Source: Parietichytrium sp. I65-24A (taxonomy: Eukaryota > Sar > Bigyra > Thraustochytrida > Thraustochytriidae). From it: a DNA stretch of 64,000 nt. The notes under the pieces were generated by a model that saw nothing but the letters and a program-made list of their open reading frames with translations, was not told the DNA's origin and made no database searches. The DNA lies in NCBI GenBank assembly GCA_012862575.1, contig BLSF01000067.1:62001-126000 (forward strand). Reading direction: 5' to 3'. The translations under genes were made by a program, and so were the position numbers. Each line of letters starts with the position of its first letter. The first letter of the stretch is position 1. This document shows, one piece after another, positions 1 through 64,000 of this stretch.

Positions 1-16
1 AGGAGAAATTTCTGTG

Positions 17-526
17 NNNNNNNNNNNNNNNNNNNNNNNNNNNNNNNNNNNNNNNNNNNNNNNNNNNNNNNNNNNNNNNNNNNNNNNNNNNNNNNNNNNN
101 NNNNNNNNNNNNNNNNNNNNNNNNNNNNNNNNNNNNNNNNNNNNNNNNNNNNNNNNNNNNNNNNNNNNNNNNNNNNNNNNNNNNNNNNNNNNNNNNNNNN
201 NNNNNNNNNNNNNNNNNNNNNNNNNNNNNNNNNNNNNNNNNNNNNNNNNNNNNNNNNNNNNNNNNNNNNNNNNNNNNNNNNNNNNNNNNNNNNNNNNNNN
301 NNNNNNNNNNNNNNNNNNNNNNNNNNNNNNNNNNNNNNNNNNNNNNNNNNNNNNNNNNNNNNNNNNNNNNNNNNNNNNNNNNNNNNNNNNNNNNNNNNNN
401 NNNNNNNNNNNNNNNNNNNNNNNNNNNNNNNNNNNNNNNNNNNNNNNNNNNNNNNNNNNNNNNNNNNNNNNNNNNNNNNNNNNNNNNNNNNNNNNNNNNN
501 NNNNNNNNNNNNNNNNNNNNNNNNNN
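17..526. other. Assembly gap (run of N)
   Basis: All 510 bases are N. Whatever gene precedes position 527 is hidden here, so the first coding remains on the right of the gap lack their 5' part. Confidence 0.99.
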
Positions 527-825
527 ATGGCGTCGGAAACGACATCGCAGACTTTGCAAATCGCATTTTAGGTCATTTCGCTCGACTCTAGAGGTAGTCT
601 TGTTTGTGTTTTCTCGTCGACCAGACGCAAAATTTCATCAAGAGCCTCCGTCGCGTGACTTTCGCCTTGCCAAAACCTCAATGATGTAGAGAATGGTGTC
701 GAAAGGCATGATGACGATGAGAATGTATCACCTTTCTGGAGTTCCGCCAAATTTACAGTGGAGTTCATGAAATTGAACTCTGCCGATGCTGTCGCTCAAC
801 TAGAGAGGTTCTGCTTTGAAGCATT

Positions 826-975
826 AGCGAAGAGGACGAATGTCAAGACTCAAGTTTCCTTCCTGGTCTTCTTGCTGACGATGAAAATGTCACAGCGAGC
901 GAGCCAACGAAGATGCGTCGATTGGACTCAGTGTCAGACACAGCCGTTGACAATGCCGTCTCAATGTCTTTGTAA
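826..975 (+). CDS. Possible terminal exon of an unidentified gene
   Basis: From about 826 a frame reads 49 codons to a TAA at 973-975. It is acidic and serine-rich, including SSFLPGLLADDENVTASEP, a short basic KMRRLD and a tail SVSDTAVDNAVSMSL. The composition looks like real protein and unlike the neighbouring frames. It is preceded by ...GCATTAG, a possible 3' splice site. Upstream, another plus-strand frame (about 695-835) contains a similar HDDDENVSPFWSS stretch and may be an earlier exon or a diverged repeat. The rest of the gene would lie in or beyond the gap. No family is recognised. Confidence 0.28.
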   Translation, partial: SEEDECQDSSFLPGLLADDENVTASEPTKMRRLDSVSDTAVDNAVSMSL

Positions 976-1048
976 AAATTCAAAATTCAAATTACAGTCA
1001 AATGTTAAAATAAAGCCTGGGCATCTCTAGTTAATACGAGGAATAACC

Positions 1049-1345
1049 ATGGCTAATTATTCCGAAACAACTCCTTTGCGTTCCGCACTTGCTCCGTGTT
1101 CTGGTCCTAGACTTTGGTTTTGGGTGTATTTATCACCCTTACCTATTCTCATTTATACGGCTGCGTTAATACGAATTGGGTTTCGCAAGCCGTGTCATAG
1201 TACTTGTCTTATGCATTCTTACTCGATTGTCTTAATAAGCTTTTTTATAGGAATATATTGCGCTATACGATTACAAGACATGGGGAATTATATTACTGGT
1301 TTCATCTGGCCCTTTTACCTTGCAAAATTTGTCCTCTTCAATTAG
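1049..1345 (+). CDS. Small multi-span membrane protein (DUF3429/TMEM69-like?)
   Basis: 98 residues from an ATG in good context (ACCATGG). Two or three hydrophobic segments are visible: about residues 24-44 (WFWVYLSPLPILIYTAALI), 58-75 (YSIVLISFFIGIYCAI) and 82-97 (YITGFIWPFYLAKFVLF). The spacing, with a histidine/tyrosine pair just before the second segment, resembles DUF3429 (TMEM69) inner-membrane proteins, but those are usually about 140 residues or longer, so this would be truncated. The region is more AT-rich than neighbouring genes. The family link is a resemblance by eye only; a chance ORF or decayed copy is possible. Confidence 0.35.
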   Translation: MANYSETTPLRSALAPCSGPRLWFWVYLSPLPILIYTAALIRIGFRKPCHSTCLMHSYSIVLISFFIGIYCAIRLQDMGNYITGFIWPFYLAKFVLFN

Positions 1346-1611
1346 CCCTATCTCTACAATTGCAGTAAGAGTTGCAAGTTATAAGGTTCTGACCTCTCAA
1401 TATCATCAAACTGAAAAGTCTGAGAAGGAAGAAGTTGGAGACAGCAGCCAACAACGTCAAGTCTTTGGTCTTTGGTCTTGGGTTTTTCGGGGCGTGCGGG
1501 GAAGATTTGGTGTAAAGTGTGCAAGTTTATACACGGTCAAGCGAAGATCTGAGGCGGCTGGAGTGCCTGAGGGCTGCCAGATAGGTGGCGCACAAGACGC
1601 CTCGTGGAGAA

Positions 1612-2798
1612 ATGGCTGCCACGGGGCAGGAAAAGTACGAGCTGCAGAGAGAGGTCGGGAGAGGAGCTTTCGGGGAGGTGTATCTTGCGGAGCGCAAGGA
1701 AGATGGTCTGAAAGTTGCAATCAAGAAAATGAAGCGGTCTTCAGGAATTGCTGGAATTGACTGGACTGCGCTGAGAGAGGTCAAGTTGCTGCAAGAGATC
1801 AAACATCCGAACGTTGTGGAGGTGAGTTACAGTAGATTTGCCTGTTTTGGCTCTCTCGCCAACTCTACGTTTTGCTAAAGATATGAAATATTTGCAGCTG
1901 GTCGACGTGTACGCGCTAAAGGATAGTATGAACATGGTGATGGAGTTTTGCCCTTTTGACATGAAGAAGGTTATTGACAACAGAAGTATCCTCTTGTCCG
2001 AGAACCACATCAAAGCATACATGAAAATGACACTGCAAGGTCTTGAAGCCGTTCACAACATGTGGGTATTACATCGCGTAAGTGATCTTCGATTCGATAG
2101 GTTGGGTCTGCATGCTGGTTTACAGAGGATCAAGCGCCAACGAACAAGCGATTGAATTGTGAATCTTCAGGATATGAAACCGGATAACTTGCTTATCGGT
2201 GAGGATCGTCAGATCAAAGTCGCTGATTTTGGTCTTGCCGCCATGTACGCGGAGCCGGACGAGGAGGACTCGTACAAAGTTGTAACCCTGTAAGTCCCCT
2301 TCCTTTCTTGTCGTTCACCCCGACTAGTTTATGGTTCTAACGTTTGAATTGCGATGGGGAACTTTGGGTAGGCCGTACCGAGCACCGGAGCTTTTATTTG
2401 GGGCGCGGGAATACGGCGTAGGCGTTGACATTTGGTCTGCAGGATGTATAATGGCCGAGTTGATGACACGTCTCATATTTTTGCCGGGCATGTCGGAAGA
2501 GGATCAATTAGGGAAAATATTTTTTATGTTTGGAACGCCTACTGAGAAGGAATGGCCAAAAATGCGCTCTTTACCCAAATACGCAGCCTATCAGCCCAAA
2601 GCAGGCGTCTCGCTCAAAGACAGATTTGGGGCGTACAGCAAAGATGCTGTAGACTTGGTCACCCAACTCATGAAACTAAACCCTCGAGACCGCCCAAACG
2701 CAACAGAAGCTTTACAGCACCCATTCTTCACTTCAACAGCAAACCCCGCCACACCCATTGAGGAGCTGCCCTATGATGTTTTTGTAAAAAAAAAGTAA
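1612..2798 (+). CDS. CDK7: Cyclin-dependent kinase 7-like protein kinase
   Basis: Four exons, 1612-1821, 1898-2077, 2171-2289 and 2372-2798, give 311 residues; all introns are GT-AG (76, 93 and 82 nt). The start ATGGCTGCC precedes the glycine loop GRGAFGEV. VAIKK holds the catalytic lysine, HRDMKPDN (split by intron 2) is the catalytic loop, and DFGLA starts the activation segment. CDK7-type signatures are GIDWTALREVKLLQEIKHPN, HIKAYMKMTLQGLE, LLFGAREYGVGVDIWSAGCI and FGTPTEKEWP. CDK7 with cyclin H and MAT1 activates cell-cycle CDKs and phosphorylates the RNA polymerase II tail in TFIIH. Oddity: the activation segment reads VVTLPYRAPE, with proline where CDKs have tryptophan, and lacks the usual threonine (SYKVVT). 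The proline lies just after the intron 3 acceptor, so a cDNA would settle it. Confidence 0.88.
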
Positions 2799-2863
2799 GC
2801 CATTTAGGTTTCGTCGAAACATGTCCTTTCGAGTCATGGTCTGCTCCCTGGGTAATTTAGATG

Positions 2864-4324
2864 TCAGTTTAACGCTCGTCTCGAGACGACAATTACAGTA
2901 TTTTCATCGCAAATATCATGCACGAAGTCTTCGTCCGAGAGCTCAAATCCCTCGGCGTCTTTCAACACAACTTGGTCCGCACCCTCCCTGACGATTTCTT
3001 CCCGAAGTTCGCGGACGGTCATTCGCGAAGGCAAAACTTTCATCACCTTCTCTCCTTTGAGAGTCATGACTTTGCATTTTCGTTTCGTCCCGTCCCGTTG
3101 CCTGTCCACACGAGAATGAGGCTTGATGGGCGGTAGCACTTCAATGCTGACCCCTTGGGTCCCGGCGAGCAACAGGCACTCCATTCCCTGGCAGGGAGGC
3201 TTAGGGGCTGGCGGCGAACCTCTCTTCACAGTGACAACCAAAGTCGCTGGTTTCGGGCCGCTTGGAAAGCGGAACCCGTTGCCATCTAGAGGAACAAGGG
3301 TCATATTCAGTACAGAGGCGACTCTGATGGAGCTCACGTTTAGTTGTACCACAGGATCGTGCCGTGAAACCTGCGCCACGGCGTCGAGCACCAATGTTTG
3401 CCCATCATTATCCGCATTGGGAGAAGACAGATCCAAAGGAATGGCACTCATGATTACCTGCACTTTCTCGGAGGATGGTATCGACTCTGGATCCAAGACG
3501 AGCTCCACGGTATTCACCGAGTCGGTCAAGAGGGCCTGTGCTCCGAACGGCGGCTCCAGGACTTTGACACTCTTCATGTTCTGTTCCCTCTGCTTAACGG
3601 AAAAGCTAGTTGACACTGCTCTTGCTCCCTGAAGCACGACGCCTTTCTGATCGGAAAGAAACGCTTCGAGTTGGTAGTTCCCGTCTTTAACGCCTTGAAG
3701 AAAAAGAGGTTCACCAGAGAGAATCTGCGCTACCGGTATAGCCCCGACAAGCGCGCTGTTGAGTTTGACTGCTATTGAGGTTCCGCCCCAGTCTGCACCA
3801 GACAGGTCGGAGTGAATGCTGGCAGAAATCGGTACGCTCGGCCACTCCATCACCTGGCCTCCGAGAGGGCTATCCAGCGAGACACTGATGTTTGGTGTAA
3901 TCAGGTGAGGGTTCATATAAAAGCGAATTTGTAGTTCTCCAATCTTCTCGTGCTGCAGCAAGATTGATTGCATGCCCGGAGCTCGCAACGTGACGGAGAT
4001 CACCGACCTGTTGCGTTCAATCTTGATTGGTGCCGGGAACTCTGACCCGCCAAGCGATTGCGAGACAGTGGCGCGTAATGCGTCAACATGATCTTCGTGA
4101 ACTACTAATTCGACTTGTCTAGCATGCACGACGTGCGCGTTCGTCTGCCCGCTCCGCTTCATGCACCATCCTTTCGGCTCCAACAGCACGCCGCACCAGT
4201 CCCCGTCACCCTTCTGTTTCGTCTCAGCAGGACACGTTTGGCCGGTGCACACTTCCGAGGCGCATACTTTGCTCCCCAACTCGGCCAAGAGCCCCAGCGC
4301 CAACAGACCGTTGCCGAGCCTCAT
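2864..4324 (-). CDS. Secreted protein of unknown function
   Basis: 486 residues, no intron. The start chosen is the first ATG (4324), which gives a signal peptide: MRLGNG followed by a Leu/Ala-rich core and a cleavage site near VCAS. An N-terminal Cys-rich patch (about residues 24-55: CTGQTCPAE, DWCGVLLEPKGWCMK) is followed by beta-rich, low-charge sequence to about residue 400. A basic PHSRVDRQRDGTKRKCK stretch then leads to a C-terminal 70-residue acidic segment (VRELREEIVREGADQVV, DEDFVHDICDENTVIVV) that could be a ubiquitin- or CIDE-like fold. No family is recognised. Its 3' end lies 65 bases from that of the CDK7-like gene (convergent). Confidence 0.72.
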   Translation of the reverse strand: MRLGNGLLALGLLAELGSKVCASEVCTGQTCPAETKQKGDGDWCGVLLEPKGWCMKRSGQTNAHVVHARQVELVVHEDHVDALRATVSQSLGGSEFPAPIKIERNRSVISVTLRAPGMQSILLQHEKIGELQIRFYMNPHLITPNISVSLDSPLGGQVMEWPSVPISASIHSDLSGADWGGTSIAVKLNSALVGAIPVAQILSGEPLFLQGVKDGNYQLEAFLSDQKGVVLQGARAVSTSFSVKQREQNMKSVKVLEPPFGAQALLTDSVNTVELVLDPESIPSSEKVQVIMSAIPLDLSSPNADNDGQTLVLDAVAQVSRHDPVVQLNVSSIRVASVLNMTLVPLDGNGFRFPSGPKPATLVVTVKRGSPPAPKPPCQGMECLLLAGTQGVSIEVLPPIKPHSRVDRQRDGTKRKCKVMTLKGEKVMKVLPSRMTVRELREEIVREGADQVVLKDAEGFELSDEDFVHDICDENTVIVVSRRALN

Positions 4325-5748
4325 TTGCCGCACATCTTTTTTCCTTCCAGCGGTTGCTCGCCGGCCTGCACGAGGGACGGTTTTAGTCGTGGAGCTTCTC
4401 GCTGCTTACTGGTCCCTACGTACCGGTACAGTTCGTCAGACGAATACATCGAACATCATTTGTCACGCACGGTTCTGGGCTGCGTGGCGTTGCGCTACAC
4501 GTACTGCGCACACACTGCCAGAGTTTAGCCGCAATCCTTTGGTCAGATCCAGAGATCGAGAGATCCAGAGTATCCAGAGATCCAGATCTGTCTGCACTGT
4601 CTTGCGCTCTCGCACAAATACTCTCGAGTACCGGTACCGGTACATGCTAATTCTGGTCACGGTCGTCACGGTATCTTTTTGGAAGGAGATCTTTCGTGAT
4701 CTTTCGCGTGAATTAATTATTTGGGAAAGAGGAAACTCCATAAACTCGCTGCTGAGTGCTGACAGTGAGGACTAGTACCGGTGTTGTCAAGTTCATGAGT
4801 TCACGACATCGCATTCGCATTCGCATTCGCACCCTTTGTGTTTGTGCTGACCAAGCTGTCCATTCGCAGTCGCCGCAGCGACGTCGTTGGCACTGCCAGT
4901 CGTCTCCACTGCGTCCAGCGTCCAGCGCGAAGCAAAGCAGACGGATGGGCTCTAGTCATGATGTTCATTGACTATGAGTATGAATCGATCACGAACGTCT
5001 GTGACGTTACGATCTTTTTGATTTCCATAAAGTCAAATTCAACCACGTGATCTCAACTCAAAAATAAAATTTGGAGCTGTAAAGTCTGGAAGGGGAAATG
5101 GGGAAAGGAATTTGCTTAGGTCTTTTCTTTTCTCCGTTTCTCTTTCTTCTTTCTTCCCAGCTACTTTTACTGTACGGGGGTTACTAATACGAGCGGTGTG
5201 AGGGAGGGATTGAGCTTTGGAACCTTCGCAGTACTCAGTGCTATGCGCCAGGTTACTGAGCACTAGTCCCTCGAAAATAAGTCACTTTTCTGAATTCTAG
5301 ACTTGCTCGCTAACTTGGCTAACCGGCGAGTACGAGTATCGACTGTGAATACTAAGCACTAGTGTACACTCACTCACCAGCGCACGTTGCCAGGTTTCTC
5401 CTACCTACGTTTCAGGAGCCTTTGTTGCCTTCAGGCGCCAATTCGGTTGATTCAGCGCAGATCCCGTCACTCAGGGCCCCCTGTGACGCGAAGGAGGTAA
5501 AGGAAGATTTAAGGTAGGGGGGCTACTTATATCTCCGGAAAGGAAGGAAGCTGGTTCCCGCGCTTTAAACTGCTGCGAAAGAGGCTGCCCGAGTATTGCG
5601 CATTTCCCGGACGAAGGAACATCAAGTGCGAAACGAGGAGCGTGAATAGCGTGAAGCGGGAACACGGCAGACAAGCGGGCCAGCGCGAAAGAGGCGAGAG
5701 AAGAGTGATTTGAGAGAGAGAGAGGACTGGTCGAGACAGGCTCTCTGT

Positions 5749-5787
<39 letters not shown>

Positions 5788-5986
5788 CACTGCACTCGGA
5801 CGGATTGGGGCGGTCTGAAGTCTAAAGTCTGAAGGCGACTTGGGCAAGCGGCGAAGCTGTTGACTGCCGGCAGCGGAATTGTCGTGAGGATAGACAAAGG
5901 GTTACGCGGGCAGCGCGAGCTGAGGTATTTGGTTTCCTGGAGAACGTTTGGTTCTTCTTCTTCGTGTTCTGGGAGAAGTCGGCGGC
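4325..5986. other. Intergenic region with simple repeats
   Basis: No convincing gene. It holds ATCCAGAG-type repeats (about 4550-4590), TACCGGTACCGGTAC (about 4628-4642), (GCATTC)n near 4810-4828, a GTACTCAGTGC motif at 5231, and a (GAGAGT)n tract at about 5749-5787 roughly 200 bases before the PP2C start. It is the divergent promoter space between the secreted protein and PP2C. Confidence 0.7.
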
Positions 5987-7024
5987 ATGTCACTGTGTTT
6001 GGTGCGGAGCGGCACGCGCGCCAGCAGACTTTGGCGGAATGCAGGTCCTCAGCCAGTAGGCTTGAAGGTCGCAGCACGCGCGATGGCTGGCCAACGGCGT
6101 TGGTATGGCAAACAGGGGCCGCAAGGTTCTTTGAAGGAAGAAACGATCCGAGTCGGCATACAACGCGTCAGCGAAGATGACAAAAATGCATCCGGGTATG
6201 ACGGACAAGTGATCTCCGAGCCGCTGATATATTCGGCTTCCTCTATCAAGGGGAGAAGGGGCTACATGGAGGATTTTCACGACGCTTGGGATCCAAGTCT
6301 CTCGGAGAGTCGCTTTTCGCTTTTCGGTGTTTACGATGGACACGCTGGCAAGAGGTGCTCCCACTTTTTGGAAGAGAACCTTCTTCCCACCCTTGCTTCT
6401 AATGAAGAGCTGTTGGAAAGTGACCCCGAACAGCATCTCTCCAGCACGTTTCAGAAGCTGGATGCTCAGTTTTGCAAGAAAGCCGAGAAGCATCAGTGGC
6501 TGGATGGCAGCGCGGCTGTGGTTGCATTGGTGGAGCGTGACGAGATCACTGGTTTGCCGCGATCACTTTGGGTGAGCAACGCCGGGGACTCAAGGGCTCT
6601 CATAGTCCGAAAGAGCGGCAAAGTGAAGCAAATGAACCGTGAGCACTCTCCGTATCTCCAGGACGAATACAATCGCGTCACCGAGGCTGGTGGAAAGATA
6701 TTGTTCCAAAACGATGCTCCACGGGTCGATGGATTTTTGGCGATGACTCGCGCGTTTGGAAACTACGCCTTGAAGCCATACGTATCTGCAACTCCAGAAA
6801 TCACTCACCGCAACTTGAGGAAAGACGATATGTATCTTTGCCTTGCGTCCGACGGTCTTTGGGAGGTTGTGTCCAATGAGGACGCAGCTTCATTTTTGCT
6901 GAATTATGGCGCACAGCTGGGGGTTATCCGTCTAGTTCAGCTTGCTTATGAGCGCGGATCGTCTGACAACATCACCGTGATGGCGGTGCGGCTAAACATG
7001 GTCAACGATCACCTGCCTTTTTGA
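5987..7024 (+). CDS. PP2C-type (PPM) serine/threonine phosphatase
   Basis: 345 residues, no intron. The order of PP2C motifs is complete: RRGYMEDFHDAW (metal-binding Glu/Asp), FGVYDGHAGKR (the DGH metal motif), LDGSAAVVAL, NAGDSRAL, EHSPYLQDEYNRV, GFLAMTRAFG, LASDGLWEVVSNEDA and SSDNITVMAVRL (final metal-binding Asp-Asn). It is a Mn2+/Mg2+-dependent phosphatase. The first ATG (5987) gives an N-terminus rich in Arg and hydroxylated residues and poor in acids (MSLCLVRSGTRASRLWR) for about 45 residues before the domain, as in mitochondrial presequences; targeting is inferred. It converges on the hypothetical gene at 7443, 418 bases away. Confidence 0.93.
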   Translation: MSLCLVRSGTRASRLWRNAGPQPVGLKVAARAMAGQRRWYGKQGPQGSLKEETIRVGIQRVSEDDKNASGYDGQVISEPLIYSASSIKGRRGYMEDFHDAWDPSLSESRFSLFGVYDGHAGKRCSHFLEENLLPTLASNEELLESDPEQHLSSTFQKLDAQFCKKAEKHQWLDGSAAVVALVERDEITGLPRSLWVSNAGDSRALIVRKSGKVKQMNREHSPYLQDEYNRVTEAGGKILFQNDAPRVDGFLAMTRAFGNYALKPYVSATPEITHRNLRKDDMYLCLASDGLWEVVSNEDAASFLLNYGAQLGVIRLVQLAYERGSSDNITVMAVRLNMVNDHLPF

Positions 7025-7442
7025 TCTGGCCAAGCATGCCTGTGTTGAGCAGGAAAAACCCTGTGCATTCCCTTGTGCAATACTTTTACTATCCGATCTA
7101 TTTTATTTCTTTCCTTCCTCGCTCGGGGTAAGGCCAGCGTCATCGAGTTCCTCGTACATGAGCTTCATTCGTCGCCATTGCGAGCTCGGACGTGATTGCT
7201 TGTAAAAAAAAAAGTCAATTGTTTCCATTAATTTACCCGCCATGATCTGTTCTGAAATTCGTGTCTCCCTCTTGCTACTGCTGCAAATGCTGCTCCTGTC
7301 GTTGTTGTGCTGCCGACAAACGTTTAAAGACAAGCAGGAAGTGCAAAAGTAGAAAGTCGACAAACGTCTAAAGACAAGCAGGGAAGTGCAAAAGTAGAAA
7401 ATAAAGAAAAAGATGGGCTTCATTCAGTGAGTTGTGTACATT
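7025..7442. other. Convergent intergenic space; possible small ORF
   Basis: It contains the 44-bp tandem duplication at 7314-7400. On the minus strand, a 46-codon ORF (7243-7103) ends in a protein-like, charged stretch RRMKLMYEELDDAGLTPSEE. It may be a small gene or a last exon, but a T10 run and the lack of clear splice partners leave it unproven. Confidence 0.45.
7314..7400. repeat. 44-bp tandem direct repeat, two copies
   Basis: Copy 1 (7314-7357) and copy 2 (7358-7400) both read CGACAAACGTYTAAAGACAA and continue through the same sequence, differing by one substitution and one or two indels. It lies beyond the 3' ends of two convergent genes. The near identity implies a recent duplication. 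Confidence 0.9.
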
Positions 7443-8048
7443 CTACTTTTTCTTTTCTGGAGGTGAGCCAAAGCCAGCAGGAATAACGCTGAGTCGAGGA
7501 TTGAGTTTTGGAGCTTCGGAAATAGCTTCATTGAGGTCCACGTGCTCCTTGATAGCGACGAGGGCGGTCTGGTAGCTGACCTTAGCGGCCTTGGAGACAA
7601 GCTGTGCCTTCCAAGGCTCTTCGGCGAGCATCTCCCAGCCGCACACAGAACCCCTTTCCAAGACCTCCTCCAATTGCTTTTTCTTGCCATCCTTGAGGTA
7701 TTCATTCGCAGCAATGACCGCGAGGACCTTTTCGCAAGTTCTCAACAGCCTGTCGGCAAGAGTGGGATCTTCGTCTTCTACAGACTTTGCAAGTTTAATG
7801 CCCTTCTCCAGGTTTCCCACGATCTCCTTCTTCTCTTCTTTACTCACAAGCGTCTCGTGATGCGTGTGCGTATACAAGACTCGCACTTTGTAGTCCGCCT
7901 TCTCGGCCATCTCCAGCGCATCGCTCGCCTCGTCGATTTTGGACATTGGCTCCACCGGCGCGTCCTCCTCATCGGACAATTTGGTGCTCAGCTGCGACTC
8001 AGCCTTGGACGCCCTTTTGGAGGCGCGCTTGGCGGACTTTCTATCCAT
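7443..8048 (-). CDS. Hypothetical charged protein
   Basis: 201 residues from ATG 8048, no intron. The N-terminus is a basic repeat (MDRKSAKRASKRASKAE), followed by an acidic stretch (SDEEDAPVEP) and then mostly helical, Lys/Glu/Ala/Leu-rich sequence (ALEMAEKADYKVRVLY, RTCEKVLAVIAANEYL). The C-terminus is PPEKKK. There is no signal peptide, membrane segment or recognised domain. The ORF extends upstream to 8159, but that part is Cys/Arg-rich and unlike the rest, so the ATG at 8048 is preferred. Function unknown. Confidence 0.6.
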   Translation of the reverse strand: MDRKSAKRASKRASKAESQLSTKLSDEEDAPVEPMSKIDEASDALEMAEKADYKVRVLYTHTHHETLVSKEEKKEIVGNLEKGIKLAKSVEDEDPTLADRLLRTCEKVLAVIAANEYLKDGKKKQLEEVLERGSVCGWEMLAEEPWKAQLVSKAAKVSYQTALVAIKEHVDLNEAISEAPKLNPRLSVIPAGFGSPPEKKK

Positions 8049-9571
8049 TCTGCTCGCCTTTTTCCTGTTCCCTCTTCCCTGTTCACGACAACACCGGAAA
8101 CACAAAAGCACCCCACGACCACAAACCAATCCGTATATCGGGCGGCTGGTCACAGGCAAATCAGCAGCGAGGCGTCGTGCGACCTTTGCGACCTTTGCAA
8201 CCTTTGCGGCGGGCTGTGCAAGGCGGTGCGTGTGTTTTATCGATCTCTCTCTCTCTCTCTCTTACCACTGTCGCACTTCTGTTTCTGTGTTTCTGTCCTC
8301 CACCACGCGAGGGAGTGAGCAACTAACTAGATACTAGTAGTGCAAGTGAAAGAGTGAGATAAGCTTATAGTGAGATCGTGAGAAGGTGGGTGTGCTACCT
8401 ACTGCTCTTACACAAACTGTAACGTACCGGTAAAACCTCTCAGGGCTTTCGGAGCTGACTTACTGTGCTGTGTGCACTGCGATAGGGATAGTATAGAGCT
8501 CTAGCTAGCTAGAGAAAAGCGGACGGTTTGTTTTTGTAGTTTTTGTAGTTTTTGAAGTTCGAGAGTTGGCTTGGTGCGATTGCACGAGTTTTCGTTGTTA
8601 TGATAGAGGTTGTGAGAGAGGTGGTGCGGTTGTGCCTAGTTTGACAGTGTACACTGCGGATTGTCGGAGTCAGAAGAGCAGTTGAGTTGGACCAGAATGT
8701 GATTTATAATACTCACATGGTACGCACAACAAAGTGCATACCAAGCCGTTAGGCCTCTCATAACGATATGATACACAATAGAACTAGCCAACGAGCTAAC
8801 TAACTCCCGGCCCCCACCTTCCATGTTTGTTAAACGGCTGTCTAGCTAATAGTGTAGTATGCCGTCCCCTGTCGTTTTGGCAGCGGAGCACGTCCACTTG
8901 TCCACGTGCCAACTATGTCATAGTACTACCTTTGCTCCAGAGATAAGGAGCGGTATCTACGTTCGTCTGTAGGTCTGGAAGCTTGTTGCAGGGTCGAGTT
9001 TTGGTGACGTTCAAGGAAGGAGAACCCAAAACAGATTGAGACTGAGTAACGGAGTACCTGCAGAGTACCCACAAGCTGAAATGGCTCAAGGCTCTCTCGA
9101 GATATCGAAAGCCCAGAGCCTCTGAGATGAAAGGCGTCAACGGATACGACTCATTACCGTTTATATCAGGGTTCAGAGGCTCTCAGAATCCACCATCGCA
9201 ATCAACTCGGAGAGATTAAAGCTCTGCAGCCCGAGATGCCGAATCGTTTGGCTCTCATAAGCTTTACTTTTCCTGTGAGGTTGAAGGAAGCCAGCCACCA
9301 ACAAGAGAAAAGAAAACGTTACGAGGCCCAACTGTCAAGTGAGATTGTCGATAGAATCTTGAAGGCAAAGGCCGGTGTTGCAACGTAGTGGGGTGCACAG
9401 TGGAGAAGACACATTGTTGATATTTATGATATGTGATAGGGAAACGCTCGTGACAGAGACCTGAAAACAAGCACGGCAGCAGACCAAAGACCAGAGACCT
9501 GGTTTCTGTAGCTACCAAGAAAGGTCCATGCAAACGTATTCAGTACGAGGTGATGGCGGAGGCATGTCGAC
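8049..9571. other. Intergenic region, no gene seen
   Basis: It holds CGACCTTTGCAACCTTTGCG-type short repeats (about 8177-8215), a (TC)n tract at about 8243-8262, TTTTTGTAG repeats near 8530-8555, and no ORF with protein-like composition. The right part (about 9100-9540) is plain sequence downstream of the mucin-like gene. Confidence 0.6.
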
Positions 9572-10012
9572 TTAGAACTCGTGCTTTGGGTTGACGGTTC
9601 CGGCGTTGTTGTCGCCGTTTTCCTCAAGGTCCTCTTCGGATGGCTTGAAGAATTTGATTCCTCCAACGATCATGATCACAGACAAGATGGTTCCACCAAT
9701 GATAGCTCCAATGAGTGCTCCTGTGGCAGCGCTCTTCTCTTCCTCAACTGGTGCTTCAGTTGCTTTGTCTGTTGGTGCTGCAGTCGCATTGGTGATGTTG
9801 GAAGGTGGCAAAGTTGGTTGCAAAGATGGGACAACCGTCACATTGGTGCTGTTGGTAGGTGGCAGAGTTGGTTCCAAAGTTGGGACAGACGTCACGTTCA
9901 CAGACGTTGGTGCAGCCGTCACGTTCACAGCCATTGTTGGTGCCGACGTCGAGTTCGTCGAGTTCTGCGCCAGCACAGCTGGGAGCACGAGGAGTGCGGC
10001 AGAAAACTTCAT
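9572..10012 (-). CDS. Mucin-like type I membrane protein with PT repeats
   Basis: 146 residues. The first ATG giving a signal peptide is 10012 (MKFSAALLVLPAVLAQ). The ectodomain (about residues 17-95) is almost only Asn, Ser, Thr, Pro, Ala and Val. It has many N-glycosylation sequons (NSTNST, NVTAAP, NSTNVTVV, NITNAT) and repeated PTLPP/APT units, suggesting a glycosylated stalk. One membrane span follows (about 104-127: ATGALIGAIIGGTILSVIMI), then a short acidic cytosolic tail (KPSEEDLEENGDNN) ending NPKHEF. It is probably a small cell-surface glycoprotein; ligand or role unknown. The biased composition makes homology uninformative. Confidence 0.75.
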   Translation of the reverse strand: MKFSAALLVLPAVLAQNSTNSTSAPTMAVNVTAAPTSVNVTSVPTLEPTLPPTNSTNVTVVPSLQPTLPPSNITNATAAPTDKATEAPVEEEKSAATGALIGAIIGGTILSVIMIVGGIKFFKPSEEDLEENGDNNAGTVNPKHEF

Positions 10013-13000
10013 CTTTCCTTTGATATGAGTAGTTTTGAGAGAGGATGTGTGATTTCTTGTGAACTCTTGTGTTTGGGGTTTGCTCAACTCAATTTGGTTG
10101 ACCGCGCTCACCTCAATACATTGCAATGGGCATAGTAAGCATCGACTATTTCTGGCGCTAGAATTGGTGTTTTTGCTGAGTTTTCGATAATCCACTTCAA
10201 TGCAGCTACGCACTTCAAGCAACTACGAAGGGCACAAAAAAGGAGAGCGCTGATTGTGAGGGAATTAAAATTTGCAAGAGAATATATATTATTCAGAGAG
10301 TGAGAGAGAGAGAGAGCACAAAGAGAGAGGGAAGGAGCGAAGTCTTGTACCATTCTTATGCCTTGTTTCCTCTCAAACACACTTCAAACACAAACCTCTT
10401 CGCCACGAAAATGCCTTGCAAGACATAACAAATAACTTACCATGAAAAGAATTGTGAGACGCACACGAATTGCACACTACTACTGGTGGTGTATAGTGTC
10501 CAAGTAGGTTGACGAGGTTTCTGAGGGCTTCTTCGCCAGTTGAACTCGCTCAACTGGCGAAAGTATACATTCTCGTCTTTGACAGGAGTGATTTATGATC
10601 TTGATCAAAATGGTAAGTCGCTCACCACCCTCCCTACCAAATGCTGTGTACTGTACTAGCCCTTGTAGCTCCATAACTTGAGCCATTGCTTGAGCGTACG
10701 CATGCCCGACTCCGTACCACCCTCCCTCACAAATGAAGTCAAAAACTTGACTGACTTGCAAGGAAGTCAGAAAGGAAGAAAGAGAGAGAGAGAGAGAAAG
10801 TGTGGGCGAGAGAGAAAGAGGAGAGCAAGTCCAAGTGGAAAAGTCGGACTTGCCTACGAATCTACTAAGCCCTGTACGTACCGTACCGTCACAAAAAAGT
10901 CGGAGAAGACTTTTGAACCAGTATGTTCTCAAACTCCCTTCAAGAGAAACCCATGAGCAGCTGGAAAATGTGTCTTGCAACTGCTCGTCATGTCTTGGAG
11001 GACTTTGCGCAGTACAATACCATACTGCTCCTGGGTAGGCGCAGTTGTTGGATCACCATTGAAAGGTTAAAAATACGAAACGCCATGAAAGGAACACTGA
11101 GACGAGCAATTTCCCAAGAGTTCACGGCTTTTTTGTACCTAGTGGTAACTATAATGATCGGTAGACTGCCGAAAACTTCTTTCGGTCGTCGCTCATCGTC
11201 ATGACTCGGAGGAAGCATTCGTGGTCCTACGTCCTTCAGGTACTGACCGTGAGTACTAGTCCCGTCTCAAGTAGTTCCAGTATGTTCCAGCTGAGCAGCT
11301 CCTCTTTCGCAGTCGATTGAATCGATTGATTGCTTGATGTTGATTGACTGAAAAACAAACTCGTTCGTTCGTGGTCATCCTGTTTGTTAATTCCCGACAT
11401 CTGCAGGGAACACACCCCTCCTATGGAAATGCATAGACGCTGAGTGGCAATTCCCTTCAATGACGCGGTTTTTTAGCGCACACCATCTTTGCCCGTCTCC
11501 CCACTCAACCATCTTCATGCTCCTTCAAGCCGTTCGTTCATTCCAAAACGGCCCTTCTCTTACTCTCGGCAGTGAGCATTGACTATGGGTGACACGTTTT
11601 TACACGTTTACATTTTAATTGAACAGCATGTGGCTTGAGTGTGTGGATGGGGAGGAAGGCGGTTGACGCTCTGAAATTCGGAGAGTTGGAAAGCGAGTTT
11701 AGAACTCGCCAATTATTTTTCCTGTTTTAACTGTCAAGTTAAGAAGCCTTACAACGCTGTACCGCGCTATGTACTCTACGAGTCAATGCTTGCCAATTGT
11801 ATGTTCATGTTCATTTAGATTGACCGTGAGACTGAGAGTTAATTAATTGTAAGAATTGGTTGTCAAGAAGATGTATTTTATGGGAAGGAGAGTCGGGTTA
11901 CCGGGTGTGTAGCTAACTCTATTGGCCGGGTTTTGCAAGAGTGTGCACCTGCGTTGTTGAACTCAAACTATCTCAAACTGCTCCCTGGTAACGATTACTG
12001 TATGACTGCAGGTACACTTGTACCGTCACTTTGCTTCACAGTCAGTCGTCAAAAGAACTCGCGCCTCTTTGCTTCGACGGGCTTCAGTGTAGATGCAGGT
12101 TGTGAGTTGTACTAGCACCGAGTGGTATTCAGAGGTTCACAAAATTGCGCTCGGTTGGCGTTATACGAGTGCTGGTAAAACTCCTCGCCTCTGGCTTGAA
12201 CTTGATGGCACCAAACTCACCAAACGATCTCCAAACCTCCCAGGTTCTAAGCTAGAGCTCATAGAACAATGTTCGTCACTATTTGATTGATAGCACACGA
12301 CCAATTATTTTTCGGATTCTAGAAATGTTGGCATGGTCTCTGGTGTCTGTGGCTCCAAATTCTGAAAATCCGCATACTCACAGTCAGTACTGGGTATTGG
12401 GTGTTACTACCAGGACTAGTACGTACATTTTGAAGCGAATCGGAACAGCTAGTTTTCACAGCCAGGGGTGGCTTGCCGCCACGCCACCACCCACCCAGCA
12501 CACACCTTCTGAATGAGCAGTTTTGGCTGAGCTCTGATAGCTCATGATTGTTGATTGTGTCATCCACAATGTAAAAGTGTGTTGGAACACGCTGGAAATT
12601 TTTTTGGCCAAAATTCAGAATTCACTGTCAGTCAGCAATTACTGCTCCTTCCTTTCTTCGAATGAGAAAGGTAGTGAATGAGAAAAGGGTCCAAAATTTG
12701 CTCATCCAGTGGGGTTGGTGTTCGTGCTCCAGCAGGCTTAATCGTTGCATTGGCATTTCACCTTCGCAGGGTGCTCCTGAGTAGCGCGACATGTCAAATC
12801 CCGTGCTGGACGTGGACGTGCACTTTACATTTCCAATTTTAACTTAAGGGTTAAACCTGCTCACTATCGTTCGCCTCCGCTCGAACACGAACTCGTGGCA
12901 GTAAATGGTTTGAGCGGTTGCACAGCGAGCAAAGAGGCGGAGTGAGCTGTTCCACATCCCTTGAGATCGAGTTTCAGCCCAAAAAGGGTGGGTTGCGTTC

Positions 13001-14059
13001 TCAAATTCGCTCACTGTCAACCAATTTACAGTTTTTCCATTCATGTTTTTGCAGGTCCAGTATTTACGTGAACAAGAGCGTTTCGCAACCCAAACACTCA
13101 CTTCGCTAAACAGAATTGATCGCCTAAATAGCACTTAACGACACGGTAGTAGTCACGGAAACTAGAGACTCCTGGAACTCACACACGCCACTGTGGCAGG
13201 GGCTACCGTGCTCACTATCCCGGCGATCCTCACGCCAGAGACAGTGTAGTGTGTACACGTAAAGTTTGTTCAATGAATGTAAGTGTAAGTACTGTACGAA
13301 TGAAATCCGTGTCATGCATATGACATCGCGTCTGGAAATTACCTCTGCTGAAAGGCAAATCTTCGAGCACGAATTGGAAGCTCAAAAGTGACGAAAGTGG
13401 CCAGGTACTCAGTACAAACACCGGGGCTCAAACCGGGTCACAGTGTGCGCGTAGAACAACACACATTGACCGTGACTGCGAGAGCTGGAGGGCTCGAGGT
13501 TGCAAAGTTAATGAGTTCCAAGGACATTCCAAGGATACACGAGGATACCAGCGGCCGCAGCAAGAGCCTGAGGTCGCAGCAAGAGTGAGCGATACTCGAT
13601 GCAGATTGGTTGATGAGAGAAAGGCAGCACTCGTGCGTCAACCGCTGAAGCAAATATGGAGCATCTGGAACACCGGGCGGCGACCAGTCAATTCGGAGAA
13701 GGGCGCAGCGTTCGCACTTGATATTGCGCGAGAGGTTTGTCGCTCAAGGTCTGTGTCCCAACGTCTCCAGGGAACGCGAGGTCGGGTCGAGGTTTTTTTG
13801 GAGCTCGCTCGATATGCTGTGCTGCTGAGAAGCATTTCGAGAACAAAAACTAGAATCCACCTTCGCGAAAGACTTGGTCCTGTCGCTTAATCGCATTTTG
13901 GGGAGGAAGGAAACGCCGCTCTGCAGGTCTAGGCCACTTACTTTGCAAGAGGCAAGGACCGGGACCCACGAACAAGCCATTGTTGAAGACCATTTCCAAG
14001 GAATATCTGCTCCATGCTCGAGACACTCCCCTCAAGAGCACAGAGTTTTTAATTCACCT

Positions 14060-14315
14060 GTCTTTTTCAGCCTCTTGAACTTTCTCCGGTAAGGTCAGTA
14101 CGCTTTTCGCAAGCACGCTAACCATCCATCTCAAACGATGTCATGCGGCCATTGCAAACCACCCACTCATCGTGCAATCCGTTGAATGAGATGTAATAAG
14201 CTCGCAGTGCGTTTCAGTGGTGTGACACTCTTCAACTCCCCAAGGTGTCCTGAGCCGACACTGACAAAGACGAAGTGCGGCCTGGTTTAATATTTTCGTC
14301 GCAGTACGGCGCGAA
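14060..14315 (-). pseudogene. Decayed fragment of the large Cys-rich secreted protein gene
   Basis: This stretch aligns in order with about 38902-39190, inside the gene at 35548-39444. A 34-base block (14141-14174 against 38982-39015) differs at two positions, and a 17-base block (14244-14260 against 39118-39134) is identical. Flanking pieces also match (GTCTTTTTCAGCC, CTTTTCGCAAGC, TCGCAGTACGGCG against TCGCAGTACGCCG). Between the blocks the copy has deletions and shifts that break the reading frame. It corresponds to the first of the two internal units of the parent, near its GDPSC motif. No intact ORF remains, so it is a pseudogene fragment of a duplicated paralogue. Confidence 0.8.
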
Positions 14316-16172
14316 GGTTGCCTCGTTGCCAACTAGCTCTACTAGAGGATCAAGCAAACTTCTTCCGTGAGAACCGGTCAGGAGGTTGACTGGGCTAGCG
14401 TTCAAAGGTGGCGTTTGAGTTACACTCTTGAAGGAAGGTTCCTGCGCATCGCGGCCTCGCGCAGAACCGATATCCAGGTTTGAGAGGACGGGCTTCACCA
14501 GTGACAAGCTTGCAACCAAGGTCTAGTAACATGCTCACACACTTGAAGACTTTCGAAATTGCTAGGATCCATTCGAGGTCGCCGTGGGTTCTCGGCCGCA
14601 GCGGACAGATTCTTCAGACAGCGCGACGGTGGTGGTGTAAACGTGACTTCTCAACACTTTGCCCAAGCGCTTCAAGCAACTTGGCCATTGCCAGCTCACA
14701 TGCAATTTTGTAAGAGAACCGTATTAACAACCTTGGATCCATGAGCTCTATCCGATGTGTGTTGCCATCTTGCTGCACCCGGACTTCCAGAAGCTCCGTT
14801 TGACATTCGCACTTTACCAAGCGCTCATTCTGGAATGCTCACTTCCAAGAGCGCTCGTGAGTGCCGTGAGTGCCTCTCCACATCGGAACCGGGATGGGGC
14901 CGTGTGGATCCGGGCCATGCTGCTCCTGGAAGAGTCGGTCCGGGCAAGCGGGAGTTTGTGCGTGGTATGTAGTCCTTACAGTCAGTACGAAATGCACGCG
15001 TTCGCGCTTGGCTCGAGTTGGCTGACTTGGCAAGACTTGGCGATGTTTAGGAGACAAAGGCGAGCCGAAAGGAAACGCACGATTTTGCGGGTGAAGAATG
15101 TTGGCAAGTTTCACAAGTTTCCCCGTTGCGGTAGCTTGGGTGAGGTTTCCTTTGTTGTGGGATGTTGTGGGACTCTTCCGGCAGTGTGTAACCCAAGCAA
15201 GAACCGAAATAAGCCTTCCATGCTCATCAACGAATGAACGAACGCTGGAAACATTCCATTTTCTCGGTATTCTAACATATTCTGACTTCTCATTCGCTAA
15301 TCCTTGTCATGTCAATTTTTCTATCTTCTCCTTGTTTAACCTAACCTAACCAGTCCTACAGACGGGAATCCGGATGGGTCTCCATGTTGACTCCACTCTA
15401 GCTACGCACAGCCTTGAGTACCTCCTAGCAGGTCGTCATGAACCAATGAACCAGAATCGTATGCATGATGGACTGATGGCTGAATGCACTAAGGTTAAGC
15501 GCTAGGAAATGCTTACACCATGGTAGCGATAGATAGTGAAACGCCTAGCCTTGCCGAGCGAGTCGGAAGCAGCCACATCTGAAGTTTCTGTCAGACACTT
15601 TTGGGAAGAGGATGGGAGGTTCTATGCCGTGGCTACCTATCAGAGTAGCCCTCCATGGTTTCAGGCTTTTACCCTGTCCTAACATAAAGTCTAGGCGTCA
15701 GTGACCCCCACAGCCGATCCGCGGAGGGAAGAGCCTCGTAAGACTCTATATAGCTTAAACTGTAAGTATTGTATCCGAAGAGGTCAGCGTCACCGCTTGT
15801 GCGTGCATGGTAGGATCATGATAAGTAGTATTAGTTGGAGCGGAGCAACTCTGACTCTATTCGGTGTGAGCGCAGTGAACTCTTTGTCCTATTTTCATCA
15901 ACTCAATTTGCGAAAACAGCAAAATTATGCAAATTTTGAAAGAAGCAGCGCATCTTTCCTCCCTCTTATCCTCGCATCAAAAGCTCATCGCAAACGCCAA
16001 GACGCCTAAAAGAAAAAGAATCCAATCTTTCGCACAAAGAGGAGCGGAGATCCCGCGAGAGAAAGATTTAAAACTTCACAATTAACTTAAAATTGTTTAT
16101 GGGACGAACGAACAGTGGTGCAAATGAGCAGCACAATGTGGGCGAACGCGAGCGCCCCAGCCTCCATTCCTC

Positions 16173-16199
16173 CCTTCCTTCCTTCCTTCCTTCCTTCCT
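16173..16199. repeat. (CCTT)n microsatellite
   Basis: About seven uninterrupted CCTT units lie in the gene-poor region, close to further CT-rich tracts. Confidence 0.9.
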
Positions 16200-16521
16200 C
16201 TCTGCATCTTGAAGGCATCCAACCTGAGTTCTGAGATTTGCATTCTCAAAAAGTTCTCTCTCCTCCACGTGCATCCCTCCCTCCCTCTCTTCCTCACGCA
16301 CTCTCGCTACTAGCACTACTATAGTAGGTCTCACCGTGACGACAGTCAGTCACCATACGGTCTCTGCAGCTCGCAATACGCTCGCAGGTAATAGCGCTGG
16401 TTGGTAGTCGCCCACTATCCCATACATCTATCCCGTCCTCCTCTCATTCTCCCTCTCTCTCTCTCTCTCTCACTCACTCACTGACTCTCAGCTCTCACAG
16501 CAGACGGATGCTCCACATTCT

Positions 16522-16558
16522 CCACATCTGAATTCTGAAATTCTGAATTCTGATGTGG
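16522..16558. repeat. (TGAATTC)n array inside an inverted repeat
   Basis: CCACATC (16522-16528) and GATGTGG (16552-16558) are perfect inverted arms. Between them lie TGAATTC-like units, so the 37 bases can fold into a hairpin broken only by regularly spaced T-T mismatches. Confidence 0.8.
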
Positions 16559-17092
16559 TCTCGTACGCTCGGAGTACTAGATCGCGCGCTAGGCCGAACC
16601 GTGGCGGCGCTTCAGCACTGACATGTGAATGAGCACTGCGGTAGTAAAACTTAATGGCTGCGTGCTCCGCGTAAGTGGGAGATAGGCCTGCCTCCAAGCA
16701 ACTAACTTGCCAGACATAGCAGACATAGTAGACATAGTAATCAAGACTGCCTTTGACAACTTTGACTCTCTGAGCACTTTGAGCACTTTGAGCACTTTGG
16801 GGTTCGCGTGGCGTGCACATCCTTGCATACACCGTACTCCCGTACTTCCGTACTCCGTTTCCTCTCTCTGTGTCGCCTCTGTCGCCGACGAGTCATACCA
16901 GAAAAGCACAGCAAGCAGGTCGTTCATAGTGCGGTGCGCGAAGACGAGAGGAGGCGAAGACTAGCAAGCGGCGGCGCAGAAGGGAGGTTTGGTTCGAGTG
17001 GCGAGGCTGAATGACCGGCAAGGAGGGCTTGCTTGGGTAGAGCGCGAATTTGGAGGTGGCAGCGAGCGGAGCGCTGGGTGTGCAACGCGCGG

Positions 17093-19273
17093 ATGGGGCT
17101 CGCGAGAGTGTGCCTTGGAGCTGCGGCGGCATGGCTTTCCTTGGGGACTGTGGTCGGCGAGCAGGAAAATCTGAATGTGTTGTTGATATATGTGGATGAT
17201 TTGAGGGGCGATGCTATGGACCTTGGCGTGCAGCTGCCTAATATTAGAACGTTCGCGGAAGAGAGCACAACGTTCACGCGAGCCTACTGTAACTTTGCTT
17301 TGTGTGGTCCATCGCGCGCAGCGGCGATGACTGCTAGGGATGTCAAGTCGCTGCAATATCTTGCTCATGGCGATGATGTTCCCGAGGAGAGCATCGTTTC
17401 AGCGGGGCTCACGATGCAAAAGTGGTTCAGAAAGAACGGGTACACAGTTCGCGGCGCAAGCAAGGTGTTTCATCAGCCGGCTAGCAACAAAAAAGTATAC
17501 GGCGAAAGCAACTATTACCAGCTCCCCGTCGCCGAAGATGGCGGCTGTGGGAATCTGATTCGGTGCGGAGTGGCCACAGGAGATGCCTTGGTCGATCGCC
17601 AAGCTGCGTACTGGGTCAATAATGAACTTGAAAAGTACCAGGACTCGACCGATCCTTGGTTTCTTTCCGTTGGCTTCCGGCGGCCACATATTCCATACCG
17701 GGTCCCCGAAGAATTTTACGATCTGTACCCGGATGGGGTGACGCTACCACCAAGCACTGTACTTACAATGCCAGACAATGTGCCGTATGCCGCGCACAGT
17801 GTCTGCCCAAACCTCTTTGACTTCACGGAGACGGAGTCCTTTTACAAATACTCTGGTCCGCTTCCAGATGACATCATCGAATACATTCAGATGGGATACT
17901 ACGCGGCGGCTTCGTGGGTTGACTCAATGGTGGGTCTGATCCTTGACAAGGTCCGGGAACTGGAAATGTATAATTCGACTTTGATTGTTATTACCTCAGA
18001 TCATGGGTTCAGCCTTGGTGAACACCAAGCTTATTGCAAGAGGTCGAACTACAAAGTTGCCTCGAATGTCAACCTGATCATTCGCGATCCTCTGACTCTT
18101 GGCGACTCGGGCATTGCCACCCCTACTCCTGAGGGGCGCAACGAAGACCCGTTTAGTCAAGTGGATATGTTTCCAACCATTGCCGACCTTGCCGGAATTC
18201 CTGTTCCGTACACGTATTACGACAGCACTGATGGGCTGGAAGGCTATAGTCAGGCTCATCGCATTCGAGGCGTAGATGCAGTCTCTTCGGTGACGCAGAA
18301 TGTTTTCAAGTACACGCCACCTGCTGGGGGGCGCTCCGGGCTCTATCCATTCGATTCGGTCACTTTCAGCGTCCAGCCCGCTTGCTTTGACTCGGACGGA
18401 GTCAAGACCGTGTGCGATTACGCCGAATCTTTCGACTTGGTCAGTTTTACTGTACGTACGCTCAAATTCAGATACACCCAATGGTTGAACTGGAGTGGGG
18501 GCTCAAGCGGCACGCCAGTGTGGGAGGATGGTGTAGTTGATGAGGAGCTTTATGACTTATTCTATGATACAGACGAGGTTTCCAACCTCGCCTCCCTGGA
18601 AAAGTACCAGGATCAGCTTGGGGAGCTTCGCCAAATGGCGTTCGCGCGTTATCGAAGCTGCTCGGACGGCTCTGCATCCGAAACCGCATGTGTAGCGATT
18701 GGTACCCACTGTGCGTACTCTAGCGTGTCAAAAGTCTGCGCCATCAAGACTAGTTGCAATTCATTCGCCGACGACCAAGACAGCTGTGAGGCGAACGAAA
18801 ATTGTGTGTGGGATAGCAGCGACGCTGTTTCAAATTGTGTGTCTGCGTATGACTTGGAGGATTTAGTATCGACGGTGGAGTCGAGGACTGGAGCTCCTAC
18901 GAAGGCGCCCACCGGAGTGCCATCTTCTGTACCTTCGGAGTCGCCAACCAAGTCGCCAACTAGGTTTCCAACAAAAGCGCCGACGACATCTTCCCCATCT
19001 TATTCCCCAACGAAGGCTCCTTCGCAGAGTCCAACGGCTTCCCCGACCATGGGGCCTACAAATTTCGGTGAGACAAGAGCACCAACGTTGGAGCCAACAT
19101 CCTTCCCGTCCAAATCACCAACTTCTTTTCAAACAGACACCAACGCTCCGACTGCGAACGCTTCTTACGAGAGCGACGTTATCAATGTATATCCTGATCA
19201 ACTGAGTGGCGCGCCAGCTCTCATGTCGTCAATATGGGCTTGCCTGCTTGTAGCTGGCTTACTCCTTTTCTAG
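17093..19273 (+). CDS. Iduronate-2-sulfatase-like sulfatase with PT-repeat stalk
   Basis: 726 residues, no intron. ATG 17093 starts a signal peptide (MGLARVCLGAAAAWLSLG). LLIYVDDLRGD (about 31-41) supplies the metal-binding Asp pair. LCGPSR (Cys at residue 71) is the C-x-P-S-R motif whose Cys becomes formylglycine in type I sulfatases. VGFRRPHIPYRVPEEFYDLYP and ITSDHGFSLGEHQ match the iduronate-2-sulfatase subfamily. It would hydrolyse sulfate esters of glycans in the secretory route or outside the cell; substrate unknown. After about residue 520 come a Cys-rich segment, a stalk of SPTKSPT/KAPT repeats (about 600-690) and a terminal hydrophobic stretch (SSIWACLLVAGLLLF) that could be a GPI-anchor signal. 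The surface stalk is an addition to the usual sulfatase plan. Confidence 0.92.
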   Translation: MGLARVCLGAAAAWLSLGTVVGEQENLNVLLIYVDDLRGDAMDLGVQLPNIRTFAEESTTFTRAYCNFALCGPSRAAAMTARDVKSLQYLAHGDDVPEESIVSAGLTMQKWFRKNGYTVRGASKVFHQPASNKKVYGESNYYQLPVAEDGGCGNLIRCGVATGDALVDRQAAYWVNNELEKYQDSTDPWFLSVGFRRPHIPYRVPEEFYDLYPDGVTLPPSTVLTMPDNVPYAAHSVCPNLFDFTETESFYKYSGPLPDDIIEYIQMGYYAAASWVDSMVGLILDKVRELEMYNSTLIVITSDHGFSLGEHQAYCKRSNYKVASNVNLIIRDPLTLGDSGIATPTPEGRNEDPFSQVDMFPTIADLAGIPVPYTYYDSTDGLEGYSQAHRIRGVDAVSSVTQNVFKYTPPAGGRSGLYPFDSVTFSVQPACFDSDGVKTVCDYAESFDLVSFTVRTLKFRYTQWLNWSGGSSGTPVWEDGVVDEELYDLFYDTDEVSNLASLEKYQDQLGELRQMAFARYRSCSDGSASETACVAIGTHCAYSSVSKVCAIKTSCNSFADDQDSCEANENCVWDSSDAVSNCVSAYDLEDLVSTVESRTGAPTKAPTGVPSSVPSESPTKSPTRFPTKAPTTSSPSYSPTKAPSQSPTASPTMGPTNFGETRAPTLEPTSFPSKSPTSFQTDTNAPTANASYESDVINVYPDQLSGAPALMSSIWACLLVAGLLLF

Positions 19274-20485
19274 ACTTGTAAACATATTTTTCCTCCTCTG
19301 TTTTCCATTCCTTGTACCCCAACAAATGCACATTGCCTTCGTTCACCACACCACTTCCCTTTTTCTTTTGCTTTCGTCGTTGGCCAAGTCCTGACAGCGA
19401 AATCACAAATCATGTCCACCTTCAACCGGGATCATTGTTCCTTTGTGTACTACTATACTGTACGGTACTGACTGTACTGTTTAATACTGAACTTGGCGGT
19501 CAAAATGGCAAACAAAACGAAGGCACAATGGCCATACCCTGGCCTAGCTGGCAAAAGCTTGTGAGGCTGACTGTGTTGACACGCAGCGATACGCAATGGG
19601 GCAATCCAACGTAGCAAGCAGCGCGTGGAGGGGGGGTTGCATTAATAGGCAGGGTGGTCCGGACCCAAAGGAGCAGGAGAGGCGAAGTCCAGCGCACACA
19701 GGTCGGGACTTGCCTCTAGTGCTTGGTACCGGTACTGAGTACCTGAACAACACCCAAGGATTTGTGTCAAAACGTTTACAAAACTGTCACGCAGTCGAAA
19801 CGCGCTCAACTGTCTCAAAACCTTTAAACAAATCAGTAGTTGTGTCATGTTCTCATCGTCCAACAACAGCCAACTTGGGTGCAAATCGCTCACATCTAAC
19901 TCCATAGTAGTACAACTCCGGTACAACTCCTACTCCAAGACATCCAAGACCTGTCATCCTGTCTCCAAACAGCTACTCTCTAGACTAGCTAGCGTCTGCG
20001 CAGCAGAGTCCCACTGCTCCACTAGCGCTACTGTTCGTGATAGAGCTGGCTACCACTTCAACGCAAACCTTCGTTTCGCACACCCACTCTATCCCCAAGG
20101 GCTACTCGAGCTAGAAATGCTTAATCTTTTCATGAGGTAGGCCTACGCTTTTCAATCAATACTTCATCAAATTGAAATGGATGCAGCCAACACAGCCAAC
20201 TAGCTGTTGGGTTTGAAACCCCAGTGGAAGCAGTGGAAGTGGCAGCGGCAGCGTCGGATCAGACCGCGTATTGTGTTGGAAGCAGTCCGCATATCCGGTG
20301 CTGCGAAAGAGCAAGCGGACACTTGGGTTTGCATGCTCGATACTGAGCTTTGGGGTTGCAAAGAAATAGTCTTTGCAAGGTGAATTGTGGTCAGGCTTTT
20401 GGTTTCTGGCTCGCAAGTCTGGTCGCTCGGGCGTTCTGGTCAATCTTGTCGCCCTGGACTCTTCGACGAAGAGACTACTTGCAAT
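19274..20485. other. Intergenic region, no gene seen
   Basis: It contains GTACTGAGTAC at 19732 next to GGTACCGGTAC, and TACTGTACGGTACTGACTGTACTG near 19457. No ORF with protein-like composition is seen. It includes the 3' flank of the sulfatase and the promoter of the next gene. Confidence 0.6.
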
Positions 20486-21610
20486 ATGCAGCTCGTCAGC
20501 CGCGTGCTTGGTGCTGTGCTGGCGTGCGCGGCATTCAGCGGTGTCGCTGCAGAGTGCGACTGTGGATATGTCGGCGAAAATTGCTCCGAGACTGGCTTTG
20601 TCAACCTGAACGACGAAGTGGAGCGCGTGGTGTTAACCAGTTTTCCCAACGGAACGTGCGCTGAGACTGGGACGTGCTTGGCAAACAACGGTGAGGCATT
20701 CTGTGTATGCGATGATGGGTACAATGGGGAGCTGTGCGACAACAGAGTGGAGGTTATACTTGGTGTCCTTGTGGGGATGGGCATCTTGCTGCCTGTGCTT
20801 GTCATGACGGTGGCCGGCTTTTGGCTCAAACGGCACGACAGAATTACGAACGGCAAAGACTGGGCTTTCGACCCAGCCGCAACAGTCTCCGGCCGCGCAC
20901 CAGCGTCAGTCATCCTCGCTTACCGTGTGTGCGTGTTGGTGTTTTGTCTCGCCACTGAAGTGGTCCAGTACGTTGGCGCTATCGACAGGTGGGGGGAGGT
21001 AAGATTCATTTACAGGTTCTACACAACCATCAACTTCCACCTTCTCCTGTTTTACTTTGCCCTTGGTGTCTACTTGTCGGCCAGGGCGGTGTTCGGCAAG
21101 GAAAATGACCAAGCTCGCACCAGCCCCAACTTTTTGGAAAAGCTGTTCTATGTTACTATGGAGGTGGAGTATCCTTCTACCATCTTGATATGCGTTGTCG
21201 TGTGGGCTGTCCTCTTTCCGCCTGCGGCAGCAAAAGGCTTTTCGTCGGAAGTGGTTCACTTTGTTTCACTCGTTCAACACGCTGCAAACGTGGTCTTCAT
21301 GGGAATTGACTTTCTGCTAAACGGGCTTGTCTTTCGCGCTTCTCATTTCGGGTACGTCGCAATTTGGGGCTCCATCTACTTGTTCTATCACAACGTCATT
21401 ATGCTCGTAGAATACTCGCTGGATATGCCTCACTCACCTTCCTATGGATTCCTTACCTCCTCTTCGCCACTGCTTGGGGTATGGATCGTTGGCTTGCTTA
21501 TCGCGATGGCTTTCTTTTACGCCCTCACGTACGTGCAAAACAGATGCAAGCCGTCCACTGCTGACCAGAGCATGTCCAGTGACCTCACTTACGCAGATAC
21601 GAAGGCGTAA
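20486..21610 (+). CDS. EGF-like domain plus multi-span (FAR-17a/AIG1-like) membrane protein
   Basis: 374 residues from ATG 20486, chosen because it begins a signal peptide (MQLVSRVLGAVLACAAF). Residues about 22-90 are Cys-rich with an EGF-like pattern (CDCGYVGENC, GTCLANNGEAFCVCDDGYNGELC). A first span follows (VILGVLVGMGILLPVLVM). About six more spans come after it, including LAYRVCVLVFCLATEVVQ, NFHLLLFYFALGVYLS, PSTILICVVVWAVLF and HFGYVAIWGSIYLFYHNVIM. Their order and the aromatic/His residues resemble FAR-17a/AIG1 or Rolling-stone type proteins, some of which hydrolyse FAHFA lipids. The family link is by eye. The ectodomain suggests a plasma-membrane or endosomal surface role. Confidence 0.72.
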   Translation: MQLVSRVLGAVLACAAFSGVAAECDCGYVGENCSETGFVNLNDEVERVVLTSFPNGTCAETGTCLANNGEAFCVCDDGYNGELCDNRVEVILGVLVGMGILLPVLVMTVAGFWLKRHDRITNGKDWAFDPAATVSGRAPASVILAYRVCVLVFCLATEVVQYVGAIDRWGEVRFIYRFYTTINFHLLLFYFALGVYLSARAVFGKENDQARTSPNFLEKLFYVTMEVEYPSTILICVVVWAVLFPPAAAKGFSSEVVHFVSLVQHAANVVFMGIDFLLNGLVFRASHFGYVAIWGSIYLFYHNVIMLVEYSLDMPHSPSYGFLTSSSPLLGVWIVGLLIAMAFFYALTYVQNRCKPSTADQSMSSDLTYADTKA

Positions 21611-21867
21611 TAGCTGTATGCTTGGGTGGTCAAGAACGAACTTTAGGTTCGAACAACTTTGGAGAATTCGTGATCTATTTTAAAAATGTATGTTCAGTTC
21701 TGTTTTAAACTCTTTGCGCGATTTAGCCGGTTCGTTAAGCACAGCTTTGTAAAACGTGAGGCACACAAAGTGACGATGGAATATTGATTGAAACAGCGAC
21801 GGGGAAAGCACGATGCATACGTACGTGAACTTTTCCTGAAATGTAGTAGCGAGTAAGAGAAGCAAAA

Positions 21868-23449
21868 TCAAACGAGAGGCACGGTTTCTTGCTCAAGAAA
21901 ACGCCCAGCGAACGCTGCGGCAGCCATGAAAAGAGTCGCGGCCCACAGACAAACTGCAAGGCCAAACTCGTCCTTGGTGTATTGATAGATGACCCCCGAC
22001 AAAAGTGTACCAACTAGTCGCCCACCTGCGTTTGCCATGTAATAAAAGCCAAGGTCCATTGCCGCCTTGTCTTTGCCTGAATACCTCACGATGAGATAGC
22101 TATGTATGGACGAATTTGTGGCGAATATAAGAGCAAAGATTACAAGACCGACAATGAGCACGGTGGCAACAGCAGCTTCTGAACCGTCTGTCAAAGTGTT
22201 CAAGTAGTGCCGGTACACACCATACATAGCAAAAGACCACACGAACAGCTGAATGGAATTTCCAATCGCCCAGGAGACCACATGCTTTTTGCGACAAGGA
22301 AACAACACACCGAATCGTCAGCCCACAGTGGAAGAAGTCTCATCTTTAGGATAGAGAGGCAAAGCTTCCTCTAAAAAAACTTACCTTTTCCTTGGGAGCA
22401 CCATCGAAGCGAAGGCATCGGCCCAACATGGACTTGGAATCCCTGGCCTTGAAGAGCTGCGTTGTCATCGTTTGAAAGTTGCCGTACAGAATAATGTACC
22501 CTCCTAGGAACACGCCAATCCAGTATTCCTCCCAGTTTAGCATGCTCCTTAGGAAAATGGGAGCGGCAATTTCGAACCAGACGTCGCGACTTCCGAAAAG
22601 GAAGAGCCTGGCCAAAGAAAGAACATTTACATTGTGAGACTTTTTCAAGAGGTCCCACGTGAAGGCCTTGAGCTTGGACTTGCCTCTGCCCAGAGCACGG
22701 TCCATGAAGAGGAGGGGGATGGGAATAATTGCCAGCACCACCCCCATCATCAGCCCGATCGCGACCTCAAAAGTCGTAAAAGCCACCAGAATAGCACCGA
22801 GCAGATGACCTACGCCTTTGAGCGTATTTTTCATACCAGTCACCCATGCCACCACTTTGAAGAGCCTATCGTGGTCGTCAGGCTTGGTAACCAGCTTGGG
22901 AACGGTCTTGCAACTCAGCTTCATAAAGTCTTTGCTCACTCCAGAGAGCATCTGACAGAACGTAATGTACACAGCCATTTCAATGCGCTTGTCTGGCGGG
23001 GCGAAGGTCTGCGTCGCTCCAAAGATAGGATTCACCATGAAAAGCATGATGAGCCCGACAAGCTGGAGTACAAGCGACACAAACAAAGTGAACTTAAGCC
23101 CCTGCTTCGTCGCCGGGATGGCCCCGAACAAATTTGTAACAACGCCGGCTAGCTCGTACAGCGAAAACATAAAAGCAATCTGCACCGCCGAAAACCCCAA
23201 GTTGGCAGCATGCAACAGCACAATCACCCGAATGGCTCCGTCCGTGATCGTAAACATGTTAAACGAGTACATCGTCGCGTACAGATTTCTCAGCGGCGCC
23301 ACCTCAACCTCCACCTCGCTCTTTCCCGCATCCTTACCATTTCCAACATCCTCCACTTCGTCCAGCACCGTGCCTTCCAGCACTATCGACGTTTGCTCTT
23401 CCCCTGGACCACCGCCCACCTTTCCTCTGCTCCCCTCCTCCCCTTCCAT
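21868..23449 (-). CDS. Major facilitator superfamily transporter
   Basis: Two exons, 23449-22385 and 22284-21868, give 493 residues; the 100-base intron has GTAAGT at the donor and ends AAAAAG. The N-terminal 50 residues are acidic and cytosolic, followed by about 12 hydrophobic segments (SFNMFTITDGAIRVIVLLHA, FTLFVSLVLQLVGLIMLFM, VAIGLMMGVVLAIIPIPLLF, AVATVLIVGLVIFALIFA and others). The central loop is basic (MDRALGRGKSKLK). The motif DKAAMDLGFYYMANAGGRL near the C-terminus and the overall plan fit an MFS permease. Substrate is not apparent. A TCTCTTTG-type repeat immediately precedes the start codon. It converges on the EGF protein gene, 257 bases away. Confidence 0.85.
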
Positions 23450-24755
23450 CTCTCTCTCTCTTTGTCTCTTTATCTCTTTGTCTCTTTGTCTCTTTATCTC
23501 TTTATCTTTCGCTGCCTCTTGCTGCCCTTGCTCTCTGCGCGTGTTGGCGCATTGCCAATGAATATGGGTCCCCGACTGTGAGCACTTACAGTGAACACTG
23601 TACTCGAGTACCTTTTCCCTTCCAGTACTTGTTCAATGAAGTACTTTCCAAACTTATTCCAATTTGCTTTTGTTTGACTGACTGACTGACTGACTGTGAT
23701 GAATTGTGCATGGCACACATGGCACCTTCTCTACCGCTCACTTAGCTCCTTCAGATAGTATTCAACCCTCCACGCGGCTTGCATAGAAGGTGTTAGAGTT
23801 GCGCCTATTTGTGGCTGGTGCAAGGGAGGCTGGGAATCACTAGCGCCGGGGAACGTGGTGGTGGGAGGAGTAGGATAGAATAGCTGCCGTTAGTGGTCTC
23901 GGTTTTATCGTCTGTGATATTTCTCCGGATGGCAGGCTGAGACTGTAGAAATGTTTATTGAATCTTGCGTCGTAAAGATCTTGATTGGTTGATCAAAATT
24001 CAGTTGAACAACAAACGATCAAGAGGTTCAATGGCTTCATAGTTTTAACTAAATTTTGTTCATCAGTAAAATAACTGCAAGAACCCAACGTGAAGGAACA
24101 ACCAACCCAACAACTCCGCCCGCACGGCACGATTGGCCTATGCAATAGATTAGAAGACCAGTAAGCTCCGCAGAAAACTGCGAGATTCGTTGGCTTCCCG
24201 AATTGAATAAAATCGGCTGATGAGTGGCCAGGAATAGCTAGCTGTGGGATAGACACGGTGATTTGGGGGTTTATGTAATGTATGGGAGAATACCCGACAT
24301 AGGAGCATGTTAAGGTTTCCCTATGTCCCTCCGGAAGAGTTGGAAATGACTTTTTGTCCGAGTCTAGCACACCATAAGGATTTGTATTGAGCGAATAAGC
24401 GAAGACTTCCAAGGACTTTCGAGACCTCCAGAAACTTCGCGAACCTTCTTTCGAAACCTCCCGAAACTTCGCGAACCTTCTTTCGAAACCTCCAGAAACT
24501 TCGCGAACCTTCTTTCGAAACCTCCAGAAACTTCGCGAATGTTCGGTGAGAATCTCATCTTGTTCAGAATTCAGAATTCAGAATTTTGACGAGGCCAAAG
24601 CTTCCCAGATGCCTGCAGACCCCGAACACAAGTTGAAAAGCAAAACAACAAAAAGGAACGAAACGCGAAACGCAAGAGCAAAACGCGAAAAGTAAAAGGT
24701 GAAGAACAAGCAACAAACCACAATCGTTTACAAGACAGGAACAGCAAGAGAAACA
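23450..24755. other. Divergent promoter region
   Basis: From left: a TCTCTTTG minisatellite (about 23450-23509) next to the MFS start; GTACTCGAGTACC near 23600; (TGAC)n near 23680-23697; plain sequence; the HSE array at 24399-24544; a (TTCAGAA)n tract (about 24563-24586); and an A-rich GCAAAACG-repeat leader before the orphan gene. Confidence 0.7.
24399..24544. promoter_or_regulatory. Tandem array of heat-shock elements (32-bp unit, four perfect copies)
   Basis: GAAnnTTCnnGAAnnTTC, the inverted alternating pentamer bound by HSF trimers, occurs perfectly at 24431-24448, 24463-24480, 24495-24512 and 24527-24544, exactly 32 bases apart. The intervening sequence TTTCGAAACCTCCAG is repeated too. 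A degenerate fifth unit lies at about 24399-24430. The last unit ends about 210 bases before the ATG at 24756, in promoter position for that gene, and about 1 kb from the MFS start on the other side. Binding by HSF is inferred from the motif. Confidence 0.9.
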
Positions 24756-25331
24756 ATGGGCTCAGAGAACGTCTTCATGTCAAGCGACTCCATGCCGCAA
24801 CCATCGCAGCGAGCGACCGGAAAGGACAGCAAGTTCCACGATCAGGAGGCGCACCAGATGCCCCAAGAGTCGATTCCAGAGCCTATGGAGACCGAGGACT
24901 TTGGTGAAGAAAAGATGGAGGAGGCATTGGAACCAAAGTTCCCAAACGTGGAGGTGATTTTTCTTGCAGATACCACCGGAAAAATGGACCTTGAATTGAT
25001 TCATAAACTGTACAAGACGTCCCAAATCATTCCCCTCTCGGAACTCGAGACGCAAATTGAGGCCTGTGGTCAAAAGGCGATGCCGCAACTCCTCTTCGTA
25101 AACGCCACTCCATCGCAGAAGGAATTCGAGCACTTCGACAAGCTCGCGGTGTGCTCCATGACCATCGAGATTGTGGATCTGTACGGGCCATCAGTTGAAA
25201 TGGAGGAATCGGAGAAGCTCAAGCTCCGCCGCATCTACATTGACACAGAGAAAGCGACAGCATTTGACGTCCTGCAGTCTGCGAGATGCGCACTCGACAA
25301 CCCACATCTTGACATCCTTGAGGTGAGGTAA
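24756..25331 (+). CDS. Orphan acidic protein behind a heat-shock element array
   Basis: 191 residues from ATG 24756. The first 70 residues are polar and acidic (MSSDSMPQPSQRATGKD, EPMETEDFGEEKMEEALEP) and look disordered. Residues about 75-190 look folded (VEVIFLADTTGKMDLELIH, MPQLLFVNATPSQKEF, IYIDTEKATAFDVLQSARCA) and could be an alpha/beta domain. No family is recognised, and there is no signal peptide or membrane span. The end is uncertain: the codons CTTGAG are followed by GTGAGG, a plausible donor. A 43-base intron ending ATTTAG would change the tail from VR to SNLNALSKK. The HSE array upstream predicts heat induction. It converges on the Rrp5 gene, 267 bases away. Confidence 0.65.
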   Translation: MGSENVFMSSDSMPQPSQRATGKDSKFHDQEAHQMPQESIPEPMETEDFGEEKMEEALEPKFPNVEVIFLADTTGKMDLELIHKLYKTSQIIPLSELETQIEACGQKAMPQLLFVNATPSQKEFEHFDKLAVCSMTIEIVDLYGPSVEMEESEKLKLRRIYIDTEKATAFDVLQSARCALDNPHLDILEVR

Positions 25332-25598
25332 TCAAAAGTTCAGTATGACTGCTCTTGTAATTTAGTCGAACTTGAATGCACTGTCAAAAAAGTAATCATG
25401 CATTGTATTTATAAAAATAAGCAGTTGTAAAATATAGATCTTCAAATCCAATGTGTTACAAATCATGAACAGAAACCATTTGTGCAAGCGCGGTACTCTA
25501 CATACCGGTACAATAAACAAACACGGCGAATTGAGAGACGGAATAAAACATTCATTTTAAGGATTTCAAATTTAAGAAATGGCAATACAACTCTACAA

Positions 25599-27920
25599 CT
25601 ATGCGGAAGTGGCAGCTTGGACAAAGCTACGGGCGCGAGCCTTGACATTCTCCACGTCCTCTTCAGTGCCGTGATCAGTCTCATATACAAGCCACTTCTT
25701 GAAGAATGCCCTTGTCTTTTTGACGCTCATTTTGGTGGAAGTTACTCTCTCGAAGAGCTGTCGGACACGATTCTTGTCCCCTCCTCCAAATTTGATCTCC
25801 AAGTCAATGTATTGATGCCAAAGGTCGTTTCGCTTTGGGGCCTTGCCAATAATCTCTTCGCACATAGTACGCGCGCGTTCCTTGGATCCGCCGGTTTCAG
25901 TTTTAGTGTATTCAAAGCGAGCATAGGCTAAGTACACGAATAGGTGCTTCCTCTCTGGGAGGCTCTTGAGAGCAGACTGCAGTAAAGTTTTCGCTTCTTG
26001 CACTTGGCCCTGGTTAAACTTGAGTTCGATGCGCCTGACCCAGGCCACCTTGCTCTCGCCTTTCTTTGCCTTGACAGCCTTTCGCAAGGCGTCGTCAGCT
26101 TTGTCAAACTCCTTTCCAGCCTCGTACATATCTGCAATGCGCATGTAGGCGTGTTTTGGCTCCATCTGCGGAAGCATACGCCGAATGACCTCCTCTACCT
26201 GCTCTTCGGTGCCAAACTTGTACTCAAGTTCCATCAAAGCGTACCATACGTTCTGTTTCTCCTGCTCCTCGCGATAATTGATCGTGCGAAGCGCTCTTTC
26301 CGCAATCGCGCGGGCTTGATCTATCTCTGTCAAAGCAGTCTGGAAAGCCATATACTGAATCCACAAAAGCGACGAGTTTGGCATACCCAGCAACAGGCGC
26401 TCGAAGTCGTCCACAGAACCTGGAGAGTCATCGTCGTCGAGTTTGGCGTTCTCTTTGGCGACCAGCTCGGCCTCCTCAATCTTCTTTTGGCGCTGGCGAG
26501 ACTTGGAGAGGTCTTTCTTGCTCATTGCATTGCTTCCAGACTCACCTTCGTCGGCTCCGGTTCCATCGTCCTTCTCATCGTCCGAGTCATCTCCATCCTT
26601 GGCTGATCCAGGATTCACAATGTCCCATGATTTTCCTTTGCCTTTCATCTTTTGGAGGGCATCTTGAAGCGAGAGGACTGGCGCGTCTGCGTTGGGACTT
26701 TCATCATCATCCTCTTCTTCCATTTCTTGGGATCCATCCTCATCCTCATCCTCATCTTCATCCTCATCCTCATCGTCGTCATCTTCATCCTCGTCCTCCT
26801 CGCCACCATCGCTACTGTCGCCATCTTGCGCGACTTTCATTTCCATATCATCATCTTCGTCGTCACTATCACTATCTGAAAGAGCCTCCAGGATTTTCTT
26901 CTTGCTAAGCTGGGCCTCCTCGGATTCCTCGTCAGAGCTTTCCTCGTCACTGTCTGCCTCTTCATCTCTTTCGCCGGCAAACCACGAAGGTTTCAGGCTC
27001 AGCCCAATGCGCTTCTTGTCTTCGTCTACATTCAGAACGTATGCACGGACGCGGTCACCTTTGTTGTAGTTTTGCAGCATCTCTCGAGAAGGGTTGATAT
27101 CCGCTAGCTCCTTGTAGTAGCACATTCCTTTCAAGCCCGCCGAGTCGTGAATAGACACAAAGAGGCCAAACTCCGTGACGTTATTGACAGTGCCGTCCAC
27201 CCTGTCCCCAACGGCGATGTTCTCCCAGGTAATGTTTCCGCTGGCAGTTCCAATTACATCGGAGGAGCGAAGACTGAGCACCAGCTTGTTTTCCTTCGAA
27301 TTCGACGATATCACGCGACCCACGACCAGGGTCCCCACCGTGAACTCTTTGCTCACGTCTTTGACAAACCTGTCCGCGAGCTTGCCTAGTGGCACGATCG
27401 ATAAGATCGCCCTTGAAATGCGCACAAACACTCCAAATTTGTCCGTGCGTTCTACAAATCCCTTAACAAGCTCGCCCACGTTCGGAAATACTGTCGCCTG
27501 CTCGTATTCCGCGTCCACATCTTCCTCGCGAAGCTTGCCCGATGCAGCCTTCTTCAGAAGGCTGGGCTTGAGGCTGACATCTTGCCAGTCCTCCACATCG
27601 TGCGAGTTGGTGGCCGCCTTAAGTGCCACGCAGCGCACGAACTGGTCGTGTTTGACGGTCTCGAACGGATTGCTAGCCCAGTCTTCCGCGTCCGCGACCT
27701 CGGTCATGCGCAGGCGCAGAAACTGCGTGAGGCCCACCTGCACTTGCACGAAAATCGGGTTCTTCCCTGCTTGTCGCGGCACCACCACGCGGCCCAGCGA
27801 CACAGTTCCCGCTTCTGCCAGCTCCTTCCTCGCGCGCTTCTCCTCCCCGCGGTGCTGCTGCTTGTCCTCGTCGCTCTTCTCCGTCTCCCGACGCGACCGC
27901 TTCTCCTTGGCCGCACACAT
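25599..27920 (-). CDS. RRP5: Short Rrp5/PDCD11: C-terminal S1 domains plus HAT/TPR repeats
   Basis: 773 residues, no intron, ATG 27920. A basic N-terminus (about 1-40) leads to a degenerate S1-like segment (about 38-100) and two clear S1 RNA-binding domains: about 145-222 (NVGELVKGFVERTDKFGVFV) and 230-314 (VGDRVDGTVNNVTEFGLFVS, GLSLKPSWF). A very acidic low-complexity linker (about 318-430) follows. HAT/TPR repeats fill about 500-773 (FERLLLGMPNSSLLWIQYMA, ALRTINYREEQEKQNVWYAL, RNDLWHQYIDLEIKFG). This is the C-terminal half of Rrp5, the nucleolar pre-rRNA processing factor. Yeast and human forms exceed 1700 residues and have 12 or more S1 repeats, so about nine are missing. No S1 coding sequence was found upstream. 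Confidence 0.88.
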   Translation of the reverse strand: MCAAKEKRSRRETEKSDEDKQQHRGEEKRARKELAEAGTVSLGRVVVPRQAGKNPIFVQVQVGLTQFLRLRMTEVADAEDWASNPFETVKHDQFVRCVALKAATNSHDVEDWQDVSLKPSLLKKAASGKLREEDVDAEYEQATVFPNVGELVKGFVERTDKFGVFVRISRAILSIVPLGKLADRFVKDVSKEFTVGTLVVGRVISSNSKENKLVLSLRSSDVIGTASGNITWENIAVGDRVDGTVNNVTEFGLFVSIHDSAGLKGMCYYKELADINPSREMLQNYNKGDRVRAYVLNVDEDKKRIGLSLKPSWFAGERDEEADSDEESSDEESEEAQLSKKKILEALSDSDSDDEDDDMEMKVAQDGDSSDGGEEDEDEDDDDEDEDEDEDEDEDGSQEMEEEDDDESPNADAPVLSLQDALQKMKGKGKSWDIVNPGSAKDGDDSDDEKDDGTGADEGESGSNAMSKKDLSKSRQRQKKIEEAELVAKENAKLDDDDSPGSVDDFERLLLGMPNSSLLWIQYMAFQTALTEIDQARAIAERALRTINYREEQEKQNVWYALMELEYKFGTEEQVEEVIRRMLPQMEPKHAYMRIADMYEAGKEFDKADDALRKAVKAKKGESKVAWVRRIELKFNQGQVQEAKTLLQSALKSLPERKHLFVYLAYARFEYTKTETGGSKERARTMCEEIIGKAPKRNDLWHQYIDLEIKFGGGDKNRVRQLFERVTSTKMSVKKTRAFFKKWLVYETDHGTEEDVENVKARARSFVQAATSA

Positions 27921-28888
27921 TCTCGCTCGGTTGATCGATCTATCGATCTATCGATCTTTCCCCTCCTCTCCTTGTTAAGAATTAGTGAATTGGGTTCTCC
28001 ACAAGCGCGCGGTGCCGCGCTGCTGCTGCTGCTGCTACTGTTCGTGCTGAGGGAAAGGGTCCTCGCGTACGGTTCAGCGCGGAACGTTACAGGCGGGCAC
28101 TTGCGTTTGGTAGAGGGGCGAGTGGAGAGAATTGAGAGTGGAGAGAGTGGAGAGAGAGGAGCGGCCAGAGAGCCAGGCATAAGCGTTCCGCAGAATGTTC
28201 GTGAAGGTTCTTTGAGAACGCGCTTGCTCATGAAGGGCTCCTCCGGAACCTCTTTTTCATTTTAAGGGTCTTACGGCCTTACCATGCCTTGCCACTAATT
28301 AGAATATATTAGAATAATTGGAAGAAGTCAAATAGCTGCAGGGGTAGGTAGTACTGAGTACACGCATAGTGAAAGTGAATGCATCTCGTCCGAAATCACG
28401 TTGTGTTTGTTTTTGGAGAGATTTGATTTGACTGAGTCTGCTGAGATCATTGTGAGATGCACACCTTGACTGTGAACATCTGTGAACGCGAGGCCAACGA
28501 GGAGAGAAGGCATCTATCTTTCTCTCTTGTTGGCGGCGATCAAGTAACTAAGAGAATGGGTTGCGTGCTTCTGCACGGTACTGAGTACTAGCTAAAGTGC
28601 CACCGGGTACAAGTTAGCAACGAATAAATTCACAGTTGAACAATGCAAGTGTGAATCACAGTACAAGTAGAAAACGTGTTTAGAGTTTCCTCCATCTCCA
28701 AGTTTATCGACATGAGAGGATCATTGACTCTAACTTATTGACACAGTGAGAAGCGCTGCGCGGGTGAGCACGACATACTCGTGCGGCAGTGTCCAGACAC
28801 TTGGAGACATACTTGTGGACAGCAACATAGGCTTTGGAACTAAACAGAAAGGCAGATTGGAATACACTGGCTCCGCAGGCGGGAGCGA
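27921..28888. other. Divergent promoter region
   Basis: It contains (TCTATCGA)n at about 27931-27957, (CTG)n near 28019-28035, GGAGAGAGT-type repeats near 28130-28160, the HSE at 28193-28210, and GTACTGAGTAC at both 28351 and 28578. No gene is seen. Confidence 0.7.
28193..28210. promoter_or_regulatory. Perfect four-unit heat-shock element upstream of RRP5
   Basis: GAAtgTTCgtGAAggTTC matches GAAnnTTCnnGAAnnTTC exactly. It lies 273 bases before the RRP5 start on the minus strand and about 680 before the coiled-coil gene on the plus strand. Which gene it serves is inferred from distance. Confidence 0.8.
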
Positions 28889-29424
28889 ATGAAAATGAGC
28901 CACCTGGAAAGACAGCTGAGCGCTCGCAGCCAGAGCGCGCAGCAGTGCCTGCACGAGTTGGACGTGAAGCTGAAGGGAACGGAGTCGCGGTTCGTAGAAC
29001 TGGTGACGCTTGTGTCTCAGAACCCTCAAGTGGACAAGCTGAAAAAGGTTAAGGATGAGCTGGCGCTCATGGTGGGAGCGTAAGTTTTGAACTGGATGTT
29101 GCTGGAGAGGATGCGAAATTCCAGATTTCTAAGTTATGCGCGTTAATACTTTGTTGCACTTCAGAATTGACAAGTTGCAAATGAATGGCATTGATTCGGT
29201 CATGGTGAGTTGAACTCAACTCGGGGGTTTGTTTGGAGCTGGGAAAAGGCACTAACATCAGGAAATATAATTTTCTTTGGCAAACTCAGGTCGGTCACTT
29301 GGAAAGCGGGAAAGAAGAAGCCAAGGCCCATCGAAGAGAACTAAACAAGCGCGCAGAGGTGCTCAGCGAACGCGTCAAAGAACTGCATCGCGCGATTGCC
29401 GAACATCTTCAGGCCAAAGTCTAG
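28889..29424 (+). CDS. Small coiled-coil protein
   Basis: Three exons, 28889-29079, 29165-29204 and 29290-29424, join in frame to give 121 residues; introns begin GTAAGT and GTGAGT and end TTCAG and CTCAG. The second exon is only 40 bases. Almost the whole protein is helical with heptad-like hydrophobic spacing (HLERQLSARSQSAQQCLHEL, LKKVKDELALMVGAIDKLQ, RAEVLSERVKELHRAIAEHL). ATG 28895 is an alternative start two codons in. The size and pattern resemble small subunits of BLOC/BORC-type or tethering complexes, but no family can be assigned. Its stop lies 30 bases from that of the dynein light chain gene (convergent). Confidence 0.72.
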
Positions 29425-29454
29425 TGAATAGGTAAAGATCTCCAGAGAAGACTT

Positions 29455-30148
29455 TCAATGTACATAAAGTCCGATGATCACTACAGAGCACCACAAACCC
29501 TCCTACGGTTTTCGTGTTCACCAACGCAAAAAGCGTTCAATACAGTTAGACACAACCAAAGAACACTTCCCTTGTCGACAACACTTTTTTTCTTTCGACT
29601 TTCTAGCGGGACAGCAACTGCCAGCACCAACTTACAGAAATGAAATTTACTTCTGCGGCACTATCCAAATTTGATTCCCACAGACAATGCGACGCGACTC
29701 GTACTGTCTGACTGCGATTTTCTCCAAGATTTGTTTGCACAATTACCTTGTACCGCGAAAAATTGAGCTCTACGCGATACGACAAAACATTAGCACCTGA
29801 AACCACGATCGCTTTCGCGTACATTCATGCTGCCAAGCAACTCACCTCGAAGCTTCTCCATGACCAGATTTGTGACAGATTGAGATAGCTCTGTGTTGCG
29901 CTCTTTTTCTTCGCTCCAAGACTTGCCTCTCAAGTACTCCTGGACCACTTGCGTGCACGTTTCCTCCACCTTATTTTTCGTAAACCTGCACACCACGACC
30001 GCCAACAGTCAGATTGTGCACGAATCCCCACCACCCCGTCCGCCCGCAGCAGCCAGCCGCCAGCAGCCACTTACCGATTGTCCATCACAGGGTCCACCTC
30101 AAAAGAGGGCTGTTGAATGCGAATCACGCGAATGTTGCTCTCCTCCAT
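29455..30148 (-). CDS. DYNLT: Tctex-type dynein light chain
   Basis: Four exons, 30148-30075, 29985-29846, 29796-29636 and 29502-29455, give 140 residues in frame with GT-AG borders. The N-terminal helices (FTKNKVEETCTQVVQEYL, ELSQSVTNLVMEKLRG) are followed by the Tctex1 beta strands: FSRYKVIVQTNLGE, VRVASHCLWES and, in a 48-base last exon, EGLWCSVVIIGLYVH, matching the usual SLFCVAVVYGLY-type end. Tctex light chains dimerise on dynein intermediate chains and tether cargo; they occur in cytoplasmic and axonemal dyneins. The first 24 residues (MEESNIRVIRIQQPSFEVDP) extend beyond the minimal domain, as in longer Tctex1D-type members. Exon structure is inferred from splice signals and homology. 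Confidence 0.86.
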
Positions 30149-30309
30149 CTTGATGATCACCCTCTGCTGATCCAACTTCCAAGTCCCAAATCTATTCCAG
30201 CACGTGCGCCAGCCCGTCAGCTACCGTGCCTCCGTCGGACGTTTCCCTTGCCCCTACCTTCTTCTCTCCTTCGAATTGCTTCTTCTCCGAAGCAAAACAC
30301 TTGTCAACC

Positions 30310-30343
<34 letters not shown>

Positions 30344-31215
30344 TTCTCTTTCAACTCTTTCATTTACTTAAATTCGCGTTCCCATTATTTCCCATTCCAA
30401 AATCTCTGTCACTATGGTCTTAGTCGCGCACCCAGCTCATAGCGTAGCACCCCGAGCACGTCCTAGGAAAGATAAGAAAGTCAACGGACGGACCGTTGTC
30501 AGATGCGTTCCGCACTCAGGAACCCGAATGCGCGGGAACCAAGCGGAAAGCGAAGCAAACCTCGTCTCAATGAGTTCTTCCCACTACCGCCCGTCGTAAT
30601 GCCGGAGCACGTATAACTGCTGCCTAGCCACCTGAGGAACCTTCCTACGAGCGATCAACGAACCGCTTCCTCCCACTAACCAACGGACTACCATACCGCG
30701 TAGTAGCCTGAGCGAACCGTCAGAGAAGCACAATCCTCAGCAAGCCGTGGCCCGTACAGTTAGTTAGAGCAAACTCTAAAAAGCAAGCGAACATTCGTCT
30801 GATCCTCGGCGTGGAACAGAGAGGAAAGGATGATGAAAAAGATGCAACAACAACAAGAACAACAACAACAGCAAGAGCAAGAGCAAGGCATACATACTCA
30901 GGTGACAGAAGGAGAGCAAAGTATTGGGTCCAAGAGACCACGAGACCACGAGACCACGAGACCACGGAGAAGTCGATCAAAGATATCAATCAAATTGACT
31001 GCCAAACAAATCGGGTTTCGCCGGTCGTGAGTCATTGAATCGATTCAGTCGATTGGTGGATCGGTCGCGCTCGGTTGCTGACGTCTCGGAAAGAGACGAT
31101 ACAATCTCCGCGAAGAAAGTAAGGAGGCAAGGCACGCATTTGCATTTGCATTTGCAGCGTTCAAAAGTAATTGTGGCGCTGCGCGAGTGAGTGAGTGAGT
31201 GAGTGAGCAAGCAAA
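30149..31215. other. Divergent intergenic region rich in simple repeats
   Basis: (TC)n at about 30311-30340, CAACAA/CAAGAG tracts at about 30846-30886, four GAGACCAC units at about 30933-30965, GCATTT repeats near 31136-31155 and (GAGT)n at about 31183-31207, right before the proteasome gene start. No gene is seen. Confidence 0.7.
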
Positions 31216-31926
31216 ATGGGTGATTCGGCATATTCTTTCAGTTTGACGACGTTCAGCCCTTCGGGCAAGCTATTGCAGATTGAGCACGCTCTTAACGCAG
31301 TGAACAAGAAGGGAAAGACGTCGTTGGGCATTCGTGCCACGAACGGTGTTGTGCTGGCAACCAGCAAGAAGGTCCCTTCGCTGGTGGACGTCTCTGGCTT
31401 TCACAAGATCAGCTCGGTAACGGATGCAGTGGGAGTGGTGTACAGCGGTCTTGGCCCGGACTACCGCGTGCTCCTGAAGCGCGCTCGCAAGCACGCACAG
31501 GCGTACTACAGGAAGTTCTTGGACCCCATCCCTACTTCCCAGCTGGCGCGCGGCACCGCGCAGGTCATGCAGGAGTACACTCAGGCGGGTGGTGTGCGCC
31601 CTTTCGGCGTGTCGCTTCTCATCGCAGGATACGATGACGACGGCCCGCAGCTGTACCAAGCGGACCCGTCTGGCGCCTTCTTCGGCTGGAAGGCAACGGC
31701 CATCGGCCAGGACTTTGTGAATGCGCGAACATTTCTGGAGAGGCGCTACAACGACCAAATTGAGCTCGAGGACGCGATTCACACTGCGATACAGACGTTG
31801 CGAGAGAGCTTTGAAGGCGAGATGACCGAGCATAACATCGAGATTGGCGTGATTGGAGAGGATCGCAAGTTTAGAGTCCTGACACCTGCTGAGGTCCGTG
31901 ACTACCTCGACGAGGCCGCTGACTAA
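31216..31926 (+). CDS. PSMA2: 20S proteasome subunit alpha-2
   Basis: 236 residues, no intron, the size usual for the family. The N-terminal alpha-type signature [20 protein letters not shown] is present; most members have QxEYA, so the His is a small variant. Further alpha-2 signatures are [95 protein letters not shown] and [20 protein letters not shown]. Alpha-2 sits in the outer ring of the 20S core and helps form the gate; it has no catalytic threonine. It converges on the leucine gene. Confidence 0.97.
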
Positions 31927-32402
31927 ACTGCGGAAGGGAGGAATTATATTATAGTAACCATCAACCGAAGACTCATTCCCTTTGTGAACTTTGCATTTTA
32001 TGAGAGAATTTGGCTGACAGCCATTCAATGTTCAGGACGTGGCGAAATTTCTTCTTGCGCGGTGCACAGGGAGAGAAAATTGTAAATTGTTTTACGTGTT
32101 CCAAGGAACTTGTTGTCGGAGAAGTAAAACCGTCCTGCCCTTTGCCATCATTATCTGTGCGCTCACCAAAAGAAAATGGATTTTTGATTGATTCACTGAA
32201 CTCTGGTAATAAAAAACTTGACCTGATAAAAGAATTATGCTGTAAGAGACTCAAACTTTTGTTGTCATGAGTTCCGAACTCGCCATTACTTTGGTATCAC
32301 GAATCTCACTCTGTGCTCGTCGATGTATCGATAGATGCGAACAAAACAAATTGCAATGGTAGGTAAATAGTAGTTCCGGCTAACGTTTGAATGGCGAGCA
32401 GT
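31927..32402. other. Convergent intergenic space with a possible small ORF
   Basis: An 80-codon ORF at 32028-32270 (plus) reads MFRTWRNFFLRGAQGEK, then a CFTCSKELV pair of cysteines and CCKRLKLLLS at the end. It may be a small protein, but nothing supports expression. Otherwise this is 3' flank of two convergent genes. Confidence 0.4.
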
Positions 32403-34586
32403 TTAGATCCAAGGGCGTTCCTCAGCAAGACGCTTCTCGTAAGCCTGAATCTTTGCCTCCTTTTGAAGAGTGAGGCCGATATCATCGAGCCCATGCAACA
32501 AGCAGTGGCGGCGAAAGGCCTCCACGTCGAAGGGAATCTCCTCGCCAGCCTCGGTTATCACGACCTGTTTTTCGAGGTTCACTTCAAGCTGCTGCTGCTC
32601 ACTCGCAAGCTTGCTCAGTTTCGCTACTGTCTCTTCTGGCATACGAATAGGGAGGATGCCATTTTTGAAGCAATTGTTGAAGAAAATATCGGCAAAGCTG
32701 GTACTTATGATGCAGCGAATGCCAAAGTCAAGAAGTGCCCATGGCGCATGCTCGCGGGAGGACCCGCAGCCAAAGTTGTCCCCAACGATCAGAATGGAGG
32801 ATTTGCGGTAGGCGTCTTGATTGAGGACGAAAGATGGATTCTCCTTGTCATCTTTTCCGTACCGCATCGAGTAGAATGCAGACTTGCCGAGTCCAGACCT
32901 CTTGATTGTCTTCAAGAACTTGGCAGGGATGATCATATCCGTGTCGATGTTTGACAGCGGCATTGGCGCAGCGATCCCTTTGTGGACAGTGAAAGGCTGC
33001 ATGCCACCTGCAGACGCTGGCTTGGATCCAGCAGCTGCAGAAGAAAAGCTACGCGCGCCCTTTGGGGTGATAAAGTCACGCACATCAGCCAAGCGCCCAG
33101 TGATGGCGGCAGCGGCTGCCATTGCCGGACTCACGAGATGAGTGCGTCCGCCAGGCCCTTGGCGCCCCTCAAAGTTGCGGTTGCTCGTAGATGCGCAGCG
33201 CTCCCCAGGCGAAAGTTGATCGGCGTTCATACCAAGGCACATTGAACACCCTGGTTCGCGGAAGTCGAACCCTGCATCTCTCAAAACCTGGTCGAGACCC
33301 TCCTTGATGGCCTGCTTCTTCACCAAGCCAGACCCCGGCACAATCATTGCGTGCTTGACATTGGGCGCAATCTTCTTGCCCTTGACGACTTCCGCCACTG
33401 CGCGGAGGTCTTCAATACGTCCGTTTGTGCATGACCCCACAAAAACTTTGTCGATCTGCACGTCAGTAAGCTTCTGTCCAGGTTTGAGATCCATGTACTC
33501 CAACGCGCGGCGGTAGGCAGCCTTCTGAGCTTCAGTTTTCGCCTTCTCTGGGTCTGGCACGAGTCCATTAATCGGGGCCACCATTTCAGGGTTGGTGCCC
33601 CATGTGACTTGCGGGCTAATGTCTGCTGCAGCGATGTTCACCTCGGAGTCGTACTTGGCGTCTGGATCCGAAGGCAAGGTCTTCCACCAGGCGACTGCCT
33701 TCTCCCACACGTCCCCCTTTGGCGACAGTGGCCTTCCCTTGAGGTAGCTGAAGGTTGTCTCATCTGGCGCAATCATTCCGGCTCTAGCACCAGCCTCAAT
33801 GGACATGTTGCAGATGCTCATACGGCCCTCCATGGAGAGCTTGCGGATGACGTCTCCGGCAAACTCGATTACATGGCCAGTACCTCCGGCAGTCCCGATA
33901 ACTCCAATGATGTGCAGCACCACATCCTTGGAAGTTACTCCGACCGGAAGCTCTCCATTCACCGATATCCGCATGCACTTTGCAGGCTTCTGCAACAGCG
34001 TTTGCGTGGCCAAGACATGCTCCACCTCAGAAGTGCCGATTCCGAACGCCAGTGCCCCGAACGCACCGTGCGTGCTTGTGTGACTGTCGCCGCAGACTAC
34101 AGTTGTCCCCGGGAGGGTGAACCCTTGCTCGCCACTGACCACGTGCACGATTCCTTGGTTCTCGTTGTTGAGCGAAAAGTATGGTAGCTTGAACTCCCGG
34201 GCGTTCTTGTCCAAGGTCTCCACCTGCAGCAGCGACTCTGGCGACTCGCCGAGCTTTCCCTCCAGACGCTCAGGTCCAGTTGGCACGTTGTGATCAGGAG
34301 TCACCAACGTCCTCTTGGGATGGCGGACGGGACGTCCTGCATTCTTGAGCCCTTCAAACGCCTGGGGCGAAGTCACCTCGTGCACCAAATGCCTGTCAAT
34401 GCCGATCAGGCACGTTCCGTCCTGCTGCGTGTCGATCACGTGCTCCTGCCACACCTTCTCGAACAGCGTGCGGCCAGTGGACAGCTCGCGGCGCACCCAT
34501 ATCTGCTGCACCTGCACCTTGCCTATTCGCTCGAAACACTTTGCGGAAACCCCGCGCACTCCGCGCAGTCCACGACCAGCCAACAT
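32403..34586 (-). CDS. LEU1: 3-isopropylmalate dehydratase, fused large and small subunits
   Basis: 727 residues, no intron. Residues about 35-510 are the LeuC-like [4Fe-4S] half: [33 protein letters not shown] and [10 protein letters not shown] carry the cluster cysteines, and [18 protein letters not shown] closes it. A linker of about 40 residues ([18 protein letters not shown]) joins the LeuD-like swivel half (about 550-727: [39 protein letters not shown]). It isomerises 2- to 3-isopropylmalate in leucine synthesis. The single-chain form is typical of fungi and oomycetes; bacteria and plants use separate subunits. ATG 34586 starts an Arg-rich, acid-poor N-terminus ([16 protein letters not shown]), which suggests a mitochondrial presequence. 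The organism can therefore probably make leucine. Confidence 0.96.
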
Positions 34587-35547
34587 TCTCGCGCCGCAAA
34601 TCCGCAAATCCGCAAACTGACCGACCGTGACCGTAACTGTGACTGCCTTCTCCGCAACAATGACACTCTGCAACTCGCGTTTCCTCTTCCCAGCACTCCC
34701 AACTCCTCAAGGCTTATCCCCGCCTCACCCGCTAACTCTAAGCTAGCTTCTGCCCACCCTCTCTCCCTCTCACGCACGCACTACAAACTTACTACAACCT
34801 TGGCTCTCCCAGTCCAACTCTCTCTATCTATAGCTATCTTATCAATCTGAGTTTTTCCGTCTCTCTCTCTTTGACCTCCGCTGGCGCAAAGGTAGTCCTC
34901 GCTAGCTTATACACCAGGACAACCAAGACGGACCCTTTGCGAAGCGAAATATCTTGCTCTTCCCGAAACAACCGCTCGTGGCCAGGGACTATGGAATGTG
35001 GTAATAGAGGGTAGTGCTGCTGGTGCGACGGACCAGTTGATGATGGCCTCTGGGACGCGCCATAGCTCCAGCGACCGCCGCACGTTTTTCCTGCATGGAA
35101 ATGGGTGTACCAGGTACTCAGTACTCAGTGCTCGGCTCGGTAAGATGCTCACATGTCAGTACAAGTGCAAGGTGGACCTGTTTCGATTGGCAGCTGGTTT
35201 AGGCGAATCGTTTGGAGGCTGTCGCATTCGCCCGTCCAGCGACATACGTTGAGCAAAAGCGGCGGGAAAATGCCGCCGGTGCGTGTAATATGAAAGAGCT
35301 GCGCATTGTTTACTTTGAGTACACAATTGGATGGCGCATATGTTCAGTGATCAAGTGAAAGTGTGTCTGTCGAGCGATTTTGAGAGAGAACCCAACCCGT
35401 TGACTTGCTGCGTGCGAGCAAAGAAGAGAACGCCAAAAGACTAAAACCGAAGAGATAAATTATTGTATTGTGAACAAAGTCAAGAATAAGGAAGAGAAAT
35501 CAGCAGCTGGTGCCTTTTGCAAAAATGGAGGGCAAATGTGGGAGCGT
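34587..35547. other. Intergenic region, no gene seen
   Basis: It includes the leader of LEU1 (CT-rich), GTACTCAGTACTCAGTGCTC at 35114, and the 3' flank of the large secreted protein gene. No supported ORF. Confidence 0.6.
35114..35124. repeat. Dispersed palindromic 11-mer GTACTSAGTAC
   Basis: The same 11-mer in either orientation occurs at 13405-13415, 19732-19742, 28351-28361, 28578-28588, 35114-35124 and 41134-41144. Close variants lie near 5231, 23601, 41281 (extended to GTACTCAGTGCTCAGTAC) and 41568. All are intergenic. Confidence 0.85.
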
Positions 35548-38500
35548 TTAGCGGAGCGAAGATTGCCCGCAAAGCGAGGCACGCTGAGAGAATGCGTAAT
35601 TGACTTCGAACTCCAAGTTCGGGAGGCAGGCCACATCAGTTGGGCAGTCGTGGAGAGTGGTGCTGCACTGGCGGAAGCGAATTGGGCGAATGAAGAGATT
35701 GTAGTGTTTCTTTGCTGAGATGGCAAGTGTACCATCGCATGGCTGGAAGCCGTAAGGGATAAAGAGCTCCTCGGTCCATACGTTTTTCGTGCTCAGGTAC
35801 TCGATGGAAATGCCTGGCACGCACATGCTTGATGAAGAACGCTTCGAATAGGAGCTTTCGCTCACGCCGCAGGATGAAGAAGATGCCGAAGAAACAGAGT
35901 AGGTTCCCTTGCCCAGCTCAGAAACAACTTGCTCATAGCCATCAGTCTGCAAACGCGCCACACACTGTTTAACCCAGTTGCTCAGCGAAGTGCCTGCAGC
36001 GCGCTGGCCTTGGATGGCCTGGCAGTACATCTCACTCCAGCGCATTGCAACGTTGGCTTGGTTCTTGTCAGTAGGCTTGATGTAGTTGATGCACTTTTTC
36101 ACACGGTCCGGGTCTCCCGGGAACAAGTTTGCGCTTGCGCACCACGTTTTCACGCCGTCGGGAGTGTCGCTGAGGCTGCAGGATGCCGAGACTAGCGCAC
36201 GGCACAACAGATAACTTGGCTGCATAGACTGCTGGCACAGGTCGTGAATGGCCTGGGCGCGAGTCACCGTCGAGAGACCCTTGGAGATTAGAGCGTTGGA
36301 TTCGGAGCAGAAACCGCCAGTAGTACTCTGGGTCTCAGAGGTTGGCTGAATCAAGCTTGGGATATCCAGGCGTGCATTCTTCGTCTTGCCGTCCTTGGAG
36401 ACGGACTGCAAGCAGACCGCGCGAATAAAAGTGTTGGTCGCTGGGTCCACGATTTCGAAATACTTTTGCCTTGATGTGGTGCCTGCCTCAACGTTGATGC
36501 TCAAGACAGAGGTGATCGGCGCAGCTCCACTGGAGGAAACCCAAGCCTTCTCCCACTTGCTCTGGAAGCACTGATCAGCAACAAGTGTGTAAGTGCCGCC
36601 AAGGTTGGTAATGATGAGCTGCTCAATCACACCGCGCTCGCCGAGGCTGAGCGACACGGAGAGATCACCGTCCGAGAACATCTCCATGGTTGCAAGACCG
36701 CTGACAGCCCAATCAGGTTGGCACGGAGAGCCGATGGCACCAATATCAGATCGAGATGTGAGGAGCTTTGCACGAGTTGCATCCCATTTGCAAGCATTTC
36801 CAGCGTGGTCCTTCTCAGCAACGCAGAGGCTCTCCTCGACGATGCACTGGTCATTTCTTGCATCGCACAAGAGCCAATTGTCAAGCGAGCCGTCGAACGC
36901 GATGCACTCTGGGTCGCCAAAGCATGTGCAGCTCTGGCAGCAGCTTGTCGTGGAGTCGTCCTCCATCACCGTCAACTGCAGGTTGAGCATACCTTCCATC
37001 GTCTTGAGCTTGCTGCATTTGGACTTTTGGTCCGCATTGGTCAAGTCGCAGTAAGGGGTGGTGATTGTCAACTCGCGGCAAATGTCTTCCTCGTCAGGGG
37101 TTCCAGTAATTTCTGCTGGGGCAGGGCAATTGTGTTCGCAGGATCCCAGGTTGCTCAGGGAATCGCGTGTTTCGCAAAACGCCTGGCCGGTCTCTGCCTG
37201 GACACATTCGCCCTGCGACCCACCAGAACTAGTGACCGTGTCCATCTCAGCGCAAGCATCTGGAGCAACTTCACCAGGCGCGCCTTCGTACACGCACACA
37301 TCCGAGTTGATAGTGATTACCTGTCCGGCCACGGTCATTTCACAAACAATCGCGCCATCGTATGAAACCACTACATTGCCGTCAGTTGCGATGATGGTGA
37401 GGAAGACGTCGGTTTCCAAAGGAATATTGTTCGAGGTTGGGACCAAGCACACGTTTTCCGTGCTACCGGAACTTGCGACCACTACTTCGAGCTGTGTACT
37501 GCAGTCCTTGACACGAACCTGGACGTACGGCTGATCGCAACCAACTTGCATGAGAACTTGGTCACCTTGTCCGCAAACTGGGTTATTAAAGAGCACTACT
37601 GCAGGGATCTGAAAGTCCGGACCAAAGCCAGTCAGAGTCTGCAAGAGGTCCCCAGGAGTAACCACGTCAGTGCAGTAATTGTGTGGTGCAGGGGTGGGAG
37701 AATTTGTTGGCGATACGGTCGGCGACACAGTCGGCGACCTGGTTGGTTCTACTGTTGGCATTTCTGTAGGCTGTGGCGTTGGGCAGTCTGCGGTCTCGAA
37801 GGTCGTACTAAATTTGACCTGCGATGCGGACATGCACGCGTTTTGCACAACGCACTCCGCACGCAGTCCGCACTGCTTCATCCGGATCTTGCTTGTGAAC
37901 AGCTCAGGAGCTTCTGCGGCGTTCACCACCATTTGATTGTCGCAAAGAGGCATTGTGTATGGAATAAAGTATTTGTCCACCCACTTATTATTCTTCCAGT
38001 ACTGAATGGTGACCCCGCGCTCGCAGGACTCGGCGGCCCGGAGGTAGTCCGCGTGGTCAGAGGAGCAAGTGTAACTTGGATTGGAAGCGACCACCATTCC
38101 GTTGGACTTGGTGTCGAGGAAGGCCTCCCAACCAAACTGCGAAATATCCGTCATGCATTGATCCACATCAAGTTGGTTTGCCTCGCAAACTAGCGTCGTC
38201 CACGCGACCTTGCGATCGGTTGTCGAGCCCGTCTTGAGCATACCCTTGCACTCGCTCACAGTGCTAGCTGAGGTTCTGGCAAGGTCTGCGTGTTCGCACC
38301 AGTAGTCCATGAGGTTTTTCATGTTGGACTCGGAGCACGCGCTATCGACCAACGCTTTGCACACCACGAGAAGATCTGGGGCGTTCATCTCCAAGCACTT
38401 TGACCAGATGCTCGAGGTCAAGGCGGTACTACCACTTTTTTGCTCAATCGTGTTGGTCACGCAAAAGCCGGTGGAAGCGGCAGGACGGTCACTATTGGTT

Positions 38501-39444
38501 TCGTACAGCCCTTGGATGTCAAGACGCATTCTCTGCATTGCGGTGGTGCAGGCAATTTCAGCAACAATCCCGGAGCTTTCGTCGACCACCTGCCACCAAA
38601 CTTCCACGTCATTGGGTAGGGTGTACGACCATGCAGATGGGATCGATGCCCCGGAGGTGGAGGTCCATGCCTTCTTCGGAGTGCTGCTTGACCTAGGGTC
38701 ATACTCGAAGCATCTCTCGGCGCCCAACTCGAATGTTCCCTCAGAGGTAGTGATTGTAGTGGAGATGATCACTCCGCGCTCCCCCAAGGTAAGTTCCATT
38801 TTAAAAGTACCCGTATCGTACATGGTCATCTTCGGGTGTCCAGAGACTGCCCAATCTGCTTGGCATGGGGAACCGGAGACTTCCCAAGACTCCCAAGCCT
38901 CGGTCTTTTTCAGCCACTTGCATTTGTTCCCGGCATGGTCCGTCTGCTTTTCGCAAGCTTTTTGGCCCATCTCGCACGATCTCATGCGGCCATCGCAGAC
39001 CACCCACTCATCGTGTACGCCGCTGAACGAGATGCAGCTTGGATCGCCGTAGCACTTGCAAGTCTCGCAGCAGATTCCAGCGGTGCCTTGATTCTCCATC
39101 TCCACATTCAACACGAGGGTGTCCTGAGCCGACAAATATGATGTGCAGCCCGGTGTAATGCTTTCATCGCAGTACGCCGCAGATGTTTCCACGTAGCGGC
39201 AAGATTCGCTGGTATCAGTTTGAAGCATCCTGCGTACATCAGTGCCATCCTGCGGGCAGCAGGTCTCGAGCAGAGCCTCCGTGCTCTGCTGACCCATGCT
39301 GCTGCACCAAGAGTTTGGTTGCGTGACGACCTCCGATGCGCCAATCCCCGTGCACGCATCTGGCCTTGTCTGGCCGACGGCGTTGCGAGCGGAGAACCCA
39401 CACAGAACCATTAGCGCGCCGAGGCGCCCCACGACTCCTTTCAT
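35548..39444 (-). CDS. Large Cys-rich secreted protein with internal duplication
   Basis: 1298 residues, no intron. ATG 39444 gives a signal peptide (MKGVVGRLGALMVLCGFSA). Two homologous units are separated by a Pro-Thr linker (about 560-585, SPTVSPT repeats) and a roughly 190-residue beta-rich domain. Unit 1 (about 27-555) and unit 2 (about 745-1298) share PDAC at their start, CCETCKCYGDPSC against CCQSCTCFGDPEC, DHAGNKCKW against DHAGNACKW, SPCQADWAVSG against SPCQPDWAVSG, and LTLGERGVI against LSLGERGVI. The C-x-C-[YF]-GDP-x-C core resembles von Willebrand D-type GDPH motifs without the His. It is probably a disulfide-rich extracellular or cell-wall protein. Function unknown. A decayed relative of unit 1 lies at 14060-14315. 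Confidence 0.85.
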   Translation of the reverse strand: MKGVVGRLGALMVLCGFSARNAVGQTRPDACTGIGASEVVTQPNSWCSSMGQQSTEALLETCCPQDGTDVRRMLQTDTSESCRYVETSAAYCDESITPGCTSYLSAQDTLVLNVEMENQGTAGICCETCKCYGDPSCISFSGVHDEWVVCDGRMRSCEMGQKACEKQTDHAGNKCKWLKKTEAWESWEVSGSPCQADWAVSGHPKMTMYDTGTFKMELTLGERGVIISTTITTSEGTFELGAERCFEYDPRSSSTPKKAWTSTSGASIPSAWSYTLPNDVEVWWQVVDESSGIVAEIACTTAMQRMRLDIQGLYETNSDRPAASTGFCVTNTIEQKSGSTALTSSIWSKCLEMNAPDLLVVCKALVDSACSESNMKNLMDYWCEHADLARTSASTVSECKGMLKTGSTTDRKVAWTTLVCEANQLDVDQCMTDISQFGWEAFLDTKSNGMVVASNPSYTCSSDHADYLRAAESCERGVTIQYWKNNKWVDKYFIPYTMPLCDNQMVVNAAEAPELFTSKIRMKQCGLRAECVVQNACMSASQVKFSTTFETADCPTPQPTEMPTVEPTRSPTVSPTVSPTNSPTPAPHNYCTDVVTPGDLLQTLTGFGPDFQIPAVVLFNNPVCGQGDQVLMQVGCDQPYVQVRVKDCSTQLEVVVASSGSTENVCLVPTSNNIPLETDVFLTIIATDGNVVVSYDGAIVCEMTVAGQVITINSDVCVYEGAPGEVAPDACAEMDTVTSSGGSQGECVQAETGQAFCETRDSLSNLGSCEHNCPAPAEITGTPDEEDICRELTITTPYCDLTNADQKSKCSKLKTMEGMLNLQLTVMEDDSTTSCCQSCTCFGDPECIAFDGSLDNWLLCDARNDQCIVEESLCVAEKDHAGNACKWDATRAKLLTSRSDIGAIGSPCQPDWAVSGLATMEMFSDGDLSVSLSLGERGVIEQLIITNLGGTYTLVADQCFQSKWEKAWVSSSGAAPITSVLSINVEAGTTSRQKYFEIVDPATNTFIRAVCLQSVSKDGKTKNARLDIPSLIQPTSETQSTTGGFCSESNALISKGLSTVTRAQAIHDLCQQSMQPSYLLCRALVSASCSLSDTPDGVKTWCASANLFPGDPDRVKKCINYIKPTDKNQANVAMRWSEMYCQAIQGQRAAGTSLSNWVKQCVARLQTDGYEQVVSELGKGTYSVSSASSSSCGVSESSYSKRSSSSMCVPGISIEYLSTKNVWTEELFIPYGFQPCDGTLAISAKKHYNLFIRPIRFRQCSTTLHDCPTDVACLPNLEFEVNYAFSQRASLCGQSSLR

Positions 39445-39628
39445 CTTAGTCGTCCTTGCCGATCGTGGACGGGTTTTCAACTATTTATTTGAATCTGATA
39501 TCTTCTTCTTTCCCTTCCCTCCTTGCCTTCGCTGTTTCCTCCTGCGTTGTTCGAGTTTGGGATCTGTCTGTTTCTCTTGCCTGCCATCTTTCCCAGACTC
39601 CACCTTGCAAACCTATGGGCAGGCAGCT

Positions 39629-39691
39629 TTTTTTCATTTCATAATAAACCAATTTACGAAGGTAATAATTTTTTATTATTTTAGATTTCAT
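39629..39691 (-). pseudogene. rps14: Probable 5' start of mitochondrial rps14 (in NUMT)
   Basis: The 21 codons from 39691 read MKSKIIKNYYLRKLVYYEMK, resembling the Asn/Arg/Glu-Lys pattern at the start of mitochondrial ribosomal protein S14. The match then stops abruptly where the base composition changes to nuclear type. It is AT-rich and collinear with the tRNA and rpl2 remains. The family call is tentative. Confidence 0.4.
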
Positions 39692-39705
39692 TTATTTTAA
39701 TTTCA

Positions 39706-39777
39706 TGGAAACAATCAGATTTGAACTGATAACTTTTTGCTTGCAAAGCAAACACTCTACCGTTAAGTTATGCTCCC
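39706..39777 (-). tRNA. trnA(ugc): Mitochondrial-type tRNA-Ala(UGC) within a NUMT
   Basis: 72 bases fold into a full cloverleaf. The acceptor GGGAGCA pairs with TGTTTCC (two G-U), the D stem is ACTT/GAGT, the anticodon stem TTTGC/GCAAA has loop TTTGCAA (anticodon TGC), and the T stem is ATCAG/CTGAT. The discriminator is A. The loop sequences and AT-richness are of mitochondrial type. It lies beside rpl2 remains, so it is probably not expressed in the nucleus. Confidence 0.82.
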
Positions 39778-39861
39778 TACTGCTTACAAGACTTGAACTT
39801 GTACAAATGAACTTTAATAGATCCTAAATCTACCGTGTCTAACCATTCCATATTTAAATTT
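39778..39861 (-). pseudogene. trnL(uag): Mitochondrial tRNA-Leu(UAG) pseudogene in NUMT
   Basis: GTAGA/TCTAT forms an anticodon stem around TTTAGGA (anticodon TAG), with the leucine-type GGTTAGACAC D arm and a T stem ACAAG/CTTGT. The 3' acceptor strand AAGCAGT has no matching 5' strand in the AT-rich sequence at about 39850-39862, so the acceptor stem is broken. It directly abuts the tRNA-Ala. Confidence 0.65.
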
Positions 39862-39885
39862 ATAATTACCACGCAAAATCATAAT

Positions 39886-40111
39886 TTATTTAGTTTTTTT
39901 ACCAAGAGTTAGTTTTCCCCAAGGGCTTACTGGATGCTTCCCAATTCTCCCTTTTCCTTCTCCTCCTCCATGAGGATGATCAATTGGATTTATTGCAACA
40001 CCACGTACTGAAGGGCGAATATTTCTCCATGCATTTTGTCCAGCTTAGACGGCAAATCCAAGCAAAAGATTTGTTTTAAAAAGAGGTAAAGAAAAACCTT
40101 CCGTTAGTACC
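39886..40111 (-). pseudogene. rpl2: 3' fragment of mitochondrial rpl2 (NUMT) with in-frame stop
   Basis: Read on the minus strand, the last 52 codons give the L2 C-terminal signature [20 protein letters not shown], then [17 protein letters not shown] and a TAA at 39886-39888. Upstream in the same frame (SLPLFKTNLLLGFAV) an in-frame TAA at 40045-40047 interrupts the protein just before AGQNAWR. Homology fades at about 40111. The AT-rich composition and tandem mitochondrial tRNAs show transfer from mitochondrial DNA. The stop and loss of the 5' part make it a pseudogene. Confidence 0.9.
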
Positions 40112-41967
40112 TTAGAGCTAGTACACGTATGTGATTTGACAGAATGAAATGTTTGGAAATCGTTGTGATGCAATGGAAACAGCGCTCGAACGAAGAAATT
40201 TAGATGAGACTCGCAGGGCTTTGAAAGAGAGCGAGCGAGCGAGCGAGAGAGAGAGTGTATGCGTTTGGGAGGGAGAGAGAGAGAGAGTAAGACAGAAGAA
40301 GAATGGGAGGAGGAGAAAATGACAGCGCTGTGAGCTGGGCCAGCTTCTTCCTCTCGGCTCTTCCGCTCTTTTGCTCTTTTGCTCTTTCGTTACATTCGCA
40401 CGAAGTGCGCAACTCGCCTCTTTTGTTTCTCTCCTTCTCTCTTTGGATTAATTTCATTTACACTTATTGTGAGCACTCACAGTCAGTACTGGTATACCCA
40501 ACAGCACACAGGAACCAGGATTCACCTCCAAAAGATGTCTGTCTAGCCAGGCGTGTTCCTCGGGCTTTCAATCGATTCCGTCGGGGCGACCAGTTCGCTC
40601 ATGGCCTCTGGTTGTGGCTGTGGTTGTGGCTGTGGCTCTGGAACACGACGTGGTTGTTTGTCTTAGACATGGTGTAAAGTTCGCTTGTCTCCTCTGTCAG
40701 ACATTGTCAGACTTGACCGCCACGATAGCGAAGGTCTGCTGAACAGGCTGAGGCTGGTGGCGACTTTGCGCTCTTTGCAGCGCAGCCAAGTATCCACAAG
40801 CATGCACTGACATTTTCGAGCTGGCTGGGAGTGAGCCATTTCCATAAGACAACGTTTCTCAGTTCTTCTTTCCATCTCTCCTCTCTCTGTTTGTGCTATT
40901 GGCATTGACTCTGTTCTTCACTCAATTCTTCTGAACCGCAATTCTTCTTCTTCTTCTTCTTCTTCTTCACCCTGAAGCTCCTGTGTTACAGGAACCGCAC
41001 AAAAAGAATGATATCGTGATATCGTGGAGCTGTAGCAAGCGGTAGGTTGCGCCCGTTCGCACAGTGGAGCCCGGCTGGCGTCACGAAACAAAAACACTGT
41101 TCCACAATCACACGAAACAATACTGGGCATCTAGTACTCAGTACCAAACTTCTCAGAACGATGCATTGATTGATTTCTCCTTGATTTTCTGTCTCCATTC
41201 TGAATCCTGGTTGTCCACGACATTAAAAGACATATTGCAGTCGAATCTTTTTCACTTTTCACTCGCCCGGCCGGTAGCTAGTACTCAGTGCTCAGTACCG
41301 CTCACCGCGATCACCGCGATCACCGAGATTGCCGCGATCGCAGCTCGAAGGCTGGTCACCTCTCTCTCGCGGTGGCAGTATTCGCAGTGTTCGCATGTAT
41401 TCGCTACTCAAGTCTCGCGACGTGTTTCTCTCGTTCCCGTCCAAGCCTACCTTTCTGTGTAGTTGGCATTAGTCGGCAGGCACAAAACCCTTTCATTGTC
41501 TAACGAGAGCGTCAAACAATTCCGCAGAGTCAACGCGAGTCGATCAAGGTTTCTCTCGTTTGGGTCGGTACTCGAGTACTGATAAATTATATCAAAATGC
41601 CTGCCTGCTCGTGAGGGAGAAGCGCTTGCTGCGTGTTGCTTGCGGACGTTGGAGCGAGCGCGTGGGCTATGATGGGCTATGTTGCAAAAGTTCCGGATTC
41701 TGACATTCTCTAAACTTCTGTTCAACTCACAGTTTCGGTAGAAGAGCCCAAAATGTCAAGCTCATGAGGCGTCTCTAGACTAGAAGCTCTGGAAGGAGTT
41801 CAAATGCAGAATTCAGAATTTAGAATGGGTGAGTGAGTGGCTCAGTCGTGAATCAAGATTTGGAGTACAATTTTATGGAAGTGCTGCAGTATCTGTGCCC
41901 GAACCACAGTCGAAGAACATCAGCAATCTCTTGATTTTGTCTACACTAGAGCGAGTGATTCAGAATA

Positions 41968-41994
41968 CAGAATTTCAGAATTTCTGAAATTCTG
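41968..41994. repeat. Perfect 11-bp inverted repeat built from TTCAGAA units
   Basis: CAGAATTTCAG and CTGAAATTCTG are perfectly complementary around a 5-base AATTT loop, within a longer CAGAATT-type tract. Confidence 0.85.
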
Positions 41995-43146
41995 AATTGT
42001 GTGAATGATTGATCGACACAACAGCGGAGGATCGTAAATGAACAAAAAGTCCCAAAGTGTTTTCCGAAGTAATTTCTTCGAAATTCACACTCTTAAAAGA
42101 GGCTTGCCTCGGGCGGCTCTCTTTTTCAAAATCGCAAAACTAATAGCAGCCGAATGCGAGATGCTCAGAGCCGCGTGAAGCTTGATAACGGCGACTCTAC
42201 CCCTGATACTCACATCAATACCTGTCTTTTCCGTGGACTGTGGCCACACCGTGTGACTCCGGCACAATAGTCGCACGTCTTAGTCTTGCTGTGGATCGTC
42301 TGTGGGGACGAAAGAGGGAGAGAGATGGATAGGCTTGCGTGGCTTTTCGCGCTGGCTCACTGGGACTTCAAAGACTTCAAAGATTTACTCTCTAAAGATA
42401 TTTTTTACCTCTACCACAGTATTAATAGAGGGCAATGGCGAACGGGTACTCGCTCATAGTAAGGCACTACTAACATATCAGTGAATTTTGACTGCAGCAA
42501 TGCGCGAGATGGTGGTTGCCTGCGAGTTTACTGCTGTGATAGAAAGACCAACCGTGACGTGTACTACGCAGCCTCACGCAGGGGATTGCTGTGGAGTGCT
42601 CTTGGGCACGTGTCGAAAGAGGAAAACAAAAAAAGTTGATTCTGAAACTCTTTGACGAAACTCACTCCGAGTTGGACTGTGCTGCAGGCCGGCTTCAGCT
42701 TGGTGCATTTTCCTCCCTCTCTCTTTCCTTTCCTTCTATCTTTCACAGTCAAACCTGTTTTCTCTTTTGGATTGCGCACAGCCAAAGCTTTCAGCTCTCC
42801 GCAACGTGACTCGCACGGTCGCTTGCTCTTCAGTTACAAAGAGTCCGAGGAGCCCGAGGCCAAGGCTTCAGTCGAGCCAAACCATTTACTTCAGAATGCT
42901 TGGCAACTTTCAAGTCAACAAAACCCAAAGAAATAATTCAACAAACGAAATCGAGACGAAGAAAAAAGGATCGAAGAGGAGCTAGTCCGAACCTTGTCCT
43001 ATTGTATATGATGGCCGCGGATTAGTGCATCCGCCCGCACTTGTTTGGCAAGGAAGTTTCGGCGAGAAGATCCGAGTGCTCTGCAATCTCTGCAAGCTCT
43101 CAGCAAGTGCGGCCACACCGTCACGCACGCTCAACAAAAAACTTCC

Positions 43147-43175
43147 GCACGGTCATGTCCTGCACATGACCGTGC
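43147..43175. repeat. Perfect 12-bp inverted repeat (hairpin)
   Basis: GCACGGTCATGT and ACATGACCGTGC are fully complementary, separated by the 5-base loop CCTGC. There is no T-run after it and no gene nearby, so a terminator role is not supported. Confidence 0.9.
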
Positions 43176-44146
43176 CGCTACCGGATCCCGCTTGGCCAGA
43201 GTAAAAGTACATGTTGCTCAATGCCCCATTCAGACTGGCTGTTTGGTTGTGATGGGATGTGATGGGTCGATTGGTTGATTGAGATTTTGAGATTGAGATC
43301 GACAGCGAAGCTTTTTACGGTAGCAGTACCTCACAGGCTATCAAAATCAGAAAATCAGGAATCAGAAAAAGCGAGCCCAAACATGGCCCACTTTTTCTCG
43401 CAGAATAATTGACAGCGTGAGAAAAGCGATAAGGTGGGTCACGGAAAACGCCCACTTTCTCCAGCCTTTGTGTCGCTTTCACGCGGCCCAGGTAGAAGCC
43501 CAGGCACAAGGGTGCGACGGTCTGCGACCCATGGTCCACGGGACGTACAGCAAAGCCGTTCCAAAAGCAGGTGCCGCGGCTTACGGATGAGATTGCGTGA
43601 GGCTCAAAGCATCTTGAATCATATTCACAGTCAGTTCAGATTATTCAGATGCTTGACGGGGAAAGAGATTAAAGGCTTGTCGACGAAACAAACAACAAAT
43701 AACAAAAAGAGATTCGAGCCAAGGACTTGGTCAAAGCACTCCAGAATCCTGAATTCACTGTCACATCCTGATACTCAACTTCTTTACACAAGTTTTGAAC
43801 CTGAACTATGCCGGACTGAATGTGAATGACAACTCTCACTGTGGCACAACCACGTTGCGAAGTTTTCCAATCCTGACAGATTCACAGTGCAACATGGACG
43901 AAGGCCGCGCGTGGTCCCTTGACATGTCCAGCTCTCTCTCTCTCTCTCTCTCTTCTCGGGGGCCAAGAGGGACACGCACATTACACCACAGCCACTTGTC
44001 AAATTGCTGCCCCAAATTGTCCACACGGTGTCTGTTAGTTGTTCTCTTGACCACTAATTGCTTGCGCCTTTTGCGCCTGCGGAAGGCAGTGAGTGAGTGG
44101 GTCCGCAAATATTCGTCATTCGGAATATCGGAAACAGCACCAAAAA

Positions 44147-44316
44147 ATGGAAATGGATGCTCCTCCTTCTCCCAAGCAAGCAACTGAGGTGAAGCGCAAG
44201 GAAGAGCTTTTGCGAGCCAAAAGTGTAAACGAGTATGTTAAAAATGATTGTCGTTGCTTTTGTAAAATTGTCAACCAATGATGAACAGTTTTAGTTACAT
44301 TAAATTGAAGCAGTAA
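44147..44316 (+). CDS. Possible small spliced gene
   Basis: Exon 44147-44232 reads MEMDAPPSPKQATEVKRKEE and continues in a charged helical style. It reaches a GTATGT donor at 44233; a 56-base intron ending GAACAG (44288) would join it in frame to 44289-44316, adding FSYIKLKQ and a stop, 37 residues in all. Without splicing the ORF ends at 44279. The composition is protein-like, but the size is too small for certainty and no family is recognised. Confidence 0.3.
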
Positions 44317-44701
44317 TCACTCTGAATTCTGATACTTCGGGAACGAACCCAAGTAGCACGCTCTCCAGCTCCTCCGTCGAACCCGCGTCTATTTGACGTA
44401 GATACCTCCCTTCCGAAGATTCGTTGGAGTCGCGCTAGTTACGTACCACTGGCATAAAAGGAACTAATTGGTTGCAAGAGATCGATCGATCATCGGGAGC
44501 GAGCAAACTATGGTTCATTGGGTTCGGAACTCGCGCGTGAACAGCGCTTCGTTCCTCAAATGTCCACCGTAAGCCGCGAGGAATGGGGTCAGTCTCGCTT
44601 GGAACCCAAGTGCATATGGCGGGCTGAGCTGGTCATCAACAAAAGAGTGCACGAGGAAACACGGTAACTCGTCAGACGAGATGCGTCGATATTGAATGTT
44701 T

Positions 44702-45775
44702 TTAGAGTCCTTTGTTGTAGTAGACAGTTGTGATCTGCTTGTTTTCGCTCTTTTCCAAGAGTTCCTGGAGCTCGGGTTCCAACTCGGAGACCTGCAATGA
44801 GCCAATCTGTGGGAAGTAGGCAACAGCGGCAGGAAGACCAAAGCCGAACGAAATGATGGTCACCAGGGTGGTGAATGGCAAAGCGAATCCGGGAGAGGCG
44901 GCGCACATGGTCGAAAACGGTGGCAGGGAAACAGTTGCTGCTGGGAGAAAGAACACTGGGATCTGCAAAAGCGCACGAGAGAAGACGGTCTCCTCGACTG
45001 CTTTCTTGGCAGCAATGGAAGATCTTTTGCCGTCAATCAGAGTGTTTCCTTCCTTGTCGGTGATGGACACGCCGCTTGCAATCTCTGGGCTCCTCATAAT
45101 GTAGCAATTAGAGCAGCTGGCGACTATGCTCGATGGGAAGGCTACAAATTTCATGAGATTCTGTGCTTGCTGAGGAGAATACCGTCTTTTGATGAACTGA
45201 CTAAGACCAAAGGCCACGGTGAGTGCAGCCCCAACGGCAGCAGAGTACGAAGTCATGAGAGTGTCGTTGGAAGTTGGCGAGCTTGCGTTTCTGTTGAAGT
45301 AGTTGACAAGAGCATTCTGGCTCTGGTTAATCCAGTTCCAAAACAACAGGGCAGGGGTGCTGCTGGAGACCATCATGGCAACACAGACCGGTCCATTGAA
45401 AGGCACATAGCCACTCATGCGGAAAGGCTCGGGGATAATCTCCTTGGTGTCAGGATGAACTGCCGATTCCACAAGTTTTCGGGCTCCCCAAAGTTCCTTG
45501 TCAGTGGTCTGCCCGCGCTCGCCTTTCTTAAATTTCTCCAAAAGTGCCTGTGCGCTCCTGATCTCGCCTTCCCTTGCCAGAAGGGTCGCTGGATCGCAGT
45601 TTGTCAGTTGCTTGGCAAACCGGCCCTTCATCGTGGAGAGATCGAACCTCTCCCCCTGCAGGGAGAATGGCGGAGCAGGCACGTTCTCCTCTACCGCGCG
45701 CACCCCAAACGCAACCGCTACGACCCCAACAGTGGCCGCGGCTGACGCCGACGCAACATTCTTCAGGCTCAACAT
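44702..45775 (-). CDS. SFXN: Sideroflexin (mitochondrial carrier-like serine transporter family)
   Basis: 357 residues, no intron. Family signatures run in order: RFDLSTMKGRFAKQLTNCDP near the N-terminus, LWGARKLVESAVHPDTKEII followed by PEPFRMSGYVPFNGPV, FWNWINQSQNALVNYFNRNA, the NCYIMRSPEIASGVSITDKE block and FFLPAATVSLPPF. Five or so hydrophobic segments follow residue 125, as in sideroflexins of the mitochondrial inner membrane; SFXN1 carries serine into mitochondria. The first 28 residues are Ala/Val-rich and lack acids. It is divergent from the homocysteine methyltransferase gene; both touch one-carbon metabolism in other organisms, though a shared promoter is only a possibility. Confidence 0.95.
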   Translation of the reverse strand: MLSLKNVASASAAATVGVVAVAFGVRAVEENVPAPPFSLQGERFDLSTMKGRFAKQLTNCDPATLLAREGEIRSAQALLEKFKKGERGQTTDKELWGARKLVESAVHPDTKEIIPEPFRMSGYVPFNGPVCVAMMVSSSTPALLFWNWINQSQNALVNYFNRNASSPTSNDTLMTSYSAAVGAALTVAFGLSQFIKRRYSPQQAQNLMKFVAFPSSIVASCSNCYIMRSPEIASGVSITDKEGNTLIDGKRSSIAAKKAVEETVFSRALLQIPVFFLPAATVSLPPFSTMCAASPGFALPFTTLVTIISFGFGLPAAVAYFPQIGSLQVSELEPELQELLEKSENKQITTVYYNKGL

Positions 45776-46440
45776 CCTGCTTCTTCACGCGTTCCTCGCG
45801 AGCTCGACGGACAGACAGACAGACAGACAGACGAAACGTACACACACGCACACCGTAGGTGTCAACAGCAGTCAAGCGCACAGTCACTCAGGCAAAAGCT
45901 CCTTCCGCGGTCCGGCGCCAGCTTTCGCGGACGAATCAACTGCTGTGCAACGCAACACAACGCAACCCACACGTATGAGACACCTTTCGAAAAATGTGCA
46001 GCGCGTCGGCAGGCGAGTGGGTTTCGTATTCTTGCCGTTCGTCTCGGTCACGTCCCGCCCAACGCAGTTTTAGGCTCTCATACAGTAGCGGGATAATTCT
46101 ACGCACCACCAAGCGTGCGGCCAGCCTTTTTCTTTTCCTCTCTGGTACTAGTACCCATTTCATCACTCATTTCACTGGAGGATGAGTAGGATGAGCTCTT
46201 GTTGTTGCATGTTGCTGCTGCTGCTGTTCCAAGTTGACGAGTTGTCGAGTTCGCAATTATCGAGTAAATTTGTGCGCCAAACTCACGCCAGACACACGCG
46301 CACTCCAGCGATGCCACATGGGAAACTAACAGCGGACAACAACCAGAATTCAGAATTAAGAATTAAGAATTAAGAATTAAGAACGAAGCGCGAGAGGATC
46401 AACATGCATCAACCCTCAGCTTTATGCTTCGCATGAACAA
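45776..46440. other. Divergent promoter between SFXN and HMT
   Basis: It contains (GACA)n at about 45811-45831 just before SFXN, ACACAC runs, and a CAGAATTCAGAATTAAGAAT tract (about 46343-46380) just before the HMT gene. No gene is seen. Confidence 0.65.
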
Positions 46441-47526
46441 ATGAACGTCCGTCTAAGCGAAGGAATGGAAAAGTGTGCAAGGATCTTTTCCGTCGCGACT
46501 GTACTGACTGTGAGTACCCCGGTTGTGCAGGCGCACAAGCGGCCGGAAGAAAGAGCGATGCACCTTCACGTCCAGCCACGCCGCGCAGTGCGCTTGCTGG
46601 ACGGCGGCATGGGCGAAGAGCTCTTTAGACGCGGACTGCAAGACGACCGCAAGACGTGGTCGGCGAGGGCCTTGGTGGAAGAAGAGATGCACAAAGTGGT
46701 CAAAGAGGCGCACAAAGCTTTCATGCTGGCCGGATCTGTGTTTGTGACGTGCAACAATTACTCTGTGACGCCGGGTTGCTCTTTCGATAGTTCTAGCATC
46801 GCCACGCTTTGCGCAGTAGCGGGTAGACTAGCTCGAGAAGCGGTTGACGAGCTCGCGTTTACCTCACGCGTGAAAGTGCTGGGCTCTTTGCCGCCTTTGG
46901 TCGAGTCATATCGCCCCGACCTGATTAAACCACACGAGGAGGGAAGAGACGTGTACAAGATTGTGGTCGAAGCTATGGACCCTTTCGTTGATGGCTATGT
47001 TGCGGAGACATTATCATCCTGCGCAGAAACGAGCCAGGCCGTCGACGCCTTGACTGGTAGCCCAAAAGATTTGTATTGCTCGTGGACCTTAAATGCGGCT
47101 GGCAAGCTTCGTAGCAACGAGCCCGTCGCTTCATCCGTGCAATGGCTGGTAAAGTATTGCGCTGAGAAAAACTGCAACTTGAAGGGCGTTTTGTTCAATT
47201 GCTGCGAACCCGAAGCTGTTGACAAAGCTCTTGACGAGCTCCGAAGCGCTGCAGTCTTACCGGCGCTTGATGAGATGGGAGTGTCTTATGGGGCATATGC
47301 AAACCGCCTCACGCCAGTAAGCGCAGAATGGTCCATGGAAACCTCCACTGCGCCACAGCCCTTTCGAAACGACTTGGCCCCGGAAGCCTATCACCAGTAC
47401 TGCGAAAGGTGGGTGTCGAAATTCGGCTGTACTCTCGTTGGTGGTTGTTGCGGAATGACCCCTGAGCATATAGAATATCTTCGTAACTCCTTTTCGGCAG
47501 CAGGCTGCCTGCAAGACCACGCGTGA
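46441..47526 (+). CDS. Homocysteine S-methyltransferase family protein
   Basis: 361 residues from ATG 46441, or 322 from ATG 46558. The TIM-barrel start LLDGGMGEELFRRG is at about residue 52. The zinc-binding cysteines are FNCCEP (about residue 258) and VGGCCGMTPEHI (about 341). TCNNYSVTPG and SWTLNAAGKLRS fit the family. It transfers a methyl group to homocysteine to make methionine, from S-methylmethionine or S-adenosylmethionine in close relatives. The N-terminal extension (VATVLTVSTPVVQA) looks like a signal peptide, but its DNA contains the GTACTGACTGTGAGTACC sequence typical of local intergenic repeats. The shorter form starting MHLHVQPRR may be the real cytosolic enzyme. Confidence 0.92.
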   Translation: MNVRLSEGMEKCARIFSVATVLTVSTPVVQAHKRPEERAMHLHVQPRRAVRLLDGGMGEELFRRGLQDDRKTWSARALVEEEMHKVVKEAHKAFMLAGSVFVTCNNYSVTPGCSFDSSSIATLCAVAGRLAREAVDELAFTSRVKVLGSLPPLVESYRPDLIKPHEEGRDVYKIVVEAMDPFVDGYVAETLSSCAETSQAVDALTGSPKDLYCSWTLNAAGKLRSNEPVASSVQWLVKYCAEKNCNLKGVLFNCCEPEAVDKALDELRSAAVLPALDEMGVSYGAYANRLTPVSAEWSMETSTAPQPFRNDLAPEAYHQYCERWVSKFGCTLVGGCCGMTPEHIEYLRNSFSAAGCLQDHA

Positions 47527-48293
47527 CATGGCTTGAACCTGCGTCCCCTGCACATGACCACTACAACTTGTACAGTAATCTACACTTCAACTCCCGTTCA
47601 CAAACCTATTCTCCATCAGTGCCCATGCATTCCGACTCAAGAGTGCCTGATTGTATCAAAACTTTGTATCTTTTTGTGTTGTTTCGAGTTTCGCCCACAA
47701 CCTCTCAGTGAACAAACTGTAAATCTAATAAAATTGGAAGGTCCACAACACCACAACATGCTCTAGCTTCAGAGCTTTCGAGGAGTGTGAAGTTGTGTGA
47801 CGTATACGCCCGCGTTTAGGGTCAGGTGCTTAAGGTGTTCTAGTAGATAGTCCTAGTAATGCCCAGCTTTCCTGAGACGAGTCTCTCCTTTCGTTGGGTC
47901 TGTCAAACGGCTGACTGAGGTTGGAGACAGAGACTCTGTCCGAGGACCCATCGAGTGCGCGCACATTGGGCCAGAGAGCAGCTTTAAAGTACGCGCTCAC
48001 TGGTCTCGCAGCATATCTCACTCTGTGCGTAGAACCCTCGCCTCGTCGCGTAGAGTGGGCCGGGCACTGCATGAGTCGTTGAGCTAAGAGCAGCACACGT
48101 CGGAGAGGGCGCCACTTGTGTGCGCGAAGGGTCGCAGGTATCGCCATCGATCGATGGCAACCAATTATGCTTCGTAAGTGTAGGCGGGAGTGAGTGATCC
48201 GCGGGCCCGAGCTTGACTTGTGTGAGATTGCGATGGAAGCAAGTGCTGACTGATGGATGGATCGATGGAACCTTGTGTTATCATTTGCGTGGG
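47527..48293. other. Intergenic region with a possible minus-strand ORF
   Basis: A 105-codon minus-strand ORF (48147-47830) begins MAIPATLRAHKWRPLRRVLL, basic enough for a mitochondrial presequence, but the rest is low in hydrophobic residues and no family is seen. Its ATG lies inside a 16-bp palindrome. Otherwise the region holds the 3' flank of HMT. Confidence 0.4.
48143..48158. repeat. Perfect 16-bp palindrome
   Basis: GCCATCGATCGATGGC is its own reverse complement. No repeat of it was seen elsewhere in the window. Confidence 0.85.
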
Positions 48294-49358
48294 ATGTATT
48301 CTAGTTTCGATGACCGCGGGAGCGACTGCTCGGACACTCCGAGGGCGAACGTGCGGTCGGGCGAAAGCGTGGCTCTTATAAAAGAAGACGATGTGTTCAA
48401 TGACTCTCGAGATGAAATGTATGACCATCAGGAGTGGCAGCATGAGGGCCCCCCTCCCTACAATGCCAAAACAGAGCACTTTGTAGACGTTTTGACAGCA
48501 TCCCCCGGCGAGAAGGGTCCGGCTGTGGAAGAAGCTCGCGGAAGCGGTGAAGCTGAATTCGGCGCCTCACATACCCATCACATATCTGCGCACGGGACAC
48601 CAACTCGCTACACATCCGTTGATAGCGAAGTGGAGGAGAGAGAAGCTCAGGACACGGTTGAGTCAACCTTGTCCGAAGTACAGGTCCCGCTCTTGGAGGA
48701 GCGAGTTTTCGGCCGCAGTAGCGAGCTGGAGAGGATTACAACGCTAGGAGCTCGGGTGAGCCCTATCTGCTGTCCGACATTTCTCTGGAACAGGCGAAGA
48801 TTCTTCTCTGCGACATTCTTCGCAGCAATGCTATTTGCCAGCCCCATGGCATTCATTCTCTTCTTTCGGTCTACGGAGCTGACTCTGACAACGGGCTCCC
48901 TCATTTTCTACTCGCTCTCGCAGACTTTGAACGTCACACAAGCGTTCAAGTTGCACAACACCAACTTTTTTGACGTGGACATAGAGTCAGTGTCGCTGAC
49001 AACATACTACTACTCTCCTTCCAATCGCCGCTATTTTCAATTCGACAATCCTTCTCCGCAGGAAGACATGGATGTGGTGGTTCGCAACTTTGGCACGGAA
49101 TCGTTCAATTTGACATATCAGCTTCAAATTAAAAGTCAGCGGGTGATATCTGCGTTGATCGTACCGTGTATGAGCGGGCAGATCGGCCTTGCTTTTCAGG
49201 GGTCGATGTCTCTGCGGTTCTTGGGCGGCATATTTCAGCAGCGATGGGGTCCGCAAATGGTGGTGGCGAATTGCACCATGTTGAATACTTCCCCTGAGGA
49301 GCAGAACTTCTTTCCAGTAATATCCAGTGCGCTGGGCAAGGCGCCCACTGAATCTTGA
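48294..49358 (+). CDS. Single-pass membrane protein with LEA2-like domain
   Basis: 354 residues from ATG 48294, no intron. Residues 1-165 are acidic, polar and probably cytosolic and disordered. A Pro/Cys patch (SPICCPTFLWNRRR) precedes one membrane span (about 180-201, TFFAAMLFASPMAFILFF). The outer domain (about 205-340) is beta-rich: LNVTQAFKLHNTNFFDVDIE, DMDVVVRNFGTESFNLTYQL. This resembles the LEA2/WHy fold seen in LEA14, NDR1-type and TMEM106 proteins, which bind lipids or tether membranes; it carries sequons NVT, NLT and NCT. The family link is by pattern, and the role is unknown. It converges on TVP23, 345 bases away. Confidence 0.7.
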   Translation: MYSSFDDRGSDCSDTPRANVRSGESVALIKEDDVFNDSRDEMYDHQEWQHEGPPPYNAKTEHFVDVLTASPGEKGPAVEEARGSGEAEFGASHTHHISAHGTPTRYTSVDSEVEEREAQDTVESTLSEVQVPLLEERVFGRSSELERITTLGARVSPICCPTFLWNRRRFFSATFFAAMLFASPMAFILFFRSTELTLTTGSLIFYSLSQTLNVTQAFKLHNTNFFDVDIESVSLTTYYYSPSNRRYFQFDNPSPQEDMDVVVRNFGTESFNLTYQLQIKSQRVISALIVPCMSGQIGLAFQGSMSLRFLGGIFQQRWGPQMVVANCTMLNTSPEEQNFFPVISSALGKAPTES

Positions 49359-49703
49359 CATCATGACTGCGGATTTCAGTCTTTTTTTTTGACCATAAAA
49401 AAGTCAAACTCGCGAAGATATACCTTGTAAAGCTCGTTGGACTTTGCAGTGCTGAAATGCAGTGGCCACATTTGACATATTGTTCCTTCATTCAGATATT
49501 TAATTTCTATCCACACTTTTCACTGCGTTCACGGCGAAAATGATTTTTTTGGGCAGAGGCTTCGGGACACTGATCAAGGAAGAAAAGACGAGTATTTTGC
49601 AAATTGAGCGCGGTGACGAACCTCGCTTGTTCTTTTCGAAAAGACAATAGCTTAAAAAAGAACAATAATATTTGGGCTCTAGCAGTCAATGATTCAGGTC
49701 TGT
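49359..49703. other. Convergent 3' flanks, no gene seen
   Basis: AT-rich trailer sequence of two convergent genes, with a T-run near 49382 and no supported ORF. Confidence 0.6.
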
Positions 49704-50519
49704 CTACACGCGAGTGCTTGTCGCAGAGGCTCCAGCAGAGTTGCCGGAAAATGCTTTGCCGATGGAATTAGTGAACGAACTCGCAAAGGCACTCATTGCG
49801 TGCTGTTGCATGGCCCCCTTCACGGAACCTTCCAATCTCTGGCGAGCATATTTGGAGCATTGCCAGTAGCCGTAAATGTTGGAGACATTCAAACCGATTG
49901 CCACCAACACGAGCAGGAGCCAGTCAAAATTCAAGATGTTGAGAAAGCCGAACAAGAGCCAAAGTACAACATTGATGTACATCGAGTACCAAAAGATCGG
50001 GTAATCTACTCCGCTGACCGAATCAGGGTCCTGAAGATGATTTGGGGAGTTAGAAAATCAGGGGCAACCGGAAAAAAGAGTTTGGATAAACAAGCAAGTA
50101 CTTACCTCTGCGGACTCGAATCTCCATTGGCTGCTGCCATCCTCTTGCACTTCGTTCCACCACCTCAGACGAACCATGAGCCTCCCGGTGACGTTTTTGA
50201 CGACCCAAAAGTCGAAGGCAAGGCATACAATACAGAGCACAAATATGACAACAAAGCTGTCCGAAAACCATTTGCCAAAAAGAAACAAGAAGAGTGCAGC
50301 AATCTTAAAAGCCACGTGGAAAACCGCTGCCACAGGGTGAGAGGACCTCTTAAACATATCCACGACGTTCTCGCCCCTACCGCTGCCCTGCTGCTGGCCT
50401 TGCTGCTGCTGGGCCGTTGCAGCTACTGGAGCGTTGCTAGACATCGAGCCACCTGGAGCATTCACTGAAATGGACTCATCGTCCAAGAAGTTCATCTCTT
50501 CGCCGTCTTTGAGTGCCAT
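49704..50519 (-). CDS. TVP23: Golgi membrane protein TVP23 (FAM18) homologue
   Basis: Two exons, 50519-50106 and 50030-49704, join in frame to 246 residues; the 75-base intron begins GTAAGT and ends TTCAG. The cytosolic N-terminus (about 1-55) is acidic and then Gln-rich (ATAQQQQGQQQGSG). Four spans follow: HPVAAVFHVAFKIAALFLFL, FVVIFVLCIVCLAFDFWVV, INVVLWLLFGFLNIL and WLLLVLVAIGLNVSNIYGYW. Family signatures are NVTGRLMVRLRWWNEV, SGVDYPIFWYSMY and YGYWQCSK. TVP23 resides in late Golgi vesicles with YIP-family proteins and affects traffic. The C-terminus (AFASSFTNSIGKAFSGNSA) is cytosolic. Confidence 0.93.
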
Positions 50520-51137
50520 CTTGAAGCCGGCGTCACTTGCACCCCCAACTGGACGCTCTTATCCCGACAAGCCTGCGAATTTCGCTCCTGCGGCCAAACA
50601 AGTCCCCCTTAATCCCCCGCTGTCTGGTGCGTGCCTGCCTTATTGTGCTCCGTCGCGAACGAGCAATTGCGCCCCAAGATGAGTCCCCACTGGCGTCGCA
50701 CAAGCGAGATAGGTTTTCTGTCTCCTTCTCATCCTGAATGGGCTGATGAGTGGAAGTCATACTGCACATCCTATCATCCCGATAGCCCGTGGGATAAGAG
50801 GCACTACTAACGCGAGAGGAGCCAGCTCTGATCGATGATCTGATCAGAGATAATTTCTGTCGGTTTCATTTGACCGATTTCATTTGATAGGAAGCCACAG
50901 CCGGTGTCCAACAATGTCAACGCGCTGGACCATATTCGTGTTTGTTTTCGTCTAGACATGCGAGTGCGTCGATTGTCGATCTGTTAAGTGCGCGCGGGTG
51001 ATATGCTGAAAAAGTTTGCATCAGAGGGGCCTGTGTCTGGCATTTGAGAACTCTTGCGGTCAAAAGGGACTGTGAAAGATCAATTAAACGCAAGGAAAAC
51101 AGATCGTTTTATTTGCAGTGATGCTAAAAAAAAGACG
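50520..51137. other. Intergenic region, no gene seen
   Basis: The promoter side of TVP23 and the 3' flank of the tyrosinase gene. Short direct repeats (TTTCATTTGA near 50864-50888) are the only structure noticed. Confidence 0.6.
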
Positions 51138-53096
51138 TCAGGTTGTCGTAACGAAAGATTCCGGGTCCTGCTGAACCGGCTCATAAGTAGCTGCAGGGGG
51201 TGCACCTTCGTCCATGCACCACATGACACAGCTGGAGACCATTAAAGCAGGGAGACATAATAGTATTGCGGCCGCCTCGATCAAGTAAGTGGTTACAGCC
51301 AACTCTGGATGCCCATCTCGTCGCAAAAGCTCTTTTTCAGCAAGCAGCTGATGCTCGCAAATACACTCTCTAATTGGAGGATCTGGTTTTGGCAAAACAC
51401 AATTTGATTCGTTGACAGCGATTCGCGCGCTGTCCACGCACTGTATGCTACCGACGAGAGAAACCTTTGGTCTTGGCTCGACACAAAGGGTCTCGGAGTC
51501 TGGACAAAGCTGTCGCGGCTCCTCTGCCCGCCAAGTGAAATGGGCCTCGAATCTGTCGTATATATAGGGTTTGGACTGCCATCCGAATATATCCCCCATG
51601 GTCAAGCATACATCGGACGCTTCGACCGTATCTCCAGAAAGGTCAAGCCCAACATCTTGGGGCGTAAAACACATCTCCTCGGAAATGACATCGTGAAGGG
51701 CAGTCCCTGGACACCCTCGCAAGCGCTCTTTCTCTACACCACCGAACTCACCACTCGCCCAAAGGTAAGGCGAATCTGCGAGACTTTGATTCGCCCACGA
51801 CTCGTGCAAGGAGTCAATGAATGCATGCAGCGGATAAAAGAAGTTGTCGTTGACAGAGAAGGCACCATCCCAAAAATCTGTGCCCACGATTACAGGATGC
51901 GGGGCCCACCAGAATATGTGGTGGAGAAACGGCAGCTCAAGGAGCCCGCAGTTACAATCTCTCGAGGCCGTTTGGCCCGGCACACATGAGCCTGGTTCCG
52001 GGCACTTGAGGGACCCAGCACGCCACTCTTTCCCGGTAAATTCCGTCGGCGCGACTTTGCCATACAAAGTCGACACGCGCTGATGCTGAACGACTGAGTC
52101 CAAGCCATTCATCCCTTGCATAATTCCAAGAAACACGGCGTGAAAACAGTAGGAAAAAAGCGCTACTCCACAGCCAAGTGAAGCGTAGAGTAGAATGAGA
52201 GCCTTCGCGCTCCAGACTGGCTCACGGGAAGGTTTTAGTCTCGCTGGAACGCAGTACCACAACCATGACATGAGGATCAACAAGACAAAGCCAAGCTGGA
52301 ATGATAGGATCACAGCTAGTGCAGCAGAGTTCTCCGAATCATTGTATGTCCCTGTAAAGATGTGCAAAATGTTATGAGGGCCGAAATCCGCGCCATGTGC
52401 AGTGAACCCCTTTCCTTGTACACAGCTGGCGAAGCTTGGAAATGTACCCGCGTAACTGCAATTCCTCATGCCACTTGCAAGTGTACTATGACGGATTGAC
52501 TTTCCTAGCGCCCACCCTGGATTTCTGCTTATTCCTGGACACGCATTAGGGCTCCATGGACTTCGAAGATATCCGTAGCCATTGGCAAAGGCGGTTCCCC
52601 CAAGTTTCTCCTTAAAAGAACGCAAAAGAGAACTCGGCAGTGTTTTTATCGATGGGACCGATGCGTTGAAGACGGGGTCGAGGATACAATAGTTATTATC
52701 CGCGTCACCATAAGGGGAGCCCCAGTATTTCCACAACGAGCTCTCGGTGACAGTGCCATGCGTTTCGAAGTCGAGGAAGAAGTCCCAGTACGGCAGGCCG
52801 GTGAGGCCTTGCGCCTCTTTTCCGAACGTGGCCAGCACCGCCAATAAAGATCTCTCGAACTCGGCAAGGAGGGCCCGATGAAATACTATTTGATTCCGAT
52901 CCGTGTGCCCTTGGTCCATGCACTGGTGCGCAGCCGAGACGGCGTGCTTGACCGTCAAGAACTCATAGCTACGATAAGCTTCTCCATACAGCAGCTTTCC
53001 CTCCTCAAGGTTCGTGCTGCGCATAACTTTAACCGCATCGACAAAAGCCAAGCGTTGAGCCTCGCTCAGAGTCCTAAACTCCCGGCGCACTCCCAT
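51138..53096 (-). CDS. Membrane-anchored tyrosinase-like copper protein with split CuB site
   Basis: 652 residues from ATG 53096, no intron. CuA: histidines in KHAVSAAH (about 46-56), QGHTDRN and FHRALLAEFE (about 71), then GLPYWDFFLDFETHG. CuB: PHNILHIFTG (about 239-248) gives two histidines; the third is in FFYPLHAFIDSLHESW (about 417-433). About 170 residues intervene, against a few tens in ordinary tyrosinases. They hold two membrane spans (about 259-285, ALAVILSFQLGFVLLILMSW; about 299-322, LILLYASLGCGVALFSYCF) and a Cys-rich loop. A third span is near 602-628. The hairpin keeps both CuB parts on one side. Tyrosinases oxidise phenols. Upstream, another frame (about 53286-53100) has a hydrophobic stretch FVLLARVIAGILKAF that could be a signal anchor joined by an intron or frameshift. 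Confidence 0.85.
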   Translation of the reverse strand: MGVRREFRTLSEAQRLAFVDAVKVMRSTNLEEGKLLYGEAYRSYEFLTVKHAVSAAHQCMDQGHTDRNQIVFHRALLAEFERSLLAVLATFGKEAQGLTGLPYWDFFLDFETHGTVTESSLWKYWGSPYGDADNNYCILDPVFNASVPSIKTLPSSLLRSFKEKLGGTAFANGYGYLRSPWSPNACPGISRNPGWALGKSIRHSTLASGMRNCSYAGTFPSFASCVQGKGFTAHGADFGPHNILHIFTGTYNDSENSAALAVILSFQLGFVLLILMSWLWYCVPARLKPSREPVWSAKALILLYASLGCGVALFSYCFHAVFLGIMQGMNGLDSVVQHQRVSTLYGKVAPTEFTGKEWRAGSLKCPEPGSCVPGQTASRDCNCGLLELPFLHHIFWWAPHPVIVGTDFWDGAFSVNDNFFYPLHAFIDSLHESWANQSLADSPYLWASGEFGGVEKERLRGCPGTALHDVISEEMCFTPQDVGLDLSGDTVEASDVCLTMGDIFGWQSKPYIYDRFEAHFTWRAEEPRQLCPDSETLCVEPRPKVSLVGSIQCVDSARIAVNESNCVLPKPDPPIRECICEHQLLAEKELLRRDGHPELAVTTYLIEAAAILLCLPALMVSSCVMWCMDEGAPPAATYEPVQQDPESFVTTT

Positions 53097-54159
53097 ATCT
53101 CTCACGATCGCGGTGGGAACATCGTCCAAAACCACCAGGAAAGGCTTTCAGAATCCCGGCAATAACCCGGGCAAGCAGGACAAAGCGGTTTGCAGCTCTT
53201 GAAAGCTTTTCAAATCCCCTCGAGTCTTGCGCTGTCTCCGCGCTTCGACACAGTTGGCTCCCGTTCAACGGTGGTGACTCTTCCACTTAAAAAAAAAACA
53301 CTTTGGCAACGAACAACAACAACAACAACAACAACCACTTTTTCCCTTCCCGTTGCTGGGTGCTTCCTTGCACAATGATAGTTCGTCGTTCGTTCACCTT
53401 CTTCTGCATGGAACGTATGGAACGACGAATTGGGTCCGTCGCAACCCTAGTCCAGCGACTGGGAGTGAGCGACAGACATTGTTTTTGATGAGCGAGAATA
53501 GCGAGGAGGCTTCCAGACTATTCAGACCTTTGAAGACAACTTAGCCTGGATAGAGGACAAGCTAGCACCGCTGGCCTCTCTTGCCGCGACCATTCATCGC
53601 CGTCCTTAGAGATTAGCCGCTTTTCGTTGTCTGTCTTGTCTCTTGTCTACTCTGCGTCTTCTCAACTGTAAATTAAAATCAGTCAATCGATGTTCATGGA
53701 ATTTTGAGACTGTGAAACAAAGTTTTTTGGACAGTGTTCACTAACAGTAAATCAAGATCGATTGAACCAACCTGGAAGGAAGAGCATGGAAGAGCCTTCG
53801 ACGATCCCATCCATAGGCTGGCTATTCACTCCATTCCTCCATTCATTCATCCATGCATCCGTAAGCTTACTGCACGCATGGCGTACCGAGGAGCGAGTCT
53901 GTAGAGCTCGTAGAGCGCCAATACTGCTGCAGTAGCATGCAGAGAGAGCGACTGACTGGCGGTCAAGTCGGAGCTGCAGCCAAACCCCATATTGGAGGCG
54001 GCTCAGTTGCTTCAGTTGCTTCAGTTGCGTCAGTTGCGCGCAATCTTTTCTCGCCCATTCGCCCTCTGAATTGCTCGCGGGTCGCTATTTGCTTTGAGAG
54101 CGTCGGCGTTTGGAAGGCGCGAGAGAAGACGAGTACACGGAGAGAAGGAGACAGACGAT
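53097..54159. other. Divergent intergenic region, no gene seen
   Basis: It holds a (CAA)n tract at about 53310-53335, a 9-bp CAGTTGCTT repeat (about 54004-54038) and short leaders of the two divergent genes. The minus-strand frame at about 53286-53100 may belong to the tyrosinase N-terminus. Confidence 0.6.
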
Positions 54160-54546
54160 ATGGCAGCCGGGCCAGTGGCGCGCCTGGTGGCGCAGGTGTT
54201 GGTGATGGGTTTTAATGTGATGACGCGAGCGTTCGTGCAAGCGTATCAGCAAGCAGCTGCCAACCCGGAGGCTGCCAAGAGAGCAGCAGCGCAGGCTGCG
54301 CAAAAGACGCTGCGCAAGGAGATGGCCATTGAAGAGGCGCTCAAAATTCTGAACTTTGAGCGAGCTCCCCAGTCTGCAGAGGAGCTGATGGCGCGGTATA
54401 ACAGGTATTACGCGGCGAACGACCCAAAGAAAGGAGGGTCATTCTACTTGCAGTCCAAGTTTTTTCGCGCCAAGGAGGTTGTGGAAAAGCAGATTGCTGA
54501 GGAAGCCGCCAAAGAGGAGACGAAGACCGAAGGGGACAAGCAGTAG
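54160..54546 (+). CDS. PAM16: Mitochondrial import motor subunit PAM16/TIM16
   Basis: 128 residues, no intron, ATG 54160 in an ACGATATGG context. The N-terminus is hydrophobic (PVARLVAQVLVMGFNVMTRA), anchoring it at the inner membrane. The degenerate J domain follows: MAIEEALKILNFERAPQSAE and ELMARYNRYYAANDPKKGGS with YLQSKFFRAKEVVEKQI, lacking the HPD motif as expected for PAM16. It pairs with PAM18 to regulate Hsp70 at the TIM23 channel. The tail is Lys/Glu-rich. Length matches the family (120-150). Confidence 0.96.
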   Translation: MAAGPVARLVAQVLVMGFNVMTRAFVQAYQQAAANPEAAKRAAAQAAQKTLRKEMAIEEALKILNFERAPQSAEELMARYNRYYAANDPKKGGSFYLQSKFFRAKEVVEKQIAEEAAKEETKTEGDKQ

Positions 54547-55969
54547 GCTTTCAGAGGTTGAAAAAGAATCTCACTCCCTCTTTGACTCTTCTTCTCTCCT
54601 TATTTCGCGAATCTGTACAATGTTGTGTAAGTCGCCTGTGAGCAATGCAGGGTGGACGTTCTGTGTACATAGGGGATAGTACGCCAGCACACGCGAGTCT
54701 TGAAATTTCCTCGGTTGAAAAAGGTAAGCTCTTATGCTAGAGAGATGGATTGTACAAGTGCATATGGTCGGTGTTGTTGTGCAAAGAAAAAGCAACCTCA
54801 GGCTCGGGTTCGCCCTTTTGGCTTTCGGTTGAAGACAACTTTGCCAGATTGCTATTTCCTCGCTTGCTTTCACTTTGACATTCGCTGCTCGAGTAGCACG
54901 TAGTGTCGTGGGCTGGCGTGGTACATGCATTGGTCGGGAAATCCTCAATCTGTTGTCTGGTAGCACTTTGCTCTCTCTTTCTGCGAGATTGAATCCTCCG
55001 ATGATGAAAAAAGTTGTCAGAGTTCCGTGACGATCCAAAACTTTTACACTCTAATTTTTTTCTTGAGGGGATTCATCTTGTGACACAGAGAAGCGAAGTC
55101 TGTCCATAGGGAGGGGAGAGGAGTGGAAACCAAAGCTGTGATGCGACCTCTTGTGGAAAAAGTTTGCCTGAATATTAGTTTGCATGCTGCCGGGATGCTT
55201 TCTCAAGTTTCGTGGATGCTCATGCTCCAAAGCGGCTTCGGCTGTGAAACCGAGCGAGTGATTACTATGAATCTTCCTTGCGTCCCAAAATGATTTGGCG
55301 CTCCTTTGAGACGGATGTCGGTTTGCCGCAAGGCGAATCGCCTGTCTCGGGAGCTTGCCGCGAAGGTGATGCACTAGTTGGCTTTTGAGGCCCTCTGTTC
55401 TCATGGTCCATGATCAAAGCTTTCTAGTGCCGCCGTACATTTCTGCAATTCAGCAAACACAAGACTTGGTCAGCTTTGAATGTACATGTGTTGGAGGGAT
55501 GAATCACTGACAGCATTCTCGTGTGTTTGTGTATCTCTTGTTTTTCTTTGCAACAGAAATGAGAAAGCTACTTGACGATGTACCGCTCGCAACGTAGACC
55601 TGTATATATCATTTTTATTCTAGTGTTTCTTGTTCATGTTCTGGCTTCCCTACCAATACCACTTTAGGTTGTTCAACTTTTTAAAAGTTGAAAGCGTGCA
55701 CTAGTGCAGATATAGCAGGAGTCAACCTTTGTGGCGCAAGCATCGAGCGCCAACGTGGCAGAAATTTCGCCACTTGCCCTCATTTGTTGACAGTATAAAT
55801 GGCATGCGTACGATGATTCCAAAACGTGGCTGAGTTTGTTGCGGTCGCTCGGCTGTAAGCCTGCGAGCCTCGCAAAATACATTGTGCATGTTGCATAAAC
55901 CGGGAAAATATGTTCCTCGCCTGCACCCGGGCCCCGGAGTGATGCTGATGGTGCGCTTCTTCCGAATGA
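54547..55969. other. Intergenic region with weak minus-strand ORFs
   Basis: Apart from the 117-codon ORF at 55051-55404, a 69-codon minus-strand ORF (55882-55673, starting MYFARLAGLQPSDRNKL and rich in Ala, Ser and Cys) is the only stretch with somewhat protein-like composition. Neither has further support. Confidence 0.5.
55051..55404 (-). CDS. Hypothetical basic ORF
   Basis: 117 codons from ATG 55404, starting MRTEGLKSQLVHHLRGKLPR. It is rich in His, Arg, Ser and Gln with few hydrophobic residues and no recognisable domain, signal or membrane span. It could be a chance ORF in the PAM16-coiled-coil interval. Only its length and clean start support it. Confidence 0.22.
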   Translation of the reverse strand: MRTEGLKSQLVHHLRGKLPRQAIRLAANRHPSQRSAKSFWDARKIHSNHSLGFTAEAALEHEHPRNLRKHPGSMQTNIQANFFHKRSHHSFGFHSSPLPMDRLRFSVSQDESPQEKN

Positions 55970-57520
55970 TTATATTCCAGGAAGTCTTGTTTTAATAATG
56001 TTTATGGTTCCCTTGGATTGTGGTGCTGCACCGACCCAGTGGTAAGTTGCTTGGGGCTCCGGCTCTGCTCTTGCCAAAGATTTGACATTGAGCTCCGCCC
56101 TGCTGTTGCTTCCAATCATGCGAGACTTCGAGCTGGTTCCCGAAGGGTGGTGGGGTTGCTTTTGTCTGCTGTAATAGGAATGATTTTTGGAAGGCGAAGC
56201 ATTCTTTGAAGAGCCTCCGTTGCATCTTTTCAAGGCTTTGAATTCGGACCACCACTTTTCATACTCTGGGAGTGCCATGCCCGAGAGTTCTTCTTGAGCT
56301 TCTTGGAGCTCTGCGACCTGATCGTTGAGCTTTTGAACCCTTGCAAGAGCTTTCTCAAGTCGTTTTTGAGAAATGTTCAGGTTACGCTCCGCAGCTTCGC
56401 GGTGCTTTTGCTCCTTCTGGAGCGAAACTCTCAGCCGAGACAATGCCTGTACGACCTGGTTCCGTTCATCAACGCCCTGCAACTCGTCCGAGTTCACTCC
56501 ATCTTGATTTTGCTCGGAACTGGTATTGGCAGAGCCCTCGTCTTCATCAAGTTCTCCGTCTATTGTGTTTGTGGACGGGCTTCGTTTAATTTGGCCGATA
56601 TGCTGCTGTACAGACTGCATGAGCACAGAGTAGGAGTTTGTCAGCTCTGCATTTCGTTTCAAGAGATCTCTGTAAGCTTTAAATTGTTCGTGCGAATCCT
56701 TGTCCCGCTTCCCAATCTCCTCCTTCTTCCGGTTGCGTTCTGCGGCGTATTTTTGCTCAAGCTCAGCGATGGTTTGCTTGTAGACATCGATCTCGGACTG
56801 CGCTTCTTCTCGAGACTTTCGCGCGCTGTCTTCTAGCTGCGCGAGCTTCAGCTGCAAGTCTTCAACTCTGGCCTTGTTCGCCGCCTCCAGAAGAGCTCGG
56901 CCATCGGTCAAAATTTGTATTTCCTGAGCCTGGGTTTCCGACTTGGCCTCTTGGAGTGCTAGCTTTTCGCGAAGGGACTTCGCAGTGATATTTGCTTCGC
57001 TCAAGCGGAATTGTACGTCCTCGTTTTCAACTTTCAAGCTCTCCAAAGCTTCCTGGCTCTCTAATTGCGAGGCATGGGCCTGCGTGCGCACTTGGTAGAT
57101 CTCGTCTCGAAGCTGCCGTAGCTCCAGCCGAAGCTGATCGTCAGCGTTCGCGCTGCTTGGCTCTACCTCTATTTCGGGGCACCTTTGCTCAACACACTCA
57201 AGGACGTCGTTCTTCTCAAAGCTTTTCGAGCTGGAAACGCGTGTGCCGTGCCTTAGAACGCTTTTGTCGTACTGCCTTCGCAATCTTCTCAGCTCCTCCA
57301 GCAAAAGCTTTTCACTCTCCCTTGAGTTCGCCAACTCTAGACGAAGACTCCGCACGACGCCATTCAGGTCTTCGCAGGGAGGCCCTCCACTGCTTCCCGC
57401 CTTATTTGACGGATTCCTTCCGTCCCTCGGCCTGGCTGGCGATAACGACGCCTGAAACAGCTCCTCACCGTCGTCATCGTCCTCGGTGTCCGAAGACCAC
57501 GCTCGCGGCGACAAAGACAT
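55970..57520 (-). CDS. Long coiled-coil protein
   Basis: 516 residues, no intron, ATG 57520. The N-terminus is acidic (SSDTEDDDDGEELFQ). Heptad-patterned coiled coil runs from about 50 to 300 (RSLRLELANSRESEKLLLEE, LRLELRQLRDEIYQVRTQAH, RVEDLQLKLAQLEDSARKSR), is broken by an acidic spacer (GELDEDEGSANTSSEQNQDG), and resumes at about 355-425 (QALSRLRVSLQKEQKHREAA, NDQVAELQEAQEELSG). After it comes EYEKWWSEFKALKRC, then a basic, Ser/Tyr-rich tail. It resembles golgin-, centrosomal- or cytoskeletal-type rods, but coiled coils alone do not identify a family. Confidence 0.82.
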   Translation of the reverse strand: MSLSPRAWSSDTEDDDDGEELFQASLSPARPRDGRNPSNKAGSSGGPPCEDLNGVVRSLRLELANSRESEKLLLEELRRLRRQYDKSVLRHGTRVSSSKSFEKNDVLECVEQRCPEIEVEPSSANADDQLRLELRQLRDEIYQVRTQAHASQLESQEALESLKVENEDVQFRLSEANITAKSLREKLALQEAKSETQAQEIQILTDGRALLEAANKARVEDLQLKLAQLEDSARKSREEAQSEIDVYKQTIAELEQKYAAERNRKKEEIGKRDKDSHEQFKAYRDLLKRNAELTNSYSVLMQSVQQHIGQIKRSPSTNTIDGELDEDEGSANTSSEQNQDGVNSDELQGVDERNQVVQALSRLRVSLQKEQKHREAAERNLNISQKRLEKALARVQKLNDQVAELQEAQEELSGMALPEYEKWWSEFKALKRCNGGSSKNASPSKNHSYYSRQKQPHHPSGTSSKSRMIGSNSRAELNVKSLARAEPEPQATYHWVGAAPQSKGTINIIKTRLPGI

Positions 57521-58568
57521 CGCTTCTTCCTGTCGGTCTGCCTCACCTCCCCAGTCGCATGTGCGCGAGGTGCCGAGGTGCGGAGGCGCACAGGTGCTAG
57601 CTAGGTAAATGCCGCCACGAAAGTGAATCGTTTTCCCACCTTCCCTTCAATCTTCCCTTCTAGCAGGGCCGAATCAGCGCGTCCTGCGAAGCTAGTATTA
57701 TCGTTTGCCTCGTGCATCTTTCATCTTTCTAGCTACCCTTCACACTCTTCACACAACAAGACTCGCGCCCACAAGATAGACTGCTTATACTATCACTACC
57801 TCATTGCGAGCCACAGCTCTCCCCCATTTTCAGAATTCAGGATTCGGAATCAGAATAACTTAAATTCAGACCCACTGGCAGAACAGAATTCCATACTTGC
57901 TCCGCACAAAGACAACGCAAAGTTGGGTAAGTGAAGGCGCTTTGCCAAAGGGCTCCGACAGAAACCAATCTCCAAAACCAAGCAGTAGTCGATGGCCAAC
58001 AGCTTGTCCATTCGGGTCCCCCGCGGAATCGCCAAAATGATACTTCTTTTGCTTTTTATTTTCAGCCAATTCGAAGTAATGACTGTGTTCACTTTGTGCT
58101 AGTCAACTATTTTACTCGGAATTCACTTTCAACGCATTTCTCCTTTCTCTTTTCGTACACATCAGGGCGTTATCGTACCATTATGCCTTCGGCTATGAGG
58201 GGGTATAAGACCGAAAATGAAGACCAAGCGCGGAGGGGAAGGAACAATGAATGATTCGTCGATTTTTTAGGGTGTTGATCGAACGATCGATCCATCGACC
58301 TAACCCAACAGCTCCTCGAGACCCGTAGTGCCACGGAGAAGATGAAAAGTTGTTAGAACTTTGTTCATTTTTTTTAATTTTATGTAGGAGTTGAATTCAA
58401 AATTGTTGATGGTTTTTACATAGGCTTCTTTCTCTCAGCTGCAAGAATTGAGAGCGCCTGCGCGGAAGGATCGATGATTGATTGATTGATTGATTGATTG
58501 ATTCGCAAGCCGTGTAGAAGAATCGGGTCTTGGCAAAAGCTGACGCGACCGGACCATGGCAATGGACC
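57521..58568. other. Intergenic region, no gene seen
   Basis: It contains a TTCAGAATTCAGGATTCGG tract (about 57830-57860) and (GATT)n at about 58474-58502, just beyond the 3' end of the Hsp20 gene. No supported ORF. Confidence 0.6.
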
Positions 58569-58973
58569 TCAGTTCACAGTGATGCGCTGGCTCGTCTTCT
58601 CCGTTTTCTTGACCTTTGGGATCGTCAAAGTCAGCACACCATTGTCGTGCGCAGCCTTGATGGCGTCAGTGTCCGCGTTCTCAGGTAAGCGAATCGAACG
58701 TGAAACGTGCCCAGTACTGCGCTCTTCCCAGTGCACCTTGTCGTTGTCTCCCTTGGCCTCCTTTTTGAACTCGGCGGAGACGGTGAGGACATCCTTTTCC
58801 AAGTTAATGTGAATGTCCTCCTTCTTCAGTCCCGGGAGGTCGACGTGCGCGAGAAAAGCCTCGTCAGTCTCGCGCATATCCATCGCAAAGCTCGCCTTCA
58901 TGGGCCATTCCGTGCTTCCGGTTCGCGCGAGCGGAAAGTCATCCTCGAGGATGGATCGAAGATGGATGGACAT
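58569..58973 (-). CDS. HSP20: Small heat-shock protein (Hsp20/alpha-crystallin)
   Basis: 134 residues from ATG 58973, no intron. The N-terminal arm is short (about 1-27). The alpha-crystallin domain fills the rest: TDEAFLAHVDLPGLKKEDIH, NLEKDVLTVSAEFKKEAKGD, RSTGHVSRSIRLPENADTDA and AAHDNGVLTLTIPKVK, ending in SQRITVN, which contains the C-terminal I-x-V anchor. It forms ATP-independent oligomers that hold unfolded proteins. No targeting signal is seen, so cytosolic. A canonical HSE lies 164 bases before the start. Confidence 0.96.
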   Translation of the reverse strand: MSIHLRSILEDDFPLARTGSTEWPMKASFAMDMRETDEAFLAHVDLPGLKKEDIHINLEKDVLTVSAEFKKEAKGDNDKVHWEERSTGHVSRSIRLPENADTDAIKAAHDNGVLTLTIPKVKKTEKTSQRITVN

Positions 58974-60940
58974 GGTGTTGTCTGTGTCTTTCTGAACCTG
59001 TGAAACTGAAACTACCGCTTCGCTCTTGGTGCTATCTGACTTCGTTTCGGGTCTGCAACACCTGGACAACCCCTTCGCTCAAGCCTGCCCGCCGCGAGGT
59101 CAATGTTCGCATGATTACAACGATCAAGGGTTGTGGTTCGGGAATTTTCTCGCATCTGGCTCGACAATCACAGAATGCGTCGTTCATGCGAACTTGCAAG
59201 CCTGGTCTCTATACGTTGTCCCAGGAACAGCGGTCGGGAACCTTCGAGAGTCTCACAACCTTATTTATCATCTGAGGGATTGGTTAGAGGTGATAAACGA
59301 ATGGACTTTATTGATTTTGGTCCAGAACCTTTCTTTGATTGAACTTGTACAAGATATTGATCTCGAAATGCAAGAATCCGTTCCGAAGGATCGACCGGTT
59401 CTCCTCATTAGAATAAACAATAAGATCGGAGTTCTCGAATGTTCCCGAGAAGCGAGAAACGATCCAAACGATCCTGACATCAGCGAACCGGGAGGCACTG
59501 ATCTCAGTTCTATTGCTCACGAGGAACTGAGTTCAGAAGGTCAACTTTAGTGTTGTATCTGAGAGGGACTACTCCGTCGTGGACATCGACTCAAGGTCAC
59601 TTGTGACACTCTTGCTGATGAGAAACGAGGAAACGAGGAAACGAGGAGTGTGTGTTTACTAGTAGAGCGAATAGGCTCTCAAATAGAGCATGGCATCCAT
59701 CGTCCTCAGTGCATTCCACTATACGCAGCCTTCATGAGACTTCTTAACCACTGATTAGAATATTGAGACTTGTATACTTTGCAGTATACATCGTTGTGCA
59801 ATTCTAGTCAACCTTACCTCCGCGAATTTCGCAAACAAAGTGGTTTGCGCACTCTTACCTTACCTTTCACTCTATAGCGAGACTACTGGACTGCTACGCA
59901 AGCTATAGTGCAGTACTACATTGGCTGGTATAATAAAGTGTGCAAATCTAGATAGCTGTTTATAAGTATTATGGCGTTTGCCTATAATGATGAGGGTTAA
60001 GCAGCCGGTCTTTTGTCTTCGTGCTTTGTCTCTCTATTTTGGAAGGGCAAAGATGTGTTCCTGCTCTTGTTCTTGTTCTCAGGCATTAGTAGCACCGGAA
60101 ACAGTTATCAACTCGGTCAGAATTCAGAATTCAGAATTCAGAGGCGGAACATACAGCGGCAAGCGAGCTGGCAAACAAAATGAGTGGAGAGAAGGAGCGT
60201 CCGCCCACCCACCGGCAAGCACCCACCACGCTACCCTACAAGTACGGTAGGCGTATACTTGCGGAGCAGCTAGTCCAAAATCTAAACTCCAGAATCCTCA
60301 CTCTCTCTCATTAGCAGCGACTTTGAACTTGTCCTTTCCAGGTTGTAGTTCACATCAGTGCAAAGAATAGCAACACGCTACCGCCGTCTTCCACGTGTAC
60401 TCACACACTCTTTACACGCAGGTTAGAAGTTTGAAATAGTCGTGGAGGGAGGGAGAAGATGGAAGAGTGGAAAGAATGGAAGTGGAGAGAGGGGAGAGAG
60501 AGAGGGGGAAGGAAAGTCGGCAATGTGCTACATATGCTACTACGGCTAATGTGTCAGAGTACCACGATATATACCGCGAGGACTAGCAGGTCGAGAGAAT
60601 TACGCTGAGATCATGAAGCGGGCTAGGCATCCCTCATATCAGCGAGCTACAAATAGCAAGTAAAACACCGTTTAGAATGCTTGAAAGGTGAGTGAGTAGT
60701 GGTAGGAGATGGGCGTGGGCAGGGCTTCTTGGGCGGTAATCTTATACCCGAGGATAGCAGAATAGCGTCATCAGTCATCAGGGCATATCAGGGCTTAGAG
60801 GTGCTTAGAGGTGGTGGTAGATGTGGTAGATGTCAGTGTGCAGATGTGCAGATTGTGCTGTTTGTGGAGTTTGTGCTGTGCTCAGAATTGCGGTGGAGCA
60901 ACGGCGGGCAGAAAGAATCGTGCGGGAGAGAATACTGAGA
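58974..60940. other. Divergent intergenic region, no gene seen
   Basis: The left part is the Hsp20 promoter with HSEs. A 175-codon plus-strand frame (59026-59550) overlaps it but has no ATG near its start and is judged fortuitous. Further right are GAGGAAACGAGGAAACGAGG repeats (about 59625-59650), a (TTCAGAA)n tract (about 60118-60143), GGAGAGAG repeats (about 60480-60510) and GGTGGTAGATGT repeats (about 60810-60835) before the desaturase. Confidence 0.65.
59137..59149. promoter_or_regulatory. Heat-shock element upstream of HSP20
   Basis: TTCggGAAttTTC is a perfect three-unit HSE, 164 bases upstream of the HSP20 ATG (minus strand). A second, GAAccTTCgaGAG with one mismatch, lies at 59238-59250. 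Confidence 0.8.
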
Positions 60941-62104
60941 ATGTCAGCCGAGATTGCAAAGGAAGCAGAGGCTCTCGCCGAGAGCAAGGTGGAGAAGGAT
61001 GAGGAGAGGAAGAAGTATCGCGACGCAGTGTGGAAGCTGTACAAGCAGCAGGTGCCGGAGAACACCGACCTGACCGCTGAGCGAAATGAGAGGCTTTTTC
61101 CGTTGCCGCTGTTTCTCAAGCCGTACTTGCTGCAGCTGATCGAGGACCCGCGCGATTATATTGCGCTGGAACTTCTGATCAACATGTCCGTCACCGTGTT
61201 GCCGCTCATGGTTCTCTTTGCGTACTACCCTTCGCACCTCGTCGGCGTGGCGTTCTTGGCTCGTTTGGTCATCTGCGCGCCGCGCTTCATGCTCACGCTG
61301 CACGTCACCTCTCACAGACAGCTGTTCAAGAAGAGTGTCTTCTTCCTCAACTACTACGCTGAAACTGTGCTGGCACTCTCCATGGGACTTCCTCCGGGCT
61401 TTTACTACATCCACCACGTCATGATGCACCACTGCGAGAACAACGTCTTTCCGTACGACATCTCCTCCACGATGCCTCACCAGCGTGACTCCTGGTACCA
61501 TCTGTTCCGCTACATTCTTCGATACTTTACCCATGCTGCATTCTATCTGCCATACTATGCATTCAAGAAGCAAAAGTACGGCCTTCTCGCGTACCACTTG
61601 GTATGCTGGGTGTCCTACTTTTTGGGCATGGCGTACCTCTTCCCAACGTACCCTTTGCAGGTCACTTGGCTCGTGTACGTGCCTTTCTTGATCCTCGGAG
61701 GTGCTCTCATGCATGGAAACTACACTCAGCACCTTTTCGTGGACCCTGACGATCCATTCTCCAACTACAAGTTGGCCTACAACTACATCTGCTCGCCTGA
61801 CAACCAAATCACCTATAATGATGGATACCACATCATTCATCACATTCACTCGCGCCTGCACTGGTCTGAGGTGCCTCTTTGGTTCGAGAAGAACATCGAT
61901 CGCTTTGCCGAGAACGACGCCCTTGTCTTTCACGGAATTGACAATGGCGTGGTGTTCAACAAGGTCTTCAAGGGAGACTACGCCTTTCTCTACAAACACT
62001 GGGTACAGCTTCAACCAAACAACCACCGCACAGTGGAGGAATTCGAGAAGCTATGCAGACACCGATTGCAGCCAATCCACAAGTCCAATAAAAAAACTTT
62101 GTAA
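60941..62104 (+). CDS. Membrane fatty acid desaturase
   Basis: 387 residues from ATG 60941; an upstream in-frame ATG (60830) adds 37 Cys/Val/Arg-rich residues and is less likely. Three histidine boxes bind the di-iron centre: HVTSH (about 121-125), HHVMMHH (about 154-160) and HIIHHIH (about 301-307). Hydrophobic spans lie around residues 72-92, 94-115, 138-153 and 205-250. FFLNYYAETVLALSMGLPPG and NDGYHIIHHIHSRLHWSEVP are typical of algal and protist acyl-lipid desaturases. It introduces a double bond into a fatty acyl chain in the ER or plastid; position is not predictable. There is no fused cytochrome b5 domain, so it would use a separate electron donor. It converges on MetRS. Confidence 0.92.
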   Translation: MSAEIAKEAEALAESKVEKDEERKKYRDAVWKLYKQQVPENTDLTAERNERLFPLPLFLKPYLLQLIEDPRDYIALELLINMSVTVLPLMVLFAYYPSHLVGVAFLARLVICAPRFMLTLHVTSHRQLFKKSVFFLNYYAETVLALSMGLPPGFYYIHHVMMHHCENNVFPYDISSTMPHQRDSWYHLFRYILRYFTHAAFYLPYYAFKKQKYGLLAYHLVCWVSYFLGMAYLFPTYPLQVTWLVYVPFLILGGALMHGNYTQHLFVDPDDPFSNYKLAYNYICSPDNQITYNDGYHIIHHIHSRLHWSEVPLWFEKNIDRFAENDALVFHGIDNGVVFNKVFKGDYAFLYKHWVQLQPNNHRTVEEFEKLCRHRLQPIHKSNKKTL

Positions 62105-62447
62105 GTTGCACTGCCTCATACTTGACAAAATCCAAGTAAATGTTCAATCAAGTCTTTTCTTCTTTTCTACTATCCCACGCAGCGCTGGCTGTCCGTGCCA
62201 ACTTTTCTGGATTGGCGTCTGCTGGTTCAGCATTTCTCTTCCTGTACCTCCTCGCCAAGTCCCACTAATGAAAAGAGAAGAAAAGAAAAGAAGAACGAGA
62301 ATAGCCGATCCACTTCTACTAAAACAGTAAATTCACGGCAGGCAGAAACATGATACATCTCGCTCTCAAGTACAAAATTGGTTTTCGTTCCGGATACGCG
62401 TAACGCACAAGTGCCAGGCCAGCCGATGGCCAGGCTTTCGAATTGAT
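62105..62447. other. Convergent 3' flanks, no gene seen
   Basis: Trailer sequence between the desaturase and MetRS genes, with an AAAAGAGAAGAAAAGAAAAG stretch (about 62270-62290). No supported ORF. Confidence 0.6.
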
Positions 62448-64000
62448 CTATTTTTCGCTATCTTCAGAATCCTCTAGTGGCGGGAAGAGGACTGGGTTGA
62501 CACTTCGGTCAAATGTGTAAACTTGGTGTAAATTGGTGAGGCTTGTCGCATGCTGGAACGTTCGTTGATCCACAGGGACCCCAAGCAGATCAAGTGCTGT
62601 CGCGCACGATTGAGGCATGACGGGCTGCAAGAGCAAACAGCTAATTCTAAGGGTTTCAAACATCCAGAATAACGTCGTGTCCGCCTTGCGATGCAGCGCG
62701 ATGACTTGCTCGTCGTCGTCCGGCACCCCAGCCTTCTTCAATTCGCGTAACTTTTTACGGGCAACCCAGGGCTCCTCAGCTGTGAAGACGCGGTTCCCTT
62801 CGTATAAAACCTGCATGACAAGCTCGATTCCACGGTTAAACTCGACTTGGAGGAAGAGCTCCTCGACTTTGGCAGCGAGGCCTTCCAGAGAGCTGCCAAG
62901 TGGCTGTTGCGAGGGATCAAGGTTGGCATACGGTGGTGGCCATGACTCGTACGGAGAGATGCGTTTTGCAACGGACCGAGATAGGAGATTGCCAAGCGTA
63001 TTGGCGAGGTCGTCACGGCGTCGCGATTCCATCATGGCAACTGAAAAGTCTGCGTCGTCGGTGAGCCCACCGCTTTTAATGAGGGCATACCGCACTGGGT
63101 CCAAGCCGTACTTTTCTACGATCTGGAAAGGACATACCACGTTACCAAGAGATTTTGACATCTTGGTGCGGTCAACAGTCCAGTGTGCATGAGCGACCAC
63201 ATGGTCCGGGGGCTCGATCCCTGCCGCGAGAAGAAAGGCTGGCCAGTACACTGCATGGAAGCGAACAATGTCTTTCCCGACAATGTGGTAGACCTTGTCG
63301 ATATCTCCGGTTGCCCAGGACGCAGGCTTGGCCGGGTCGGTCGGGATTTCGACGCCCGAGACAGTCAAGTAATTGGTAAGTGCGTCCAACCACACGTAGA
63401 TGGACTGATCTGGATCCGTTGGGACTGGCAAGGCCCATTGGACCCTGGCCCGCGGTCGAGACACGGATAGATCTTTCATGGTGTTATCCCTCAAGAAGGC
63501 TTCGATCTCATTCCTTCGCGCAGTAGGCGTCAATGTTGCAAGAGCAGGGCGATGAGAGTCTGGGTTTCTCTCCTTCTCGCGCATCCACTCCGCGACGCGG
63601 TCCTGAAACGACGAGAGCTTAAACACGTAATTCTTTTCTTCGAGCCACTCCACTACGTGGCCGCTCTCCTTGGAGCGCATCTTTCCCGAGTTTGCGGGCG
63701 ACTCCTCCACTTGCTTGTCTGTCAAGAACGCCTCGTCCGATTGGCAGTACCACCCCGCGTGCTCTCCCGGCACGATATGTCCCGCGTTGGCCAGTCTCTT
63801 CCACAAATTTGACACTGTCTCCGCGTGCTTTGGGTCCGCCGACGTGCGCACGAACCTGCGATCCTGTACCATTCCCAACACTGCACACATGTCCTGGAAT
63901 TTTGCGCTCACTCCCGCGCAGAAGTCGGCCACGCTGCTTGCGCCATTGGCGGCTGCGGCTGTGGCCACTTTGGCGCCGTGCTCGTCTGTGCCCGTGGACA
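62448..64000 (-). CDS. MARS2: Methionyl-tRNA synthetase, 5' part outside the window
   Basis: 517 codons of a longer gene whose start lies beyond 64000; the visible frame begins STGTDEHGAKVATAAAANG, just inside the Rossmann domain. The HIGH motif must lie further upstream. KMSKS is present as TVDRTKMSKSLGNVV. The connective-peptide region GWYCQSDEAFLTDKQVEE, SIYVWLDALTNYLTVSGV and VGKDIVRFHAVYWPAFLLAA are typical of bacterial/organellar MetRS, followed by the anticodon-binding helical domain (NLLSRSVAKRISPYESW, EFNRGIELVMQVLYEGNRVF). There is no C-terminal tRNA-binding or EMAP domain, fitting an organellar enzyme. It charges tRNA-Met. Confidence 0.95.
   Translation of the reverse strand, partial: STGTDEHGAKVATAAAANGASSVADFCAGVSAKFQDMCAVLGMVQDRRFVRTSADPKHAETVSNLWKRLANAGHIVPGEHAGWYCQSDEAFLTDKQVEESPANSGKMRSKESGHVVEWLEEKNYVFKLSSFQDRVAEWMREKERNPDSHRPALATLTPTARRNEIEAFLRDNTMKDLSVSRPRARVQWALPVPTDPDQSIYVWLDALTNYLTVSGVEIPTDPAKPASWATGDIDKVYHIVGKDIVRFHAVYWPAFLLAAGIEPPDHVVAHAHWTVDRTKMSKSLGNVVCPFQIVEKYGLDPVRYALIKSGGLTDDADFSVAMMESRRRDDLANTLGNLLSRSVAKRISPYESWPPPYANLDPSQQPLGSSLEGLAAKVEELFLQVEFNRGIELVMQVLYEGNRVFTAEEPWVARKKLRELKKAGVPDDDEQVIALHRKADTTLFWMFETLRISCLLLQPVMPQSCATALDLLGVPVDQRTFQHATSLTNLHQVYTFDRSVNPVLFPPLEDSEDSEK

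Follow-up and report, generated by a model that had tools for sequence, protein, structure and literature searches.

Can a tyrosinase still build its copper centre when the CuB site is split by a predicted membrane hairpin, and what would such a hairpin do? The question is raised by a gene on the minus strand (51138..53096) of a 64,000-nucleotide stretch of contig BLSF01000067.1 of Parietichytrium sp. I65-24A (the window). The gene is an ATG-started, stop-free frame of 652 residues in which no intron was seen, and its start codon is uncertain. An in-frame stop lies 17 codons upstream of the ATG, and the starting methionine occupies the same alignment column in all four homologues that reach that column. 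All features of this protein described below are on the minus strand.

The genome containing the window comprises 42,540,916 bases in 172 contigs. Pfam searches of ten neighbouring frames identified sideroflexin, aconitase, a methionyl-tRNA synthetase-type gene, a desaturase, a sulfatase and others, mostly housekeeping eukaryotic genes, and no functional gene cluster around the tyrosinase gene was found among these ten frames. The flanking frame 54164-54546 (+) appears to encode a PAM16/TIM16-type import motor subunit, and the flanking frame 49704-50519 (-), with one apparent GTAAGT intron, a putative TVP23-type Golgi protein. The G+C content of positions 1-2000 of the window was 33.5%, compared with 45-54% across the remaining 2-kb segments.

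Tyrosinase domain and copper ligands

The protein matched the Pfam family Tyrosinase (PF00264) at an E-value of 2.9e-9 and 38 bits against a curated cut-off of 22.6, and this was the sole Pfam family assigned to it. Its four homologues (see below) scored 32.9 to 35.6 bits. The gene had been called a tyrosinase with CuA and first CuB motifs in an initial annotation, in agreement with this match, and the motifs quoted there (HAVSAAH, QGHTDRN, FHRALLAEFE, PHNILHIFTG, FFYPLHAFIDSLHESW and VPARLKPSREP) are all present in the protein. The best matching stretch, residues 43-253, covers profile positions 3-186 of 214, and residues 405 onward match positions 187-213, weakly when taken alone (13 bits, E = 0.14). 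Since the flanking pieces match up to 186 and from 187, the insert between the second and third CuB ligands (residues 250-404; 51885..52349) sits exactly between neighbouring profile positions. With the insert removed, the score rose to 48.4 bits in a single stretch covering positions 3-213.

The copper ligands were located in an alignment (A2) of 10 sequences, namely the window protein with its four relatives, the tyrosinase domain of a paralog and four bacterial tyrosinases encoded on plasmids. The invariant histidines of A2 (10/10) are exactly the six expected ones: H51 (52944..52946), H64 (52905..52907) and H73 of the FHR motif (52878..52880) for CuA, and H241 of the PHN motif (52374..52376), H245 (52362..52364) and H424 (51825..51827) for CuB. 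R74, E81, P102, Y103, W104, P240, G249, F420 and D428 are also invariant. A larger alignment (A3) of 26 sequences includes 21 viral rows, not all of which are aligned in the CuA H51 and H64 columns; H241 and H245 were located in A3 as well, and H73, F420, H424 and D428 are each retained in 26/26. The spacing of the ligands, H1(n)H2(8)H3 for CuA, with eight residues between H64 and H73, and H1(3)H2(n)H3 for CuB, is that of type-3 copper proteins as given in PMC3658974, which also describes the F(-4)/D(+4) register about the third CuB ligand. When the insert is taken out, H424 falls in the canonical register of the PF00264 match. A profile search of PDB sequences aligned the H424 region with FWLHHAYID of Streptomyces tyrosinase (E = 2.8e-5 to 1.1e-4), and a single-protein query of the same sequences gave no match at E 10.

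The insert inside CuB and its conservation

The third CuB histidine had been placed about 170 residues from the other two by the initial annotation, and the interval from H245 to H424 is indeed 179 residues, with a range of 161-179 across the five family members. Its statement that canonical tyrosinases keep this histidine close also agrees with our data, as the gap was 22-47 residues in 39 of the 40 loci examined (33 of the 34 viral loci, four on plasmids and two that hold the same paralog). These loci are not independent, as several of the viral ones are also near-duplicates. The fortieth locus (L024) is truncated ahead of the upstream CuB motif and gives no gap value.

Relatives with the same insert, which had been thought worth seeking in other proteomes, were found by a search of 5.8 billion proteins, of which the best 7,991 candidates were scored. 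Four proteins (P0002-P0005) were 35-40% identical to the window protein by local alignment. P0003 is from Hondaea fermentalgiana and P0005 from an Aurantiochytrium transcriptome, both organisms being thraustochytrids. All four share the insert, the two spans, the basic loop and the cysteines with the window protein, but the chain of P0003 ends before any third span and P0005 is without the tail motif described below. Scans using the family alignment confirmed no relative among viral contigs or among 84,980 prokaryote species. A control scan with the ordinary paralog likewise gave none among prokaryotes and so missed bacterial tyrosinases, which exist (18 plasmid records); the prokaryote scan is therefore only a weak test of absence. 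None was found in phage records. Residues 246-450 used alone as a query returned nothing at E 0.01 and missed the four known homologues too, which makes this search uninformative on the distribution of the insert. A protein search of the own genome recovered the window gene and the paralog and nothing more; a Pfam search returned the paralog alone and did not list the window gene, so that further split genes could escape detection there.

Two hydrophobic 19-mers are present within the insert in all five family members, as had been noticed in the window protein. When each insert was shuffled on its own residues, between 1 and 15 of the 500 trials run per protein produced two such peaks. Predicted membrane span 1 (residues 258-279; 52260..52325; 19-residue hydropathy 2.55) corresponds to a model helix at 254-282 and begins about 13 residues past H245, and predicted span 2 (residues 298-320; 52137..52205; hydropathy 1.94) is within a model helix at 293-345. 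The predicted cytosolic loop between them (residues 280-297; 52206..52259) is basic in 5/5 members, where it carries 3-5 Lys/Arg residues and its net charge lies between +1 and +3; the 15 residues ahead of span 1 have a net charge of -1 to -3 in 5/5. These charges are consistent with the earlier proposal that the two spans bring the chain back to one side. Span 2 is followed by about 85 residues before the next copper-site block, including a Cys segment (residues 346-404; 51885..52061) in which 9/59 columns are invariant in the five sequences, with an FxGxxWR motif and four invariant cysteines (C365, C371, C381 and C383). In total, 14 cysteines outside the spans are invariant in the family.

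The C-terminal part holds a second Cys-rich segment (residues 508-590; 51327..51575; alignment A4) with six cysteines. Its Cys spacing resembles that of the thrombospondin type-1 domain; a single weak Foldseek row pointed toward a thrombospondin type-1-like domain (E = 1.3), and Pfam and PDB sequence searches gave no match in support of this identity. Predicted span 3 (residues 601-627; 51216..51296; hydropathy 2.15) is present in 4/5 homologues and, like the canonical register of the third histidine and the lack of a visible signal peptide, was not part of the initial annotation. The tail after span 3 contains YEPV (residues 638-641; 51174..51185), a YxxPhi-type motif that occurs as YEPV, YTPI or YNAV in 3/4 proteins with such a tail. 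It is a possible endosomal sorting signal, although it may also have occurred by chance.

A structure predicted from only the five family members was of no use (pLDDT 39.2, pTM 0.26). A second model, also weak (pLDDT 54.8, pTM 0.44), was based on an alignment with 21 of the 34 viral loci, near-duplicates and fragments being excluded, and the ordinary tyrosinases in it bias the model toward an ordinary core. In this model the two CuB halves join into one tyrosinase core, which, together with the register of H424, supports the earlier suggestion that the copper centre could still assemble. Foldseek with the second model gave nothing at E 0.001 or better; TYRP1 was among the structural matches of the model.

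Topology, anchoring and activity

As an explanation of the whole protein, we consider it rather probable that it is a luminal phenol oxidase with a membrane hairpin in place of the CuB loop and a C-terminal tether. It would be a type-3 copper phenol oxidase, belonging to the tyrosinase/catechol oxidase family, whose catalytic core would face the lumen or the exterior. The ordinary substrate-contacting loop, which runs between the HxxxH helix and the third histidine of CuB, would have been swapped for about 155 residues, consisting of the two-span hairpin and then a disulfide-rich module. Because the hairpin begins so soon after H245, the copper site would be kept near the bilayer surface. Span 3 would add a second tether, and the enzyme would be fixed at the luminal face of, possibly, an endosomal, vacuolar or surface membrane. 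The luminal or outer location of both copper-domain halves would follow from the positive-inside rule. N-glycosylation sequons were not significantly enriched, the observed counts being matched in 26 to 90 of 300 shuffles.

Such an arrangement presupposes that the insert is part of the protein. As the gene was read from genomic sequence, one might suspect that the insert is an intron or an artefact of assembly or gene modelling; this reading was rejected and is extremely unlikely, since four other proteins, one of them transcript-derived, keep the insert in frame with invariant cysteines. The luminal topology also needs a signal peptide, and none was found in the genomic sequence of the frame, which is closed by the upstream stop. 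Neither was there a convincing upstream exon: among 16 candidate joins with a hydrophobic stretch (1 kb upstream, two ATGs), none had a GTAAG or GTGAG donor. Should translation really start at the conserved methionine (4/4), the luminal topology would be wrong or would require an unusual translocation. These observations would fit an inverted topology without signal peptide, with the copper domain in the cytosol and the hairpin hooking it to the membrane from that side; the methionine is conserved as though translation began there, and the chains of Streptomyces tyrosinase start at the same place (M-T-V-R). However, the basic inter-span loops and acidic pre-span flanks in 5/5 members are contrary to the positive-inside rule in this orientation, the 14 invariant cysteines lie outside the spans, and the tails past span 3 are basic in 3/4 proteins, the window protein being the exception. 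We therefore regard the inverted topology as unlikely.

The initial annotation had proposed that the insertion anchors or gates the active site. The hairpin occupies, according to the alignment, the position of the substrate-contacting loop, as would suit a gate that opened or closed the copper site by moving within the bilayer. With H208 and H231 as copper ligands of BmTyr, the substrate residues of that enzyme would lie in the loop replaced here. In BmTyr, R209, Q214, M215, G216, V217, V218 and A221 surround the substrate, according to PMC10179947. The spans are nevertheless nearly free of invariant columns (0/22 in span 1 and 1/23 in span 2), as expected of a plain anchor, and we consider a gate very unlikely. 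Mean pairwise identity among the five members is 18%, 30% and 16% in spans 1, 2 and 3, compared with 57% in the CuA region, 77% in the first CuB block and 67% in the second. Judged from these sequences, this contrast is the pattern of a predicted lipid-facing tether. The anchoring half of the proposal is thus favoured by the rapid divergence of the spans and the basic loops in 5/5, and the gating half is not. It is also conceivable that the protein has a copper site but no phenol oxidase activity, for example if it binds oxygen or copper. No water-keeper Glu occurs in the 13 residues preceding H241, Gln69 replaces the Phe four residues before H73 (5/5 members each), and the first histidine of the usual HH pair is Leu, Met, Ile, Ile and Thr in the five members. 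However, the six ligands and Asn242, next to the first CuB ligand, are retained in 5/5, and the paralog and one bacterial tyrosinase (LLHC) likewise lack an intact HH pair, which makes a non-oxidase quite improbable. The predicted phenol-oxidising activity is likely, though not assured because of the missing Glu and Phe. The absence of the Glu with Asn242 retained points to diphenols over monophenols as candidate substrates; the meaning of the Glu is taken from PMC5562730, in which the Asn part of the rule is disputed.

Under the luminal, hairpin-tethered reading, the substrate loop itself may have turned into a membrane part. The hairpin would hold the dicopper mouth on or in the bilayer, so that phenols or quinols would be drawn from the lipid instead of the aqueous phase, and membrane-bound type-3 copper enzymes would have arisen independently outside animals, in this family, via splitting of the site. 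We put this forward tentatively, as a possible but rather doubtful extension.

Comparison with other type-3 copper proteins and tyrosinase loci

The tyrosinase of Bacillus (Priestia) megaterium (PDB 3nq0 and relatives) is soluble and span-free, with a short loop leading from the second CuB ligand to the third, unlike the window protein. According to PMC3658974, type-3 copper proteins fall into secreted, cytosolic and animal-only membrane-bound subclasses; the membrane-bound (gamma) subclass came from animals only, and the non-unikont eukaryotes examined had only secreted alpha forms. The window protein shares with gamma forms Cys-rich regions and a C-terminal span (residues 601-627) with a short tail. 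However, gamma forms have a signal peptide and a single span outside an uninterrupted copper domain (same source), whereas in the window protein no signal peptide was seen and CuB is interrupted by the hairpin within an insert of about 155 residues. The hairpin, which probably crosses the membrane, is shared by the four homologues, and the ordinary tyrosinases used for comparison lack it. In the open-access literature covered by our search, no description of a CuB-hairpin tyrosinase family was found. A protist family that is membrane-bound via a hairpin in CuB would fit none of the published subclasses. It would indicate that an excursion of the chain into the membrane can separate the coding sequences of the two CuB halves, and it would allow the idea of a bilayer-fixed copper oxidase to be tested. 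The organisms concerned are known for lipid production.

The paralog, encoded at L003:490-3540 (+) on contig C85 of the same genome (G000), consists of one frame of 1016 codons, in which C2, Tyrosinase, PG_binding_1 and Peptidase_M10 (matrixin) were matched. Like the window protein it matches Pfam Tyrosinase and has a CuB motif (PHNSAH), but its CuB gap is an ordinary 23 residues and its tyrosinase domain is fused to the C2, peptidoglycan-binding and matrixin domains. Such a fusion is not known to occur elsewhere.

A degenerate pattern for the third CuB histidine was also found in 34 IMG/VR viral contigs (L008-L041), one of which is 476 kb long. None of the three viral tyrosinase loci tested had a PHROGs match. 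The motif was in an open frame in 34/34 contigs, and an HxxxH-type CuB motif was located upstream of it in 33/34, suggesting that tyrosinase genes are widespread on viral contigs.
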